Below the pieces are notes generated by a model. It made no database searches, had not been told where the DNA came from, and was given only the letters and a program-made list of their open reading frames with translations. Position numbers and translations under genes: made by a program. This document shows positions 1-64,000 of a stretch of DNA of 64,000 nt, one piece after another. The stretch comes from Haloferax larsenii JCM 13917 (lineage in GTDB: Archaea > Halobacteriota > Halobacteria > Halobacteriales > Haloferacaceae), in contig NZ_AOLI01000021.1 in the NCBI RefSeq assembly GCF_000336955.1, positions 38,051 through 102,050 on the forward strand, written 5' to 3'. The stretch's first letter is position 1. The number at the start of each line of letters is the position of its first letter.

Positions 1-38
1 ACATCGAGTTTGACTTTGACGGTGCGAATCACCTCCAT
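1..38 (-). CDS. Probable TnpB-type IS protein, N-terminus only
   Basis: Only about 12 codons lie in the window; the gene continues beyond position 1. The reverse strand from position 38 reads MEVIRTVKVKLDV. This resembles the opening of haloarchaeal IS200/IS605 (IS1341-type) TnpB proteins, which are RNA-guided nucleases carried by insertion sequences. A TATA-like TTATAAAG sits about 30 nt upstream, as expected for a leaderless haloarchaeal gene. An IS-like hairpin lies about 100 nt further upstream. The identification rests on a short peptide plus context, so it is tentative. Confidence 0.5.
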   Translation of the reverse strand, partial: MEVIRTVKVKLD

Positions 39-317
39 CGTTACTTCACATACTGGATGGTTTCTTTATAAGTTAAACGATTGGCGTGGGGGAGTCGGAT
101 TGCTATCGCTCGTGGTTTGTTTCGAGCCTTGTCGGATTCCTCCCACGGCTGAAGCCGTGGGCTTCCTCCTTGCATCTATGTGAAAATAGCGAGCCGTCGT
201 ACCCCCTGGCTCGGAGGGGGTTCGGAAGCTGCACCAAAAATCGTGTTAGACACTCACACTGTCACCAAAACGGCCGTTGTGACAACTCTTAACCCACATG
301 AGTAACTCCGTACGCGC
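39..317. other. Gene-free region between putative tnpB and serA
   Basis: It holds the divergent promoters of the putative tnpB and of serA. It also contains an IS-like hairpin at 142-161 and a second hairpin at 201-221 (7-bp arms ACCCCCT/AGGGGGT around a 7-nt loop). The serA promoter is inferred from CTCTTAAC at about 285-292, some 28 nt before the ATG. A 10-bp palindrome AACGGCCGTT at 269-278 lies just upstream of that box. No convincing coding sequence is present. Confidence 0.55.
142..161. repeat. IS200/IS605-like terminal hairpin
   Basis: CCCACGGCTGAAGCCGTGGG is a perfect 8-bp stem with a TGAA tetraloop. Hairpins of this form are typical subterminal structures of haloarchaeal IS200/IS605 elements, where TnpA recognises them or they form part of the TnpB guide RNA. 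Here it lies upstream of a tnpB-like start codon, so it probably marks that element's end. It could instead be a solo remnant of another element. Confidence 0.55.
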
Positions 318-1895
318 ATGAAGGTACTCGTCACAGACCCGATTGCCGACGCGGGTCTGGACCGGTTACGAGAGGCCGGTTACGAGGTAGAGACCGCCTA
401 CGAAGTCGAAGGTGACGCGCTGCTCGAAGCCGTCTCCGACGCGAACGGACTCATCGTCCGCTCCGGAACGCAGGTCACGTCCGAAGTGCTCGAGGCGGCA
501 TCTGACCTCGTCATCGTCGGTCGTGCCGGAATCGGTGTCGACAACATCGACATCGACGCGGCCACCGAACACGGTGTCATCGTCGCCAACGCTCCCGAAG
601 GGAACGTCCGCGCGGCCGCCGAACACACCGTCGCGATGGGCTTCGCCGCCGCTCGCTCGATTCCGCAGGCACACGTCCGCCTGAAAGACGGCGAGTGGGC
701 CAAATCCGACTACCTCGGCAACGAAGTCAACGGCAAGACCCTCGGCGTCGTCGGCCTCGGCCGCGTCGGCCAGGAAGTCGCAAAGAAGTTCGACTCCCTC
801 GGAATGGACATCGTCGCATACGACCCCTACATCGGCCAAGAGCGCGCCGAGCAACTCGGTGCAGAGCTCGTCGAATTCGACGACTGCCTCTCCCGCGCCG
901 ACTTCCTGACCGTCCACACGCCGCTGACGCCCGAGACGGAAGGCCTCATCTCCACCGACGAACTGGAGACGATGGGAAGCGGCTACCTCATCAACTGCGC
1001 CCGCGGTGGCGTCGTCGACGAGGCGGCCCTCGCGCAGGCAGTCGAAGACGGCGTCCTCGACGGCGCGGCGGTCGACGTGTTCGCCGACGAACCCGTCTCG
1101 GCCGACAACCCGCTTCTCTCCGTGGACGATGTCGTCGTCACGCCACACCTCGGTGCGTCCACCTCGGCCGCACAGGAGAACGTCGCCGTCTCGACGGCCG
1201 ACCAAGTCGTTGCCGCGCTCCGCGAAGAGCCGGTGATGAACGCGCTCAACGCGCCTTCGGTCGACGAGAGCGCCTTCCCGCGCATTCGCCCGTACATCGA
1301 CATCGCGGAGACCGCCGGCAAGATTGCCGCCCAGCTTCTCGATGGTCGTATCGGCGAAGTCGAAGTCAGCTATCAGGGCGACATCGCCGCCGAGGACGTC
1401 GAACTCGTCACGGCATCCGCGCTGAAGGGCGTCTTCACGCCGCTCGAATGGCAGGTCAACGCCGTCAACGCCCCGCAGATTGCGAAGGAACGCGGCATCG
1501 ACGTGACCGAGTCGAAGTCTCGCCAGTCTGAGGACTTCCAGAGTCTCGTCGAGGTCACCGTCCGCAACGGCGACGAGGAGATGACTATCGCCGGAACGCT
1601 CTTCGCGGGCGAGGACCCGCGTATCGTCCGCATCGACGGCTACCGCCTCGACGCGATTCCGCACGGCTACATGCTGGTCGCGCGCAACTACGACAAGCCG
1701 GGCGTCATCGGCTTCATCGGCACCGTCCTCGGTGAGAACGACGTCAACATCGCCGGGATGTTCAACGCTCGCCGCGCGAAGGCCGGCGGCGAGGCACTGA
1801 CCGTCTACAACCTCGACGACGAGATTCCGGACGACGTCCGCGAAACGCTCCTCGGCGATGACCGCATCATCGACGTGGACGTCATCACGCTCTAA
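318..1895 (+). CDS. serA: D-3-phosphoglycerate dehydrogenase
   Basis: First step of phosphorylated serine biosynthesis: NAD-dependent oxidation of 3-phosphoglycerate to 3-phosphohydroxypyruvate in the cytoplasm. The 525-residue length fits the long SerA type. A Rossmann dinucleotide motif GLGRVG lies near residues 146-151. The catalytic Arg (CARGG, near 228), Glu (FADEP, near 255) and His (TPHLG, near 276) are all visible. An intervening domain and a C-terminal ACT domain (from about 450) follow; the ACT domain is the usual serine-feedback site. The start is supported by a TATA-like box about 28 nt upstream, implying a leaderless mRNA. The gene stands alone, with a convergent minus-strand gene 4 nt past its stop. 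Confidence 0.96.
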   Translation: MKVLVTDPIADAGLDRLREAGYEVETAYEVEGDALLEAVSDANGLIVRSGTQVTSEVLEAASDLVIVGRAGIGVDNIDIDAATEHGVIVANAPEGNVRAAAEHTVAMGFAAARSIPQAHVRLKDGEWAKSDYLGNEVNGKTLGVVGLGRVGQEVAKKFDSLGMDIVAYDPYIGQERAEQLGAELVEFDDCLSRADFLTVHTPLTPETEGLISTDELETMGSGYLINCARGGVVDEAALAQAVEDGVLDGAAVDVFADEPVSADNPLLSVDDVVVTPHLGASTSAAQENVAVSTADQVVAALREEPVMNALNAPSVDESAFPRIRPYIDIAETAGKIAAQLLDGRIGEVEVSYQGDIAAEDVELVTASALKGVFTPLEWQVNAVNAPQIAKERGIDVTESKSRQSEDFQSLVEVTVRNGDEEMTIAGTLFAGEDPRIVRIDGYRLDAIPHGYMLVARNYDKPGVIGFIGTVLGENDVNIAGMFNARRAKAGGEALTVYNLDDEIPDDVRETLLGDDRIIDVDVITL

Positions 1896-1899
1896 CCGG

Positions 1900-2406
1900 T
1901 CAGTAGAGTCCCACGGCCGACAACACGTGGGCCATCACACGTTCGGGAAGTGATTGCGGGGTGCCCCGCCGACGCTTCCGTGACGCTTTCTTTGGCGACT
2001 GCTTCGACGGCCGCTTTAGAGATGCATCGCTCGGCGACGACCTCGATTGCAGTTCGCTGACGATTCGTTCGTAGCGGTCGATGACGTTTTGTTTGTCCTC
2101 GTAGGCCGCTTCGAGTTGGGCCTTGAGCTGGGCGTTGGTCTCGCGGAGCGCCTCGTTCTCGCGGCGGAGTGACCTCGCATCCGTGGTGGCTGGCGCAGTT
2201 TTGGGCGACCCAGACGGCTGCGACGCGGTGTGCGCTGCTCCGACGGGCGAATCGTCGACGGATGCGGTGCTGGAAGCTGGTTCTCGACGGTGCGTCACGG
2301 TGGACTCGGCCGTGGTGTCACTGGATTCCGACCCGTCCAGTGGGTACGTTCGCGACCCGGTCCCGTCCCGACTCACGGTTCCGGTCGGCATGCTGGTGAG
2401 CGACAT
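1900..2406 (-). CDS. Hypothetical protein with coiled coil and basic tail
   Basis: I do not recognise the family. The 168-residue product begins with a Ser/Thr-rich low-complexity half. A charged heptad-like stretch follows (LRRENEALRETNAQLKAQLE), predicted coiled coil at about residues 76-120. It ends in a basic Lys/Arg-rich segment (KKASRKRRRG), which is unusual for an acidic halophilic proteome and could bind nucleic acid. The ATG at 2406 is preferred over an in-frame TTG four codons upstream. It is convergent with serA. Function unknown; it may be a haloarchaea-specific small protein. Confidence 0.6.
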   Translation of the reverse strand: MSLTSMPTGTVSRDGTGSRTYPLDGSESSDTTAESTVTHRREPASSTASVDDSPVGAAHTASQPSGSPKTAPATTDARSLRRENEALRETNAQLKAQLEAAYEDKQNVIDRYERIVSELQSRSSPSDASLKRPSKQSPKKASRKRRRGTPQSLPERVMAHVLSAVGLY

Positions 2407-2480
2407 CGTGTGGCACAACGTACCACAGAATGAAAAGAATGTGTCAGACGCACAACTGACGCGCGTCCGCCACGGTCTCC

Positions 2481-2519
2481 CGTCAGCCCGTGTCGACTAC
2501 GCCGTCAGCCCGTGTCGAC
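2481..2519. repeat. 17-bp direct repeat downstream of thrC
   Basis: CGTCAGCCCGTGTCGAC occurs at 2481-2497 and again, identical, at 2503-2519 (22-bp period). It sits between the thrC stop and the promoter of the downstream coiled-coil gene. It is probably a slippage duplication; a regulatory role cannot be judged. Confidence 0.7.
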
Positions 2520-2530
2520 GGCGAGGCGGT

Positions 2531-3790
2531 CTACTCGGCGAGGTGGTCGAGGACCGCGTCGGTGTCGTTCGGAACGGGTTCGGGGTCGTCGCCCGCTTCG
2601 AACGCCGCGTCGGGGTCCTTCAGCAGGTGGCCGGTCGTGAGACAGACGACCTGCTCGTCTTCCCCGACGACACCCTCGTTTCGGAGCTTTCGCAGGCCCG
2701 CGACCGAGGCCGCAGAGGCGGGTTCGACGCCGACGCCCTCGGCCGCGAGGTCGCGCTGCGCCTCGGTGATTTCCTCGTCGGAAACCGACACGGCCGTGCC
2801 ACCCGTCTCGCGGATGCCGGGCAGCGCCTTCGGCGCGTTGACCGGGTTGCCGATGCGAATCGCGGTAGCTTTCGTCTCGACGTCGTCCCAGCGCTTCGTG
2901 TCGTCCCACCCGTTTTCGACGGCCTCGACCATCGGTGCGGCACCCTCTGCCTGCACGCCGGTCAGTTTTGGCACCTCGTCGGCGTCGAGCGCGCCCGACT
3001 GGACGAGTTCGCGGAACGCCTTGTAGAGTGCCGAGGTGTTGCCCGCGTTGCCGACCGGGAGAACGATGCGGTCGGGGTAGGTGCCGTAGTCCTCGTGGAA
3101 CTCTTCGAGGATTTCGAGACCGATTGTCTTCTGGCCTTCGAGGCGGAAGGGGTTCAGCGAGTTGAGGAGGTAGACCTCTCCGCGCGCGGCGAGGTCCTGC
3201 ACGATATCGAGACAGGAGTCGAAGTTGCCGTCGACTTCGAGGATGCGCGCGTCGTGGAGCGCGGCCTGCGCGATTTTCCCGGCCGCGACCTTCCCGGACG
3301 GGAGGAGGACGAGTGTCTCCATCCCACCGCGGGCACCGTAGGCGGCGAGCGCTGCCGAGGTGTTCCCGGTCGATGCACAGGCGAGGCGGCCGACGCCGAG
3401 TTCCTTGGCGACGCGCACGCCGACTGTCATCCCGCGGTCCTTGAACGACCCGGTCGGGTTCATTCCCTCGTGTTTGATGCGGAGCGTCTCGACGCCGATA
3501 GCCGCTTCGAGGCGGGGGACTTCGTGCAACGGGGTCGCGCCCTCGGGGAGGGAGACGCCCTCTTCAAACGGGAGTGCGGCGTTGTAGCGCCAGACGCCGC
3601 GCCCGTCGAAGTCGTCCCACGTGGGTGGGGTGGCGTAGCGAACTTCGAGGAGTCCGTCGCAGTCGTCGCAGGTGTAGCGGACGTCCTCGAACGGCGCGAA
3701 CTGCGCGCCGCACTCGATACATTCGAGCCAGGTGCCATCGTCGGCGACGGATGGCTCCTCGGGGGTGGGTGCCGTGAGTTCGAGGCTCAT
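2531..3790 (-). CDS. thrC: Threonine synthase
   Basis: A PLP enzyme converting O-phosphohomoserine to threonine, the last step of threonine synthesis. The 419-residue product has an N-terminal zinc-ribbon-like segment (Cys24, Cys27, Cys41, Cys44) typical of this archaeal class. The PLP lysine lies in NPTGSFKDRG (Lys117), and a glycine-rich phosphate-binding loop is visible in LPVGNAGNTSA. The ATG at 3790 (MSLEL) was chosen over an upstream in-frame start because a TTTTATCC box lies about 27 nt before it, giving a leaderless transcript. Aspartate kinase, the first enzyme of the pathway, is elsewhere in this window (60968), so the pathway is not organised as one operon here. Confidence 0.95.
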   Translation of the reverse strand: MSLELTAPTPEEPSVADDGTWLECIECGAQFAPFEDVRYTCDDCDGLLEVRYATPPTWDDFDGRGVWRYNAALPFEEGVSLPEGATPLHEVPRLEAAIGVETLRIKHEGMNPTGSFKDRGMTVGVRVAKELGVGRLACASTGNTSAALAAYGARGGMETLVLLPSGKVAAGKIAQAALHDARILEVDGNFDSCLDIVQDLAARGEVYLLNSLNPFRLEGQKTIGLEILEEFHEDYGTYPDRIVLPVGNAGNTSALYKAFRELVQSGALDADEVPKLTGVQAEGAAPMVEAVENGWDDTKRWDDVETKATAIRIGNPVNAPKALPGIRETGGTAVSVSDEEITEAQRDLAAEGVGVEPASAASVAGLRKLRNEGVVGEDEQVVCLTTGHLLKDPDAAFEAGDDPEPVPNDTDAVLDHLAE

Positions 3791-3871
3791 TGCTCGGGCG
3801 GTGGCACCAGAAGGATAAAAGCGGGTGGGTTCGGGCGGCACCTGCCGACCGCTTTTTCGGAATGCGCGCGG

Positions 3872-4243
3872 CTACGACTCGCCGAACGCCTCGATTCGGG
3901 CGTGAACGTCCTCTGCCCAGTCGTCGAGGGCGGCGTGCATCATCTCTTTCGCCTCCGGGAGCGGCGTCGCCGTGTACTGGTAGACGTATCCGCCAGGGTC
4001 GAGAAGTCGGCGTTTCCGTTCGGCGAGTCCCTTGTCCAGAAGCGTCGTCAGCGAGCGGTTGACGTTGCTGCGGTCGCGGTCGAGAACCTCCGACAGTTCC
4101 GCGACAGTGCTTCCAGGATTGTCGAGGAGTGCAAGATACGTCCGACTCTCGTGGCTCTGGATTCCGAAGACGCACGCGAGGACGTGCCCGAAATTCGGGT
4201 CATCCGTGTCCATCAGGTCGTCCATATCCGGTGCATCGGCCAT
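3872..4243 (-). CDS. TrmB/MarR-like winged-helix regulator
   Basis: A 123-residue predicted transcriptional regulator. Residues about 25-85 form a winged helix-turn-helix: ESRTYLALLDNPGSTVAELSE is followed by RDRSNVNRSLTTLLDKGLAERK, the classic pattern of two helices, recognition helix and wing. The C-terminus is an amphipathic helix that could dimerise. No ligand-binding domain is present. It lies alone between thrC and a small conserved gene, all on the minus strand. Haloarchaea carry many such one-domain regulators, and the target cannot be inferred. Confidence 0.8.
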   Translation of the reverse strand: MADAPDMDDLMDTDDPNFGHVLACVFGIQSHESRTYLALLDNPGSTVAELSEVLDRDRSNVNRSLTTLLDKGLAERKRRLLDPGGYVYQYTATPLPEAKEMMHAALDDWAEDVHARIEAFGES

Positions 4244-4331
4244 GCACAGCTGTACGGGGTGCGTCGGATTAAAGCCTCACCTAGAGGCGAATCGACTGAA
4301 CCCTCACGCTCGCCTTCGCCGCCGACCCCGA

Positions 4332-4571
4332 CTACTCGTCTTTGGCGTACCCCATGTTCATCACGCACGTCCGCATCCCGTCTTCGTCTTCGTGTTTGTG
4401 GAGTGTCGTCGGCGTGTCGCAGTAGAACACAGACCCGTCGTGACGGAGCGTCACCTCGTGGACGCCGCCGAGCATCTCGGTTTGGACGACGACGCGGCGG
4501 CCCTCACGGAGCGCATCGAGAATCTCGTCAGCCGTCAGTTCCCCGGATTCGATTCGAAGCGGTTCGGGCAT
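4332..4571 (-). CDS. Small conserved haloarchaeal protein
   Basis: A 79-residue protein of a family I recognise only as conserved in haloarchaea. It opens MPEPLRIESGELTADEILDA, has a beta-rich middle (VVVQTEMLGGVHEVTLRHDG) and ends with YCDTPTTLHKHEDEDGMRTC and MGYA. No known catalytic motif is present. The ATG at 4571 was chosen over in-frame upstream codons because homologues, as I recall them, begin here and a TATA-like sequence lies about 27 nt upstream. A six-copy 11-bp tandem repeat lies about 95-160 nt upstream of its start. Confidence 0.75.
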   Translation of the reverse strand: MPEPLRIESGELTADEILDALREGRRVVVQTEMLGGVHEVTLRHDGSVFYCDTPTTLHKHEDEDGMRTCVMNMGYAKDE

Positions 4572-4666
4572 ACACCATCCAACACGGCCGAGCGGTATCA
4601 GTATTGTCGAACCGAAACACCAGTGCGCGAGAAAAACCAGACCGCGGCCGGGCGACACACCCCTGT

Positions 4667-4732
4667 GGAACCGCCCGGGAACCGCCCGGAAACTACCCGG
4701 AAACTACCCGGAAACCATCCGGAAACCGCCGT
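4667..4732. repeat. Six-copy 11-bp tandem repeat
   Basis: Six contiguous 11-bp units: GGAACCGCCCG twice, GAAACTACCCG twice, GAAACCATCCG, then GAAACCGCCGT. The consensus is about GAAACCNCCCG, and the period is close to one helical turn. The array is intergenic, downstream of the 4754-5446 gene and upstream of the gene starting at 4571, both on the minus strand. No spacers are present, so it is not CRISPR. It could be a protein-binding array or a slippage product. Confidence 0.85.
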
Positions 4733-4753
4733 CTCATCGGGGTGGGCGAGCCG

Positions 4754-5446
4754 TCAGTTCGTCGTCGATTTCGAGTCCTTGTTTTCGTCTGTCACCGGCG
4801 TCTCGACGCCCTCGACGGCCTCCGCGACTTCGGTCTCTTTTTCGGTGTCGATGTGCCAGCGGTCGACCTCGTCTTCGAACTGCTTGAGCGTCTCCGAGAC
4901 CTGTTCTTTCAGGTGGTCGTCGTTGACGTTCACCTCGAAGACGAACTCCTCGTCGCCCGTCCCGCGGCCGACCTGCTGGATGTTGGCGCTGACGAGTTCG
5001 TTGTCGAAGTAGTACGGCGCGAGTTGCGTCATCACCTTCCGGTAGACGGTGTCTTCGACCTTCCGAAGCGCCTTCCGCCCGACCGAGTCGGCCGCGCGGG
5101 CGACGTAGTTGATGGAGTCTTGCCACGACTCGACGGCGGCCTCGTTGTCTCCCTCTTCGACCTTCTCGTACGAGCGAGACAGCTTCTCGCCCGCCGATTT
5201 GAGGTCGTCGTTCGGTGTCTTCCCGGCCTTTTCCCCCTCGCCTTCGGCGACGCTGGCCTGTTGGGCCGTCTTCTCGTTGACGTCCTCACCGAGTCGCTCG
5301 TGGGACTTGGGTCGCCACTCGTTCCAGTCGGTGAAGGCGTCTCCCTCGACGCCGGCATCGTGGAGGGCACGGGTGATTCGCTCCCCGTGCTCCACGACTT
5401 CGCCCCAGGAACCGCGGCGCTTGAACCCGGAGATGCTCTCTTCCAT
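4754..5446 (-). CDS. DUF5828-like conserved haloarchaeal protein
   Basis: A 230-residue cytoplasmic protein. I believe it belongs to a haloarchaeal family annotated DUF5828, but this is from memory. It has an N-terminal conserved segment (FKRRGSWGEVVEHGERI), a charged, probably helical middle with coiled-coil character at about residues 80-130, and an ordered segment SINYVARAADSVGRKALRKV. The tail is acidic and low in complexity. There is no signal peptide or membrane segment. It stands alone on the minus strand; function unknown. Confidence 0.8.
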   Translation of the reverse strand: MEESISGFKRRGSWGEVVEHGERITRALHDAGVEGDAFTDWNEWRPKSHERLGEDVNEKTAQQASVAEGEGEKAGKTPNDDLKSAGEKLSRSYEKVEEGDNEAAVESWQDSINYVARAADSVGRKALRKVEDTVYRKVMTQLAPYYFDNELVSANIQQVGRGTGDEEFVFEVNVNDDHLKEQVSETLKQFEDEVDRWHIDTEKETEVAEAVEGVETPVTDENKDSKSTTN

Positions 5447-5536
5447 GTCGTTGTCGGAGGTAGGTGCCCCACAATAAAAACTCTCCGAGGGGACTTGTCG
5501 TGTTGGCGCGCTATCGTATTTCGAGAGTCGCGTCTC

Positions 5537-5740
5537 TCACCTGTAGATAATCCGCTCGGCGAGCGCGTCGAGGCGCTCCGAGATGCCTTCGAACCACGCC
5601 GACGGCGACGCCGCTCGGAGTTTGGACTCGTCGAGTTCGATTCGCTCCTCGCTGAACGGGTCGTGACCCTCGCTTCCGGCCGCATCGACGACGGTCGTCA
5701 TCGAACACCGACCGCACGCCTCCCGCTCCGTCCCTGTCAT
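5537..5740 (-). CDS. Small conserved protein, 67 residues
   Basis: Reads MTGTEREACGRCSMTTVV, then an acidic middle and a C-terminal amphipathic helix ending RLDALAERIIYR. A single CxxC (CGRC) near the N-terminus could contribute to a metal site, but no second pair exists, so a classic zinc finger is unlikely unless it dimerises. The ATG at 5740 is supported by a TTTATT box centred about 28 nt upstream, giving a leaderless transcript. It is divergent from the cupin gene at 5828, with both promoters in the 87-bp gap. Confidence 0.65.
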   Translation of the reverse strand: MTGTEREACGRCSMTTVVDAAGSEGHDPFSEERIELDESKLRAASPSAWFEGISERLDALAERIIYR

Positions 5741-5827
5741 ACGGTGACATTTGTGACAATCTGGAATAAATGTTGGTTTTCCGGGAGTCACGACGGGCTT
5801 ATAGGGTCGAACGTGGTGGTCCGTGAC

Positions 5828-6208
5828 ATGGGATACCGAGTCGTAGACACGGACGACGTCGAACCGACCGCCGGCCGGCCGAGCGAACTTCGACGCATCG
5901 GCGTCGAGGCCGGTGCCGAAAACGTCGCGCTCAACCACTTTCGGGCGGCCCCCGGCGACCAGATACCACTGATGTATCACTACCACACAGAACAAGAAGA
6001 GGCGTTCTACGTCCTCTCTGGGACGCTATTCGTCGAGACGCCCGACGAGACGTTCGAGGTTCCGTCCGGTGGTCTCTTCGTCGCCGACCCCGAGAGTCCA
6101 CACCGCGCGTACAACCCATTGGACGCGTCCGACCCAGTCGAACTGCTCGCCGTCGGCGCGCCCGCGGTGACTGGCGATGCAGCACGCTACGACCCCGACG
6201 ACGAATGA
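5828..6208 (+). CDS. Cupin-domain protein
   Basis: A 126-residue single-domain beta-barrel cupin. The metal-binding motif is visible as HYHTEQEEAFYVLSG (HxHxxxxE) near residues 51-65, and the second cupin motif ends PESPHRAYNP with its conserved His. Such proteins are small sugar or hydroxy-acid isomerases, dioxygenases or ligand sensors; the substrate cannot be inferred. The ATG at 5828 follows a CTTATAGG box by about 25 nt. Its stop overlaps the next start (ATGA at 6205), so the two genes are probably translationally coupled. Confidence 0.85.
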   Translation: MGYRVVDTDDVEPTAGRPSELRRIGVEAGAENVALNHFRAAPGDQIPLMYHYHTEQEEAFYVLSGTLFVETPDETFEVPSGGLFVADPESPHRAYNPLDASDPVELLAVGAPAVTGDAARYDPDDE

Positions 6209-6906
6209 GCGACGTAGACCACGCAGGAGTTCGCGAGCGTGACTCCGATTCGGAGACCGAGACAGCCCCCAACTCCGAGGCCGACGCAGAACCCTACCCC
6301 GAGTCCAACGCAGAACCCTACCCCGAGTCCGACTCACTCCCCGACGCACCCGACTGGGACGACGAATACCTCGACCGCGTCTCCGACCGCCTGCTTTTCA
6401 ACTACGACTTGGAGAAAGACGACGCGGTTCGCGGGGAGCAGTTCGACCTCTTCGGGTCGATGCGGATGGAGTCGCGAAAGCAGTTCGTCCACCCGTCTAT
6501 CAACTACGCCAACCACCACGCGAAGGAGTACCTCTTCGCCCGCCGAGTCGACAGTGCGACCGTCACCGAACTCGAACGCCTCGTCGAACTGGGTCACGTC
6601 CTCGCCGACGAGTGGGTCGACCCGAGTCCCGAGCACTTCGGGACCGACTTCACGTTCGTCCTCGTCGCGCCCGACATCCCCGCCGACGTTCACGACTTCG
6701 TCGCCGACTTCTCGGACCGGACGCTCATCAAATTCGGCTACCACGGCCACTACGAGATGAACGTCGCCGTGGTCGCACCCGAAAACGAGGCGGCCATCGC
6801 GAGCCGAAACGCGGACTCGGTGGCCGCGTTCACTCTCTGGACGGACACGTCACCGACGAGTTCGAAAGGCGTGGTGCAGCGACTCGTCGAGCGACTTCGG
6901 CGATAA
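6205..6906 (+). CDS. Conserved haloarchaeal protein, acidic N-terminus
   Basis: A 233-residue protein of unknown function. The first 50 residues are acidic low complexity with a repeated AEPYPES motif (two copies). The rest looks like a globular domain with conserved-looking FGSMRMESRKQFVHPSINYA and HHAKEYLFARR. No membrane segment or catalytic signature is recognised. It overlaps the cupin gene by 4 nt and so probably shares its transcript. It converges on cstA, with 20 nt between stops. Confidence 0.7.
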   Translation: MSDVDHAGVRERDSDSETETAPNSEADAEPYPESNAEPYPESDSLPDAPDWDDEYLDRVSDRLLFNYDLEKDDAVRGEQFDLFGSMRMESRKQFVHPSINYANHHAKEYLFARRVDSATVTELERLVELGHVLADEWVDPSPEHFGTDFTFVLVAPDIPADVHDFVADFSDRTLIKFGYHGHYEMNVAVVAPENEAAIASRNADSVAAFTLWTDTSPTSSKGVVQRLVERLRR

Positions 6907-6926
6907 AAAGAAACTCGGGAGGTTCG

Positions 6927-8738
6927 TCAGTCGTCGCTCGGCGTTGGCCGACCGCCGGTCGACCCCCGCACGGCTTGGATATTCTCGTAGCCTATCTTGG
7001 CGAGTGAGAGCGCCAAGTAGATGAGCACGAACGCGAGGACGACCTGCACGACAGCCGACGCCATCGCGACCGGGCCAGCCGACTCCATCCACTTCGGGTC
7101 CATGAACTTCACGTAGATGTTGTCGTGGATGGCAATCCACAGCAGTCCGAGGGTCGTGATGGTCACCATGAGCGCCATCGGCGCGCCGGTGCTGAGGAGT
7201 TGCTTCGAGTCGTCCCAATTAGCCAGCCACACGGTCACCGTCAGGAGCGCCAGTGCGGCGAGCAACTGGTTCGCACCGCCGAAGAGCTGCCAGAGCGTGA
7301 GCCACGACCCGCTGGCGATGAGGACGTACGCCGGGAGCGTCTGTATCGCGGCGTTGCCCCAGCGGTTCGTCGCCAGCGCTTGTGCCTGCGTCTCGGGTGT
7401 GCCCACGATTTCCTCCATCATGTAGCGCCCGAGTCTGACGGCCGTGTCGGTCGAGGTGAGCAGGAAGCTCACGAGGACGAGCGCCATGAACGGCCCGCCG
7501 AAGGACGCCGGGATGCCGACGCTCGTTAGGATGATGCCGCCACCTTGGGCGAACGTCGGCAGTGCGAGCCCGATACCGTTGCCCACGTCGGGCGCGACGA
7601 TAGCGACCGTCGCGAGCGCGACAGTCGCGAGTAGGCCTTCGCCGAGCATGCCGCCGTAACCAATCGCCCGAGCGTCGGACTCCTTGTTCAGTTGCTTCGA
7701 GGTCGTCCCCGACGAGACGAGCGAGTGGAACCCGCTGATGGTCCCGCAGGCGATAGTGATGAACAACAGCGGGAACAACGGCGTTCCGGTCCGACCCATG
7801 AAGCCGTAGAACGGTTCGAGGTTCGTCACGAGCGGTTGCGAGGACGAACCGAGCAGCGTGCCGACGATGACCGCGAGGAGCGCCCCGCCGACGCCCGTGT
7901 AGAGGAGGAACGACGAGAGGTAGTCGCGCGGTTGCAGCAGGACCCAGACCGGGAGGGCGCTCGCGAACGCCCCGTAAATGAGGATAATCGGAATCCACGC
8001 TGCGGTGTTGGCTCCGAACGACCCCGCGACCGGAAGCCACGAGCCACTCATCTCGCCGAACAGGACGAACGTCGATGCCGGTGCGCGTGCCGCAGGTTCG
8101 AACAGCGCGACGGGGAACTGGATACCCGCGTAGACGCCGGCGAACATCGCTGCGACGAATCCGACCGTCCCCGGGAGGAACGGCAGGTTCAGCTGATAGA
8201 GGTACATCCCGAACAGCACCGCGAGGGCGATGTACACCAGACTCGCCGTCGCCGCCTCCGGGTAGGCGTTGAAGACGATAGCCACCACGAGGGCGAACAC
8301 CGCGACGACGAGGATGATGGTCAGGAACGCGAACCAAAGCAGCATGTTCTTGCCGCGCTCGCCGACGTACTCGCCGATGATGTAGCCGATAGACTTGCCC
8401 TCGTGTCGCAGGCTACTCGACAGCGACACGAAGTCGTGGACACTACCGAGCAGTGGGTTCCCGATAGCAATCCACGCCAGTGCGGGGAGCCACCCCCACA
8501 CCACGCCCGCCGTAATCGGGCCGACAATCGGCGCACCGCCCGCGATACTCGAATAGTGATGCCCCAGTAAGACCGGCTTTTTCGCCGGTACGTACTCCTG
8601 TCCGTCTTCGTACTTGTGGGCGGGTGTGTCTCGACTATCGTCGAGTTCGACGAACTGCGCGAGATAGCGCGAATAGCCGAAATACCCGGCCGTGAACATC
8701 GCAAGTACGGCGACGACCAGCCAAATGACTTGAACCAT
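6927..8738 (-). CDS. cstA: CstA family carbon starvation/peptide transporter
   Basis: A 603-residue multi-spanning membrane protein. In bacteria, CstA-family members import pyruvate or peptides during carbon starvation. The diagnostic block GHHYSSIAGGAPIVGP appears near residue 60, followed by VWGWLPALAWI. Many hydrophobic helices and FHSLVSSGTTSKQL further in also match the family. The ATG at 8738 was preferred over an in-frame GTG at 8753 because the TATATTATAC box is centred about 31 nt upstream of the ATG. A 17-bp palindrome lies just beyond that box. The cargo in haloarchaea is not known from sequence. Confidence 0.92.
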   Translation of the reverse strand: MVQVIWLVVAVLAMFTAGYFGYSRYLAQFVELDDSRDTPAHKYEDGQEYVPAKKPVLLGHHYSSIAGGAPIVGPITAGVVWGWLPALAWIAIGNPLLGSVHDFVSLSSSLRHEGKSIGYIIGEYVGERGKNMLLWFAFLTIILVVAVFALVVAIVFNAYPEAATASLVYIALAVLFGMYLYQLNLPFLPGTVGFVAAMFAGVYAGIQFPVALFEPAARAPASTFVLFGEMSGSWLPVAGSFGANTAAWIPIILIYGAFASALPVWVLLQPRDYLSSFLLYTGVGGALLAVIVGTLLGSSSQPLVTNLEPFYGFMGRTGTPLFPLLFITIACGTISGFHSLVSSGTTSKQLNKESDARAIGYGGMLGEGLLATVALATVAIVAPDVGNGIGLALPTFAQGGGIILTSVGIPASFGGPFMALVLVSFLLTSTDTAVRLGRYMMEEIVGTPETQAQALATNRWGNAAIQTLPAYVLIASGSWLTLWQLFGGANQLLAALALLTVTVWLANWDDSKQLLSTGAPMALMVTITTLGLLWIAIHDNIYVKFMDPKWMESAGPVAMASAVVQVVLAFVLIYLALSLAKIGYENIQAVRGSTGGRPTPSDD

Positions 8739-8763
8739 GTTAGTGTGACCCACTGGCAGGCAC

Positions 8764-8796
8764 GTATAATATACCCTTAATGTTAACGATTAACAT
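8764..8796 (-). promoter_or_regulatory. cstA promoter and upstream palindrome
   Basis: On the minus strand a TATA box (about 8764-8774) lies about 31 nt from the cstA ATG. Immediately upstream, 8780-8796 is the perfect palindrome ATGTTAA-CGA-TTAACAT, extendable by two more pairs past one mismatch. Its position just upstream of the TATA/BRE suits an activator or repressor of cstA. The regulator is unknown. Confidence 0.65.
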
Positions 8797-8866
8797 AAAA
8801 TGATTTTGAAAAGAAAATAGATACCAGCAGGTAGTCGATGGCGACACGGCCAACCGCAGGCGCGTC

Positions 8867-9841
8867 TCAGTCGGCCGGTATCGAACTCGGTTCGACCTCG
8901 ATATCGAGTTCGTCCGCGACCTCGCCGAGGAAGTCGCCTTTCACTTCCGAGACGCGCGTCTCGATTTCGGCCACGAGCGGCGCGTCGAAGTCCTCACGGA
9001 GTTGCGCGAGTCGGTTCTGCTCGGTCTCGACCCTGTCGCGGAGGAACCGAGCACCCCGGCCGTTTTCGTCAGGGTCGGGTTCGGGGGTGAGCCGATTGAC
9101 TGCGAGGCCCCGCACGTCGAGACCGTAGGAGTCGAGTTGCTCGACGGCCCGCTCTGTCTCTCGAATCGACAGTTCGTCGGGGTTGACGACGAGATAGAAC
9201 GCCGCGTCCTCGCGGAGCGTCTCGGCCGCGAACGAGAAGTCGTCGCGGCGCTTCTCCAACCGCGCGATAATCGGGTCGCCGTCCATCATTCGCCGCGGTT
9301 CGTTGTTCCCGATGGCCGCGCGTTCGAACAGTTCGATAGACTGCGTGCGCTTGTGGATGAGGCGCTGAATCCATCCATCGAGGTACTCCGGCAGGGAGAG
9401 CAGACGAAGCGTTCCACCAGTCGGTGAGGTGTCGAAGACGACGCGGTCGTACTCGTCGGCGTTCCGCATCACGTCGATAAAGCGGTCGAACAGCGCCGAC
9501 TCGTGGGCACCCGGCGTCTGGTGTGCCATCTCTATCTGCCGGTCGATTTCGTTGACCATGGCAGGGCTCACTTGGTCGCTCAACGCCCGCTTCGTCTCCA
9601 TCAGGTGTTCGCGGACCTCGGTCTCGGGGTCGATTTCCATCGCGTCGAGGTTCGGTTCGCCCTCGACCGACGACGGTGAGTCAGAAAAGACCTGGTCGAA
9701 CACGTCGCGGGTGCTGTGTGCCGGGTCAGTCGAGACGAGGAGCGTCCGAACCCCAGCACGGGCGCTCTTGACCGCGTAGGCGCTCGACATCGTCGTCTTT
9801 CCGACGCCGCCTTTCCCGCCGAAGAAGACGAACTTACGCAT
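8867..9841 (-). CDS. ArsA/Get3-type ATPase
   Basis: A 324-residue single-domain ATPase of the ArsA/Get3 family. The deviant Walker A GGKGGVGKTT is at residues 8-17, the switch STDPAHSTRDVFDQ at about 40-53, and DTSPTGGTLRLLSLPEYL where Get3 has DTAPTGHTLRLL. In eukaryotes Get3 delivers tail-anchored membrane proteins; bacterial ArsA drives arsenite export. No arsenic genes are nearby, so a targeting or chaperone role is more likely. The ATG at 9841 (MRKFVFF) follows the stop of the upstream 98-residue gene by 1 nt. The two form an operon divergent from a COG0523 GTPase. Confidence 0.9.
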   Translation of the reverse strand: MRKFVFFGGKGGVGKTTMSSAYAVKSARAGVRTLLVSTDPAHSTRDVFDQVFSDSPSSVEGEPNLDAMEIDPETEVREHLMETKRALSDQVSPAMVNEIDRQIEMAHQTPGAHESALFDRFIDVMRNADEYDRVVFDTSPTGGTLRLLSLPEYLDGWIQRLIHKRTQSIELFERAAIGNNEPRRMMDGDPIIARLEKRRDDFSFAAETLREDAAFYLVVNPDELSIRETERAVEQLDSYGLDVRGLAVNRLTPEPDPDENGRGARFLRDRVETEQNRLAQLREDFDAPLVAEIETRVSEVKGDFLGEVADELDIEVEPSSIPAD

Positions 9842-9842
9842 G

Positions 9843-10139
9843 TTAGAAGTGATATTGGTGGCCCTTGCGTTCGAGAAGCGACCCGCGGTCCCACATCCGC
9901 CGTTCCCACGCCTCGAACTCGTCTTCGAGGAACGGGAGCAGTTCGGCGGTGTAGTACGAAATCGGCGACGGAATCCCAAACGCGTCGGGGAAACACGCCA
10001 GCATGAAGGCGTCTTCGTAGTCTTCTGCCTGCTGTTCTATCTTCTCGTAGGCGGGATGCGTAACCATCCCGTGGTAGAGGCCGCGAGCCCACTCTTCTGC
10101 GAGTTCCAGAAAAGATTCGATGCGCGCGGCGAGCGTCAT
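9843..10139 (-). CDS. Hypothetical partner of the ArsA-type ATPase
   Basis: A 98-residue, probably all-helical acidic protein with several aromatic residues (SFLELAEEWARGLYHGMVTH, SPISYYTAELLPFLEDEFEA). It has no membrane segment and no cysteine pair, and I do not recognise the family. It ends 1 nt before the ArsA-type ATPase start, so the two are surely cotranscribed. That context suggests a dedicated cofactor or client adaptor of the ATPase, which is inference only. Confidence 0.75.
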   Translation of the reverse strand: MTLAARIESFLELAEEWARGLYHGMVTHPAYEKIEQQAEDYEDAFMLACFPDAFGIPSPISYYTAELLPFLEDEFEAWERRMWDRGSLLERKGHQYHF

Positions 10140-10239
10140 TAGTTAACAACACACTGGTTATCAAACAAAAGCGTATCGTTCATGACTGACCGTGTGGGAT
10201 ACCCGCGACTTGATATACGATGGCGAGGAAGGCCCGTCC

Positions 10240-11532
10240 ATGACTTCCCGGGACGTCACCCCCGTGACAGTGCTCGGCGGAAGCCTCGGGGCTGGCAAGA
10301 CGACGCTCCTCAATCACCTGTTGACGAACGCTGGCGGCCGCGACATCGCCGTTCTCGTCAACGACATGGGCGAGGTGAACGTTGATGCCGAACTGGTCGC
10401 AGACGAGTCGGAACTGGACGTCGGCGGCGGTGTGACGGAGCTTTCGAACGGGTGTATCTGCTGTGAGTTACAGGACGACTTGGAGACGGCCGTCGTCCGA
10501 CTTGCGCAGAACCGCTCGTTCGACCACCTCGTCGTCGAGGCCTCCGGCGTCTCCGAACCGGGACCGGTCGCTCGGTTGTTCGTCACCTCCCGGGCGGCCG
10601 CGATGTACGATGTCTCCGGCCTTGTGACCGTCGTCGACTCGCGGCTCTTCGCCGACACCTTCGTCGGTGGCGACCCCGAGCGAACCGTGGCGGAGGACGC
10701 CGACGGAACCGTCCGACCGCTTTCGGACCTCCTCGTCGAACAGGTCGAGAGCGCGGACCTCGTCGTCCTGAACAAGTGCGACCTCGTCACCGACGCCGAG
10801 TTGTCGCGCGTCCGCGACGTGGTCGAGACACTGCGTCCCGGAGCCGAGGTCGTGGAGACGACCCACAGCACCGTAGACGTAGACCTGCTCCTGTCCGATG
10901 TCCACGACCCAGACGCTCTGGTCGGGTGGCGTGCAGTTCTTGACGAGGAAGACAACGCGAGTGAAGACGAGAACCACAGCCACCACGACGGCCACGACCA
11001 CGGCCACCACGACGACCACGAACACAACACCGACACTCACGACGACACCTCCCACGCAGAGGCGACCTACGGCGTCACCTCGTTCGTCTACCGCCGACGG
11101 GCACCCCTCGACCCGGAGGGCGCCGCCGAGGTCCTCGGCGACCTCCCGAAGTCGGTCGTCCGCGCGAAGGGGTCGCTGTGGGTCGCGGGCGCGGAGGACG
11201 TTCACTACACCTACAGTCAGGCTGGCCCTTCGGCGTACGTCACCGCCAGCGGGCCGTGGATTGCGTCGCTGCCGGAGTTCGAACAGGACACCTATCGGCG
11301 CAACCACCCTGAACTCGACTGGCACGACGAGTTCGGCGACAAGCGCACCGAACTCGTGTTCATCGGCCGCGGCGTGGACGAGGAAGCGTTGACAGCAACA
11401 CTGGACGACCACGTCCTCGAACCGGGTGCAACCGTGACCGACACTCGCTACCCGACCGAACCGGGGGACGAACTCGTGTTAGCCGAGCCAACGACCGAAG
11501 AGATGACGATAGAGCCGGAGGCGGGCCAATGA
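10240..11532 (+). CDS. COG0523 (CobW/G3E) metal-handling GTPase
   Basis: A 430-residue G3E GTPase of the COG0523 group, whose members deliver or allocate Zn, Co or other metals. Walker A GGSLGAGKTT is at residues 13-22. The family's thiolate site CICC (from SNGCICCEL) is near 70-75. NKCDL near 177 is the guanine-specificity motif. A His/Asp-rich linker at about 245-273 holds more than ten histidines and looks like a metal-storage loop. The CobW C-terminal domain follows. The ATG at 10240 is supported by GATATACG about 26 nt upstream. It is divergent from the ArsA-type operon, and its stop overlaps a small membrane-protein gene. Confidence 0.9.
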   Translation: MTSRDVTPVTVLGGSLGAGKTTLLNHLLTNAGGRDIAVLVNDMGEVNVDAELVADESELDVGGGVTELSNGCICCELQDDLETAVVRLAQNRSFDHLVVEASGVSEPGPVARLFVTSRAAAMYDVSGLVTVVDSRLFADTFVGGDPERTVAEDADGTVRPLSDLLVEQVESADLVVLNKCDLVTDAELSRVRDVVETLRPGAEVVETTHSTVDVDLLLSDVHDPDALVGWRAVLDEEDNASEDENHSHHDGHDHGHHDDHEHNTDTHDDTSHAEATYGVTSFVYRRRAPLDPEGAAEVLGDLPKSVVRAKGSLWVAGAEDVHYTYSQAGPSAYVTASGPWIASLPEFEQDTYRRNHPELDWHDEFGDKRTELVFIGRGVDEEALTATLDDHVLEPGATVTDTRYPTEPGDELVLAEPTTEEMTIEPEAGQ

Positions 11533-11729
11533 GCGACGACGTCGGTGAAATCGAGTGGGGCGAAGGCGACCCGCGCGTGCTGCTCGTGATGAACGTCGTC
11601 CTCTCGTCCGTCTTCGCCACGGTCGTCGTGTTCGGTCTGTCGTACGCCGACCTCGCGGCGTTCACGTTCGTCAACGTCGCCTCGGCGGCGCTCGTCCTCG
11701 TGGCGCTGACGTATCTCGTGACTAACTGA
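11529..11729 (+). CDS. Small two-helix membrane protein
   Basis: A 66-residue protein: an acidic N-terminus, then two hydrophobic helices (about residues 17-38 and 42-64) joined by a short loop. Its start overlaps the GTPase stop (ATGA), so it is translationally coupled to the COG0523 gene. A role in the same metal-related function, for example as a membrane anchor, is plausible but unproved. The family is not recognised by name. Confidence 0.75.
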
Positions 11730-11839
11730 GCGTCGAGGCCCGGAGACCGCGATATCGTTCGATTCGTGAACCACCCGCAGGGGGCCGCTGGCGGCCGATA
11801 GCCGCATTTATGTCCTTCGGGGGTCCGATTTTCGGTAAG

Positions 11840-12520
11840 ATGCCCATCGAAGACCGAGACAACGCGTACCTCATCACGCACGCGCTGGCCAAGGACACGC
11901 TCTCGCGCCTCCGGGACGTGGAGACGACGCAGGTTGCCTTCCGCAAGGGCCTCGTCAAGCTTGGCCGTATCTGCGGCTACGAAATCATCGACGGCGCGAT
12001 GGAGACCGAGTACGTCTCCATCCAGACGCCGCTCGAAGAGACGACCGGCGAGCGCGTCAAAGGCCTCGACAACGTCGTCATCATCAACGTCCTCCGCGCG
12101 GCGACGCCGTTCGTCGAAGGGCTCCTCAAGGCGTTCCCCCGAGCGAAGCAGGGCGTCATCTCCGCGGGCCGCGACGAAGACGCCGGAATGGACGACGAAG
12201 GCGGCTTCCCCATCACTATCGACTACGTCAAACTCCCCGAGATTACCGAAGACGACACCGTCATCGTGGCCGACCCGATGCTCGCCACCGGGTCGACGAT
12301 GTGCGCCGTCCTCGACCACGTCCTCGAAAACGCCGGTGTCGACCCCGAGAAACTGTTCGTCCTCTCGGCCGTCTCCGCGCCGGACGGACTCCTCCGCGTC
12401 GACGGCGAGTTCCCCGAGGTCGACCTGTTGACGGTCTCTATCGACGACTACCTCGACGACGATGGCTACATCGTCCCCGGTCTCGGCGACGCTGGCGACC
12501 GCGCGTTCCGAACCACGTAA
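11840..12520 (+). CDS. upp: Uracil phosphoribosyltransferase
   Basis: Pyrimidine salvage: uracil plus PRPP gives UMP. The 226-residue length fits the family. The PRPP-binding loop reads [11 protein letters not shown] near residues 142-152. The conserved GRDEDAGM and PEITEDDTV segments and the C-terminal PGLGDAGDR uracil-binding motif are present. The ATG at 11840 (MPIEDRD) was chosen over one 30 nt upstream, because CATTTATG lies about 32 nt before it, so the upstream codon would sit inside the promoter. Monocistronic. Confidence 0.95.
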
Positions 12521-12590
12521 CGGGCGAGCGCAGACTGGTCGAGATTCTACGTGGGCAATCCATAAGTCGTCGCCCGCGCACCTCCGAAGC

Positions 12591-12629
12591 ATGGACGACA
12601 CTCGCGGCGTGAGAGGTGACGGGCAGTGA
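12591..12629 (+). CDS. Predicted 12-codon leader ORF
   Basis: Reads MDDTRGVRGDGQ and stops at TGA 12627-12629. That TGA overlaps the GTG start of the next gene (GTGA at 12626). A TATA-like CATAAGTC centred near 12563 puts the transcription start at about 12590, so the ATG of this mini-ORF would be the first codon of a leaderless mRNA. The downstream zinc-finger gene would then depend on termination-reinitiation. Whether the peptide matters is unknown. Confidence 0.5.
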   Translation: MDDTRGVRGDGQ

Positions 12630-12832
12630 GCGACTCGTGTGACGGGTGCGGCCGAGCAGTCGAGGACCCACTCGCGCGACGGGTTCGCCTGCAAGTCGAT
12701 GGGTCGGCCGTCGACGACCAGCGACTCTGTCCGACCTGTTTTGCCGACTGGATTACTCGATACGAAGAGCAGATGTCACCGAAAACCGAGTCGAGTACGA
12801 CCTCGTCGGACGCCGACATCATCGTCGACTGA
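12626..12832 (+). CDS. Small zinc-finger protein, two CxxC pairs
   Basis: A 68-residue protein with CDGCGRAV near residues 5-12 and CPTCF near 36-40, spaced as a treble-clef or rubredoxin-like zinc site. The C-terminus is Ser/Thr-rich and acidic. Haloarchaea encode many such one-domain zinc micro-proteins, mostly uncharacterised. The GTG start overlaps the stop of a 12-codon leader ORF. The alternative, an ATG inside the zinc finger, is unlikely. An ORB-like motif begins 6 nt after the stop. Confidence 0.75.
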   Translation: MSDSCDGCGRAVEDPLARRVRLQVDGSAVDDQRLCPTCFADWITRYEEQMSPKTESSTTSSDADIIVD

Positions 12833-12837
12833 TTTTC

Positions 12838-12861
12838 AACCCCTTTTCTTCGAGTCGAAAC
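12838..12861 (-). repeat. ORB-like motif downstream of zinc-finger gene
   Basis: On the minus strand the sequence runs GTTTCGACTCGAAGAAAAGG then GGTT. It shares the spacing of the origin recognition boxes at 53-54 kb (TTCCACCCGAAAC followed by AGAGGGGT). It lies in non-coding DNA, 6 nt past a stop codon, far from the origin. Confidence 0.5.
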
Positions 12862-12951
12862 CACACGACAGTGCCGCCGTTCGACTCGGCTCGGACGTGA
12901 CGAAACCGACCCCAAGAGAGTTATTGTGAGGGACATTCGCACGGAGACGAA

Positions 12952-12969
12952 TCGGGGGAATTCCCCCGA
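12952..12969. repeat. Perfect 18-bp palindrome
   Basis: TCGGGGGAATTCCCCCGA is fully self-complementary, with G5/C5 tracts around AATT. It lies 6 bp from an ORB-like motif. Archaeal ORBs carry a G-string next to the core, so the G tract may belong to that element. It could also be a stand-alone operator. Confidence 0.8.
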
Positions 12970-12975
12970 CGCGGC

Positions 12976-12998
12976 AACCCCTTCACTTCGAGTCGAAC
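12976..12998 (-). repeat. ORB-like motif beside an 18-bp palindrome
   Basis: Minus-strand sequence GTTCGACTCGAAGTGAAGGG followed by GTT. This is the same pattern and orientation as the motif at 12838-12861 and close to the oriC boxes. A G-tract lies 8 bp beyond its G-rich end, as in true ORBs. It is intergenic and 40 kb from the origin. Confidence 0.5.
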
Positions 12999-13240
12999 TC
13001 GCGGCCCCCGACGATCGACCGATGTCTTGTGACCCCCGAGAGACGGGCTATTTACTTGGAGGTGTTAGACAATAGTTATGAAGAACTCATACATCACTCG
13101 TACATATCCTATCAATAGATTGTGGAAATTATGTGACAGAGGCCGGTTTGGTTCGATTCGACAGGCAAAACTGTCTAATCGTACTAGGTGCGTTATTCTC
13201 AGAGTTTAAAGATTGTTCCACAGCAATAATTTATCAACAA

Positions 13241-13307
13241 TAATGTGAAAATATACACATTACAGTAATTAACATGAACAACACTATATATCTATTGAGT
13301 CCAATAG
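13241..13307 (+). promoter_or_regulatory. TAXI-TRAP operon promoter with two palindromes
   Basis: TATATAT at about 13284-13290 is centred 27 nt before the ATG at 13314, so the mRNA is predicted leaderless. CTATTG-AGTC-CAATAG (13292-13307) fills the space between TATA box and start codon, where a bound repressor would block initiation. A second palindrome, TAATGTG-AAAATATA-CACATTA (13241-13262), lies upstream of the TATA box, where an activator could bind. Confidence 0.65.
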
Positions 13308-13313
13308 TAGTGT

Positions 13314-14345
13314 ATGGCACGGAAACTTGATCGTCGTGAGTTCATCGCAGCGACAGGGGCAATCGGTATCACAGGTCTCGCCGGCTGTACCGGTGGCGGA
13401 GACGGTGACGAAGAGACGACCACGACCGCTGACGAGGGCATGGACGGCGAAGAGACGGAGACAGAGACGACCACCGAAACCGGCGGTGACGGGACGGAGA
13501 GCCGTCTGTCGTGGCACGCTGGCGGAACCGGTGGCACGTACTTCCCGCTCTCGAACGAGTTCAAGTCCGTCGTCGAGGCGAACACGGACTTCACGCTTCA
13601 GGTCCAGTCGACCGGTGCGTCCGTCGAGAACGTCGGCAGCCTCGCCCGCGGGAACGCCGACTTCGCACTGATTCAAAACGACGTCGCGTTCTTCGCAAAG
13701 AACGGCACGGGTATCGACGCCTTCGACGGAAACCCCGTCGAGAACCTCAGCGGCGTCGCCACGCTGTACCCTGAGACCATCCACATCGTCACGCTCGCCG
13801 ACACGGGCATCGAGCAACCGTCGGACCTCGAAGGCGCGACCATCAACACCGGTGACCTCGGCTCCGGGACGCAGGTCAACGCGACCCAGATTCTCGAAGC
13901 CCTCGGTATCGAAGACTTCACCGAGCAGAACACCGGTTTCTCGCAGGCATCCGACCAGCTGAAGAACGGCGACATCGACGCCGCGTTCGTCGTCGGCGGC
14001 TGGCCAGTCGGTGCTATCGAGGAACTCGCCGCGACCGAAGACGTCCACATCGTCCCCGTCGAGGGCGACAACCGGCAGGCCGTCAAGGACGCCGCGCCGT
14101 TCTACGCGGACGACGAAATCCCGTCCGGTACCTACGGTCTCGAAAACCCCGCCCCGACCGTCTCGGTCCAGGCGATGATTGCGACCAACGCCGAACAGCC
14201 CGAGGCGACGGTCGAAGCGGTCACCGAGGCCATCTTCGAGAACGTCGACGACCTGACCATCAAGACGGACTTCATCTCGAAGGAGACCGCTCAGGACGGC
14301 ATGTCCATCGACCTGCACCCCGGTGCACAGGCGTACTTCGGCTAA
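13314..14345 (+). CDS. TAXI-family TRAP solute-binding lipoprotein
   Basis: Extracytoplasmic binding protein of a TRAP transporter, 343 residues. The N-terminus has a twin-arginine signal (RR at 7-8, then EFIAATGAIGITG) and a lipobox LAGC with Cys25, so it is probably exported by Tat and lipid-anchored. An acidic Thr/Glu linker follows. The mature domain has TAXI features: WHAGGTGGTYFPL, a segment on low-affinity Asn/Asp contacts, and HIVTLADTGI. Its ligand is unknown; bacterial relatives often bind glutamate or other carboxylates. It is followed by DUF1850 and fused-permease genes, the standard TAXI gene order. Confidence 0.93.
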   Translation: MARKLDRREFIAATGAIGITGLAGCTGGGDGDEETTTTADEGMDGEETETETTTETGGDGTESRLSWHAGGTGGTYFPLSNEFKSVVEANTDFTLQVQSTGASVENVGSLARGNADFALIQNDVAFFAKNGTGIDAFDGNPVENLSGVATLYPETIHIVTLADTGIEQPSDLEGATINTGDLGSGTQVNATQILEALGIEDFTEQNTGFSQASDQLKNGDIDAAFVVGGWPVGAIEELAATEDVHIVPVEGDNRQAVKDAAPFYADDEIPSGTYGLENPAPTVSVQAMIATNAEQPEATVEAVTEAIFENVDDLTIKTDFISKETAQDGMSIDLHPGAQAYFG

Positions 14346-14391
14346 TCGCCCACTAACCTGAGCGAGCCGCCACATACAACCCATCCTTTCG

Positions 14392-14877
14392 ATGCTTGAT
14401 TCGATTCACACACGTATCCTCGTCGTAGTCGCGGTACTCGCGCTCGCAGTCGGTGTGAGCGCAGCCGTTCCAGCCGGGCAGGCACTCGTCGTCGAAGACG
14501 CCGAGACGGGCGAGCGTCTCAAGACCGTCCCCGTCGAAGAAAACACCACTGTCGCGCTCGAATACACGCACAGTGTCGAAAAGACGCGTGTCCTCGACGC
14601 CTACGCGGTTCAGGACGGAACACTCGTGATGACGAGGATGGAGTTCAAATCGTACGGCGCTGGTCTCCCCGCGCGAGCGAACGTGACGACGGAAAACGGG
14701 TCGTTCGTCTTCGACCCACAGGGGAGCTACAGAGAGCTGTACGTCAAGCCCGGCCACATCGCCGGTCACAAGCTCCACGTGGGTGAACACACGTACGACC
14801 TCGTTGCACTGTCTGATGCCCGCTCTGTTCGTCTCCACGTGACAGAGCAATCAGTGCTCGACGCCGCCCTCCACTGA
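14392..14877 (+). CDS. DUF1850 protein of the TRAP operon
   Basis: A 161-residue protein with an N-terminal hydrophobic segment (about residues 8-30) that serves as a signal or anchor. A beta-rich exposed domain follows (LEYTHSVEKTRVLDAYAVQD, KSYGAGLPA), characteristic of DUF1850. Such proteins are almost always encoded between a TAXI binding protein and a fused TRAP permease, as here. Their role in the transporter is undefined. The spacing to the permease gene is 7 nt. Confidence 0.88.
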   Translation: MLDSIHTRILVVVAVLALAVGVSAAVPAGQALVVEDAETGERLKTVPVEENTTVALEYTHSVEKTRVLDAYAVQDGTLVMTRMEFKSYGAGLPARANVTTENGSFVFDPQGSYRELYVKPGHIAGHKLHVGEHTYDLVALSDARSVRLHVTEQSVLDAALH

Positions 14878-14884
14878 CCAATCA

Positions 14885-17791
14885 ATGACGAAGAGAACAC
14901 ACGACGAGGGTCGAACCGCCGACCCCGACGACGATAGCGGCGACGTCCGGTCTGACCAGTCGGTCCGTCACGACGACTCACCACCGGTCCGAACAGACGG
15001 CGGAGAACCACCGGAAGACCGCGACGAAGGTACAGACGAAGAGACGTTCGAGGATGACTCGACATCCGAAGACGAAGCGCTGTCCGAAGAGGAGCTACAA
15101 GCCGGAGACGAGGAGATATCCGAGGAAGAAGCCCAGGAGATGCTCGAAGGCATCGAGCGAAAGCGGTCGCTGACCGGCTGGGCGGCCATCGTCACCTCGA
15201 TTATCGCCATCTCCTTTTCGGCCTTCCAGTCGTGGCTGGCGGCCCGCGGCTTCGACTTCTCGGCGACCCTGCCCGTCGTGGGCGAGGTGTCGCTGGGTGC
15301 GCTCCAACTGCTGCAAGTGAACTCGGTCCACGTCGCCTTCGCGCTCATCTTGGCGTTTATCCTCTTCCCGCCGACGACGGGCCACGGCAGGTTTGCGTCT
15401 CGACTCGGTCGCATCGTGCCGACGCTCGCCTCGCAGTTCGGTGAGAGCCATCCCATCACGCGCGGCGCGGCGGGACTCCGCCGATTCGTTCGCTGGCTGG
15501 CAGTCGACCCCGACCGCGACCGCGTGACACCGCTCGACATCTTGTTCGCCATCCTCGCTGCCGCGACGGCGGCGTACATGGTGATGGAGTGGCAGGAGAT
15601 TCAGCAACTCCGTGTCTTCGGGCTGGAAGCAGGGCGTACCGTGGCCGAATATCTCGGCCCGCTCGGAATCGTTGCAGAGGCGATTAGCGCCCTTGGCATC
15701 CCGCTCGCCGACGTCTCCTACCCGTTCTTCCTCGGTGTCGTGGGCGTGCTGCTCGTCCTCGAAGCGACCCGACGCTCCCTCGGGTTCTACCTGATGGTCA
15801 TCGTCGCGTCGTTCATCGTCTACGCGCGCTGGGGCTTTCTCATCTCGCCAGACATGCCCCTCATCGGTGTTCTCTCTATCCCAGAAGGAACGTGGGCGAA
15901 CATCATCCAGAACCTCTGGTACAACACCGAAAACGGAGTGTTCGGCATTCCGGTCACGGTGTCGGTGCAGTTCATCTACATCTTCATCCTGTTCGGGGCG
16001 TTCCTGGAGATGTCCGGTGCGGGACAGTGGTTCATCGACCTCGCGTACGCCTCGACGGGAACCCGAAAGGGTGGCCCGGCGAAGGCGTCGATTCTCGCGT
16101 CCGGCTTCATGGGAACTATCTCCGGGTCGTCCATCGCGAACACGGTGACGACCGGTGCGTTCACCATCCCGCTGATGAAGCGCTCTGGGTACCGCTCCGA
16201 GTTCGCTGGGGCTGTCGAAGCCTCGGCGTCCTCCGGCGGGCAGATTCTTCCGCCCGTCATGGGAGCGGCCGCCTTCCTGATGATCGAGTTCATCGGCGTC
16301 CCCTTCGCCGACATCATCATCGCGGCGGCCATCCCCGCCGTCGTGTTCTTCTTCGGGGTCTGGGTGATGGTCCACCTCGAAGCGACGCGGGCCGGTATCG
16401 GCGGTCTCGACCCCGCCGACATCATCGACATCCGCACGCACCTCACTCATGGGTGGTTCTACCTCATCCCGCTCATCCTCTTGATGTACTACCTCCTCGT
16501 CGAGCGTCTGACCGTCGCTCGCTCGGCGTGGTTCACGCTCATCGCCATCATGGCGCTCCTCTCGGTGGTGTCGGCGTACAACGAGCGGACCCGCGTCCCA
16601 CTCGTGGGAACTATCGCGGTCATCTTCCTCGCACAGTTCGGCGCGTACTTCACGACCGGCGTCGGCATCTTCGGTGCCATCATGGGCGAAAGCGGTGAGG
16701 CCCTCGGCTTCGTGGATGCTATGCTTTCGGCCGCAGGAAGCCTCGGCATCATCGTCATCTTCGTCAGTCTCGTGACGATGCTCCTCCGTCCGCACCTCGA
16801 AACACCGCTGCTCCAACTCGACGACGCGGCAGACGAAGCGTCCGAGCGAATCGCCGAGACAGTCTCCCGACCGTCGCTTGCAGACGTCAAAGCGTTCCGC
16901 TACGTGACGTTCATCGGTAAGTCGATGGACTCGGGCGCTCGAACCTCGACCGAAGTCGTCGTCGCCGTCGCCGCCGCGGGTATCATCCCCGGCGTCGTCA
17001 GCGCGACGGGGCTCGGGCCGAACCTCACGGCGCTCATCAAGGCGGTTGCGGGCGGGTCTATCGTCCTGCTCCTCCTGTTCACCGCTATCGCCTCTATCAT
17101 CCTCGGCATGGGGATGCCGACAACGGTGACGTACATTATCCTCGTCTCGCTGCTCGGCCCGGCTATCGCGCAGTCCTCGGACATCCCGCTGCTCGCGGCC
17201 CACCTATTCATCCTCTACTTCGGGGTGATTGCGGACATCACACCGCCGGTCGCGGTGGCGGCGTACGCCGCGAGTGGTATCGCCCGGTCGAATCCGTTCC
17301 GAACCGGGACGAAGGCGTTCTCGCTGTCGCTCAACAAGGCAATCGTCCCGTTCGCGTTCGCACTCACGCCGGGCATCCTGCTCCTCCGCGGTCGCGGGGA
17401 GGCTGCCCGGGTTATCACCGGAGCGGACGTCGCTGAACTCTCGTACTTCGTTCCCGAGGTCGTCATCCCCGTCCTCGGCGTCTTCGTCGGCGTCATCGGA
17501 CTTGGTGTGACTGTCATCGGGTACCTCTACAGTCGCGCGACGCGCGTCGAACGCGGCCTGTACGCCATCTCGGCGTTCCTGCTCATGGCACCCGGCCTGC
17601 TCCTGAACGCCGTGTTCGACCTCGGCGGCGCACTCGGTCTCGTCGGCGCAGCACCCGAGACGGTCATCGTCGACCTCGCGATGCGCGGGGCTGGTGGCCT
17701 GCTCTTCGGTGCGCTCGCGCTGAAGAACCGCCGCGAGGCTGACCAAGGAAAACGGGCGACGCCGTCCGGTTCGCCCGAACCGACCGACTAA
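14885..17791 (+). CDS. TRAP transporter fused 4TM/12TM permease
   Basis: A 968-residue membrane permease combining the DctQ-like and DctM-like subunits in one chain. The first 95 residues are a very acidic cytoplasmic extension. Hydrophobic helices run from about residue 100 to 930. The DctM signature appears as SGSSIANTVTTGAFTIPLMK, ASASSGGQILPPVMGAAAF and GMGMPTTVTYIILVSLLGP, with ITPPVAVAAYAASGIA later. With the TAXI protein it should catalyse ion-driven solute uptake. It ends at a hairpin plus T-run and converges on yigZ. Confidence 0.94.
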   Translation: MTKRTHDEGRTADPDDDSGDVRSDQSVRHDDSPPVRTDGGEPPEDRDEGTDEETFEDDSTSEDEALSEEELQAGDEEISEEEAQEMLEGIERKRSLTGWAAIVTSIIAISFSAFQSWLAARGFDFSATLPVVGEVSLGALQLLQVNSVHVAFALILAFILFPPTTGHGRFASRLGRIVPTLASQFGESHPITRGAAGLRRFVRWLAVDPDRDRVTPLDILFAILAAATAAYMVMEWQEIQQLRVFGLEAGRTVAEYLGPLGIVAEAISALGIPLADVSYPFFLGVVGVLLVLEATRRSLGFYLMVIVASFIVYARWGFLISPDMPLIGVLSIPEGTWANIIQNLWYNTENGVFGIPVTVSVQFIYIFILFGAFLEMSGAGQWFIDLAYASTGTRKGGPAKASILASGFMGTISGSSIANTVTTGAFTIPLMKRSGYRSEFAGAVEASASSGGQILPPVMGAAAFLMIEFIGVPFADIIIAAAIPAVVFFFGVWVMVHLEATRAGIGGLDPADIIDIRTHLTHGWFYLIPLILLMYYLLVERLTVARSAWFTLIAIMALLSVVSAYNERTRVPLVGTIAVIFLAQFGAYFTTGVGIFGAIMGESGEALGFVDAMLSAAGSLGIIVIFVSLVTMLLRPHLETPLLQLDDAADEASERIAETVSRPSLADVKAFRYVTFIGKSMDSGARTSTEVVVAVAAAGIIPGVVSATGLGPNLTALIKAVAGGSIVLLLLFTAIASIILGMGMPTTVTYIILVSLLGPAIAQSSDIPLLAAHLFILYFGVIADITPPVAVAAYAASGIARSNPFRTGTKAFSLSLNKAIVPFAFALTPGILLLRGRGEAARVITGADVAELSYFVPEVVIPVLGVFVGVIGLGVTVIGYLYSRATRVERGLYAISAFLLMAPGLLLNAVFDLGGALGLVGAAPETVIVDLAMRGAGGLLFGALALKNRREADQGKRATPSGSPEPTD

Positions 17792-17804
17792 GTAACTCTC
17801 ACAG

Positions 17805-17825
17805 CCGGAACGTCCGGATCTTTTT
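17805..17825 (+). terminator. Hairpin and T-run after TRAP operon
   Basis: CCGGA-ACG-TCCGG (17805-17817) followed by TTTTT at 17821-17825, 14 nt past the permease stop. The T-run overlaps the stop codon of the convergent yigZ gene. Archaeal termination depends mainly on the T-run; the hairpin may be incidental. Confidence 0.6.
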
Positions 17826-18456
17826 ATTCGAGTTCGACCCGACCGCTCGTCGCACTTCGGAGTCTATCCCGAAGGCCGTCCGCCTCGTCGACCGGGACGC
17901 GAACCGAAAAGGAGACGCGCTGGTCGTAGTCGGCGTCGAACTCGACACCCGACGACTCGATGATGCCCCGGACGCTCCCCGAGTCGTCGTAGTCGACCGT
18001 CGCCGTGAAGCGCTCGTGCGGAATCTCTTCGACGATACCGGCTTCGCCGAGCGCCTCTTTGACGGCCCGCGAATAGGCGCGAGCGAGGCCTCCGACGCCG
18101 AGGTTGGTCCCGCCGTAGTAGCGCGTGACGACCGCAACGACGTTGCGAACCTCTTGCTGGACGAGGACGTTGAGCGCCGGCTTGCCAGACGACCCGGTCG
18201 GTTCGCCGTCGTCGCTCTGGTACTCGCGAAGCATGACGTTCCCACCACCCGGAACCGACGACGATGCGCCGCCTGCCGGAACGCGGTACGCCGGGACGTT
18301 GTGGGTCGCATCCGGGTGGCGCTCGTTGATTTCCTCGACGAACGCCTCCGCCTCGTCGACCGTCTCGGCGGGCGAGATGTACCCGATAAACTCCGAGCCC
18401 TGTACCTCGAATCGCGCTTCGGCCCGGCCGCCGACGGTACGATAGGCGTCAGTCAT
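17824..18456 (-). CDS. YigZ/IMPACT family protein
   Basis: A 210-residue protein of the UPF0029/IMPACT family. The core shows KSSVPGGG-like and PVVTRYYGGTNLG-type motifs, here VVAVVTRYYGGTNLGVGGL near residues 105-123, preceded by DDGEPTGSSGKPAL. A C-terminal DUF1949-like ferredoxin-fold domain follows from about 140. Eukaryotic IMPACT modulates translation under stress; the bacterial and archaeal role is unclear. Monocistronic, convergent with the TRAP operon, with its stop inside that operon's T-run. Confidence 0.9.
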   Translation of the reverse strand: MTDAYRTVGGRAEARFEVQGSEFIGYISPAETVDEAEAFVEEINERHPDATHNVPAYRVPAGGASSSVPGGGNVMLREYQSDDGEPTGSSGKPALNVLVQQEVRNVVAVVTRYYGGTNLGVGGLARAYSRAVKEALGEAGIVEEIPHERFTATVDYDDSGSVRGIIESSGVEFDADYDQRVSFSVRVPVDEADGLRDRLRSATSGRVELE

Positions 18457-18528
18457 GACTCGGAGTTGGCAGTGCAGGACTCAAAAGCATTCGCACAAGG
18501 AGAGAGTCCAGCAGGTCGCCACCACCGA

Positions 18529-18645
18529 CTACTGGCCGCAGACGTTGGCGTAGGACGTACAGCCGTTCTGGACGCAGACGCCACAGAGGTGGCGCGTCTT
18601 CGACACCGGTGCCCCACAACACAGGCAGGTATTCGACTCATCCAT
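18529..18645 (-). CDS. 38-residue zinc-finger micro-protein
   Basis: Reads MDESNTCLCCGAPVSKTRHL and continues CGVCVQNGCTSYANVCGQ. Seven cysteines in 38 residues (Cys7, 9, 10, 21, 24, 29, 36) include CLCC and CGVC pairs, so zinc binding is very likely. The frame is defined by an ATG at 18645 and a TAG at 18529, in the gap between yigZ and the ACT-domain gene. Haloarchaea are known for abundant zinc micro-proteins shorter than 70 residues. Function unknown. Confidence 0.75.
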   Translation of the reverse strand: MDESNTCLCCGAPVSKTRHLCGVCVQNGCTSYANVCGQ

Positions 18646-18730
18646 GTCCCACTATAGCACGATTTGGAACATGAAACTTGTCCAAAATCGAGTCTTCTCG
18701 TACGAATGTGCAGTTTCGTCGCAGTCGAAG

Positions 18731-19234
18731 CTACGCGATGGAGATTCGCCGGACGAAATCGAGGTTCGAGAGGTCGTTGAGTAAGTCGCCGGGAATGGCC
18801 TCGTCGGTGATGATGTAGAGTTTCGGGTCGTCGGTGAACTCCGGGTCCTCGCTTATCGTCTGCCGAATGGAGATGCCCGCGTCGGCGAGTTCCGACGTGA
18901 TGGTTGCGACGATGCCGGGTGCGTCGGCGTTGCCGACTTCGACTGTCAGCACGGAGAGGTCGAGGACGGGTGCGAGGTCCATCAGACTCGGAATCGCAGA
19001 GATGTTCTGGAAGATACGCCGCAACTCTTCGTCGGCCAGAATGGCATCGGTGGTCGAATCGACGACGCGGCGGTCGACACCGGCCTCGCGTGCGATTCCG
19101 GTGTTTGGAATCTCGATGCCGCCCGAGACGACTCGGCCTTCGTCGTTGACGGAGAAGCCTCGTTCCAAGAGCAGGCGGATGACCGCCTGCTGACTCGGAC
19201 TGCCTTCGAACTTCTCCATAATCTCGTCAAACAT
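18731..19234 (-). CDS. ACT-domain regulator-like protein
   Basis: A 167-residue protein. The N-terminal half looks like a winged helix (SPSQQAVIRLLLERGFSV, GIAREAGVDRRVVDSTTDAI at residues about 12-65). The C-terminal half is an ACT domain (about 90-167: LTVEVGNADAPGIVATITSELADAGISIRQ). This architecture suggests amino-acid-responsive regulation, though no target is evident. It is divergent from the zinc-finger gene at 19377. Confidence 0.82.
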   Translation of the reverse strand: MFDEIMEKFEGSPSQQAVIRLLLERGFSVNDEGRVVSGGIEIPNTGIAREAGVDRRVVDSTTDAILADEELRRIFQNISAIPSLMDLAPVLDLSVLTVEVGNADAPGIVATITSELADAGISIRQTISEDPEFTDDPKLYIITDEAIPGDLLNDLSNLDFVRRISIA

Positions 19235-19376
19235 TCGTTATCGAGTGCGTTTGTAGGCGGCCACATTAAGTGATACGTCGGGGGCTTGCGGTTTGGTGTG
19301 TGGCTACGAGACACGAGGAGATGCGGCCACAGGCGTCAGACGAGGCTTTAACCGTCGGCACGAAGACGACTCGACC

Positions 19377-20102
19377 ATGCACGAACTACGCACGTGCGAC
19401 TTCTGCGGTGCCGACGCTGTCGGCGTATTCGAGATGCTGCCGCCAGCGTTCACACCGGCCGACGACCAGCGGCGAATCATTCTCTGTGAGAGCTGCCGCG
19501 AGACGCTCACGGACGCCGTCAAACCGCTCTTGGACCGCCTCGACGCCGACGCCAGCGTCGATGTCGCCGACGATGCACCCGCCGAAACCGGGGCCAACGT
19601 GACCACCAACACCGGGCCAGAGGGGTCGGTCGGCGACGCCAGCGCCACCGAGGCAGTGGGAGCAGAACCCGAGCCATCGCCGTCGGTACCCGACGACTAC
19701 GACGCCAGCGACGCGAGCGAAGGCGAAGATGGAGACGGAGACGGAGACGGAGACAAAACCAAAGACGAGGGCACAGAGACCGAGGACTCGACTGACGGCG
19801 AGACAACCGCTGTCGACGCTGCTGACTCGTCCGACGAGGACGTGCTGGCCGAAGAGCCGAACGAAACCGACGCCAAAGAGTCGAACGAAACTGACGCCGA
19901 GGATATCGGCCCCGAACCGCCGAACTTCCGAAAGGTCATCCGCATCCTGCAGAACCGCGAGTTCCCGGTGGAACGAGCAGAAGTCGAAGCCCTCGCGTCG
20001 GGTGCCTACGACCTCGACGACCAACAGGTCGCGGACATCTTCGACTACGCAATCAAGCGCGGACTGTTGGAAGAAGACGGGAAGATGCTTCGAAAAGCCT
20101 GA
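19377..20102 (+). CDS. Zinc-finger protein with long acidic linker
   Basis: A 241-residue protein in three parts. Residues 1-60 form a zinc finger (CDFCGAD and CESCRE pairs). Residues about 60-180 are extremely acidic, with a tandem GD repeat near 116-124 encoded by repeated GGAGAC units. Residues about 180-241 form a conserved helical domain (PPNFRKVIRILQNREFPVER, AIKRGLLEEDGKMLRK) resembling a small winged helix. A GGCTTTAAC box about 28 nt before the ATG at 19377 supports the start. It may be a nucleic-acid-binding factor; the family name is not recalled. Confidence 0.78.
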   Translation: MHELRTCDFCGADAVGVFEMLPPAFTPADDQRRIILCESCRETLTDAVKPLLDRLDADASVDVADDAPAETGANVTTNTGPEGSVGDASATEAVGAEPEPSPSVPDDYDASDASEGEDGDGDGDGDKTKDEGTETEDSTDGETTAVDAADSSDEDVLAEEPNETDAKESNETDAEDIGPEPPNFRKVIRILQNREFPVERAEVEALASGAYDLDDQQVADIFDYAIKRGLLEEDGKMLRKA

Positions 20103-20109
20103 CGCGGCG

Positions 20110-20703
20110 TTACAATTTTCCTTTCGTACTCGGCGTGTCGGACCGACGCGGGTCGACGCGAGTCGCATCGTCGAGCGAGCGCGCCAGTGCTTTGAACAGC
20201 GCTTCGACCTCGTGGTGAGCGTTGTCGCCCTCGACGCCAGCGTGGAGGGTGAGACCCGCGTTCATCGCCAGCGACATGGCGAAGTGCTCGGCCATATGGC
20301 TCGTGAACTCGCCGACGTAGGGTTGCGAGAAGTCGCCGGAGAACTCGAAATAGGGTCGTCCGGACACGTCCACGACGACCGAGGCGACGGCCTCGTCGAG
20401 CGGGACTTTTCGGTCGGCGTAGCGGACGATACCGCGCTTGTCGCCGAGCGCCTCGACGAACGCCTCGCCGAGGACGATTGCCACGTCTTCGACCGTGTGG
20501 TGGTCGTCGATGTGGAGGTCGCCGTCACACTGGACCGTCAGGTCGAACAGGCCGTGTTTGGCGAACGCCTCCAGCATGTGGTCGAAAAATCCGATACCGG
20601 TATCGACGGCCGCATCGCCATCGCCGTCGATAGCCAGCGTCACGTCGATAGTCGTCTCCGAGGTCTCACGGGAGACGGCCGCAGTTCTGTCCGCGTCGCT
20701 CAT
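20110..20703 (-). CDS. hisB: Imidazoleglycerol-phosphate dehydratase
   Basis: Histidine biosynthesis: dehydration of imidazole glycerol phosphate, a Mn-dependent step. The 197-residue length fits the monofunctional enzyme. Both metal-binding signatures are seen: [14 protein letters not shown] (with upstream DLHID) and [15 protein letters not shown]. The substrate motif GIGFFDHML is also present. The ATG at 20703 ([10 protein letters not shown]) was preferred over a longer in-frame start lacking conservation. It is convergent with the zinc-finger gene at 19377. hisA and hisI follow within 5 kb, separated by unrelated genes. Confidence 0.95.
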
Positions 20704-20792
20704 GTCGCGTTCGAGGGTGGGCGAACGTAAATGGGTTCGCGTCGTTGCAGGTGCTGCACCGGTGTTCACGGGCGTCACCCACCTGCTAAACG

Positions 20793-21032
20793 ATGAACGT
20801 GTCAATGATTGAATGGCAGTCTGACGCCCGTCTGCCGGAAATTCATACTCTCCGACGGATACTGTGGCTCATGCATCGGAAGGGGGCACTGGTGACTGGG
20901 TACACCATCTGCGTGGGAGGGCTCTTGCTCACCGTCGGAACCGACGTCGCAGTCGCACTCGGCATCACGCTCGTCGTGCTGGCCGTGGGTGCGACGCTGG
21001 TGGGGGCCGGGGCCGACGATAGCCAACGATGA
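20793..21032 (+). CDS. Small membrane protein, likely two helices
   Basis: A 79-residue protein with a polar N-terminal 25 residues, then two hydrophobic helices (about residues 33-51 and 53-72). The start could be the ATG at 20793 or the in-frame ATG at 20805 (MIEW). No family is recognised. It lies between hisB and hisA on the opposite strand, just before another small membrane-protein gene that may be cotranscribed. Confidence 0.6.
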
Positions 21033-21066
21033 GCCACAGCAGTATGTGGGCGTGGGTTCAATACGG

Positions 21067-21258
21067 ATGACAGCACCAATACCGACCGTGAACCCGAAGC
21101 GTGACGTCGTGACGCTCAGCATGCTCGCACTCGGCGGGCCGTTCCTCCACACGTCCCGCTTGGAGACCGTCCTCATCGGGGTGCTCTTCGTGGCTGTGGG
21201 CGTCTACGGGACGGTCGATAGCCTCGCTAAGGTTGCCACACGCTACATCCGGTTCTGA
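21067..21258 (+). CDS. Small membrane protein, likely two helices
   Basis: A 63-residue protein with hydrophobic stretches at about residues 15-25 and 33-50 and a basic C-terminus (KVATRYIRF). The ATG at 21067 (MTAPIPTV) was chosen because upstream in-frame residues look non-coding. It follows the preceding small membrane gene by 34 nt and converges on hisA. Function unknown. Confidence 0.55.
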   Translation: MTAPIPTVNPKRDVVTLSMLALGGPFLHTSRLETVLIGVLFVAVGVYGTVDSLAKVATRYIRF

Positions 21259-21297
21259 GAAACTCGGGCATCTGCCGTCGCGACGCCCCAACCGAAC

Positions 21298-22020
21298 TCA
21301 GGCGTCCATCGCTTCTTCGAGCGTGAACTGGCCCTCGTAGAGTGCGGTCCCGACGACAGTCGCCGCCGCGCCCGCGTCGCGAAGTTCGCGAATGTCGTCC
21401 AGCGACGCAACCCCGCCGGACGCGACGACCGGGATATCGACCGCATCGACGACGCGGGCGGTGGTGTCGAGGTGGACACCTTCGAGTTGACCCTCGACGT
21501 CCACGTCGGTGAACAAGATAGCCGCGGCACCGAGGTCTTCGTACCGCGTGGCCGCTTCCGCGGGGTCGAGGCCGGTCCCTTCGGTCCACCCGGAGACGAC
21601 GACTTCACCGTCTTTGGCGTCGAGACTGACCATCACGCCGTCGGGGTAGTCCTCGGCGAGTTCGGCGACGATGTCCGGATTCTCGACGGCCGCAGTGCCG
21701 AGAATGACGCGGTCGACGCCGCGGTCGAAGAGCGCTCGGGCGTCGTCGGCAGTTCGAATCCCGCCGCCGAGTTGGACCGGCACGTCCACGGCGTCGAGGA
21801 CTGCATCGACCGCCGGGGCGTTCGCGCGCTCGCCCTCGAACGCACCGTCGAGGTCCACGAGGTGAAGCGTTCGCGCGCCAGCGTCGACCCACCGCTGGGC
21901 GGCCTCGACCGGGTCGCCGTAGGTCTTTTCGGTGCCGCGTTCACCCTGCACGAGCTGGACGACTTCGCCGTCTTGCATGTCGACGGCGGGGACGACTTCG
22001 AACTCCGGGAACATGCCCAT
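21298..22020 (-). CDS. hisA: ProFAR isomerase
   Basis: Histidine biosynthesis: isomerises ProFAR to PRFAR, a (beta/alpha)8-barrel enzyme of 240 residues. The catalytic Asp of strand 1 lies in VVPAVDMQDGEVV. Phosphate-binding repeats appear as LGGGIRT and VVASGGVASLDDI, the two-fold pattern of the HisA/HisF barrel. The second catalytic Asp is in FTDVDVEGQLEG. HisA rather than HisF is indicated by GWTEGTGLDP. The first ATG is used; an internal ATG two codons later is possible. Divergent from glmM. Confidence 0.95.
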   Translation of the reverse strand: MGMFPEFEVVPAVDMQDGEVVQLVQGERGTEKTYGDPVEAAQRWVDAGARTLHLVDLDGAFEGERANAPAVDAVLDAVDVPVQLGGGIRTADDARALFDRGVDRVILGTAAVENPDIVAELAEDYPDGVMVSLDAKDGEVVVSGWTEGTGLDPAEAATRYEDLGAAAILFTDVDVEGQLEGVHLDTTARVVDAVDIPVVASGGVASLDDIRELRDAGAAATVVGTALYEGQFTLEEAMDA

Positions 22021-22169
22021 CCGTGGGTGAGCGACGGGCCTAAACGCACCGGATGCGGTGACTGTGCCCGCCCCGAGCCCGTTCGTGTCAATTGAAATAT
22101 GCTCTTACGGGGAATCTGTGAGGCATCAGTTCGGAACGGCTTTGTCGCGCCGGGATACAGACACACTCG

Positions 22170-23534
22170 ATGAAACTCTTCGGTTCCAGCGGAACCCGCG
22201 GCGTGGTGGGTGAGAGCCTCACCCCGGAGTTCGTGCTCCGCGTCGCAAAGGCCGCAGGCACGGTCTGGAACACCGACCGTGTCGCCATCGCCCGCGACAC
22301 GCGAACGACAGGAGAGATGTTCGTCAACGCCGCATCGTCCGGCCTGGCCAGCGTCGGCGTCGACGTCGACGACCTCGGCGTGGTTCCCACGCCCGCCGCA
22401 GTGCGATACTGTGAGACGGAGGAAATCCCCGCCGTCGTCATCACGGCCTCGCACAACCCGCCGGAGTTCAACGGCGTCAAGCTCGTCGGCGACGACGGTG
22501 TCGAACTCTCTGTCGAGCAGTTAGAACGCATCGAGGACCACATTCTCGCCGAGGAGTTCGACGTGAGCAGGTGGGACGACGTCGGCTCGGTACAGCACAT
22601 CGAGACGGCGAACGACGACTACCGCGAGGAACTCCTCGCGAACATCGACCGCGACGCAATCGCAGACGCGAACCTCACCGTCGCCCTCGACCCCGGCCAC
22701 GGCGCGGGGTCGCTCGTCTCGCCCGACTTCCTCCGCGAACTCGGCTGTGAGGTCCGCACGGTCAACGCGCAACCCGACGGTCACTTCCCCGGCCGCGAGT
22801 CCGAACCCGTCCCCGAGAACCTCCGCGACCTCGAACGCCTCGTCCGTGCGACCGACGCCGACGTCGGTATCGCCCACGACGGCGACGCCGACCGGGCAAT
22901 CTTCGTGGACGAACACGGCGAGGTCATCTCCGGCGAGGCATCGCTTGCCGCGCTCGCCGCCGCGTTCCTCGAACCCGGAGACGTGACCGTCTCGGCCGTC
23001 AACGTCTCCCAGCGACTCGTGGACGTGTGCGAGGAAGTCGGTGCCGACCTCGAACTCACGCCAATCGGCGCGACGAACCTCATCACCCGAATCCGCGAAC
23101 TCTGGCGCGAGGGCGAGAACGTCCCCGTCGCCGGCGAGGGCAACGGCGGCGTCTTCTTCCCCAATTACCGCCTCGTCCGCGACGGCGCGTACATCGCGGC
23201 GAAGTTCCTCGAACTCGTCGCCGAGCGCCCCGCGAGCGAGATTGTCGCACCGTATCAGGACTACCACAACGTTCGCATCAACCTCTCGTACGACAGCGAC
23301 GACGAGTTAGAGGCGATGCTGCACGCCGCCGCCGAGTACGCCGAGTCGGCCGACGCGACGCCGAACACGACCGACGGCTACCGCCTCGATTACGGCGACG
23401 CGTGGGTGCTCGTCCGACCCTCCGGAACCGAACCGAAAGTCCGCATCTACGCCGAAGGCCACACCGAAGAGCGGGCGACCGAACTCGCCGAAGAAGCCGC
23501 CGACGCGCTTCGCGCTGCAGTGGACGAGCTGTAA
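22170..23534 (+). CDS. glmM: Phosphohexosamine mutase family enzyme
   Basis: A 454-residue alpha-D-phosphohexomutase. The phospho-serine loop TASHNPPEFNG lies near residues 92-102. The metal-binding loop DGDADRAIF is near 231-239, the sugar-specificity loop GEGNGGVFF (EGNGG type) near 320, and the phosphate-binding RPSGTEPKVRIYAE near 415. The GEGNGG loop and start GSSGTRG suit a phosphoglucosamine mutase making GlcN-1-P for surface glycans, but phosphoglucomutase or phosphomannomutase activity cannot be excluded. Divergent from hisA. Confidence 0.88.
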   Translation: MKLFGSSGTRGVVGESLTPEFVLRVAKAAGTVWNTDRVAIARDTRTTGEMFVNAASSGLASVGVDVDDLGVVPTPAAVRYCETEEIPAVVITASHNPPEFNGVKLVGDDGVELSVEQLERIEDHILAEEFDVSRWDDVGSVQHIETANDDYREELLANIDRDAIADANLTVALDPGHGAGSLVSPDFLRELGCEVRTVNAQPDGHFPGRESEPVPENLRDLERLVRATDADVGIAHDGDADRAIFVDEHGEVISGEASLAALAAAFLEPGDVTVSAVNVSQRLVDVCEEVGADLELTPIGATNLITRIRELWREGENVPVAGEGNGGVFFPNYRLVRDGAYIAAKFLELVAERPASEIVAPYQDYHNVRINLSYDSDDELEAMLHAAAEYAESADATPNTTDGYRLDYGDAWVLVRPSGTEPKVRIYAEGHTEERATELAEEAADALRAAVDEL

Positions 23535-23576
23535 CGCCGTACGACTATTTTTCACCCGACGCCGCAAAGCGACCGT

Positions 23577-24140
23577 ATGGCCGACGAGTTCGAGGTTCGA
23601 CCACCACGTTCTACCGCCGAGATGCGGGGCATCCGGCGGGTGAACGCGCGCTGCTGGGTCGAAGCCTACGACCACATCCTCCCGGACGAGGCACTTCCCG
23701 ACCCGACAATCGAACCCAGCGAGGAGTGGCTTCGCGAGCAGTTCGACTACGCGACCACGCTCAACGAGACCGAGTCCGGGCGATACGTCGTTGCAGTCGA
23801 AGAACCCCCATTCGGTGGCGGTCCGGTTGTCGTCGGCTTCGCTGCCACACGCTGGGGCACCGAGGCGAAGTCGTTCGTCGGCGACGACGAAGCCGGGTTG
23901 TGGACAATCTACGTCGACCCGTCCCGGTGGGGGCAAGGCATCGGGTCGGCACTGCTCGATGCGGTTACTGCGGCAATTCCCGAGCAGTACGACCGTCTCG
24001 TCTTAGAGACCTTTGCCGAAAACGAGGTCGGACAGCAGTTCTACCGGGCGAAAGGGTTCGAAGTGGTCGAGGAATTCGAGACCGAAGTCGGCGACGAATC
24101 CTATCCGGCGTTGCTCATGGCCCGGCCGCTCACAGACTGA
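23577..24140 (+). CDS. GNAT family N-acetyltransferase
   Basis: A 187-residue acetyl-CoA-dependent acetyltransferase. The core GNAT motif A reads LWTIYVDPSRWGQGIGSALLDAV (residues about 103-125), including the R/QxxGxG/A pyrophosphate loop. Motif B is represented by ENEVGQQFYRAKGFEVVEEF. The substrate is unknown. Its last 18 bases (Arg-Pro-Leu-Thr-Asp-stop) are part of a 40-bp tandem repeat that also supplies the end of the convergent gene. It lies 42 nt after glmM. Confidence 0.88.
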   Translation: MADEFEVRPPRSTAEMRGIRRVNARCWVEAYDHILPDEALPDPTIEPSEEWLREQFDYATTLNETESGRYVVAVEEPPFGGGPVVVGFAATRWGTEAKSFVGDDEAGLWTIYVDPSRWGQGIGSALLDAVTAAIPEQYDRLVLETFAENEVGQQFYRAKGFEVVEEFETEVGDESYPALLMARPLTD

Positions 24141-24220
24141 CCCGGCTCAGGAAAAATCGCACCGGCCGCTCACAGACTGACCCGGCTCAGGAAAAATCGC
24201 ACCGGCCGCTCACAGACTGA
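24122..24220. repeat. Exact 40-bp tandem repeat, 2.5 copies
   Basis: A 40-bp unit is repeated without mismatch at 24122-24161 and 24162-24201, with a partial third copy to 24220. Copy 1 contains the last codons of the GNAT gene on the plus strand. The partial copy 3 contains the end of the minus-strand membrane-protein gene. Perfect identity implies a recent duplication by slippage or unequal exchange, so copy number probably varies between strains. Confidence 0.95.
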
Positions 24221-24455
24221 GCGCCGCAAAGAGCAGGCACAGTCCGCCGAAGACGAGCAACATGAAGCCGCGTTCGAGACCGTCGCCGTCTATCTCGTCG
24301 TCAGGCGGGTCCTCGCGGTTCGGGTCGAGGACGAATTCGGGGTCGTCCGAGCGCGCCACCCGACGGGCGGCGAGGTCGCTCTTGAGCAGTCGCGCACCGA
24401 GTGCGAAGCACACGAGACCGAGCACCGCGGCGACGACGGCGACGACGTTCACCAT
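24210..24455 (-). CDS. Small two-helix membrane protein
   Basis: An 81-residue protein with helix 1 at about residues 4-23, an Asp/Arg-rich cytoplasmic or external loop (SDDPEFVLDPNREDPPDDE), and helix 2 at about 63-81 ending LCLLFAALSL. Its final codons lie inside the 40-bp tandem repeat. It is 24 nt downstream of hisI on the same strand and could be cotranscribed with it. Family not recognised. Confidence 0.7.
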   Translation of the reverse strand: MVNVVAVVAAVLGLVCFALGARLLKSDLAARRVARSDDPEFVLDPNREDPPDDEIDGDGLERGFMLLVFGGLCLLFAALSL

Positions 24456-24479
24456 CTGTACTGTGCGAAGTTCATCTGT

Positions 24480-24845
24480 TCATTCGTCGTATACGTCGTC
24501 GGGGTCGAAGACGCGCTCGCCGACGTTCTCGCCGTCGACAGTCCGGTAGAAACACGACCGGTGACCGGTGTGGCACGCGCCGACGTTCTGGTCGACGAGG
24601 TACAACAGCGTGTCGGCGTCGCAATCGACGCGAACCTCGCGAATCTCCTGTGTGTGGCCACTGGATGCGCCTTTCTCCCAAAGTTCGTCGCGACTCCGCG
24701 AGTAGTAGTGCGCCCGCCCCGTCTCGATGGTTCGCTCCAGCGCCTCCGGCGAGACGTACGCGAGCATGAGAACCTCGCCCGAGTCGGCATCCTGTGCCAC
24801 CGCCGGGACGAGACCGTCGTCGCCGAAGTCGACATCGACCGTCAT
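24480..24845 (-). CDS. hisI: Phosphoribosyl-AMP cyclohydrolase
   Basis: Histidine biosynthesis: opens the purine ring of PR-AMP, a Zn/Mg enzyme. The 121-residue stand-alone form is usual in archaea, with no PR-ATP pyrophosphohydrolase fused. Motifs include [32 protein letters not shown] (split here across the active site), [13 protein letters not shown] and [11 protein letters not shown]. The last and first of these carry the zinc-binding Cys and His. The ATG at 24845 is used; an in-frame GTG at 24857 is also compatible with the TATA-like CATAAAG centred near 24881. Confidence 0.94.
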
Positions 24846-24929
24846 GGTTCGGCTCACGGGATGCCGCGTGTTATCTCTTTATGCGTCGTCGCCTGGTTAT
24901 CCGCGTGTCATGGCCCGACGTGTCTGCGA

Positions 24930-25937
24930 TTAGACGATTCCGAGGGCCCCGAGGACGCCGAAGAGGAGGTCCCCGTAGACGAACGCGACGACGAGACCGA
25001 CGAACATCGGGACGATGAACGGGATGCCCGGCGACACCCAGACCGCGTCGCGGGTCGCCACGACTTCGAGACCGCCGCGGAGTTTCTCGGGCGTCGTCCC
25101 GTAGGCCGACCCGTCGATGTCGTCGAGGAACGCTTCGGCGCCCCACGGGTCGCCGAAGTCGGTGTCTGTCGCGTCTGCGTCGCTCTCGGCATCGACGTCG
25201 GAGACCCCGCCGTCGGTCGTCACCTCGCGGTGGACTGCGCCGTCCGTCGGGTCGAACGTCTCGCCGATAGTTTCGGGGTCACGCAGGGTCGCGGCGTTCT
25301 CGCGGAGGTCCGAAAGCGAGATGCCACGCCACCGCAGGTACATCCGGAGCGCGTCGAGGTCCAGTCCGTTTCGGGTGATGCCGTCGGGTGACTCGAAGAG
25401 ACGGCCGTGCGCCGTCGCCAACGAGGGGACCGAGACGCGCCGCCCGACGAACGAAAGCGGGAGTTCGAACTCGCCGGCGGCGAGGTTACGGGCCGCGAGT
25501 GCGATGGGATACGCGAGGCCGACGATGACGGTGTTCGTCAGGATGGTCATCGAGAAGACGCCGAGTGTCGTCTCCGTGAGTGGGTATTCAGTCGCACCGA
25601 TGACGTAACTCGGGAAGGTCGGCAACAACAACGCGAAGACCATGAGTGCCTTCGCGTCGGCGCCGCCGAAGCCGCCGAGACGCCAAAACAGGTAGGAAAG
25701 CGGGATGACGAAGAAGACGCTCACGCCGACGCGAACGAGATAGAGGCGGTCGAAGACCGTCTCCGGTGGCAGGTGGCCGAGGAGTTCCCACGCGAGCAAG
25801 ACGAGACCCAACGCCGCCAGCGGGTACCAGACGATGTTGGGGACGCGCCGCGTGCGAATGTCGCGCCACGCCGTCCACGCGAGGACGGGGACGACCACCA
25901 ATCGCAGGAGGTCGGGGAGCGTTCCGATTCCGAACAT
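24930..25937 (-). CDS. pibD: Archaeal prepilin peptidase
   Basis: An aspartic membrane protease of the A24 (TadA/FlaK/PibD) family, cleaving class III signal peptides of archaellins and pilins. The 335-residue protein shows the two catalytic aspartates: Asp26 in AWRDIRTRRVPN and the GxGD-type motif FGGADAKAL near residues 90-98. Multiple transmembrane helices surround a long acidic cytoplasmic insert (about residues 165-290), which is typical of haloarchaeal members. A predicted substrate, a type IV pilin, is encoded at 34962-35492. Confidence 0.92.
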   Translation of the reverse strand: MFGIGTLPDLLRLVVVPVLAWTAWRDIRTRRVPNIVWYPLAALGLVLLAWELLGHLPPETVFDRLYLVRVGVSVFFVIPLSYLFWRLGGFGGADAKALMVFALLLPTFPSYVIGATEYPLTETTLGVFSMTILTNTVIVGLAYPIALAARNLAAGEFELPLSFVGRRVSVPSLATAHGRLFESPDGITRNGLDLDALRMYLRWRGISLSDLRENAATLRDPETIGETFDPTDGAVHREVTTDGGVSDVDAESDADATDTDFGDPWGAEAFLDDIDGSAYGTTPEKLRGGLEVVATRDAVWVSPGIPFIVPMFVGLVVAFVYGDLLFGVLGALGIV

Positions 25938-26005
25938 ACCGGCAGACGGATTGCCGGGGAGTTAGGTGTTCGGGAAGGTTCTCAGTGTCGATAGTGCAAG
26001 TGCCG

Positions 26006-26071
26006 GAGCTGTCGCTCCCCGAGTAGCGTCGAAAGAAAAGACTGAGTTGGCGTCTTAGATGACGCGGTTCT
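26006..26071. repeat. Left copy of ferredoxin 3'-end direct repeat
   Basis: A 66-bp sequence about 90% identical to 26783-26847. It contains the last codons of the ferredoxin gene on the minus strand (Asn-Arg-Val-Ile-stop) plus about 45 bp downstream. Coding similarity ends just upstream of those codons, where an in-frame stop occurs, so this is not a second ferredoxin gene. The two copies bracket a toxin-antitoxin pair. Confidence 0.88.
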
Positions 26072-26098
26072 TTCAGCAGTTGTCTCACCCACCCCGTG

Positions 26099-26149
26099 TA
26101 GTGGGTAATAGTGGGCAAGAGTTATTCAGCAATGGGTCATAGTGGGCAA
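26099..26149 (+). promoter_or_regulatory. TA operon promoter with phased operator repeats
   Basis: Four 10-bp repeats: TAGTGGGTAA at 26099, TAGTGGGCAA at 26109, CAATGGGTCA at 26130 and TAGTGGGCAA at 26140. Start points are separated by 10, 21 and 10 bp, so all lie on one face of the helix. The two pairs flank GTTATTC (about 26121-26127), a TATA-like box 28 nt before the antitoxin ATG at 26154. This is the arrangement expected for autorepression by an antitoxin or toxin-antitoxin complex. Confidence 0.75.
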
Positions 26150-26153
26150 CACG

Positions 26154-26390
26154 ATGAAAGTAGACGCCCGAGACCTGCGAACCAACGACACCGACGACCG
26201 GGGTCGAATTTACCTCGGGACGGAGTACGCGAACAAGCGCGTGACCGTCGCCGTAGTAGAAGTCGAAAACGACCAGCCCGACGAGGACGAACTCGCCGCC
26301 GCCTACCGAGAGGCGTCGGAAAGTGCGGAATCGCTGGCCGAAGCGTGGGACGACACGTCGGACGAGGCGTGGAACGGACTGGATGAATGA
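26154..26390 (+). CDS. Putative type II antitoxin
   Basis: A 78-residue acidic protein beginning MKVDARDLRTNDTDDRGRIY, with a short AbrB/MazE-like beta segment (GRIYLGTEYANKRVTVAVVE) that could bind DNA. A disordered acidic tail rich in Glu, Asp and Ser follows (to NGLDE), suited to wrap a toxin. It overlaps the downstream MazF/PemK-type gene by 4 nt (ATGA). No close family is recalled; the antitoxin call relies on size, domain order and partner. The promoter carries phased repeats likely bound by this protein. Confidence 0.75.
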   Translation: MKVDARDLRTNDTDDRGRIYLGTEYANKRVTVAVVEVENDQPDEDELAAAYREASESAESLAEAWDDTSDEAWNGLDE

Positions 26391-26740
26391 GCGAGGAGAC
26401 GGCAGTTCGACGCGGTGACGTCGTCATCGTCCGGTTGGACCCCACTGAAGGCCACGAAATGAAGAAGACACGGCCAGCGGTCGTCGTCCAGAACGACATC
26501 GGGAACGCGAATGCGAGTACAACCATCGTCGCACCCGCGACGGGCACGTACCGAGGCTACCCGTTCGAGGTACTGGTCGAATCTGACAGCTCGCCGTTCG
26601 AGAAGGACTCGTCGGTCCGTCTCGACCAGATTCGGGTCGTCTCCATCGAGAAGCGGATTCACTCGGTCGTCGGGAATCTGGACGCGGGAACGATGGGTCA
26701 GGTAGACGACGCACTGAAACTAAGCCTCGGACTCAACTGA
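26387..26740 (+). CDS. MazF/PemK-type toxin
   Basis: A 117-residue endoribonuclease-like toxin of the PemK/MazF fold. It begins with the strand and loop RRGDVVIVRLDPTEGHEMKKTRPAVVVQND, which carries the family's GxE/RP hallmark. VAPATGTYRGYPFEVLV and SSVRLDQIRVVSIEKRI follow (the Asp-Gln-x-Arg segment is typical). Such toxins cleave mRNA at specific short motifs; specificity cannot be read from sequence. It is translationally coupled to the antitoxin, and the pair lies between two ferredoxin-derived direct repeats. Confidence 0.87.
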   Translation: MSEETAVRRGDVVIVRLDPTEGHEMKKTRPAVVVQNDIGNANASTTIVAPATGTYRGYPFEVLVESDSSPFEKDSSVRLDQIRVVSIEKRIHSVVGNLDAGTMGQVDDALKLSLGLN

Positions 26741-26782
26741 GAGTATTGACCTCCTCCCGCGTCTGGCGTCGCAGGAATCACA

Positions 26783-26847
26783 GAGCTGTCGCTCCCCGTG
26801 CAGCGTCAAAGAAAGGACTGAGTTAGCGCCTTAGATGACGCGGTTCT
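26783..26847. repeat. Right copy of ferredoxin 3'-end direct repeat
   Basis: A 65-bp counterpart of 26006-26071, with five substitutions and one single-base gap by eye. It comprises the true 3' end of the ferredoxin gene and its downstream flank. The distance between copies is 777 bp and includes the whole toxin-antitoxin operon and its promoter. Confidence 0.88.
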
Positions 26848-27220
26848 GCAGGTAGTCGAGGTGCTTCGCGTTGTAGACGATCTTGACCTCGTCCGCAGTA
26901 GGCGAACCGATGCAGGTCAGACGAACGTTCTTGTCGTTGACTTCCTCGTCGGAGAGGATCTGCTGCATGTCCATCTCGATGTCGCCTTCCTTGACGATAG
27001 CTGCACAGTTCGCACAGGCACCTGCGCGGCAGCTGAAGGGCCAGTCGTAGCCCTGCGCCTCGGCGGCTTCGAGGATGTATTCGCCCTGGTTGACTTCGAG
27101 TTCGCCGAAGTCTTCGGCGTCGAGACCGGCGTCAGCAGCCTTCTCGAAGAGGTCCTCGTCGTCGAGGTCCCATCCCTGGTCGTCGAGAGCTTCGTAGTTG
27201 AGGTAGGTTACCGTGGGCAT
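26831..27220 (-). CDS. fdx: Plant-type 2Fe-2S ferredoxin
   Basis: A 129-residue halophilic ferredoxin, electron carrier for 2-oxoacid:ferredoxin oxidoreductases and other redox partners. Cluster ligands are Cys64, Cys69 and Cys72 (CRAGACANC) and Cys103 (RLTCIGS). The acidic insertion near the N-terminus ([20 protein letters not shown]) is the known halophilic adaptation of haloarchaeal ferredoxins. The ATG at 27220 ([10 protein letters not shown]) gives the usual length. Its 3' end is duplicated upstream of the neighbouring toxin-antitoxin genes. Confidence 0.96.
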
Positions 27221-27363
27221 CAACAAGCGGTTCGGTGGCCACACCATTAGACTTTGCTGTTCATTCCGACTGGAATCGACCGGCGTGAGCGGTTCTCATA
27301 CGGTGTTTTTCGTCACAAATGACCTTGCAAAATGGCCAGCGAAACCGACGACCCGCTGCGGCC

Positions 27364-28545
27364 TCAGAAGAAGTTCGACGAGAACAGCGCGTAGGAGGCA
27401 ATCGCCGACAGCGACGGCGTCAGCATCCAGAAGAAGATGACGCGACCGGTCGTGCCGGGGTCGAACAGGTCGTGCGCGGAGAGTTCGTCGGGGGCTTCCT
27501 CGCCCATCTTCGGGACTTCGTCTTCTCGCTCGACGGTGAGTGCGTTGACCGACACTTGCGGGGCTTCGCCGCCGAGTGCGTCACCGAGCGTAACGGTCCG
27601 AGTGGCGCGGCCCCAGCCGAGGCCGACGATACACATCGTCGCGCTGACCGCGAGACTGGCCGGGATGCCGATTGCCGAGAGAAAGGAGATAAGCGACGCA
27701 CTGACCGTTTCGACGATGAGCGCGGCGAGAATCGGCAGTTCCGTGAGGTCGTTGCCGACGGTGTCGAGCGTCCGGCGAGCGATGGTAAAGGCCCCGAGAC
27801 CGATAGCGCCGCCAGCGAGGAGGATACCCGTGTTCATCTCCAGTGCGCCGTTGCCGACGAGTGGCGCGACCGCGTTGGCGACGTTCGACGCGCCAGCGGA
27901 GAACGCCATGTAACACGCGACGACGACGACGAGCACGGTACTCCCGAACTCTCGCATCGTCGTGTTCGGACCGAGTCGAACCCGCGGAATCACCGAACTA
28001 CGGTCGAGGGTGACGAGTGCGCCGGGCGTCTGGTCGAGTTGGAGCCACGCGTCGAGATAAGGGTAGACGTAGCGGCCGAGAACGGCGCAAATCCAGAAGG
28101 CGATGACCGGCGCGACAATCCACCACGAGATGATTTCGAGCATCACGTCCGAGTTGAGCGAGCCGCGTGCGAGGCCGAGGCCAGCGATGGCTCCGACGGC
28201 CGTCATCGACGTGGAGGCCGGAACGCCGAACGTGTTGGACACGAGGAGAGCGAGACCGACGAAAAAGAGGACAGCGACGGTTGCCAAGAGGGTGAACTCA
28301 CTCTGCGGGACGATTTCGCCACCCATCTTTGCGACCACTTCGCGACCGATGGTCCACCCGCCAAGTAAGGCGAACGCAGTCATCAACCCGGCGGCGGCGA
28401 GTTTACCGAGGACCTGGCTCCCGACGGCCGGGCCGAAGGCAACTCCCGTCGACGAGCCGCCGATGTTGAATCCGACGAACACTGCGACCAGGAGTCCGAC
28501 GAAGAGGAGTGCTTCTACCACGACGTGTCCTTGTTGTTGAGACAC
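27364..28545 (-). CDS. PiT-family inorganic phosphate transporter
   Basis: A 393-residue membrane protein of the PiT (PF01384) family, which couples phosphate uptake to cations. The duplicated family signature appears as VGFNIGGSSTGVAFGPAVGS near the N-terminus and FSAGASNVANAVAPLVGNG in the middle. Ten or so hydrophobic helices can be drawn, with a cytoplasmic loop near residues 165-200 and an acidic loop near 340-370. The GTG at 28545 is used; a later GTG is possible. Monocistronic. Confidence 0.9.
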   Translation of the reverse strand: MSQQQGHVVVEALLFVGLLVAVFVGFNIGGSSTGVAFGPAVGSQVLGKLAAAGLMTAFALLGGWTIGREVVAKMGGEIVPQSEFTLLATVAVLFFVGLALLVSNTFGVPASTSMTAVGAIAGLGLARGSLNSDVMLEIISWWIVAPVIAFWICAVLGRYVYPYLDAWLQLDQTPGALVTLDRSSVIPRVRLGPNTTMREFGSTVLVVVVACYMAFSAGASNVANAVAPLVGNGALEMNTGILLAGGAIGLGAFTIARRTLDTVGNDLTELPILAALIVETVSASLISFLSAIGIPASLAVSATMCIVGLGWGRATRTVTLGDALGGEAPQVSVNALTVEREDEVPKMGEEAPDELSAHDLFDPGTTGRVIFFWMLTPSLSAIASYALFSSNFF

Positions 28546-28608
28546 AAAAGGAGCGGTGGTCCTGCCAGCCAGTTCACCCTCGGCCGACGGCGGGACGTGG
28601 CGCTGAAC

Positions 28609-29904
28609 TCAGTCCGACGCCGACCGAATCGCCTGGTCGAGGTCGGCGATGATGTCGTCTACGTCCTCGATGCCGACCGACAGACGAACCATGTCGGGCG
28701 TGACGCCCGCGGCGGCCTGCTCCTCGTCGGTGAGTTGCTGGTGGGTTGTCGATGCCGGGTGGATGACGAGCGTCTTCGCGTCGCCGACGTTTGCCAGAAG
28801 CGACGCGAGTTCGACGTTGTTGACGGTCCCTTTGGCGGCCTCGTAGCCGTCGGCGAGACCGAAGGTAATCATGCCGCCGTAGCCACCATCGAGGTACTCG
28901 CTCGCTTCCTCGTGGGTCTCGTGCGATTCGAGACCGGGGTAGTTCACCCACGACACCTTCTCGTGGTCGTCGAGGAACTCGGCGACGGCCTGTGCGTTCT
29001 CGCAGTGCGCCCGCATCCGCAGCGGGAGCGATTCCAGCTTTTCGAGCGTCTGCCACGCGTCGAACGGCGACTGTGCGTTCCCGAGGTCGCGCAGACCGCG
29101 GGCGATGGCGGCGTAGGTGAACGCGGCGTCGCCGAACGTCTCGGCGAAGTTGACGCCGTGATAGGCCGGGTTCGGCTTCGCAATCTCGGGGTAGTCGTCG
29201 GCGTACTCTTCCCACGGGAAGCTACCGCCGTCGATGAGGACACCGCCGATGGTCGTCCCAGCGCCGTGAATCCACTTCGTCGTGGACTGCCAGACGATGT
29301 CTGCACCGTGTTCGATTGGGTTGCAGAGATACGGCGTCGCGAACGTGTTGTCCACGACGAGCGGGACACCGTGGTCGTGAGCCACGTCGGCGATAGCCTC
29401 GATGTCGGGCGTCACGAGCGCCGGGTTGCCGATGGTTTCGAGATGGACGTACGCGGTGTCCTCGTCGATGGCTTCCTCGTAGGCGTCAACGTCGAGCGTG
29501 TCGACGAACTTCGTGGTGACGCCACGGCGCTCGACCGTGTGGGTGAGGTACGTGTAGGTCCCGCCGTACAGCGACGAGGCGGAGACGATGTTGTCGCCCG
29601 CGGAGGCGAGCAGGAAGTTCGCGAGGTCGAACGCGGCCATCCCGGACGACGTGGCCGCGGCACCGACGCCGCCTTCGAGAGACGCGAGGCGCTCTTGGAG
29701 CATCCCGACGGTCGGGTTCATCAGTCGGGAGTAGATGTGACCCGGCTTTTCGAGGGCGAACTGGGCGGCCGCGTCGGCGGCGTCGTCGAAGACGTACGAC
29801 GTAGTCTGGTAGAGTGGCGGTGCACGGGCACCGGTCGAGGGGTCTGGGTCCTGTCCGGCGTGCAGGCTCCGGGTGTGGAACCCGGGCGTCTCGTCGTCGC
29901 TCAT
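28609..29904 (-). CDS. metY: O-acetylhomoserine sulfhydrylase
   Basis: A PLP enzyme of the Cys/Met metabolism family, 431 residues, forming homocysteine from O-acetylhomoserine and sulfide. N-terminal [20 protein letters not shown], the tyrosine loop YSRLMNPTVGMLQERLA, the PLP lysine in STTKWIHGAGT and the C-terminal [12 protein letters not shown] all match. The ATG at 29904 (MSDDETPGF) is used. It is the third gene after metY2 and metX on the minus strand, about 145 bp downstream of metX, so it may have its own promoter. A paralogue is encoded at 31295-32713. Confidence 0.92.
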   Translation of the reverse strand: MSDDETPGFHTRSLHAGQDPDPSTGARAPPLYQTTSYVFDDAADAAAQFALEKPGHIYSRLMNPTVGMLQERLASLEGGVGAAATSSGMAAFDLANFLLASAGDNIVSASSLYGGTYTYLTHTVERRGVTTKFVDTLDVDAYEEAIDEDTAYVHLETIGNPALVTPDIEAIADVAHDHGVPLVVDNTFATPYLCNPIEHGADIVWQSTTKWIHGAGTTIGGVLIDGGSFPWEEYADDYPEIAKPNPAYHGVNFAETFGDAAFTYAAIARGLRDLGNAQSPFDAWQTLEKLESLPLRMRAHCENAQAVAEFLDDHEKVSWVNYPGLESHETHEEASEYLDGGYGGMITFGLADGYEAAKGTVNNVELASLLANVGDAKTLVIHPASTTHQQLTDEEQAAAGVTPDMVRLSVGIEDVDDIIADLDQAIRSASD

Positions 29905-30050
29905 GATTCGACTCTCGGAGCGGACGGGCGTAAATCGGGGTGTCGGACGCAATTCCCGCCGGTGTCTGAGATGTGGTGGCACGCGATGCTAACCACGCCG
30001 CACGTGACGGGTGACGAACAGCTGAAAGCGACAGTCGGTTGGCGGCCTGA

Positions 30051-31298
30051 TTAGCGACTGAACAGCGACGAGTGGACCGGCGCGAAGTCCGTCTCGGAGT
30101 CCGGTTCGCCCCCGTCAGGTGCGGTGTCGGTGACGGCCCGCCCCTCGACACCGGCGATGAGGAAGGCATCGAGTGGCGGCCCGACCTTCTCGGGTTCGAC
30201 GAGGAAGGCGTCGTGGCCGTGGTCCGATTCGACGACGTGGTGTGCGACGGGCACGTCGACGCTGCGGAAGGCCTCCGCCACCGACTCGGACTGCTCGGTC
30301 GTGAAGTGCCAATCGCCCGTAAACGAGAGGAGCAACGCCTCGCCTTCGAACGCCGAGAGCGCCGCCGCGTCGGACTCGTAGCCCTCCGCGAGGTCGTAGT
30401 CGTCCATCGCGCGGGTGAGATACAAGTAGGAGTTCGCGTCGAACCGGTCGGCGAACTTCTCGGCCTGGTAGTCGAGGTACGACTCCACCTCGCGGTAGGG
30501 GAAGAACATCGCCGCCGGGTCGGCGGGGTAGGCGTCTCCGCGACCCCCGCGCCCCGCAGACCGACGCCCGAACTTGCGGTCCATCGAGTCCTTCGAGAGA
30601 TACATCAGGTGGCCGATTTGCCGGGCGAGGCCGAGTCCCTGTTCGGGGTCGGCCCGGTCCTCGCCGTAGTAGTCGCCGCCGTTCCAGTTCGGGTCGGTCG
30701 TGATGGCCCGACGGGCAATCGCATCGAGGCCGAGACACTGCGGGTCGAGGCGAGCCGCGGACGCGACGACGACGAGTCTATCCAGGTCGTCGGGGTACTG
30801 CACGGCCCAGTCGAGGGCGTTCATCCCGCCGACAGAGCCGCCGACGACGGCGTGGAGTCTGCCGATGCCGATGTGGTCGAGGAGGAGTCGCTGCGCGCGC
30901 GTCCAGTCGCCGACGGTGACTGGCGGGAAGTCAGTCCCCCACGGTTCGCCGTCGGGGCCCTCACTTGCCGGGCCACTCGTGCCGTAACACGACCCCGGAA
31001 CGTTCACGCAGACGACGTAGTACTCGTTCGTGTCGATGGCCTTGCCGGGGCCGACGATGTCGGACCACCACGCGCTGGCCTGTCCAGAGACGCCCGAGTC
31101 GGTGCCGCGCCCCGCGACGTGCTGGCTCCCGGTGAGACCGTGGCAGACGAGAACCGCGTTCTCGCCCGTGAACTCGCCGTATGCCTCGTAGGCGACCTGC
31201 ATGTCGGTGATGACCTCGCCCGACTCGAAGCGGAACTCGCCGACGTTCACGGTGTCCGATTCGACCTGCCGCCCGATTGGAGTTCGTGTACGGCTCAT
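30051..31298 (-). CDS. metX: Homoserine O-acetyltransferase
   Basis: An alpha/beta-hydrolase-fold enzyme activating homoserine for methionine synthesis; 415 residues. The nucleophile elbow [12 protein letters not shown] holds the catalytic Ser near 160. The oxyanion region [15 protein letters not shown] and the Asp/His pair in FTGDWHFT and SDHGHDAF complete the triad region. The ATG at 31298 overlaps the stop of the preceding metY2 (ATGA), giving translational coupling. The reading frame stays open far upstream of the ATG inside metY2, but that part is the shadow of metY2. Confidence 0.93.
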
Positions 31299-32713
31299 TG
31301 TTTCTCCTGTGTCTGTTGGTCCGCTGTCTGCGTCTGTTGCTCCGCCGTCTGTGTCTGTTTCTCTGCCGTCTGCGTCTGTTGCTCCGTCGCCTGTGTCCGT
31401 TGCTCCGCCTGTGTCGTCGCAGTCGCGGACTGCGCTTCTTCGATAGCGTTGTCGAGGTCGGCGATGATGTCGTCCGCGTCCTCGATACCGACCGAGAGGC
31501 GGAGCATGTCGGGTCCGACGCCCGCAGCACGCTGCTCGTCGTGGGAGAGTTGGGCGTGCGTCGTCGATGCCGGGTGGATGACGAGCGTCTTCGCGTCGCC
31601 GATGTTGGCGAGGAAGCTCGCGAGGTCGACCGACTCGCAGACGGTCTTGGCTGCCGTGTAGGCGGCCTCGTCGTCCTCGCCAGCGAGTCCGAACGTGACC
31701 ATCCCCGCGTACTGCCCGTCCAGATATCGGGTGGCGAGGTCGTGCGTCTCGTGGTCTTCGAATCCAGGGTAGGTCACCCACGCGACGCCGTCGCGGTCGC
31801 GGAGGAACTCGGCCACCTGACGGGCGTTCTCGCAGTGGGCTTCCATCCGAAGCGCCAGCGTCTCGATGCCCTGAATCGTCTGCCACGCGTCGAAGGGTGA
31901 CTGACACCCGCCGGTGGTTCTGACCGCCCGGTGGCGGACGACTTCCGCGAACGCTCGCTCCCCGAATCGCTCGACGAAGTCGATGTCGAAACCGGGGTTC
32001 TCGCCGGAGAGTTCGTCGTAGTCGGCCGCGTCCCACGGGAAGGTGCCGCCGTCCACCACGACCCCGCCGACGGTCGTCCCGGACCCGTGGAGCCACTTCG
32101 TCGTGGACTCCCAGACGATGTCAGCGCCGTGTTCGATAGGACGACACAGCGCGGGCGTCGCAAACGTGTTGTCCACGACGAGCGGGACCCGATTCTCGTG
32201 GGCGACGTCGGCGATGGCCTCGAAGTCGGGCGTCTTCAGCGACGGATTCGCAACGGTTTCGACGTGGACGAAGGCGGTGTCCTCGTCGATGGCGTCCGCG
32301 TAGGCGTCCACGTCGAGCGTCGGCACGGTTCTGGCTTCGATACCGCGTTTGTTCGCGGTCTTCGAGAAGTACGACGAGGTGCCGCCGTACATCTCTTCGG
32401 AGAGGACGACGTTGTCGCCGACGGAGGTCAGAGCGGTCGTGATGCCGTCGAGGGCGGCCATCCCCGAGGCGGTGGCCACCGCGTCGACACCCGATTCGAG
32501 AGCGGCGAGTCGGCGTTCGAGAATACGGGTCGTCGGGTTCGAGATACGAGAGTAGACGTTGCCGTCGGCTTCGAGCGCGTACAGGTCGGCAGCGTAGTCC
32601 GCGTCGTCGAAGACGTACGACGTGGTCTGGTAGAGTGGCGGGGCCCGCGCCCCTGTCGCCGGGTCGGGGTCCTGTCCGGCGTGCAGGCCGCGAGTGCGGA
32701 AACCTCGGGTCAT
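31295..32713 (-). CDS. O-acetylhomoserine sulfhydrylase paralogue, repeat tail
   Basis: A second MetY-type PLP enzyme, 472 residues. It has the family core [36 protein letters not shown], the PLP lysine in [11 protein letters not shown] and [12 protein letters not shown]. After about residue 425 it carries a C-terminal tail of Gln/Thr repeats of seven residues (TAEQQTQ type, about five copies) that the sister enzyme lacks. The enzyme may act as MetY or as a cystathionine synthase-like homologue. It is first in a unit with metX (4-nt overlap), upstream of the paralogue metY. Confidence 0.9.
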
Positions 32714-32850
32714 GTATGAGACGCATAAATCCACACAAGGGAATAACTCACAGTTACGGCAAGCGTTGCCCGGTCCTCGAACTGTCATCGACGATTGAAC
32801 GAGTTTAGACAGAGAGGAAGTTGCATAGGCTCGCGGGCGTGAGTACGCAC

Positions 32851-33504
32851 ATGAAGTGTCTCCGGGCTCACTTCGACGCCGAGCAAAACCCGTTCGGGAG
32901 TCCCTACGACCTCTTTGCCGTCGACGACCGGCACCCGTGCGGCGAACTGCGGGACCTTCGGCTCCGCCCCGACGGGACGGTCGTCGAGCTGTGCATCCTC
33001 GAAGACGCGCCACCGAACGTCGAATCCCGGCTGGCAGACCACCCCGATATCGTCGATTTCGACGTTGGAGAGACCTCCGATGGCGGTGTCGCGTGCCACG
33101 TCCACCTCGACCCGAACGACGACGTGCGGCGGTTGCTCGAACTCGTCGACGAACACGACCTGCTTCTCGACACGCCGATTCGACTCACCCGCGACGGCGT
33201 CGTCGTCAACGTCCTCGGGACGCACACCCAACTCACCGGTGCCGTCTCGTCGCTACCGGCGTCGTTTCGGGACGCGTTCTGCGTGGAGGGACTCTCCGAC
33301 TACGAACCGGTTCGAAACGGGGTTCGAGCCGAACTCACCAGCCGCCAGCGCGAAGTGCTCGAAACTGCGGTCGAACGCGGCTACTACGACATTCCGAGAC
33401 AGGTGTCTATCGAAACACTGGCCGCCGAACTCGACTGCTCACCGAGTACCGTCTCCGAACACTTGCGGAAAGTGGAATCGAAAGTGCTGACCCGTATTGG
33501 ATAG
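32851..33504 (+). CDS. Bat-type HTH transcriptional regulator
   Basis: A 217-residue regulator. The C-terminal 60 residues form the HTH-10 domain of bacterio-opsin-activator relatives: LTSRQREVLETAVERGYYDIP, then SIETLAAELDCSPSTVSEHLRKVESKVL. The N-terminal part is an acidic sensor-like domain without cysteines or a recognised PAS or GAF signature. The ATG at 32851 is supported by TGCATAG about 26 nt upstream. It is divergent from the metY2-metX unit and could control it, which is inference from position only. Confidence 0.87.
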   Translation: MKCLRAHFDAEQNPFGSPYDLFAVDDRHPCGELRDLRLRPDGTVVELCILEDAPPNVESRLADHPDIVDFDVGETSDGGVACHVHLDPNDDVRRLLELVDEHDLLLDTPIRLTRDGVVVNVLGTHTQLTGAVSSLPASFRDAFCVEGLSDYEPVRNGVRAELTSRQREVLETAVERGYYDIPRQVSIETLAAELDCSPSTVSEHLRKVESKVLTRIG

Positions 33505-33570
33505 CCACCATATAAAGGGCCGGCGGGCATCGGCAGCAACCCCATTCGGAAGGACCCCGTCTCTATAACT

Positions 33571-34929
33571 ATGTCAGAAGCACCGCAGACACACACCGAA
33601 CAGCCCCCGGGTCCGTCGGGCGTCCCGGTGGTTCACAACACGTTCCAGTACGCGGACGACCCGCTGGAGTTCATCACTGGCGTCGCCCGCGAATACGGCC
33701 CCGTCGCCGAGTACAACATCGGCGGGATGTCGTTCTATCAGGTGAGCGACCCCGAACTCGTCGAACACGTCCTCGTCCACGAGAACCAGAAGTACATCAA
33801 GGGCGAACTCTTTCAGGAGTCGCTGGGGACGGTTCTCGGCGAGGGACTGCTCACCAGCGAAGGCGAGTTCTGGCGGCAACAGCGCCACCTGATGCAGCCG
33901 TCGTTCCTCCCGCAGATGCTCGAACGGTACAGCGAAATCATGGTCGAGTACACAGAGCGCATGCTGTCGTCGTGGGAAGACGGCGAGACGCGAGACATCC
34001 ACGAGGACATGATGAGCCTCACGGTCGAAATCGCCGCCAAGACGCTCTTCGACGTGGATATTCGCGAAGAAGAGTCGGCCGTCGGCGACGCGCTCGAAAC
34101 CGTCATGGACTACTCGTCGGTCTCGATGCGTCGCCCGGTCGACGTACCGCAGTGGGTGCCGACGCCGCTCAACCGCCGGTACAAACAGGCGCTTTCCGAC
34201 CTCACCGAAGTCGTCGGCAGTATCATCGAGGACCGCCGGAACGGTGACGGCGACCTCGACCCCGAGTCGAACGACATCGTCTCGCTGTTGTTGACCTTCC
34301 GCGACGAGGACGGCAACCCGCTTCCGGACGAGCAGATTCGCGACGAGTTGGTCACAATCCTGCTTGCGGGCCACGAGACGACCGCGCTCGCGCTCACCTA
34401 CACGCTTCACCTCCTCGGCACCAACCAAGAACAGGCCGACACCCTCCGCGAGGAACTCGATAGCGTCCTCGACGGCGACAGCCCGTCGTTCGGGGACCTC
34501 GACGACCTTCCATACACAGAGCAAGTGATTACAGAGGGGATGCGCATCTATCCGCCAGTCTGGGAACTGGTCCGCGAGGCCGCCGAACCGGACACGCTCG
34601 ACGACTACGACATCGAACCCGGCCAGACCGTCTCGGCCCAGCAGTGGGTCATCCACCGCGACCCCCGGTTCTACGACGACCCGCTGGAGTTCCGCCCGAG
34701 TCGGTGGACGAGCGAGTTCAAACGCGACCTGCCGAAGTTCGCCTACTTCCCGTTCGGTGGCGGCCCGCGCCGCTGTATCGGCGACCGATTCGCGCTCCTC
34801 GAAGCCCGCCTCGCGCTCGCCACCATCGCCCAGTCGTGGACCGTCGACCCGACGCACGAACTCGAATTCGACCCCTCGATTACCCTCCGTCCGGAAGGCA
34901 CCGTCGAGATGGTCGTCAACCGTCGGTAG
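33571..34929 (+). CDS. Cytochrome P450
   Basis: A 452-residue soluble heme monooxygenase. The I-helix oxygen-activation motif AGHETTALAL lies near 265, the K-helix ExxR as EGMRIYPPVW near 321, and the heme loop FPFGGGPRRCIGDRFA with the axial Cys near 402. The N-terminus has no membrane anchor. As I recall, haloarchaeal P450s of this type fall in CYP174; the substrate is unknown. Redox partners may include the ferredoxin encoded at 26831. TATA-like sequences lie at about 33508 and just before the ATG. Confidence 0.95.
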   Translation: MSEAPQTHTEQPPGPSGVPVVHNTFQYADDPLEFITGVAREYGPVAEYNIGGMSFYQVSDPELVEHVLVHENQKYIKGELFQESLGTVLGEGLLTSEGEFWRQQRHLMQPSFLPQMLERYSEIMVEYTERMLSSWEDGETRDIHEDMMSLTVEIAAKTLFDVDIREEESAVGDALETVMDYSSVSMRRPVDVPQWVPTPLNRRYKQALSDLTEVVGSIIEDRRNGDGDLDPESNDIVSLLLTFRDEDGNPLPDEQIRDELVTILLAGHETTALALTYTLHLLGTNQEQADTLREELDSVLDGDSPSFGDLDDLPYTEQVITEGMRIYPPVWELVREAAEPDTLDDYDIEPGQTVSAQQWVIHRDPRFYDDPLEFRPSRWTSEFKRDLPKFAYFPFGGGPRRCIGDRFALLEARLALATIAQSWTVDPTHELEFDPSITLRPEGTVEMVVNRR

Positions 34930-34961
34930 CAGGTCGCTTCAGACGCGCTGGAGCGTCGTTC

Positions 34962-35492
34962 TCAGACGGTGAACTCGAATAGCTTGTACGTGTCTTCCCC
35001 GTTGACCGTGCCGGGGTTGACGCCCTCTATCGGCTGTGTGTTCCAGTAGATACCGATTGTCGTCCCACTCGGGTCGCCTCCGACCGGATTGAGATACACC
35101 GTCTCTCCGGCCTCCCACGTGTCGCCGATGCCGACCTGCGGCGGGTTCCCGCCGCTCGATTCAGTGAACTTCTCGCGCGTGCTTGCGTAGGCGTCTCTCG
35201 GCGCGGTACTGCTCCCGGGAGCGCTCCCGATATCGAGCTTTTTCGAGCCGATGACGTAGAGGCGATTGGTCCGAACGGAGTCGCCCGCGTCGAGCGTGAC
35301 TGCGACGATTTCACCATCGTCGACGAGTCTGTGCGAAACGTCGATAGTCGGTGCTGGAGACGGCGCAGACGACGCCTCGGCGAGGAGGAACGTCGATGTC
35401 GTCGCAGCGAGGATGACGACGATGGCCACCAGAAGAATCGTCGCGATGACCTGCGAAACACCGCGGTCGTCACGTCTCAGCGTTCCGGACAT
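34962..35492 (-). CDS. Type IV pilin-like protein
   Basis: A 176-residue archaeal pilin. The N-terminus MSGTLRRDDRGVSQVIATIL has the basic leader and the prepilin peptidase site (cleavage after Gly12, before VSQ). A roughly 22-residue hydrophobic helix follows that would form the pilus core. The exposed domain is beta-rich with an acidic, Gly/Ser-rich sequence ending KLFEFTV. It is expected to be processed by the PibD encoded at 24930. It converges on the P450 gene and is not in a pilus operon here. Confidence 0.9.
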   Translation of the reverse strand: MSGTLRRDDRGVSQVIATILLVAIVVILAATTSTFLLAEASSAPSPAPTIDVSHRLVDDGEIVAVTLDAGDSVRTNRLYVIGSKKLDIGSAPGSSTAPRDAYASTREKFTESSGGNPPQVGIGDTWEAGETVYLNPVGGDPSGTTIGIYWNTQPIEGVNPGTVNGEDTYKLFEFTV

Positions 35493-35504
35493 TGTTGTCA
35501 CTGA

Positions 35505-37772
<2,268 letters not shown>

Positions 37773-37788
37773 GCCTGCAAAAACGGGT

Positions 37789-37883
37789 CGGCAGCTGGGA
37801 AACAGTTCGGCGGCCGAATCAGAGGTCGGCAGCCGAAGTAGAGGTCGGCAGCCGAGTCAGAAACCGGCAGCCGAGTCAGAGGT
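37789..37883. repeat. Five-copy 19-bp tandem repeat
   Basis: Five adjacent 19-bp units beginning CGGCAGC or CGGCGGC, with consensus CGGCAGCCGAGTCAGAGGT. The first is the most diverged, and a further CGG begins at 37884. The array fills the gap between ligN and the convergent ABC permease gene and includes the permease stop codon (37876-37878). No spacers of variable sequence exist, so it is not CRISPR. It may affect termination of both transcripts. Confidence 0.88.
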
Positions 37884-38802
37884 CGGACTTCTGGAACGAC
37901 CGGTAGCCGAGAATCGGCGGAATCGCAATCCACGCGAGCAGAACCACGAGGATGAATGGCCCCGAGAGGTACACCGGAATGGACTCCTTGAGGATTGGCT
38001 GGAGAACCAGCGACTCCTGCAGTCCGGCCTTGAACAGACGGGCGGCCGCGGCCGACCCGTACAGTTGCGCGATGAGCGTCTCGTAGGCCCGAAGCGGGTT
38101 CAGGTACTTGATGAACAGCCGCGTGAGGACGATTTGCTCGGCCGCCATCGGGTCGATTCCGGGGACCTTGCCCGCGGCCCAGTTGAACAGGCGCGGAATC
38201 CCCGTCGCCACCGTAGACCAGAGGACGGCGAAGATGAAGTACAGGCCGATGGTGCCGAACAGCGCCTGTCGCGGCGTGTTCGACGACGCCGAGAGCCAGA
38301 TGCCGATGGAGACGAACGCCGTCGCCAGCAGACCTGAAAGGGCGACCTGTCCGGCGAAGGAGACGAACGCCACCTGCGCGCCGGTAAAGAGCATCGCGAA
38401 GAGCGCGATGACGAAGCCGACGAGCATCGAAGCGACGACGACGAGCGTCCGGCCGATGAGCTTCCCGAACACCACGTCACGGCGGGAGTTCGGCAGCGAG
38501 AGCAGGAGCTTCAGCGACCCGGACTCGCGCTCGTCGATGAGAGAGCCGTGCGCGGTCACGAGCGCGATGAGCGCCAAGACGAACCCGAGCATCCCCGCGT
38601 AGGAGAAGCTAAACAGGCCGCCGGGCGCGGTTGTGAGGCCGAACAGCGACTCGGAGTTCGCACCCGCTCCTTTGAGCAGGACGCCGTAGAACAGCACGGT
38701 CGAACCACCGATGAGGAGCGCGAAGAACACCGTCAGCCCCATGAGCCACCGCGAGCGCAACGCGTCGCGGAAGTCCTTTCTGGCGACTGATTCGAGCGTC
38801 AT
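37876..38802 (-). CDS. ABC-2 type exporter permease
   Basis: A 308-residue membrane subunit with about six hydrophobic helices. The N-terminus has MTLESVARKDFRDALRSRWL, typical of ABC-2 permeases of the NosY/NatB kind. SLIDERESGSLKLLLSLPNS carries the family's ERExGTxxxLL-like coupling motif. It overlaps the upstream ATPase gene by 4 nt (ATGA), so the two form a transporter unit. The substrate is unknown; Na+ or drug efflux are common guesses for such pairs. The stop lies inside the 19-bp repeat array. Confidence 0.9.
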   Translation of the reverse strand: MTLESVARKDFRDALRSRWLMGLTVFFALLIGGSTVLFYGVLLKGAGANSESLFGLTTAPGGLFSFSYAGMLGFVLALIALVTAHGSLIDERESGSLKLLLSLPNSRRDVVFGKLIGRTLVVVASMLVGFVIALFAMLFTGAQVAFVSFAGQVALSGLLATAFVSIGIWLSASSNTPRQALFGTIGLYFIFAVLWSTVATGIPRLFNWAAGKVPGIDPMAAEQIVLTRLFIKYLNPLRAYETLIAQLYGSAAAARLFKAGLQESLVLQPILKESIPVYLSGPFILVVLLAWIAIPPILGYRSFQKSDL

Positions 38803-39767
38803 GCCGGGACCTCCTCTCGGTCGTCTTCGGTGTACGCGAGGAAGATGTCCTCCAGCGACGCCGAGTCGGTCTCGAAGTCGGCGACGGTCGCACCAGACGA
38901 TTCGACGGCTTCGATGACGTTCGTCTTGGCGTCGGGCTCACAGGCAACGACGAGTTTGTCGCCGTCGTGGTCGACAGACGAGACGCCACTGACGGCGCGG
39001 ACTGCTTCGAGGTCCGCATCGCCGTCGACCTCCAGTCTGAGGACGGACTCCGATTCGAGTTTGTCTCGGAGGCTGTCGAGGCTGTCTTCGGCGATGAGTT
39101 CACCCTCGCGGAGGATGCCGACGCGGTCACAGACCGCTTCGACCTGCCCGAGCACGTGCGACGAGAAGAACACCGTCGCACCGCGGTCGGCCTCGGAACG
39201 GACGATTTCGCGCATTTCCCGCGCACCGGCGGGGTCGAGTCCTGACGATGGCTCGTCGAGGATGAGCAAGTCGGGACTGCCAGCGAGCGCCATCGCGAGT
39301 GCGAGGCGCTGCGACATCCCTTTCGAGTACCCGCCAGCGCGGCGGTCAGCGTCTTCTTGGCTGAGGCCGACTCTGGAGAGCAGTTCGTCGGGGTCGTCGT
39401 CGGATTCTTTCGACTCGATAGCGAATTCGACGTGTTCGCGACCGGTGAGACGGTCGTACACGTCGTATCCTTCGGGGAGGACGCCGGTACGGCGACGAAC
39501 GGCGACACTGTCTTCTTGGGCGTCGTGTCCGAGGACACGGACTGTGCCACTCGTCGGGCGCACGAAGTCGAGGAGCATGTTTATCGTAGTGGATTTGCCG
39601 GCCCCGTTGGGACCGAGGAATCCGAAGACCTCCCCCTCCTCGACGGTGAACGAGAGGTCTCTGACGGCGGTCACGACATCGGCTTCGGTGGAGGACCGAA
39701 GTGAATCGAGGACACCACTGTCGTCCCCGAACCGTTTCGTTACGCCGTCCAGTTCGATGGCGGCCAT
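38799..39767 (-). CDS. ABC-2 type exporter ATP-binding protein
   Basis: A 322-residue ATPase subunit. Walker A GPNGAGKSTT is near 52-61. A Q-loop-like TGVLPEGYDVYDRLTG follows. The signature is YSKGMSQRLALA, a KGM variant of the LSGGQ found in this exporter class. Walker B LLILDEPSSGLDPAG and the switch His in FFSSHVLGQVEA complete the domain. The C-terminal 80 residues form the accessory domain typical of NatA-like ATPases. First gene of the two-gene exporter operon. Confidence 0.93.
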   Translation of the reverse strand: MAAIELDGVTKRFGDDSGVLDSLRSSTEADVVTAVRDLSFTVEEGEVFGFLGPNGAGKSTTINMLLDFVRPTSGTVRVLGHDAQEDSVAVRRRTGVLPEGYDVYDRLTGREHVEFAIESKESDDDPDELLSRVGLSQEDADRRAGGYSKGMSQRLALAMALAGSPDLLILDEPSSGLDPAGAREMREIVRSEADRGATVFFSSHVLGQVEAVCDRVGILREGELIAEDSLDSLRDKLESESVLRLEVDGDADLEAVRAVSGVSSVDHDGDKLVVACEPDAKTNVIEAVESSGATVADFETDSASLEDIFLAYTEDDREEVPA

Positions 39768-39916
39768 GGGCGGGCTTGTGTGGTGCTGGGATATAGGGTT
39801 TTAGGTGCGAGAATCAACTCGGATAACGGAATGATAGCCTGACTGAGCAGTTGTACGCCGTCGAGACCCGATAGCTCCGTGCAGACCGGCGACTTCGTTC
39901 AAATAGACGTCTTCGC

Positions 39917-40195
39917 TCAGACCTCGTCGTCGGGAGCGTGCGACTCGGCCATCTTCGTCGCTTCGGCGGCGTATCGCTCCTGAAGCGACTCGTCGGTAAC
40001 GGGTTCGAGGTTCTTCTTCGGCGCTTCGATGGCGGCCGTCGTCACCATCCGCCGCTGGTGCATGACGGCAGCCGCGAGTTCCTTCCGAAGTTCGTACTCG
40101 CCGTCGGTCGTCGCGTAGATGAGAACGATGAGGTCCCGGTCGTCGTACGACCGTTCGACCAGCCACAACTGGACACTGTCGTCGGTGTCGGCCAT
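39917..40195 (-). CDS. Conserved haloarchaeal protein, 92 residues
   Basis: A small acidic protein with a beta-alpha character: VQLWLVERSYDDRDLIVLIYATTDGEYELR, then the helix ELAAAVMHQRRMV and a charged tail. No motif is recognised. I recall similar short proteins across haloarchaea but no assigned role. It is monocistronic between the ABC exporter and the transducer gene. Confidence 0.7.
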   Translation of the reverse strand: MADTDDSVQLWLVERSYDDRDLIVLIYATTDGEYELRKELAAAVMHQRRMVTTAAIEAPKKNLEPVTDESLQERYAAEATKMAESHAPDDEV

Positions 40196-40276
40196 GCCCC
40201 GTCATTTGGCGGGGGCTCCCTTACGAGTGGCGCATCACGCGACTGCCCGCGGCAATGGCCAACTGTCGGTTCCGGC

Positions 40277-41791
40277 TTAGGACTGTGCGCCGGTCAGCTC
40301 TTCGACTTCGACCGCGAGCGACGACAGCGCCTGCGTGCTCTCTTCTGTCGCCGTGACGATGCTCTCGACGGCCTCTTCGGTCTCGACGGTTCGGTCGTGA
40401 ACGTCTTCGATGGTCATCGTCAGGTCCTCGACCGACTCGGCCTGTTCGTCGGTCGCCCGCGACACCTCGGCGACGCCGTCGGCAGCAGTGTCGATAGCCT
40501 CGGCAATCTCTTCGAACGCTTCCAGCATCTCGGTGATGCTCTCGTCTGCGTGTTCGATTCGGTCGTTGGACTCGGTCGCCGCGTGGACTGCGTCGTCGGT
40601 TCGGTCCTGGATACCCTCGATTTGCTCGGTGATGTCTTCGGTGTGCTGTCGGGTCTCGTCGGCCAGCGACTTGACCTCCTCTGCGACGACGGCGAACCCG
40701 TCGCCGTCCTCTCCGGCGCGTGCCGCCTCGATGTTGGCGTTGAGCGCGAGGAGGTTCGTCTGCTCTGCGACCTCGGAGATGACTTCGACGACGGCTTCGA
40801 TGTCGTCCATCCGCTCGCCGAGTTCGGTCACGCGGTCGACGAGTTCGTCACCCATCGTGACGACGCTCTCGGTCGCCTCGCGCGCCTCGCTGTTGGCTTC
40901 GCGGCCCTCTGCAGTGGCCTGACGAGCCTCGGCGGCCGCGGTATCGACCTCGTCGGCCGTGGCAGCCACTTCCTCCATCGTCGCGCTGAACTGCTGCATC
41001 TGCGTCGACCCCTCGTCGAGGAGTTCCCGCTGGGCTTCGACGTTCTCGGCGATTGCGTCCGCCGCGGAAGCAGCGCGAGTGACCGCCGCAGTCGCCGTGT
41101 CCGTCTCCTCTTCGACGTTCGTCGCGAGCGTCGAGAGTTTGCGCGCCGTCTCGTTCACGGAATCGACGACGACGAGGAGTTGGTCGTCGATGACCTCCTC
41201 GCGCTCGATTGTCGCGCGAGCGTCGAGGTTCCCCGCCGTCAACTGGGTCAGTGTCGTCTCGACTTCCTCGACGAGCGCCGCGACCTCCTGGTGGCGCTCG
41301 ACTTCGTCCGTCCGGTTCCGAACGGTCTGGAGGACACCGACGAGGTCGCCACCCTCGTAGAGTGGCATCGCGGTGTGGCGCGCGTGGCATGTTGCACCGC
41401 TCGCGTCGGTGAACGTCTCCTCCTCGGCGTAGAGCATCCGCGAGGAGTCGTCGAGTACGATACCGTCGTTTTCGCTCGCTGTCTCGGGCTGTTGGAGAAC
41501 TGTCCCGGCGAGAACCGAATGGGCGGGGTCGCCGTAGAACAGTTCGCCGAGGTCTGTCCGGCCGAGTGCCGCGTCGTCGGACGTTCCCGTCAGCGACTCG
41601 ACGCCGGAGTTCCACGCGGCGACTCGTCCCTGTTCGTCGAGAACGAACGCCGGGAGGCCCACGCCGTCGAGAAGGACGTCGTCGTCGACGTTCAAATCCG
41701 GTGCAGCAGTCGCAGCCGCAGTGCCACCGTCAGTGAGCGGCGTCTGTCGGCCAAACCAAGAGCGGAGACGTTCGAAGATTCCCACTGGCAT
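40277..41791 (-). CDS. Soluble PAS-containing taxis transducer
   Basis: A 504-residue methyl-accepting-type transducer. No transmembrane helix is present, so it is cytoplasmic. A PAS domain spans about residues 38-165 ([21 protein letters not shown], then [14 protein letters not shown]). A long coiled coil follows, with the highly conserved hairpin tip [20 protein letters not shown] near 320-340, which contacts CheW/CheA. Pairs of Glu/Gln in the helices suit methylation. The ATG at 41791 (MPVGIF) was chosen; TATA-like GATAATTATC lies about 45 nt upstream, implying a short leader. The stimulus is unknown, possibly redox or an internal metabolite. Confidence 0.92.
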
Positions 41792-42018
41792 ATCACGGTT
41801 GTTGCCGACCCTCACACGAGTAACTTTCGTGATAATTATCAATCTCGATAATAAACCAACAACCATGGTGTCTGTTGAATACTGTTGAACAGTATCAGCC
41901 ACGAGGTTTCGGCGAGGGGAGATACAGGTCGTCTTCGACACGCAGAAACCGGCAACACAGACACCGAGTGACGGCCCGACGCGTCAGCCTCAAGCCGTTC
42001 GCGGAGTAACCCCCGACG

Positions 42019-43758
42019 ATGGACGCAGGCGCGGTCACAGAGCGAGCAAACGCGTTACCGGCCGACCCCGGCGTCTACCAGTTCGTCGCCGGAGAGACAG
42101 TACTGTACGTCGGCAAAGCGGTCGACATTCGCGCCCGTGTCAGGTCGTACGCAGACCCTCGCTCCGAGCGAATCGCCCGGATGGTCGACCGGGCGGAGAC
42201 TATCGACTTCGCCGTGACCGACACAGAGACACAGGCGCTCCTTCTCGAAGCGAACCTCATCAAGCGACACCACCCTCGGTACAACGTTCGCCTGAAGGAC
42301 GACAAATCGTATCCACTCGTCCAGTTGACCGACCACCCCGTGCCTCGAATCGAGGTGACGCGTGACCCGGAAGACTCGGCGACCGTCTTCGGCCCCTTCA
42401 CCGACAAGGGACGCGTCGAGACGGTCGTGAAGGCACTCCGGGAGACCTACGGCCTTCGCGGGTGTTCGGACCATAAGTACGCCAATCGAGAGCGGCCGTG
42501 TCTGGACTACGAGATGGGTCTCTGTACGGCACCGTGTACGGGCGAGATAGCCCACGATTCCTACCGAGAAGACGTGGAATCGGCCGTTCGGTTCTTTCAG
42601 GGTGAGACGGGCGTCCTCTCTGACCCCTTGCGACGCGAGATGGAAGCCGCCGCACAGGACGAGGCATTCGAGCGCGCCGCGAACCTTCGGGACCGCCTCG
42701 ACGTAGTCGAATCGTTCCACGGTGGCGGCGAGGAAGCCGTCGCCGCCCAGTCAGACGAACGGGCAGTAGACATCCTCGGCGTCGCCTTGCGCGGCGACGA
42801 CGCGACCGTGGCCCGTCTCCACTCCGAACGCGGCCAGTTGGTCGACCGAACGCGACACCACCTCGACGCACCCGAAGGCGAGGACCGAACCGCAGCGGTC
42901 CTCTCGGCGTTCCTCGCGCAGTTCTACGCCGAGCGCGACCTCCCGGACGCGGTCGTCCTCTCGGAACATCCAGACGACCGAGACGTGGTGAACTGGCTCG
43001 AATCCGAAGGCGTCGGCGTCCGCGTACCCGGTGCAGGCCGCGAGGCGAAACTGGTCGAACTCGCGCTGAAGAACGCCCGCAGGCGTGCTGGCCGCGACGA
43101 CGGGCTCGCGACGCTCGCCCGCGAATTGAATCTCGACGTGCGCCGCGTCTCCCGAATCGAAGGCTTCGACGTGAGCCACGCACAGGGAAAAGCCGTCGTC
43201 GGAAGCGACGTGTGTTTCGTCGACGGCGCGGCCGAGACCGGCGATTATCGGAGGCGGCGACTCCCCGAGCGCAACGACGACTTCGCCAACATGCACGAGT
43301 TGATTCGCTGGCGGGCGACCCGCGCACTGGAGGGGCGCGACGACCGACCTGACCCCGACTTACTCCTCATCGACGGCGGCAAAGGACAGTTGAACGCGGC
43401 ACTCGACGCACTGGAAACGACGGGGTGGGACGTGCCCGCGGTCGGCATCGCCAAGGACCGCGAGTTGGTCATCACACCCGAGCGAACCTTCGACTGGCCG
43501 GACGACGCGCCGCACCTCCACGTCCTCCAACGCGTCCGCGACGAAGCACACCGCTTTGCGGTTCAGTATCACCAGACCCTCCGCGACGAGGTGAAGACCG
43601 TCCTCGACGACGTGTCCGGTATCGGACCGAAGACTCGGCGCGCACTCCTGACGCGCTTTGGAAGCGTCGAAGGCATCCGCGAGGCGTCAGTCGAGGACCT
43701 GCTGGACGTTCCGGGTGTCGGCGAGAAGACCGCCGACGAGCTTCGGCGACGGCTCTGA
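42019..43758 (+). CDS. uvrC: Excinuclease ABC subunit C
   Basis: Nucleotide excision repair endonuclease making both incisions with UvrAB; 579 residues. The N-terminal GIY-YIG nuclease is seen in [25 protein letters not shown]. The UVR/UvrB-binding region is near 200-225. The RNase H-like nuclease runs from about 355 ([21 protein letters not shown], later [14 protein letters not shown]). Two helix-hairpin-helix motifs close the protein ([32 protein letters not shown]). UvrABC in haloarchaea is generally considered acquired from bacteria. It converges on a CPBP protease gene with 4 nt between. Confidence 0.96.
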
Positions 43759-43762
43759 AGCC

Positions 43763-44683
43763 TCAGTCGAGTGCGTCGACGTCGAACACCGACGACCGAA
43801 GCAGAAGTCCCACGGCGACCACAGTCCACGGAACGACGACGACTGCCCCGACGACAGTCGGTCCGAGAAGGGCGGGCGTCTCCGGGGTCGAAAACAGCAC
43901 GCCGAGAGAGCCGACCGCGTTGATAACGCCGTGCGCGACGGCAGCGGGCCACACTGACTCCGCGCGGAGCGCGACCCACGCGAGAAACGTCCCGGTCGCC
44001 GTCGTCATCCAGACCATCGCCAGAAATCCAGTCCACGGCGCGCCGACGTAGCCGACGCCGTAGTTGTATCCCAGCGAGACGAGCGGCCAGTGCCACGCGC
44101 CCCAAATCACACCAAGGCCGACGATAGCGCGCCAGCGACCGAGTGGGAGGAGTTTCTGGAGGAGATAGCCCCGCCAGCCGAACTCCTCGCCGAAGGCGAA
44201 GGCGGCGTTGAGCGTCGCCCCGAGGACGAGCGCCTGCACGAGTTGTGCGACAAGCACGACCTCGATGGGCGCACCTGGCGGGAGGAATTGCCGAAGGACG
44301 GTCAAGTCCGCGTCGAAGTACGCCGGGAAGAACGCGAAAAACAGCGCCACACCGGCAATCGAGAGGCCGAGCGGCGCGAGCCACGCGACGAGGTACGTCC
44401 GACCGTTCGACCGAATGGCAGGGCGGAGTCGCAAGTCGTCCCACTCCTCGTCTGTCACAGCGCGCGTGACCACGTTTGCGACGGCCGGTGAGAACATGTA
44501 GAACGTACTGACGAGGACGAGCCAGAGTGGAAGGCCCGGAATTACCTCGGGGGAGTCGGTCAGCCCACCGAGCGAAAAGACGACCAGTGCTGTGAGACCC
44601 GCAAGCCCGAACGCGACGAGGAGGAATATCGTGATTCGCCGCGTTTCCAGCGACTCGAAAGACGAGTCGGTGACGGTCGACAT
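43763..44683 (-). CDS. CPBP family intramembrane protease
   Basis: A 306-residue protein with about eight transmembrane helices. The catalytic motif FGEEFGWRGYLLQ (EExxxR) is near residues 162-174. The second motif WGAWHWPLVSLGYN (FxxxH type) is near 195, and HGVINAVG (HxxxN) supplies the third. The family includes the Rce1 prenyl protease and bacteriocin immunity proteins; the archaeal substrate is unknown. The ATG at 44683 starts MSTVTDSSFE. Confidence 0.88.
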   Translation of the reverse strand: MSTVTDSSFESLETRRITIFLLVAFGLAGLTALVVFSLGGLTDSPEVIPGLPLWLVLVSTFYMFSPAVANVVTRAVTDEEWDDLRLRPAIRSNGRTYLVAWLAPLGLSIAGVALFFAFFPAYFDADLTVLRQFLPPGAPIEVVLVAQLVQALVLGATLNAAFAFGEEFGWRGYLLQKLLPLGRWRAIVGLGVIWGAWHWPLVSLGYNYGVGYVGAPWTGFLAMVWMTTATGTFLAWVALRAESVWPAAVAHGVINAVGSLGVLFSTPETPALLGPTVVGAVVVVPWTVVAVGLLLRSSVFDVDALD

Positions 44684-44858
44684 ACGAGGACTGTCGGGTG
44701 AACGTGAGAAAACCTTTGTCGCGTTGGAGTACCGCGGGAGCGTCTCGTTCGTGACGAGAGAGACAGGTGTGTCAGCGTGACGCGGCGGGTCGGCCAGTGC
44801 GGCCAAAAAGTCAGTGTTAGACCGGAGTTTAGTGCGGAGTCGCTCCGAAGCGTCCAGT

Positions 44859-45773
44859 TTACGCGATTTTGTTGTACTGGTCGCGGAGCTTCTCGGCGGC
44901 GTCGTCCATGAGGTCGGCCTCGTAGTCGTCGAGGTCCCACTCGACGACCTCTTCGATGCCGTTCGAGCCGAGTTTGACGGGGACGCCGAAGGCGGTGTCC
45001 TCGTAACCGTACTCGCCGTCGAGGACGAGCGAACCGGGGAGCACTTCGCCGGTGTCGTGCAGGACGGCCTCGACCATGTGGGCGACGCCGGTCGCCGGAC
45101 CCCACTGGGTCGCGCCCTTGCGCTCGATGACGTCCATCGCGGACTCCTTGAGGTCGCCGAGAATCTCGTCCTTCTCGTCGGCGGAGAACTCGGGGTCGTT
45201 GCCGTTGACGCGAACCTTCGAGAAGACGGGGACCTGCGCGTCACCGTGCTCGCCGAGGATGGTCGCGTCGACGTTCTTGACCGGCGCGTCGAAGCGCTGG
45301 CTCAGCACGTAGCGGAAGCGTGCGGAGTCGAGGCGGCCACCGAAGCCGATGACCTTGTGGCGGTCGCGGTCGCCCGTCTCGTACAGGTGACGGTTGAGCA
45401 GGTCGACGGGGTTCGACGTCGTAATAGAGACGAAGTCGTCGTTGTACTCCGCGAGCGAGGAGCCGATGTCGTCCATGATGGGGGCGTTGTCGCCCGCGAG
45501 GTCGATACGGGTCTGACCCGGCTGTCGCGGAATCCCCGCCGTGATGACGACCACGTCGGAGCCAGCGGTGTCCTCGTAGCCACCCTGCTTCACGACCGTG
45601 TTCGAGTCGTACGCGATGCCGTGGTTGGTGTCTGCCGCCTGTCCAACCGTCTTGTCCTCCATCTTCGGGATGTCCACGAACACCAGTTCGTCGCAGACGT
45701 CACGAAGCGCGAGGTTGTATCCAGCCGCAGCGCCGACCGTGCCGGCCGCGCCAATCACGCTAACTTTCGTCAT
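44859..45773 (-). CDS. mdh: Malate dehydrogenase
   Basis: NAD-dependent malate/oxaloacetate interconversion in the citric acid cycle; a 304-residue LDH-like halophilic MDH. The dinucleotide loop [11 protein letters not shown] starts near residue 8. TTSNPVDLL is near 114-122, and the catalytic His is in [14 protein letters not shown] near 172-185. The substrate loop has Arg residues in [14 protein letters not shown]. Very acidic surface segments fit the well-studied haloarchaeal enzyme, a tetramer stabilised by salt. Monocistronic and divergent from the 45965 gene. Confidence 0.97.
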
Positions 45774-45964
45774 ACCACATTAATGAGGCCGTGGATTCCG
45801 AGTAAACGTTTCGGAACGAACACCATCGCGCCGTCTGTCGATTATATGTTCGACAATCGTCGAATTGTGTCGAGGGAGAAAAGCCGACAGTCACTGCTCG
45901 CGCGGCGTCCAGCGAACTCTCCGACGCCGTGGGGTTTTTCGACGTACGCGGCGTCCGATTGGAC

Positions 45965-46663
45965 ATGAGCGACTTCGACAAAGAGGCAGAGCGCCAACGG
46001 CTTCGAGAGAAGTACGAGCAGGACGAGGCGAAGCGTCGCTCGACACAGCGGATGAGCGAACTGCTCCTCAAGGGCGCGACGATGACCAACAAGCACTGCG
46101 ACCAGTGCGGAGACCCCATATTCCGGTACGACGGTGAGGAGTTCTGTCCCACGTGTCAGGCCGGAGGGCAGTCTGCCGCGGCGGACGAGGGTGCTGCGGA
46201 GGCCGCGGGCGAGGCGAGTGCAGAACCTGACGCCCGGACCGTCGCCGAGGCTGATTCCGAGGCAGTCGCCGAGGCTGACGCCGGAAGAGTCGCGGAGACC
46301 GATGCCGGAAGAGTTGCTGAGGCCAACGCCGAGACAGTGGCTGGAAGCGACACCGTAGACAGAGAACCGACAGCCGCGACCGAAAACGTCGGGCAGTCGG
46401 CGGCGTCGGCGTCCGAACAGGCCGACGAACAGCTATCCGAACGTACGGCCGAGTCGAAGAACGGAGCGCGTCGGACGCGGCAGCGCGCATCCACGACGAC
46501 GCGTGCTGTAGGTGGGGACATTTCGAGTGCGCGCGAATCGCTCGTTCGGACGCTGACGTGGGCGGCAACCGAGGCAGAAGCAACCGACGACCCGCGCCGC
46601 GCAGTCGAATATCTCTCTGCCGCGCGGGAGGCCGCAGAAGCCATCGACGCGCTCGACCGCTGA
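45965..46663 (+). CDS. SSA1/autoantigen p27-type zinc-ribbon protein
   Basis: A 232-residue protein of the Sjogren's syndrome/scleroderma autoantigen 1 (COG1645) family. The N-terminal domain (residues 1-62) has a helical start MSDFDKEAERQRLREKY, then MSELLLKGATM and a zinc ribbon (CDQCGDPIFRYDGEEFCPTC). From about 80 to 140 it has an eight-residue repeat of AEADAGRV type in about six copies. The C-terminal part is helical (VRTLTWAATEAEATDDPRRA). Its function is unknown in archaea. The ATG at 45965 is used; it is divergent from mdh. Confidence 0.85.
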   Translation: MSDFDKEAERQRLREKYEQDEAKRRSTQRMSELLLKGATMTNKHCDQCGDPIFRYDGEEFCPTCQAGGQSAAADEGAAEAAGEASAEPDARTVAEADSEAVAEADAGRVAETDAGRVAEANAETVAGSDTVDREPTAATENVGQSAASASEQADEQLSERTAESKNGARRTRQRASTTTRAVGGDISSARESLVRTLTWAATEAEATDDPRRAVEYLSAAREAAEAIDALDR

Positions 46664-46749
46664 CACCTGTCTACGCTACTCGACGACCGACGCGACGCTG
46701 AGTCAAACGTCGCGGCCGAGGCCGACGCTCCGTGTACTCGCAGTTCGAA

Positions 46750-46971
46750 TCAGGCGACGCGCACGGTCCGCCCGTCGGACGGTGAGTACACGAAGTCGGG
46801 ACCTTCCGGACGGTAGTGTTCTGATTCGGCGTACAGACTCTGCTCTTCTTCGCGTGGCACGTCGGTACAGAAGATGTCTCGGTCGTCCACCTGCACAGTC
46901 TCGTGCTGCGGCTTGCCGTAAAATGCACGCTGTCCGGTCGGCGTGTCGGTGTGCAGGGTTGTGTAACTCAT
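46750..46971 (-). CDS. Hypothetical 73-residue protein
   Basis: Begins MSYTTLHTDTPTGQRAFYGK and ends SPSDGRTVRVA, with an acidic middle (DVPREEEQSLYAESEHY). No domain, cysteine pair or membrane segment is seen. The ATG at 46971 is preceded by AT-rich sequence with TATA-like character about 25-30 nt upstream. It is convergent with the preceding SSA1-type gene. Similar short proteins occur in haloarchaea, but no role is known to me. Confidence 0.6.
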   Translation of the reverse strand: MSYTTLHTDTPTGQRAFYGKPQHETVQVDDRDIFCTDVPREEEQSLYAESEHYRPEGPDFVYSPSDGRTVRVA

Positions 46972-47187
46972 ATTCGAGTAGTAATTTTGTCGCCAACCAC
47001 ATAATGTTTTCCTAGAGACAACAACCGTGAATATTCGGGTTTGAAGACTTACGTCGGCTGGTTTGGGCGTCGGGTGTGACGACGGAAACCGGTTGTGAAC
47101 TACTCACTCGCGGCTAATCGACCGACGTGGTCGTGGCTGATTCGAAACGAACACACAGAAATCTGCGAACAGTGCGTCGCAGGCCCG

Positions 47188-49737
47188 TCAGCGGTACTCG
47201 GACCCGACCACGTCGCGAATTCGTTCGGCGGTGACGGCACCGACGCCTGGTACTTCTTTCAGGTCGTCCTCGTTGGCCGTCATCACCGCTTCGACGCTAC
47301 CCAGTTCTTCGAGTAGGTTTCGCGCCGTCACAGGGCCGATATCGGCGATTGCCGAGACGACGTACTCCTGCTGTTCGTCGAGTGTTTTCGCGCTCTTGCC
47401 GCCGTGGACGCTCACGGTACGCTCTCTGTCGGTCTGCTCGCGCGAGGCGATAGTTGCGAGCATCTCGGTGGTGTCGTCTTCGTCTTCGGTGAAGAGGACG
47501 CTCACGCCGAAGTCGACGGCGACAGAGGAGAGCGCGCCGCGAATCGCGCCAGGGTGGATGTTACGCTCTTCGTAGAGGCCGCGACCCTCGACGATGAGAA
47601 GCGGTCGGGCGTAGTGCCGCGTCAGGTCCGCAATCTGGTCGAACAGCGAGCGGTCGCCCTCGGTGAGCGTATCGAGGAAGTCTGCCACGCTCTTGCGTTC
47701 GACCGCGACGCGGTCCGAGAGGACGTAGTCGCCGACTGCGAGCGTTTCGAGTCGCGTCGTCAGGTCGTCGCGCTTCGAGAGCGTTCGTGCGATGTTGGAG
47801 TCGAGTTCGCGCTGGTCGACGACGATTTCCACACCGTCGTCGGTCCCGGCTTTGGCGATGGTTCCAGTGTCGTCATCGCTGCCGTCACGTTCACTTTCGG
47901 TATCAGACTCGGTTGCACTCGAACTGTCGCCGTCACGCTCCTCGTCGGGTTCGGCGCGGGCCAACTCCTCGTCTGTCGGTCCGAAGTCGGCGAGGCCAGA
48001 TTGGCCGTCTGTCGCCTCGGCGGCCGCAACTGCCTCGCGTCCGCCGTCGTCGGTCGAACCCGCACCAGCGACCCCCTCGTTTCCGGTGGACGTTCCTGAA
48101 CGTTCGGGAGCGTCTTCGTCATGCTCGGCGGCCTCGCCACCGTTTCCGGCGAACGCCGAGAGGTCGCGTTGCGAGTGGTCGAGTTCGGCTTCGATGTCCG
48201 AGGCCGCACCCTTGAGCGAGCGCAGTTCCTTTTCCATCGTCTTCTCGCGGCGGCGCGAAATCCAGAAGTACGCCTCGTCGCGGGTGTCTTCGGCGAGTAA
48301 GACGACGACGCGACCGTCGGCCTGTCGTCCGGTCCGGCCCTTCCGCTGGATGGACCGAATCGCCGTCGGAACGGGTTCGAAGAAGAGCACGAGGTCGACC
48401 TCGGGCACGTCCAGTCCCTCCTCGGCGACAGACGTCGAGACGAGGACTTCGAACTCGCCGCTTCGGAACTTGTCGAGGGCCTCCTGTTGTTCCTTCTGCG
48501 ACATCCCGTCAGACCCGTCGCGGTCGCCCTGTCCGACGAATCGCCGGACTGAGAAGCTCTGCGAGAGGAATTCGGTGAGTGCCTCCGCCGTGTCGCGCGA
48601 CTCGGTGAAGACGATGACGCGCTCGCCGTCGCGGATGCCGAGCGTCTCCGCGAGGAGGATTCGGGTCTCCCGGAACTTCGGGTGGAGTCCGTCGAACGAC
48701 TCGGCTTTCCGCATCGCCTCGCGCACCTTCGGTTCGGCGACGAGGCGTTGGCTCGCCTTCGACGCGCCGGACGAACGGGCGGCGTTGCGCTGGCGTTCGA
48801 AGTACCGCCGAACCGACTCGACGGACTGCGTCTCGACCAGTTCGACCGCCCGGCGTAGTTTCATCACCTCCGCGTGCGTTGACATTCCTTTGTAGCCCTC
48901 CGACTTGTCGGCGTTCATCAGGCGCTGAAGCTCCGCGCGCATCCGGTTGAGCTTCTTCTGTGAGACGTCGGGTTTCGTCGATTTGGTGACGCCCAACTGC
49001 TTGAGTTTCTCCAGTCGGTCGGTGATGACCTCGTTGAGCGCGTCGCGTATCTCCAGAATCTCGTCGGGGAGTTGGATTCGGTTCCACTCGACGTCCGTGT
49101 CGTGAGTGTAGTCAGAGACGTCGGCGTCCTCCTCGGTCATCACCTCCACGTGGACGATTCCGAGGTTCTCACAGACTTCGAGGATAGCTTCCTCGTCGCC
49201 ACCGGGAGACGCGCTCATCCCGGTGACGAGTGGGTTTTCGGCGTCGGCGTGGTAGCGCTCGGCGATGTAGACGTACGCGTAGTCGCCGCTGGCGCGGTGG
49301 CACTCGTCGAACGTGAGGTGCGTCACGTCGCGCAGCGAGACGCGGTTGCCGATGAGGTCGTTTTCGACGACCTGCGGCGTCGCGATGACGATTTGGGCGT
49401 CGTCCCAGAGCTCGGCGCGGTCGTCGGGGCGAACGTCGCCGGTGAAGACGACGATGTCCTCGTCGGGGATGTCGAGTGCTTCCCGATAGAAGTCCGCGTG
49501 CTGCTGGACGAGCGGTTTCGTCGGCGCGAGAAACAGCGACTTCCCACCGACCTCGTGTAACCGCTGGGCGGTGACAAGAAGGCTGACCGTGGTCTTTCCG
49601 AGACCAGTGGGAAGACAGACGAGCGTGTGGTCGTCGCGCGCTGCACCCGCGAGTCGTATCTGGTAGAGCCGCCGCTCGATGAACGACGGGACGAGCAACG
49701 GGTGGTCGACGTACGCGACATCCTCGGAGGACGGCAT
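47188..49737 (-). CDS. hef: Hef helicase-nuclease
   Basis: An archaeal FANCM/XPF homologue that processes stalled forks and flaps; 849 residues. The N-terminal SF2 helicase has Walker A PTGLGKTT (near 43-50), the DECH box TFDECHRASGDYAYV (near 148) and motif VI QRKGRTGRQADGR. A Ser/Asp-rich linker spans about 540-640. The C-terminal XPF nuclease has VAVERKSVADFLDTL (the ERKxxxD catalytic motif, near 678). Tandem helix-hairpin-helix follows (DIGPVTARNLLEELG, VPGVGAVTAERI). Hef is known to be important in Haloferax when Hjc is absent. It lies close to the origin and reads away from it. Confidence 0.96.
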   Translation of the reverse strand: MPSSEDVAYVDHPLLVPSFIERRLYQIRLAGAARDDHTLVCLPTGLGKTTVSLLVTAQRLHEVGGKSLFLAPTKPLVQQHADFYREALDIPDEDIVVFTGDVRPDDRAELWDDAQIVIATPQVVENDLIGNRVSLRDVTHLTFDECHRASGDYAYVYIAERYHADAENPLVTGMSASPGGDEEAILEVCENLGIVHVEVMTEEDADVSDYTHDTDVEWNRIQLPDEILEIRDALNEVITDRLEKLKQLGVTKSTKPDVSQKKLNRMRAELQRLMNADKSEGYKGMSTHAEVMKLRRAVELVETQSVESVRRYFERQRNAARSSGASKASQRLVAEPKVREAMRKAESFDGLHPKFRETRILLAETLGIRDGERVIVFTESRDTAEALTEFLSQSFSVRRFVGQGDRDGSDGMSQKEQQEALDKFRSGEFEVLVSTSVAEEGLDVPEVDLVLFFEPVPTAIRSIQRKGRTGRQADGRVVVLLAEDTRDEAYFWISRRREKTMEKELRSLKGAASDIEAELDHSQRDLSAFAGNGGEAAEHDEDAPERSGTSTGNEGVAGAGSTDDGGREAVAAAEATDGQSGLADFGPTDEELARAEPDEERDGDSSSATESDTESERDGSDDDTGTIAKAGTDDGVEIVVDQRELDSNIARTLSKRDDLTTRLETLAVGDYVLSDRVAVERKSVADFLDTLTEGDRSLFDQIADLTRHYARPLLIVEGRGLYEERNIHPGAIRGALSSVAVDFGVSVLFTEDEDDTTEMLATIASREQTDRERTVSVHGGKSAKTLDEQQEYVVSAIADIGPVTARNLLEELGSVEAVMTANEDDLKEVPGVGAVTAERIRDVVGSEYR

Positions 49738-49828
49738 CGGTGGCGATTACGCGCCCTCGCCGATAAGGGTTCGCAGAGTACGGTGAAAGTGAACGAGGAT
49801 GACTGTCAGCGGTTCCGACGGACCACGG

Positions 49829-49945
49829 TCAGCGTGTGCCGTCGGCGGTTTCGAAGTCGTGTTCGTCTGGACGCGGGTCGGGCAGCGACGCACCCACGAG
49901 CGCCGCCCATTCTGCGACCTTGTTGTTGTTGTACGAGTTGGACAT
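49829..49945 (-). CDS. 38-residue hypothetical protein
   Basis: Reads MSNSYNNNKVAEWAALVGAS and continues LPDPRPDEHDFETADGTR. The frame is ATG at 49945 to TGA at 49829. The acidic composition and codon choice fit a real haloarchaeal gene. TATA-like AGTATATCC lies about 21 nt upstream, and another, ATTATATAC, about 42 nt upstream. It occupies an otherwise empty 384-bp gap between hef and oapC. Function unknown. Confidence 0.55.
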   Translation of the reverse strand: MSNSYNNNKVAEWAALVGASLPDPRPDEHDFETADGTR

Positions 49946-50121
49946 AGCGCTTCCCCTAGGAGGATATACTCTCAACTATCGTATATAATGATTGTGCCGG
50001 TCGGGTGTCGAGTTGTGACCGCCGACTCGAAGACGAGGCGAGGCAGGAATCCTACCGAAACGGGATACTACGCAGTTCGAGGCGAAACGAAGGGGTAGTG
50101 CGGGGTTTGACGTCTGCGTTC

Positions 50122-51276
50122 TCAGTCGTCGCGGTCGCCGGGCCCCCACGAGTCGGGAACCTCGATAACGTACCGACCATCCTCGCGAAGCGAGATGATG
50201 TACTCGTCTCGGTCGTACAGTTCCATGAGGTTGAGTTCGTACTGACCGGGATTGACGATTTTGATGCTCTCGAACTGGTCGTTGAGTTCCTCTCGCAGTT
50301 GGTCGAGGTCGGGGCGGTCGTCGGACGGTGGCTCGACGACGTGACCGTCGGCGTCCGTCGGCACGTCAGCAGGCGCGTCTACTTGGGGCTGCTGTGGGTC
50401 CGACGGAGGCTGTTGGGCTTCCGACGGAGGCTGTTGGGCTTCCGACGGAGGTTGTTGAGCGTTCGACGGAGGCTGCTGCGATTCGGTCGTCTCCCTCGGA
50501 GGTTCGCGCTGGGGCTTGTCGTCTTGGTTACGGCGAGACGAATCGAGCGCTGCGAGTTCTTCGGGAGTGACGACGTCGCTTCTGGCGCTCCGCTGGGAAT
50601 TGTCCTCTTCGTCTTCGGTCCGCGCGCGAATCCCGCGGTTCGTCTTCCGAGGCGACCGCTGGGTAGACCGTTCCGACCCTTCTCCCGGGTCCGGTCCGGT
50701 CGACGAAACGGCGTCTGGCCTATCGTCACGTGCCGAGGCGGGTTCCGGTTCGGTTCCAGATTGCGACGGCCACTCGCCCCATCCGCGTTCCGTCGCGTCG
50801 TCTTTCGACGTCCGCTTCGAGTCCGCACGGTCGTCAGTGCGTGTCTGTGGAGGCTGCCGCTCTTGCGGGGGCTGTCGGTCCGGTTCCCGTCGAGAGTCCG
50901 AGCTGCGTTGTGGGTCCGGGCCGCGTTGTGAATCCGGGTCGCCCCCAGCGTCCGAGTCGCGGGGTGAGTCGCGTGTCGGTTGGGACTGCGAGTTCACCCA
51001 GTCTTGAACTGTGGTCTCTTCGTCTTCTGTCGTCGGTCGTGCGTCGTTTTGGGCCGCCCGGCGGCGAACCGCGTCGGCCGCAGACGATGTCAAGTCCTGT
51101 GAACCGGCGCTGTCGGACGCGCCAGTGTTGTCACTCCCGTCGGCACTGCCAGTATCGCTGGTCGTGCTCGCGGGTTGGAACTGGAACTTGTTACCGCCGC
51201 AGCTCGGGCACCCCGAAAGCATCTCTTTGGAGCCGTCGGGGAACACCTTACCGCACGTCGTACATTGGTGTGGCAT
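50122..51276 (-). CDS. oapC: Origin-associated zinc-ribbon protein OapC
   Basis: A 384-residue protein in three parts. The N-terminus is a zinc ribbon (CTTCGKVFPDGSKEMLSGCP, SCGG). A very long hydrophilic linker is rich in Asp, Ser, Arg and Gln (about 40-310), including a QQPPSEA heptapeptide repeat near 268-296. The C-terminus has a conserved domain (LDQLREELNDQFESIKIVNPGQYELNLMELY split across two strands). It is the third gene of the minus-strand oapA-oapB-oapC cluster beside the origin. Haloferax oap genes were named for this position; the function of OapC is unclear. Confidence 0.85.
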   Translation of the reverse strand: MPHQCTTCGKVFPDGSKEMLSGCPSCGGNKFQFQPASTTSDTGSADGSDNTGASDSAGSQDLTSSAADAVRRRAAQNDARPTTEDEETTVQDWVNSQSQPTRDSPRDSDAGGDPDSQRGPDPQRSSDSRREPDRQPPQERQPPQTRTDDRADSKRTSKDDATERGWGEWPSQSGTEPEPASARDDRPDAVSSTGPDPGEGSERSTQRSPRKTNRGIRARTEDEEDNSQRSARSDVVTPEELAALDSSRRNQDDKPQREPPRETTESQQPPSNAQQPPSEAQQPPSEAQQPPSDPQQPQVDAPADVPTDADGHVVEPPSDDRPDLDQLREELNDQFESIKIVNPGQYELNLMELYDRDEYIISLREDGRYVIEVPDSWGPGDRDD

Positions 51277-51324
51277 GGTAGATGGTGGCGCCGGGTGGCG
51301 CAGTTCGTGTCTCGCGTCCGCTCC

Positions 51325-51717
51325 TTACTTCCGCGAGACGAGTGCGCTGATGAGATTCTCGTCTTTGTGGAGCGTCTGAATCTGGTTTGCAGGACCGATG
51401 ACCGTGAGCTTCTGTGTCGATTGCCGACCCATGAGTCGGTCGAGGAAGCTCTGGTCTGCGGCCTGCGAGCGCGGATACGTCTCTATCTCGATGCCATTGA
51501 ACTCGTCGGGGCTGATTTCGGCCATCGTCACCTCGATGAGTTTCGACTCTTCGTCGGGTGAAAGACCCTCTTCGAGGATGACGATGTTCCCGTCGCGAAC
51601 GCCGTCGAGGATGAGACGAATCTTCTCCATGCTGGTGAGACTCGCCATCCGACTCCCACTGAAGAGGTCTATCTGAACCCCACCAGAGCCGTTTTCGGAT
51701 GTCGTTGCTTCAGGCAT
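51325..51717 (-). CDS. oapB: Origin-associated DUF2073 protein OapB
   Basis: A 130-residue DUF2073 protein: VQIDLFSGSRMASLTSMEKI, then IVILEEGLSPDEESKLIEVT and a beta-alpha C-terminus (KLTVIGPANQIQTLHKDENL). The compact, KH-like alternation suggests nucleic-acid contact, which is inference. It follows oapA by 6 nt and precedes oapC by 48 nt, so the three are cotranscribed. It is conserved next to the GTPase in many euryarchaea. Confidence 0.88.
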   Translation of the reverse strand: MPEATTSENGSGGVQIDLFSGSRMASLTSMEKIRLILDGVRDGNIVILEEGLSPDEESKLIEVTMAEISPDEFNGIEIETYPRSQAADQSFLDRLMGRQSTQKLTVIGPANQIQTLHKDENLISALVSRK

Positions 51718-51723
51718 AGTGAA

Positions 51724-52365
51724 TCACGCGAAGTACTCCGCGATTTTGGCGTACACTTCGTCCATGTTCTCGCCCTCGAGGGCCGACAGTTCGACCGTCT
51801 CGTGTTGCGGGTACGCGTTCGAGATACGCTCGACGTTCGAGTCTTCGAGGTCGATCTTGTTCGCGAAGATGAGAACCGGCAGGTCCTGGCTCTCGATGAT
51901 GCCGATGAGCATCGTGTTGACCTGCGATATCGGGTCCTTCGTGCTGTCGAGGACGTAGATGACGCCGTCGACGTCTTCGCGGAGCCAGTGCATGGCCTCG
52001 GCGACCCCCTCTGTCGCCTCGCGAGACCGGCGCACGGCGTCTTCTTTTTCCATGTCGTGGTCGAGGAACTCCTTATAATCGACCTTCGTCGTGACACCCG
52101 GGGTGTCGACGATGTCGATAGTGACCTTCTTGCCGTTTCGCTCGATTTCGACGTTTTCTTTCCGTCGAGCGCGGCGGGTCTCGTGAGGGATGTGGCTCTC
52201 GGGACCGATTGCGTCACCGGTCCAATCACGGGCGATACGATTTGCGAGAGTCGTCTTCCCGGCGTTAGGCGGGCCATAGATACCGATTCGCTTTGGCTCG
52301 CTCTCCGAAAAGAGCCGGTCGACGACTCGTGAGATGCTGTCTCTGAGATCTGTGAGCAGTCCCAT
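51724..52365 (-). CDS. oapA: Origin-associated GTPase OapA
   Basis: A 213-residue Era/Ras-like GTPase. G1 is GPPNAGKTTLANRI (near 32-45), G3 is DIVDTPGV near 90-97, and G4 is FANKIDLED near 161-169. G5 is SALEGEN near 184. There is no membrane segment. It is first in the oapABC cluster, reading away from the origin. As I recall, altered oapA expression in Haloferax changes replicon behaviour, so it may link nucleotide state to replication; treat that as recollection. The ATG at 52365 (MGLLTDL) is used over an upstream start in promoter-like DNA. Confidence 0.9.
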   Translation of the reverse strand: MGLLTDLRDSISRVVDRLFSESEPKRIGIYGPPNAGKTTLANRIARDWTGDAIGPESHIPHETRRARRKENVEIERNGKKVTIDIVDTPGVTTKVDYKEFLDHDMEKEDAVRRSREATEGVAEAMHWLREDVDGVIYVLDSTKDPISQVNTMLIGIIESQDLPVLIFANKIDLEDSNVERISNAYPQHETVELSALEGENMDEVYAKIAEYFA

Positions 52366-52628
52366 CCTGGGCCTCCCGCACCTCCCGAACGCGTCGTGGA
52401 GGGCGTATGGAGGTATCACCCAACCGGACTCACTTAAGCACTACGTCAGACACCAGTCACGTTTTAGACAGGATACTGTAAATAATAACTCTCTATCATA
52501 TTGGTCCGAACGACAGAGAGCGTAATTTCGATGCTTAATGTCCACCACGAATGGGTGCTTCATCGTGGTGTTCTCTCACGCCATCTGTCGATAATGGAGG
52601 ATTATATCTGCTACTTTGGCCGTGCGAG

Positions 52629-52650
52629 CGCACACGAAGTGGAGGGGTTC
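52629..52650 (+). repeat. Degenerate outlying ORB-like motif
   Basis: CGCACACGAAGTGGAGGGGT followed by TC keeps the CGAA and AGGGGT blocks at the ORB spacing but lacks the TTCCAC half. It lies about 450 bp left of the origin core. Confidence 0.4.
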
Positions 52651-53091
52651 GCGAGAGACACCATGAGAAGATATAGCATGAAGGTTGCAGGAGAATGAAT
52701 TTACAGACCGCTGTGAAAACGGTTGACGAACCGGTAAATCGGTGAATCGGTATCCAAGGGGAGACAACTCGGGCAGTCCTCGCGTATCGATGACTGCGCC
52801 GATTCGACTCGAATGCACGTTCACTCGAAGGGTTGTTTTTCGACTCGAACGCACCAGCCAGCGCGTGGTACACCCGTTCAGCACGTACCTCTCGACTAAG
52901 TCGTACTTCACCCGGCGAGCACAGACACGTGGTCTTCCCGGCCGACCGTATTCGTCGAACTACCGGAACGATGACGACAGGTCATCCGATCAATCGAAGC
53001 GACACCTGCCTACAGCCTGCGACGCCTAGCCACGAACTACGACGCCCTGTCAAACGGTGTGAGTGCTGTGGACACGAAACAACACGGGGGC

Positions 53092-53122
53092 AACACCCCC
53101 ACCCCTTCGTTTCAGGTGGAAC
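53092..53122 (-). repeat. Origin recognition box, full, inward left
   Basis: Minus strand: GTTCCACCTGAAACGAAGGG, then GTGGGGGTGTT. Core dyad half, GAAAC, AAGGGGT and the G-string are all present, making this the best-matched box in the origin. It is the expected binding site of Orc1/Cdc6. Confidence 0.88.
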
Positions 53123-53126
53123 GGGC

Positions 53127-53146
53127 CGAAGGGGTGTGGGGGTGTC
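53127..53146 (+). repeat. ORB half-site facing the AT-rich stretch
   Basis: CCGAAGGGGTGTGGGGGTGT repeats the GAAGGGGT plus G-string half of the neighbouring box in inverted orientation. Together they form an extended inverted repeat with arms at 53092-53109 and 53128-53146. Confidence 0.75.
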
Positions 53147-53159
53147 GACCGCTAGACGG

Positions 53160-53272
53160 CGGTCGGATGTTAATTCTAACAGAAGCAACCACAATAATAA
53201 CGCCTTTTTCTCTAGTACGGATATGGTAGGCCAACCACCGATATAAAACCACCTGTTTCTAAAACTCGTCGT
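53160..53272. other. Putative DNA unwinding element
   Basis: An AT-rich interval flanked on both sides by inverted ORB pairs. It includes GTTAATTCTAAC, ACAATAATAACG, CTTTTTCTCTAG, GATATGG and CGATATAAAACC. This is the position and composition expected of the duplex-unwinding element of an archaeal origin. Confidence 0.75.
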
Positions 53273-53299
53273 GACCCCCTCCCCACTGTTTCTCGCCTC
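53273..53299 (-). repeat. Degenerate ORB, minus strand
   Basis: Minus strand GGAGGCGAGAAACAGTGGGG followed by AGGGGGT. It keeps GAAAC and two G-tracts at the ORB spacing. It forms an inverted pair with the box starting at 53297. Confidence 0.6.
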
Positions 53300-53323
53300 C
53301 ACCCGAAACAAAGGGGTGTGGGG
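53297..53323 (+). repeat. Origin recognition box, full, inward right
   Basis: CTCCACCCGAAACAAAGGGG followed by TGTGGGG: complete core, AAAGGGGT and G-string. It lies on the opposite strand to the 53092-53122 box, on the other side of the AT-rich stretch. Confidence 0.88.
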
Positions 53324-53370
53324 CATTCGAGACCCAGGCGTTTCCCGTCGAACTGGAAACCACGACTTAA

Positions 53371-53382
53371 TTCCACCCGAAA
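53371..53382 (+). repeat. ORB half-site
   Basis: TTCCACCCGAAA matches the first half of the boxes; the AGGGGT half is absent (CCCTCGCTC follows). It may be a weak or mini box. Confidence 0.5.
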
Positions 53383-53448
53383 TCCCTCGCTCATTTCTCC
53401 GATACAACCGCTCTCGACGAGCCTCACGCCAGATTCGAAAATATGGCT

Positions 53449-53472
53449 CTCCACACGAAATGAGGGGGTTGT
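53449..53472 (+). repeat. ORB-like box
   Basis: CTCCACACGAAATGAGGGGG followed by TTGT: both halves are recognisable with a few deviations, same orientation as the 53297 box. Confidence 0.65.
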
Positions 53473-53985
53473 CACACCAAATCTTTCGTGTCTAGACGAG
53501 TCTCTGCCTCCACAGACTCATGGAGGTTCGGTGGAAGAACGTGAACCGAACAAAGACGGCAGCGTCACAACAGTTCGGATTCAGTTGTAACAGTCTTCGG
53601 TTTCGATTGAGTCAGCGTCCGGTTTCGTTTGCGCATCTCTTGGCCCCGCTTACTTCCCGTCGACCAAGACTCACTCCCTCTTCGACCAGTGATCGTGATA
53701 CTGACCAGATTCCAACCAACAATACTCTCCTAGTTGGCTGAATCCAGACCCACGCAAAACCGTACCGTGATAGAATGGAAACACACAGTCCAGATATTCG
53801 AACCGAAGCCATCCCTGTCTGTCGAATTCTGGTGTTTTGAACCGTGACGAGTAAGAGAAGTAAGACTTTTGTAGCAACTGTTCGTTTGGTTCCTTTGCAT
53901 CATTTGGAATCGCCACTTTCGGATTCACGAGTTGGAACCGGAATTTCCCGGTATACGGCTCTTTAAACGCCGTTCTTGGCGATTA

Positions 53986-54008
53986 TTCCACCCGAAACAG
54001 AGGGGTAC
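53986..54008 (+). repeat. ORB overlapping orc1 transcription start
   Basis: TTCCACCCGAAACAGAGGGG then TAC, a full box ending 5-8 nt before the orc1 ATG. CTTTAAAC at about 53961-53968 is the likely TATA box, which places the transcription start inside this ORB. Orc1 bound here would compete with initiation, suggesting autorepression. Confidence 0.8.
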
Positions 54009-54013
54009 ACACG

Positions 54014-55603
54014 ATGGACGACGACACACAACGAGGCGACAACCGTCGAGAGGGCACTGCAAGCGACGGGGATGCGGAGTCGACAGAACTCTCGGCTGAA
54101 GACATCGACATTCAGGCGAGTATCGGCCCCGACGCCGATGTTCCCGAGGACACTGACCTCGACCAGCACAAAGACCCCGACGTCGGACTCGACAAGGTCG
54201 TACTGAACGACGACGAGGAGTCGAAGGGACTGTTCGACGACTTACTCGCTGGCGAGCCAATCTTCGAGAACAAGGAGGTTCTTCGCCCGTCGTACACGCC
54301 GCACGAACTCCCGCATCGGACCGACCAAATCAACCAGATGGCGACGATTCTCGTCTCGGCACTCCGCGGGGAGACGCCGTCGAACATCCTCATCTACGGG
54401 AAGACCGGGACCGGAAAGACCGCGAGCGCGAAGTTCGTGAGTCAAGAACTCGAATCGACGTCCCAGAAGTACGACGTTCCGTGTGAAGTCGAGTATATCA
54501 ACTGCGAAGTGACCGACACGCAGTATCGCGTGCTCGCGCAGCTCGCGAACAAGTTCATCGAGAAGAACATCGAACGCATCGAAGCCGAACTCGACCGACT
54601 CGACGAGATGCGAACCCGGGCGACCGAAGACCCCAACGCCCTCGACGACACGCCCTACAACTCTATCGCGGAGATAGACGAGCGCGCGGACGAACTCTCC
54701 GAGGACGCCGACGAGATGGAAACGGTCCCGATGACGGGGTGGCCGACCGACCGCGTCTATACGACCTTTTTCGACGCTGTCGACTACAAAGAACGCGTCG
54801 TCGTCATCATGCTGGACGAAATCGACAAACTCGTCGAGAAATCTGGCGACGACACGCTCTACAACCTCTCGCGGATGAACTCCGAGCTCGACAACTCTCG
54901 TATCTCTATCATGGGTATCTCGAACGACCTGAAGTTCACCGACTTCCTCGACCCTCGGGTCAAGTCGAGTCTCGGCGAGGAGGAAATCGTCTTCCCGCCG
55001 TACGACGCGAACCAACTCCGCGATATCCTTCAGCACCGCGCCGACGTGGCCTTCAAAGGCGGCGCACTGACTGACGACGTGATTCCGCTCTGTGCAGCGT
55101 TCGCCGCGCAGGAACACGGCGACGCCCGCCGCGCACTCGACTTACTCCGCACGGCCGGCGAACTCGCCGAGCGCGGACAGGCCGATACGGTCGAAGAAGC
55201 GCACGTGCGACAGGCGCAGGACAAAATCGAACTCGACCGCGTCGTCGAAGTCGTTCGAACCCTGCCGACGCAGTCGAAAATCGTCCTCTTCGCCATCATC
55301 CTGCTGGAGAAAAACGGCGTCCGAAACATCAACACCGGTGAGGTGTTCAACATCTACAAGCGCCTCTGCGAGGAAATCGACGCCGATATCCTCACTCAAC
55401 GGCGCGTCACCGACCTCATCTCGGAACTCGACATGCTCGGCATCGTCAACGCCGTCGTCGTCTCGAAGGGTCGCTACGGCCGGACGAAGGAAATCAGCCT
55501 CTCGGTCCCCATCGACGAGACCGAGGCCGTCCTGCTCACGGACTCTCGACTCGGCGATATCGAGAGTGCCCAACCGTTCGTGCAAGCCCGGTTCGACAAC
55601 TGA
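54014..55603 (+). CDS. orc1: Orc1/Cdc6 replication initiator
   Basis: An origin-binding AAA+ ATPase, 529 residues, longer than typical because of an acidic N-terminal extension of about 80 residues. Walker A GKTGTGKT is near 130-137, Walker B VVIMLDEIDKL near 262-272, and sensor 1 in SIMGISNDLKF near 296. Sensor 2 is in GDARRALDLLRTAGELAE near 362. The C-terminal winged-helix domain (about 420-525) recognises ORBs. A further acidic insert of about 45 residues lies between the Walker motifs. An ORB overlies its promoter. It reads away from the origin. Confidence 0.97.
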   Translation: MDDDTQRGDNRREGTASDGDAESTELSAEDIDIQASIGPDADVPEDTDLDQHKDPDVGLDKVVLNDDEESKGLFDDLLAGEPIFENKEVLRPSYTPHELPHRTDQINQMATILVSALRGETPSNILIYGKTGTGKTASAKFVSQELESTSQKYDVPCEVEYINCEVTDTQYRVLAQLANKFIEKNIERIEAELDRLDEMRTRATEDPNALDDTPYNSIAEIDERADELSEDADEMETVPMTGWPTDRVYTTFFDAVDYKERVVVIMLDEIDKLVEKSGDDTLYNLSRMNSELDNSRISIMGISNDLKFTDFLDPRVKSSLGEEEIVFPPYDANQLRDILQHRADVAFKGGALTDDVIPLCAAFAAQEHGDARRALDLLRTAGELAERGQADTVEEAHVRQAQDKIELDRVVEVVRTLPTQSKIVLFAIILLEKNGVRNINTGEVFNIYKRLCEEIDADILTQRRVTDLISELDMLGIVNAVVVSKGRYGRTKEISLSVPIDETEAVLLTDSRLGDIESAQPFVQARFDN

Positions 55604-55669
55604 CTGTTCTGGCTGTCCGAGTTCGAAAACAACTGACTGCTCCGGTCGATTCGAAACTGACTCTCTCCG
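55591..55669. repeat. Three imperfect copies of the orc1 3' end
   Basis: The motif TTCGA(c)AACTGACT-x-TCTGG occurs at 55591-55612 (last orc1 codons and stop), 55621-55645 and 55650-55669, about 30 bp apart. The later copies lie in the gap before the convergent sec11 gene. This looks like decayed tandem duplication of the gene end. Confidence 0.6.
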
Positions 55670-55671
55670 TC

Positions 55672-56409
55672 TCAGGCAGCGACCGCCGACACAGAAGAAA
55701 CAGGCCCCGTCGAAACGGAAACGGGTGAGACGGGTGTCGCTGCCGTCATCGTGTTCGCGAGCGTCAGTCGGACCCACCCGAGGAATGGAATCCGTACGCG
55801 AGCGACGCCCTGCACCCACGAAGGTCGAACCGGGTCGCTGATACTGCTCACTTGGTCGTATCGGGGGTTGTTGTCGCCTTTCGTGATGAACCCGTCGTAG
55901 GGTGCCGGGCAGTGTGCGAGTTCCTTGCAGTTGTCTGCCGACATGTACTCGGGGTTGGCCCTCTCGTACCAGTTTTCGCCGGACTCGACGTACAACATCG
56001 CCCGATGGATAATCGGCGGGCCAATCGAGCCGGGCTTGTGGTAGACGACGACGCTTCCACTCCCGCCGAACGAGCGATAGCCGACCTCAGACCCCGTTTC
56101 GGCGGTCACGACGGCAGTTCCATCGACCGCTGCGTCCGGGACGTAGCGGTCGGGTCCGGTGATGAAAATGAGGTCGCCTTTCTGCATGTGGGGTTCCATA
56201 CTCCCACTCTCGACGGCGACCATCGGCGGCCACACCCCGCTGATCGCAAAGAGGAGCAGGCCGACGGCGAGGACAGCCGCGACGCTCGAGAGGGCTTCGC
56301 GGAGGAACAAAAACGGGCCGTCCTCGGCCGTCCAGAATCGGGTCAAGAGTCCCTCGTCGGAGTCGGAGGTGAACTCGCGGGGGGACGGGGGACCATCGTC
56401 AGCACTCAT
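55672..56409 (-). CDS. sec11b: Type I signal peptidase (Sec11-like)
   Basis: Removes Sec signal peptides at the outer membrane face; 245 residues. A transmembrane helix at about 38-58 (SSVAAVLAVGLLLFAISGVW) precedes the catalytic Ser in VESGSMEPHMQKGD near 68. The archaeal/ER-type His replaces the bacterial Lys, in IIHRAMLYV, and the Asp is in ITKGDNNPRYD. A hydrophobic C-terminal segment follows. The ATG at 56409 (MSADDGPP) is used. It converges on orc1 and is divergent from the polD small-subunit gene. In Haloferax two Sec11 paralogues are known; the b assignment rests on its position beside orc1. Confidence 0.9.
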   Translation of the reverse strand: MSADDGPPSPREFTSDSDEGLLTRFWTAEDGPFLFLREALSSVAAVLAVGLLLFAISGVWPPMVAVESGSMEPHMQKGDLIFITGPDRYVPDAAVDGTAVVTAETGSEVGYRSFGGSGSVVVYHKPGSIGPPIIHRAMLYVESGENWYERANPEYMSADNCKELAHCPAPYDGFITKGDNNPRYDQVSSISDPVRPSWVQGVARVRIPFLGWVRLTLANTMTAATPVSPVSVSTGPVSSVSAVAA

Positions 56410-56488
56410 CACCCCTCGTTTAGTCGGACTGGGTTTCAACGTTCTGGGTTTCGGCACCCTTTTTGCTCCGCTTCGCCCACCTCGTCGT

Positions 56489-58102
56489 GTGCCTTTGGAG
56501 ACGCCGGCGCGCATCGTCCGGGCACTGGTGAGTCGCGGCTACAACGCCGAACGCGAGGCCGTGACACTCATCGCAGGTACAGACGACCCGGGAGTCACGC
56601 TCGCCCAGGTCGTCGAATCGACACCGGACGACGCGCTCCGAATCACCGCTGACCACGTCCGCGAGGTGCTCGCGTCTGCACCCGCGACTGGACCATCTTC
56701 GTCTGCACCCGCGACTGACTCACCTTCGCCTTCGTCTGCACCAACTGGTCCCCCTGGGTCCGAATCCGAGAGCGGCGCAGCCGGCTCCGACCCCCCTGTT
56801 TCCGCTGCAACATCGGGAGACAACGAGGAACCTGTTGGAAAATCGACTCCACCTGAAGCGAAGGGGTCGGGGAGCGGGCGGAACCAAGATACGTCGCTTC
56901 GGTCGCTGGAAATCGCCAACGACATGACCGGGCAGTCGACCGGGACCGGCGAGTACGACGACTTCGTGAAGGTGTTCCGCGACCGCTACGAGAAACTCTC
57001 GAAGATGCTTCGCGGTCGGGTCAACCACCGGCCCGCGAAAGCCATCTCGAACATGTCCGGCGGGCAGGACGCCGAACTCATCGGCCTCGTCGACGACGTT
57101 CGCTCGACGAAGAGCGGCCACTGGATTGTCGACCTCGAAGACACGACGGGGACGTTTCCCTGTCTCGTGATGAAGGACAAGGACATCGCCAGCTACGTCG
57201 ACGAACTCCTCCTCGACGAGTGTATCGCGGTGTCGGGAACGCTCTCGGGCGACGCGGGCATCCTGTTTGTCGACGACATGTACTTCCCCGACGTCCCGCG
57301 AAACCACCGAACCAACACCGCCGACCGCCACGTGCAGGCCGCGCTCATCTCTGACGTCCACGTCGGGAGTCAGGAGTTCATGGCCGACTCGTGGCACCGT
57401 TTTGCCGACTGGCTCCACACCGAGGAAGCCGAGAACATCGAGTACCTGCTTATCGCTGGCGACATGGTCGAAGGCGTCGGTGTCTACCCGAACCAAGACG
57501 AGGAACTCGACGTCATCGACATCTACGACCAGTACGAAGCGTTCTCGGAGTACCTCAAGGAAGTGCCCGGCGACCTCGACATCGTGATGATTCCGGGGAA
57601 CCACGACGCGGTTCGACTCGCCGAACCCCAACCCGGATTCGACGACGAACTTCGGGATATCATGTCGGCTCACGACCCCCAGATTACGAGCAACCCTTCG
57701 ATGGTCACGCTCGAAGGCGTCAACATCCTCATGTACCACGGCGTCTCGCTGGACGAGGTCATCGCCGAACTCCCGTCGGACAAGGCGAGTTACGACGAAC
57801 CGCACAAGGCGATGTACCACCTCCTGAAGAAACGCCACGTCGCCCCGCAGTTCGGTGGCCACACGCGACTTGCACCCGAAGAACTCGATTACCTCGTCAT
57901 GGAGCAGGTGCCCGATATCTTCCACACCGGCCACGTCCACAAACTCGGCTGGGGTAAGTACCACAACGTCCTCGCGGTCAACTCCGGGTGTTGGCAGGCC
58001 CAGACCGACTTCCAGAAGTCCGTCAACATCGACCCCGACGCAGGCTACGCCCCTATCGTCGACCTCGACACGCTGAACATGACGGTGCGGAAGTTCTCCT
58101 GA
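56489..58102 (+). CDS. polD1: DNA polymerase D small subunit (DP1)
   Basis: The small subunit of archaeal replicative PolD, carrying the 3'-5' exonuclease; 537 residues. An N-terminal helical domain MPLETPARIVRALVSRGYNA (GTG start at 56489) is followed by a Ser/Pro/Thr linker (about 60-130). An OB fold comes next (about 200-280). The calcineurin-like phosphodiesterase core has SDVHVGSQEF, AGDMVEGVGVYP, MIPGNHDAVR and HTGHVHKLGWG, giving the metal-binding Asp, His and Asn residues. A 26-bp ORB-like sequence is embedded in the linker-coding part. It lies near the origin, as in other haloarchaea. Confidence 0.95.
   Translation: MPLETPARIVRALVSRGYNAEREAVTLIAGTDDPGVTLAQVVESTPDDALRITADHVREVLASAPATGPSSSAPATDSPSPSSAPTGPPGSESESGAAGSDPPVSAATSGDNEEPVGKSTPPEAKGSGSGRNQDTSLRSLEIANDMTGQSTGTGEYDDFVKVFRDRYEKLSKMLRGRVNHRPAKAISNMSGGQDAELIGLVDDVRSTKSGHWIVDLEDTTGTFPCLVMKDKDIASYVDELLLDECIAVSGTLSGDAGILFVDDMYFPDVPRNHRTNTADRHVQAALISDVHVGSQEFMADSWHRFADWLHTEEAENIEYLLIAGDMVEGVGVYPNQDEELDVIDIYDQYEAFSEYLKEVPGDLDIVMIPGNHDAVRLAEPQPGFDDELRDIMSAHDPQITSNPSMVTLEGVNILMYHGVSLDEVIAELPSDKASYDEPHKAMYHLLKKRHVAPQFGGHTRLAPEELDYLVMEQVPDIFHTGHVHKLGWGKYHNVLAVNSGCWQAQTDFQKSVNIDPDAGYAPIVDLDTLNMTVRKFS
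56847..56872 (+). repeat. ORB-like sequence inside polD1 coding region
   Basis: CTCCACCTGAAGCGAAGGGG followed by TCGGGG. It differs from the main left box of the origin mainly by one A-to-G change in GAAAC and a shorter G-string. It falls in the region encoding the disordered linker (Ser-Thr-Pro-Pro-Glu-Ala-Lys-Gly), where codons are free to accommodate a binding site. Confidence 0.6.
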
Positions 58103-58193
58103 GCGAAGGAGTTCGTGGTCGGTTCCGACGGTTGTGCGCCCGCCGCGACCAGACCGCCGTCGCCTTATTATACCGACAGTCAGATGGAGGGGT

Positions 58194-59321
58194 ATGTCTG
58201 ACGACGTGCTGTTCGACACGGCGACGCTAAACGACCTGACGCTCGACAATCGCGCCGGTCTCGCGCCGATGACTCGTGTGAGCGCGACAGCCGACGGCCG
58301 GGCGACCGAGCAGATGGCGCGGTACTACGCGAAGTTCGCGGACGGCGGCTTCTCGTTTCTCGTCACTGAGGGCGTCTACACGGACGACACCTACAGTCAG
58401 GGCTATCTGAACCAGCCGGGTCTCGTCACCGAGGACCACGTCGAGGCGTGGACGCAGGTCACGGACGCCGTCCACGACACGGACACAGCAATCTTCGCCC
58501 AGTTGATGCACGCCGGCGCGCAGACGCAGGGCAACCCCTACACCGACGACGGCGACACAATCGCTCCCTCCGCGGTCCAACCGAACGGCGAAAAGTCCGA
58601 AGCCTACGGCGGAAGCGGCGAGTACGCGGTTCCACGGGGAGCGACCCAGGACGACCTCGACGAGGCTCGTGCGGGGTTCGTCGCGGCGGCGGAGAACGCG
58701 GCCGAAGCCGGGTTCGACGGCGTCGAGATTCACAGCGCAAACGGCTACTTCCTCAACGAATTCCTCTCTGCGGACGCGAACCGACGCGACGACGAGTACG
58801 GCGGCGCACCCGAGGACCGCGTTCGGTACCCCGCGGAAGTCGTCACGGCCGTCGCCGAGGCCGTTCCCGACGAGTACGTCGTCGGCGTGCGCGTCTCGCA
58901 GACGAAAGTCACCGACGACAGCTACGAGTGGCCCGAAGGAGAGGACGCCGCCGAGGTCTTCTTCCGCGAACTCTCTGCGGCCGGTGCCGACTACGTCCAC
59001 ACCGTCGACGCGAACGCTGCCGGGCCGACGTTCGGCGCTGACGGGCCGTCGCTCGCTGAAGCCGCGGCCACGTACGCCACAGCCGACACGGTCATCGTCG
59101 CAAACGGCGGTCTCGGCGACCCAGACGCGGCGCGCACGGCGGTCGAATCTGGTTCCGACCTCTTCACCTTGGGGACGAGCGCGCTCGCGAATCCCGACTG
59201 GCCAGCGCGCGTCGCGGCTGGCGACGACCTCGACGAGTTCGACCCTGCACACTTCCTCGCGCCGAAGGCGACCATCTCGGACCACGAAGTTCCGGCCGAA
59301 ACCCAGCCAGCGGACGACTGA
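58194..59321 (+). CDS. Old Yellow Enzyme family flavin oxidoreductase
   Basis: A 375-residue FMN-dependent NAD(P)H:flavin oxidoreductase of the OYE family, reducing activated C=C bonds or nitro compounds. N-terminal LDNRAGLAPMTRVSATADG, the substrate His region FAQLMHAGAQTQGNP, then FDGVEIHSANGYFLNEFLSA and RRDDEYGG are diagnostic. The C-terminal phosphate-binding TVIVANGGLGDPDAA and LFTLGTSALANPDW bind FMN. The ATG at 58194 follows a TTATTATACC box by about 25 nt. The physiological substrate is unknown. Monocistronic. Confidence 0.93.
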   Translation: MSDDVLFDTATLNDLTLDNRAGLAPMTRVSATADGRATEQMARYYAKFADGGFSFLVTEGVYTDDTYSQGYLNQPGLVTEDHVEAWTQVTDAVHDTDTAIFAQLMHAGAQTQGNPYTDDGDTIAPSAVQPNGEKSEAYGGSGEYAVPRGATQDDLDEARAGFVAAAENAAEAGFDGVEIHSANGYFLNEFLSADANRRDDEYGGAPEDRVRYPAEVVTAVAEAVPDEYVVGVRVSQTKVTDDSYEWPEGEDAAEVFFRELSAAGADYVHTVDANAAGPTFGADGPSLAEAAATYATADTVIVANGGLGDPDAARTAVESGSDLFTLGTSALANPDWPARVAAGDDLDEFDPAHFLAPKATISDHEVPAETQPADD

Positions 59322-59375
59322 CGCTCACTCGGTCTGTCTAGAGAGCAGCCCCCACGTCGCTCAAAACCGACCCGA

Positions 59376-59398
59376 AACCCCTTCGCTTCCACTCGAAC
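59376..59398 (-). repeat. ORB-like motif between convergent genes
   Basis: Minus strand GTTCGAGTGGAAGCGAAGGG then GTT. It resembles the other ORB-like motifs and lies in the 83-bp gap between the OYE and ZIP gene ends. It lacks a G-string. Confidence 0.5.
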
Positions 59399-59404
59399 TC
59401 CCGT

Positions 59405-60214
59405 CTATCCGAGCGTCACGTCGAGATACAGCATCACGACCACGCCGACCATCGTCCCGAAGGTCGCGATGCGCTCGTTTCCGTTCGCGTGCGTCTCGGG
59501 GACGATTTCGTCGGAGATGACAAACAGCATCGCACCCGCCGCGAACCCCATCGCGTACGGGAGGAGCGCTTCGGCGTACTGGATGGCCCACGCGCCGAAG
59601 ATTGCCAGCGGAATCTCGACGATGCCTGCCCGAATCCCGGCGAGCGTTGCATAGGTCGTGTTTCGAAGCCCGGCGTTGACGGCGGCGATAGAGACGGCCA
59701 GCCCCTCGGGGATGTTCTGGATGCCGATAGCGAGCATCAACGGGATGGCGGTGTTCAGGTCTCCGGACCCGAACCCGACGCCCACGGCCAGTCCCTCCGG
59801 CATGTTGTGGATGGTGATGGCGACGATAAAGAGAATCACAGAGGCCATCTTTTTCTCCGTCTCGGGGGCGTCAACCCGCGTCTTCCCTGTCACGAGAATG
59901 TGGACGTGCGGAATCCACAGGTCTGCCTGGTCGAGGACGAACACACCGATGAGAAAGCCGACGAGAACCGGAACTGGGTTGCCGCCAGCTGCCTCGATAC
60001 CGGGGAGGATGAGACTCGTAAAGCTCGCGGCGAGCATGACCCCGGCTGCGAAGCCTAAGAGTCCGTCGAGCGAGCGTTTCGACGGATTGCGCCAGACGAG
60101 GATGAGCAACGCCCCCAGCATGTTCAAGAATGCGATGACGAGACCACCGACGAGTCCGTGTACGACGGGGTTCGTCCCGGCGATGGAGACGAACAACTCC
60201 TGAATAGTGGTCAT
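59405..60214 (-). CDS. ZIP family metal transporter
   Basis: A 269-residue divalent-cation transporter with about eight transmembrane helices. The two core helices carry the metal sites: ITIHNMPEGLAVGVGF (near 152-168) and IGIQNIPEGLAVSIAA (near 185-200), the HNxPEG and QNxPEG signature of ZupT/GufA-type ZIPs. It probably imports Zn or Fe; specificity is not readable. Its third cytoplasmic segment is short (VTGKTRVDAPETEKK). The ATG at 60214 (MTTIQELF) is used. It converges on the OYE gene. Confidence 0.92.
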   Translation of the reverse strand: MTTIQELFVSIAGTNPVVHGLVGGLVIAFLNMLGALLILVWRNPSKRSLDGLLGFAAGVMLAASFTSLILPGIEAAGGNPVPVLVGFLIGVFVLDQADLWIPHVHILVTGKTRVDAPETEKKMASVILFIVAITIHNMPEGLAVGVGFGSGDLNTAIPLMLAIGIQNIPEGLAVSIAAVNAGLRNTTYATLAGIRAGIVEIPLAIFGAWAIQYAEALLPYAMGFAAGAMLFVISDEIVPETHANGNERIATFGTMVGVVVMLYLDVTLG

Positions 60215-60351
60215 CGACGCCGCCTCACTGGGGGCGCTGTGGGTCCGAAACGGCACATGTGGTATTCGACAACACACGAGTATGTATGTCCACCGCCAGT
60301 TCCGGCCGGACAAGAACGACTCTGGCTGCCGATTTCGAAGAGATAGTGGCG

Positions 60352-60780
60352 CTACGACGACTCGCCGAACCGATACCGAATCGTCTGGGAGCCATCGAAA
60401 CGCGGGCCGTCTCCCACTCGCTCGAACCCGGCGTCTTTGACTGCCTCACGAAGGCTCGATTCGGATTCGACGAGGAGTGCTTCGACGGGTAGTTCTTCCG
60501 TACTCGCAAAGCGCAGTGGCTCTTCGAGCAGGCGGGCGACCGCGTTGTCCGTCCCGGCGAGTCGGGTGATGTGGACCATGCCGTCTTCGACGTCGAATCC
60601 GACGAAGCCGTGAATCTGCTCTTCGCTGGCCGGTGCGTCGGTGTTCGGGTCGGCCCCAGCGTCGGACGTCGCCACCCGGACTGTCCGGTCACGGACGAGA
60701 CGGCGCATCGCCACCGTCGGCGCGTTCGCGACGGCCGCGAGCGCTTCGGCGTCCGAGTCGACGGCGTCTCTGACTTCCAT
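60352..60780 (-). CDS. GNAT-like acetyltransferase domain protein
   Basis: A 142-residue protein beginning MEVRDAVDSDAEALAAVANA, a typical GNAT N-terminal helix pair. The centre is divergent: GFVGFDVEDGMVHITRLAGT resembles the beta4 strand, but the acetyl-CoA loop R/QxxGxG is not clear, and the C-terminus has KDAGFERVGDGPRF like GNAT motif B. It may be a degenerate or regulatory member. It is divergent from lysC. Confidence 0.75.
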   Translation of the reverse strand: MEVRDAVDSDAEALAAVANAPTVAMRRLVRDRTVRVATSDAGADPNTDAPASEEQIHGFVGFDVEDGMVHITRLAGTDNAVARLLEEPLRFASTEELPVEALLVESESSLREAVKDAGFERVGDGPRFDGSQTIRYRFGESS

Positions 60781-60878
60781 ACGTCATGGTTCCGCGCCGT
60801 CGGCAATAAACCTCTGCCCGGTACGCGGTCGAATTCGCCGTCTCGCCTGCGAATTCTGGGAAGTAGGCAACGGTTGAA

Positions 60879-60906
60879 CAGGGGGACATAGTTATACGTC
60901 CCCCTG
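60879..60906. promoter_or_regulatory. lysC promoter within a 28-bp palindrome
   Basis: Perfect 9-bp arms CAGGGGGAC (60879-60887) and GTCCCCCTG (60898-60906) enclose ATAGTTATAC, which includes the probable TATA box. The box centre, about 60894, predicts transcription from about 60921. A factor bound to this palindrome would exclude TBP, so repression is likely. The regulator is unidentified. Confidence 0.75.
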
Positions 60907-60920
60907 CGTTAGCCCCTCGC

Positions 60921-60977
60921 ATGTTTGAGCACCACGAGTCACAGCGTTACGATGTACCGGAGGGACCATGCGCGTAG
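60921..60977 (+). CDS. Predicted 18-codon leader ORF of lysC
   Basis: Reads MFEHHESQRYDVPEGPCA and stops at TAG 60975-60977, 10 nt inside lysC in another frame. Its ATG coincides with the predicted transcription start, so it would be the first codon of a leaderless mRNA. lysC itself is preceded by GGAGG (60959-60963), a good Shine-Dalgarno rare in haloarchaea, placed for reinitiation. No run of Lys, Thr or Met codons is present, so classical attenuation is not indicated. Confidence 0.5.
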   Translation: MFEHHESQRYDVPEGPCA

Positions 60978-62146
60978 TCGCGAAGTTCGGCGGTACGTCC
61001 CTCGGAAGCGGTAATCGAATCAATCGGGCCGCAGACTCCATCGCTGCGGCGGTCGAACAGGGTCACGAGATAGCTGTCGTCGCCTCCGCGATGGGGTCGA
61101 CGACCGACGACTTGCTCGACGAGATTCAGTTCGACGCCGACGACCGCGACCGAGCCGAAATCGTCTCGATGGGCGAGCGAACGAGCGTTCGGATGCTCAA
61201 GGCCGCGCTCTCTGCTCGCGGCGTCGACGCCTTGTTCGTCGAACCCGGCTCCGACGAGTGGCCGGTCATCACGAACGACCTCGGCGAGGTCGATATCGAA
61301 GAGACACAGCGACGCGCCGCAGAACTCGCAGAAGAGTTAGACGGTGTCGTTCCCGTTGTCACTGGCTTCCTCGCGCAGAATCACGACGGCGAAATTACGA
61401 CGCTCGGTCGCGGTGGGTCGGACACGACCGCCGTGATGCTCGGCAAGTACATGGAAGCCGACGAAGTCGTCATCGTGACCGACGTCGAAGGCGTCATGAC
61501 GGGCGACCCGCGTGTCGTCGAGGGCGCGCGGAACGTCGGTCGCATCACCGTCGACGAACTTCGGAACCTCTCGTTCCGCGGTGCAGAAGTCGTCGCGCCG
61601 TCGGCGCTGTCGTACAAAGACGACGCGCTCGACGTCCGCGTCGTCCACTACCAACACGGAAACCTCCTCACCGGCGGGACGCTCATCGAAGGCGAGTTCC
61701 ACAACCTCATCGACATGCAGGAGGACTCACTCGCCTGTCTCACGGTCGCCGGGCGAGCGATTCGGAACCGACCGGGCATCCTCGCGGACCTCTCGGTCGC
61801 CCTGAGCGACGCCGGAATCAACGTCGATTCGGTCGCCTCCGGGATGGACTCGATTACGTTCTACGTCCGCGGCGACGAGTCGAATCAGGCCGAAGCGGTC
61901 CTTCACGACCGCGTCGTCTCCGACGAGGCGCTCTCGTCTGTCACCGTCGAAGACGAAATCGCCGTCGTCCGTGTCACCGGCGGCGAACTGCCGAACCGCC
62001 CAGGCGTCATCCTCGACATCGTCCAACCGATTTCCGAGGCGGGCATCAACATCCACGACGTCATCACCTCTGCGACCTCTGTCGCTATCTTCGTCGCGTG
62101 GGGCGACCGCGAAGAGACACTCGAAATCATCCAAAACCAGTTCTAA
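60968..62146 (+). CDS. lysC: Aspartate kinase
   Basis: First step of the aspartate pathway: aspartate plus ATP gives aspartyl phosphate, toward Thr, Met and Lys. The 392-residue monofunctional enzyme has KFGGTSLGSGNRI near 6-18, SMGERTSVRML near 67-77, GFLAQNHDGEITTLGRGGSD near 132-151, and VTDVEGVMTGDPRVVEGA. Two C-terminal ACT domains (about 255-392) give feedback control. The ATG at 60968 has a GGAGG 5 nt upstream and overlaps a leader ORF. The promoter lies inside a 28-bp palindrome. Confidence 0.95.
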   Translation: MRVVAKFGGTSLGSGNRINRAADSIAAAVEQGHEIAVVASAMGSTTDDLLDEIQFDADDRDRAEIVSMGERTSVRMLKAALSARGVDALFVEPGSDEWPVITNDLGEVDIEETQRRAAELAEELDGVVPVVTGFLAQNHDGEITTLGRGGSDTTAVMLGKYMEADEVVIVTDVEGVMTGDPRVVEGARNVGRITVDELRNLSFRGAEVVAPSALSYKDDALDVRVVHYQHGNLLTGGTLIEGEFHNLIDMQEDSLACLTVAGRAIRNRPGILADLSVALSDAGINVDSVASGMDSITFYVRGDESNQAEAVLHDRVVSDEALSSVTVEDEIAVVRVTGGELPNRPGVILDIVQPISEAGINIHDVITSATSVAIFVAWGDREETLEIIQNQF

Positions 62147-62309
62147 TACCGCGCCGTCTCCGCTTTTTCACACGTCACGAGCGTCGGCGCTGGCATCTGT
62201 GTGGCTGCGGACCGCATCCTTTCTCGACCGCGCTCGAACGTCCCCCACACCGATGCACACACCCGTCCACGAACGCCGGAATACGCGCCCAGTCCCCCGT
62301 TTTTCCGCG

Positions 62310-62320
62310 TACATATTTCT
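62310..62320 (+). promoter_or_regulatory. tnaA promoter TATA region
   Basis: TACATATTTCT centred near 62315, about 32 nt before the tnaA ATG, is the best TATA candidate; GC-rich sequence with CCCCCG and a T5 run lies just upstream. The corresponding Haloferax promoter is known to be tryptophan-inducible. No palindrome is evident, so the regulator site is not defined here. The rest of the 200-bp gap from lysC holds no gene. Confidence 0.65.
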
Positions 62321-62346
62321 TCACATTTCGGGCCGTGTGTTGGGGC

Positions 62347-63693
62347 ATGCGTTCGTACAAGGCAAAGATGGTCGAACCCATCGAACTCCCCTCGCGTGAG
62401 GAGCGGGAGGCTGCTATCGAAGAGGCGGGATACAACGTTTTCAACCTCGACGCCCGCGACGTCTACATCGACCTGTTGACCGACTCCGGGACGGGAACGA
62501 TGTCGGCAGACCAGTGGGCAGCGATGATTCGCGGCGACGAGGCCTACGCCGGAAGCCGGTCGTTCAACAACCTCGCCGACGCCGTCCGCGACGTGATGGG
62601 ATTCGAGTACGTCGTCCCGACGCATCAGGGTCGCGGTGCCGAGAACGTCCTCTACGGCGTGCTTCTCGAAGAGGGCGACGTCATCCCGAACAACTCCCAC
62701 TTCGATACGACCCGCGCCCACATCGTCAATCAGGGGGCCGAGCCGGTCGACTGCCCCTCGCCCGCATCGCGCGACCCGAACTCCAACGAGTCGTTCAAGG
62801 GTAACTTCGACATCGACGCGGGCTACGCGCTCGTCGAGGAAGTCGGCGCGGACTCGATTCCGGTCGTCGTGCTCACCATCACGAACAACTCCGTCGCCGG
62901 TCAGCCCGTCTCGATGGCGAACATCCGCGCCACCGCCGAGTTCGCCCGCGACATCGACGCGATGTTCGTCATCGACGCCTGCCGATTCGCCGAGAACGCC
63001 CACTTCATCAAGCAGCACGAAGCCGGCTACGAGGACACGTCTGTCGCCGAAATCGCCCGCGAACAGTTCGAACACGCCGACGCCATCACGATGTCGGGCA
63101 AGAAGGACGCACTCGTCAACATCGGCGGGTTCGCCGCCATGCGCGACGAGACGGTGTTCGAACACGCAAAGCAGCGCGCCATCCTCTTCGAAGGGTTCCC
63201 CACCTACGGCGGACTCTCGGGCCGCGACATCGAAGCGATGGCCGTCGGTCTTCGCGAGGCAGTCACGCCGCCGTACGTCCACGAGCGCGTCGAACAAGTC
63301 GGCGAACTCGGTGACATGCTCTCGGAGCGAGACGTGCCAGTCTACCTCCCGACCGGCGGCCACGCCGTCTATCTCGATGCCGGGGAAATTTTCTCGCACA
63401 TTCCGAAAGAGCACTTCCCCGGGCAGGTACTCGTCTGCGCGCTCTACCGCGAGGGTGGCGTTCGCGGCGTCGAACTCGGCGAATTCGCCTTCCCCGGTGC
63501 CGACCGTCCGGACCTCGTTCGCCTCGCGCTCCCGCGGCGGACCTACAGCCGCGAACACCTCGAACACATCGCCGAGACGGCCGAGGCAGTGATGGAGTCG
63601 GCCCACGAATACGACGGCCTCGAAATCGTCGAGGAACCGCCGATGAAGGAACTGCGTCACTTCTCGGCGAAACTCGAACCCGTCTCCGAATAG
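62347..63693 (+). CDS. tnaA: Tryptophanase
   Basis: A PLP beta-eliminating lyase of the tryptophanase/tyrosine phenol-lyase family, splitting tryptophan to indole, pyruvate and ammonia; 448 residues. N-terminal MVEPIELPSREEREAAIEEA and GYNVFNLDARDVYIDLLTDS match. The active site has YVVPTHQGRGAENVLYG, FVIDACRFAENAHF (Asp and Arg for PLP ring and carboxylate) and the PLP lysine in ITMSGKKDALVNIGG near 250. Tryptophanase rather than tyrosine phenol-lyase follows from the known Haloferax gene at this position; motifs alone do not decide it. Confidence 0.9.
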   Translation: MRSYKAKMVEPIELPSREEREAAIEEAGYNVFNLDARDVYIDLLTDSGTGTMSADQWAAMIRGDEAYAGSRSFNNLADAVRDVMGFEYVVPTHQGRGAENVLYGVLLEEGDVIPNNSHFDTTRAHIVNQGAEPVDCPSPASRDPNSNESFKGNFDIDAGYALVEEVGADSIPVVVLTITNNSVAGQPVSMANIRATAEFARDIDAMFVIDACRFAENAHFIKQHEAGYEDTSVAEIAREQFEHADAITMSGKKDALVNIGGFAAMRDETVFEHAKQRAILFEGFPTYGGLSGRDIEAMAVGLREAVTPPYVHERVEQVGELGDMLSERDVPVYLPTGGHAVYLDAGEIFSHIPKEHFPGQVLVCALYREGGVRGVELGEFAFPGADRPDLVRLALPRRTYSREHLEHIAETAEAVMESAHEYDGLEIVEEPPMKELRHFSAKLEPVSE

Positions 63694-63714
63694 CCCCCCT
63701 CGACAGCCCTGCTG

Positions 63715-64000
63715 TCACCGACCGTCCGAAAGCCGGGAGGCGATACTGTGCGGAAGTCCGACCGCTTCGATTCGGTCTTCGACTCGTTCGATATCGTACT
63801 CGACTCGATGCGTTTCGACCGTCAGCGCGTCGAGGTCGACCACCGCGTACGCGGCTCTCGGGTCGCCGTCCCGGGGCTGGCCGACGCTTCCCGGGTTCAA
63901 TACGATTCCTTCTCCGTACTGTTCGTACCCCTGCACGTGTGTATGGCCGAGGACCAGCAGGTCTTCCCCCGACAGAAGTCGCGGTGAGAAGTCGTCAGGG
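63715..64000 (-). CDS. YfcE/MJ0936-type phosphoesterase, 5' truncated
   Basis: The C-terminal 94 residues of a calcineurin-like phosphodiesterase; the start lies beyond position 64000. SGEDLLVLGHTHVQGYEQYG contains the GHTH metal motif, and IVLNPGSVGQPRDGDPRAAY the conserved NPGS block that marks the YfcE/MJ0936 subgroup. The C-terminus is IASRLSDGR. Substrate unknown; family members hydrolyse artificial or cyclic phosphodiesters. It converges on tnaA. Confidence 0.88.
   Translation of the reverse strand, partial: PDDFSPRLLSGEDLLVLGHTHVQGYEQYGEGIVLNPGSVGQPRDGDPRAAYAVVDLDALTVETHRVEYDIERVEDRIEAVGLPHSIASRLSDGR

Follow-up and report, generated by a model that had tools for sequence, protein, structure and literature searches.

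This locus raises the question of why the gene of a replicative DNA polymerase should contain, among its codons, a sequence resembling an origin box. The window, the whole 64,000-nucleotide stretch of Haloferax larsenii JCM 13917 analyzed here, carries the replication origin oriC1, the orc1 gene for the Orc1/Cdc6 initiator (54014..55603, plus strand) and, downstream of orc1, the DP1 gene (polD1) for the small subunit of DNA polymerase D (56489..58102, plus strand; Pfam domains DNA_pol_E_B and Metallophos). At oriC1 itself there are two ORBs with a G-string, the left one at 53096..53120 on the minus strand (TCCACCTGAAACGAAGGGGTGGGGG) and the right one at 53298..53322 on the plus strand (TCCACCCGAAACAAAGGGGTGTGGG), and a weaker ORB core on the orc1 side (53450..53469, plus strand, TCCACACGAAATGAGGGGGT) that has a conserved offset in Haloferax. 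The Orc1 protein is the presumed binder.

Two inverted arms in the DP1 gene

The 26-bp stretch reported as origin-box-like in the preliminary description of this DNA, 56847-56872 on the plus strand (CTCCACCTGAAGCGAAGGGGTCGGGG), is confirmed: aligned with the oriC1 ORB on the minus strand at 53096-53121 (TTCCACCTGAAACGAAGGGGTGGGGG), it has 23 of 26 bases identical and three different, and as a 25-bp inverted repeat the DP1 site and the oriC1 ORB are 92% complementary. A pattern for the DP1 site and the two oriC1 ORBs has three matches in the window and none in 100 shuffles, and its exact matches in the whole 3.70-Mb genome are those three sites only; since this pattern was derived from the sites themselves, the weight of the argument rests on independent tests.

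The stretch is real, but it is only one half of the element, whose inverted partner had been missed. The right arm (56848..56867, plus strand) has the ORB core TCCACCTGAAGCGAAGGGGT, one mismatch away from TCCANNNGAAACNNNGGGGT, is read in the codons act CCA cct GAA gcg aag GGG Tcg, and finds its closest match in the left oriC1 ORB. The left arm (56790..56809, minus strand, TGCAGCGGAAACAGGGGGGT), also with one mismatch to the core, came to light in a scan of 80 related loci, where another core, inverted, kept the same distance from the first. The arms are separated by a gap of 38 bp, and their core centres are 58 bp apart (this step is counted on the 20-bp cores TCCANNNGAAACNNNGGGGT; 21-mers or another reference base give 57). 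The TCCA ends of both arms point inward, like those of the oriC1 pair.

Both arms are carried by the codons of residues 66-130 of DP1, a linker predicted to be disordered (pLDDT <50, in a structure prediction based on a 24-sequence alignment with a modest overall pLDDT of 66.6), in agreement with the location proposed earlier; the distance, earlier put at about 3.5 kb from the origin core, was measured as 3.6 kb from the oriC1 midpoint. Among the pairs, the distance from the DP1 start ranges from 253 to 553 nt. In a protein alignment built without the motif, both arms fall in the same columns and form the main conserved parts of the linker, where they encode the peptides DPSVSTG and TPVETEGS.

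Distribution of the pair in Halobacteria

A genome search with the bare pair and its fixed 38-nt gap, blind to DP1, found the exact pair in 151 of 292 genomes of Halobacteria, representing 53 of 77 genera, nearly always at a single place per genome; the reversed control pattern had no match in any of the 292. In all 30 loci retrieved from this search the pair lies within DP1. Outside the class, no pair was found in a phylum-wide genome sample. Of 26 genomes picked from the non-matching ones, most have either one arm only or a pair whose step is 55, 70 or 76, or 58 with weaker arms. When the left arm was searched for freely in the first locus set, 56 of the 61 loci having it showed the standard step, and the remaining five were off by -3, +12 or +15. 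At the level of sequence, these searches show that the pair is class-wide in Halobacteria and that the 58-bp step is its preferred spacing.

Departures from this arrangement were seen in several groups of loci: (i) the right arm stands alone in 19 loci, mostly from Halorubrum, where the left arm was lost, (ii) in one Haloferax clade (L010, L012, L014 and L015) the right arm is decayed and the left arm kept, and (iii) in Halobellus the spacing is altered, and two of three species lost the right arm and kept the left. Two genomes, G179 and G197, have a second match to the paired pattern inside orc1 in addition to the DP1 copy. Two identical pair sequences occur on different contigs of G133 (C9:1962-2039 and C11:101181-101258) and near both ends of one contig of G273 (C1:14676-14753 and 3950967-3951044); these doubled elements are probably due to redundant or overlapping assembly.

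Selection on DNA

The preliminary description had proposed synonymous-site conservation as a check, with freely varying synonymous positions among close species counting against the site. Across the class the outcome of this check is positive, both by resampling and by wobble bases; free variation applies in part to the Haloferax clade above, in its right arm, and not to the left arm kept there. The linkers were recoded synonymously 2000 times, drawing on the codon usage of each gene outside the arms, and at 63 of 81 loci no recoding equalled the real pair. The codon preceding CCA has T as its third base in 80/80 loci (7.4 expected), whether it encodes S, T, V, A, G, D or P; the CCA codon itself is found in 79/80 loci (7.0 expected), and the GTT-type and nnT codons of the left arm in 57/57 each (4.5 and 3.6 expected), all these counts being biased upward by the use of a motif search to find the arms. 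The fixed wobble bases are ones rarely used by haloarchaea. Since the loci are phylogenetically non-independent, the genus-level figures are the trustworthy ones, and the wobble-base result is unchanged with one locus per genus. The gap between the arms has a mean GC content of 65% and an identity of 34% between genera, versus 80-82% for the arms. Taken together, these data indicate that the pair is almost certainly a DNA-level element, selected as DNA and not as peptide.

Other accounts of the conservation fare poorly. A chance resemblance in GC-rich coding DNA would fit the right-arm decay within part of Haloferax, but the empty control search in 292 genomes and the synonymous null make its probability negligible. 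Selection for a conserved peptide motif or for an mRNA hairpin is extremely improbable. The two encoded peptides do seem conserved in the linker; however, the arms are inverted, so that one DNA motif encodes two unrelated peptides, and these together with the rare wobble bases, fixed despite varying amino acids, rule out the peptide motif. The inverted arms could also pair in the DP1 mRNA, and over all loci their variable positions match more often than under permutation (p 0.01), an excess that relatedness may explain: covariation is absent at one locus per genus (p 0.21), leaving an RNA stem unsupported, and Halorubrum has the right arm alone and two Halobellus species the left alone. A search of the region from oriC1 to DP1 against Rfam gave no matches. 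Homogenisation of the element with the oriC1 ORB of the same genome was considered and is not supported; variable triplets are shared in slight excess over all loci (p 0.017), and the excess vanishes with one locus per genus (p 0.23).

Relation to the oriC1 boxes and the putative binding protein

Comparison of the logo of the DP1 arms with that of 140 oriC1 ORBs revealed that all 14 fixed core positions are common to both. The two logos differ at core position 5, where G is preferred in the DP1 arms and C at oriC1, and at positions 21-25, which are G-rich at oriC1 (the GGGGG string) and not in the DP1 arms. Haloarchaeal ORBs have been described with a G-string at the box end (PMC3528665). The DP1 arms thus have the core of their cognate origin without its G-string; we suggest that they may work like an ORB core, and we do not class them as canonical ORBs. 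The G-string that the preliminary description had included in its match is found, in part, only in H. larsenii and its closest relatives and is missing from the class-wide consensus of the arms.

The 14 shared core positions make Orc1 the likely ligand, and we consider that Orc1 very probably binds the DP1 arms, possibly with low affinity given the missing G-string. Our literature search found no Orc1 ChIP-seq study in Haloferax. A different DNA-binding protein with a near-identical site could use the element instead; the missing G-string and the G at position 5 suggest a specificity not identical to that at oriC1. This alternative appears improbable in view of the identity of all fixed core positions with those of the oriC1 ORBs and of the location of almost all core matches in the searched genomes near oriC1.

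ORB cores around oriC1

The DP1 pair is accompanied by further cores. In this 3.7-Mb genome, 13 of the 15 core matches with at most two mismatches lie in a 34-kb region around oriC1, and among the matches listed for the other Haloferax genomes nearly all are also near oriC1, clustering within about 30 kb. The only core-like matches off the oriC1 contig of this genome, G000:C17:106476-106495 (minus strand) and G000:C13:14643-14662 (plus strand), are possibly due to chance.

One satellite core (TCCACCGGAAACGAGGGGGT; 48071..48090, minus strand) is located inside the Hef ORF (47188-49737, minus strand), which lies further upstream than orc1 and encodes DEAD helicase and ERCC4 nuclease domains; it has a conserved oriC1 offset in 7/7 Haloferax genomes and the same coding-strand reading as the DP1 right arm. 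Two more satellites are found about 3.1 kb from oriC1 (TCGAGGCGAAACGAAGGGGT; 50077..50096, plus strand, one mismatch) and about 6.2 kb from it (TCGAGTGGAAGCGAAGGGGT; 59377..59396, minus strand, two mismatches), the latter recurring in Haloferax. Another core directly precedes the orc1 start codon (53987..54006, plus strand), where it is a candidate site of autoregulation; a core upstream of orc1 is present in most of 73 haloarchaeal loci.

In seven Haloferax genomes cores recur at conserved offsets from oriC1: in Hef (about -4.6 to -5.1 kb), at +0.25 kb, ahead of orc1 (about +0.8 to +1.1 kb), as the DP1 pair, and at +10 to +12.6, +13.6 to +16 and +27 to +28.8 kb. The satellites at 12-28 kb from oriC1 are at positions 1263 (+), 4797 (-), 8198 (-) and 17715 (+) of locus L119, which correspond to G000:C21:103313, 106847, 110248 and 119765, with similar offsets in other Haloferax. 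Four genomes of other genera have fewer satellites, closer to oriC1.

Inside the orc1 ORF, a core on the coding strand was found in 11 of 73 loci, all from Natrialbales genera or Natrialbaceae MAGs (a grouping made from genus names). These cores (L048, L052, L058, L066, L069, L076, L077, L080, L084, L085 and L086) lie about 500-860 nt into the aligned gene, where the Orc1 alignments break, and most Natrialbales have one.

Possible roles of the element

As the best reading, which we hold tentatively and at slightly less than an even chance, the DP1 linker codons would contain a pair of Orc1-binding sites that serves as an origin-linked initiator sink. Orc1 monomers would bind the two arms with the relative orientation that they have at oriC1, and binding would probably be cooperative since the spacing is kept and the gap sequence is not. 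Together with the cores clustered near oriC1 and the one preceding orc1, the pair would constitute an origin-linked Orc1 reservoir. As the pair would usually be copied very soon after oriC1 fires, we hypothesize that its early duplication takes Orc1 from oriC1 and thus curbs re-initiation, an effect also proposed for datA of Escherichia coli and oriC2D of Haloarcula hispanica. The sink is favoured since it accounts for cores in coding and non-coding DNA, on both strands and mostly near oriC1; as expected for initiator titration, the DP1 pair and the satellites are boxes separate from the origin. Nevertheless, two sites are few unless the other satellites count, and the pair is incomplete or altered in part of Haloferax, in Halorubrum and in Halobellus. 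Sequestration as the main role of the pair is put forward as a hypothesis with a chance somewhat short of even.

The genomic position of DP1 bears on this choice. In nearly all loci oriC1, orc1 and DP1 are neighbours. The pair can, however, stay intact where DP1 is far from oriC1, at 130 kb in Halorarius, 74 kb in G241 and 13 kb in Haladaptatus, and hence adjacency to oriC1 is not strictly needed; in Halobellus DP1 is about 30-38 kb from oriC1, assuming that the numbered contigs are the named ones. Retention at a distance fits a sink and a DP1-linked role alike, and weakens models based on proximity.

The main and serious rival of the sink is control of DP1 transcription: Orc1 bound within the ORF, for example as a roadblock that RNA polymerase meets about 250-550 nt after the start codon, would tie the supply of polymerase D to free initiator. 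Where rearrangement has moved DP1, the element has moved with it and is intact at 74 and 130 kb from oriC1, which this role explains equally well as the sink does; all 30 retrieved matches of the genome-wide search are in DP1, and the core upstream of orc1 is consistent with Orc1 as a regulator. On the other hand, the pair stands at widely different distances from the DP1 start, and the coding cores in Hef and orc1 near oriC1 point to a role of the origin region rather than of DP1 specifically. We regard such control as rather unlikely to be the main function, though it deserves consideration.

Alternatively, the pair could belong to a nucleoprotein architecture of the origin region that would promote initiation instead of limiting it, through looping between Orc1 bound at oriC1 and at the satellites or through local enrichment of Orc1. 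The clustering of Haloferax cores around oriC1 at conserved offsets, the arm orientation and the constrained spacing over an unconstrained gap are in line with this model, but looping is less obvious for an element kept 74-130 kb from oriC1, and we consider the model unlikely. The role of an auxiliary or back-up origin, raised in the preliminary description, is very unlikely in spite of the inverted cores oriented as at oriC1. The oriC1 ORBs are about 200-600 bp apart, while the 38 bp between the DP1 arms leave no room for an AT-rich unwinding element, and a gap that is GC-rich and so little conserved between genera contains none. In origins associated with orc/cdc6 genes, inverted ORBs stand on either side of an AT-rich unwinding element in the intergenic region beside the gene, whereas this pair lies inside an ORF, 3.6 kb from oriC1, and is devoid of such an element.

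Extending the sink to the other coding cores, we propose as a possibility, short of probable, a class-wide undescribed module: initiator-binding cores would be embedded in linker codons of the replication genes near oriC1, namely DP1 throughout the class, orc1 in Natrialbales and Hef in Haloferax, and would make up a dispersed store of Orc1. This store would set how often initiation occurs or would couple the expression of polymerase D to free initiator. If so, coding sequence doubles as replication-control DNA. To our knowledge, little is known about the mechanism preventing re-firing of archaeal origins. The DP1 pair is a concrete and ancient cis element, in most cases present once per genome and located in a replication gene that is essential; it could be destroyed by synonymous changes alone with the protein unaltered, and an origin-marking signal kept in the coding sequence of a replicative polymerase suggests hidden replication control.

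Comparison with known systems

ORBs in polD1, or in any coding sequence, are unreported in the open-access papers searched, which are an incomplete set. One published ORB survey covered only the intergenic regions adjoining orc/cdc6 genes, and another was limited to inverted ORBs in intergenic DNA that have a G-string; coding ORB cores would therefore go unnoticed. The haloarchaeal ORBs at oriC1 share with the DP1 pair the core TTCCANNNGAAACRRAGGGGT, the inverted arrangement and the inward-pointing TCCA ends, whereas the DP1 pair differs from them in its location in coding sequence, its 38-bp gap, and the lack of a conserved G-string and of an unwinding element.

Two titration systems provide further parallels. 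The ORB-rich oriC2D region of Haloarcula hispanica, an intergenic stretch of 722 bp that belongs to one origin and contains 11 ORBs, has been proposed to titrate Cdc6E (PMC3936714). Like the DP1 pair, it comprises boxes outside the origin proper that are linked to an origin-cdc6 locus, with a proposed sequestration of the initiator; unlike oriC2D, the DP1 pair is a two-arm coding element with cores of the oriC1 type and a class-wide distribution. In Escherichia coli, titration by datA and DnaA boxes is proposed to rely on sites off the origin that lower free initiator after replication (as discussed in PMC3936714). The proposed titration logic is the same, the sink being hypothetical in the DP1 case, while the protein and sequence of the bacterial system are unrelated and datA is not embedded in the codons of a polymerase.
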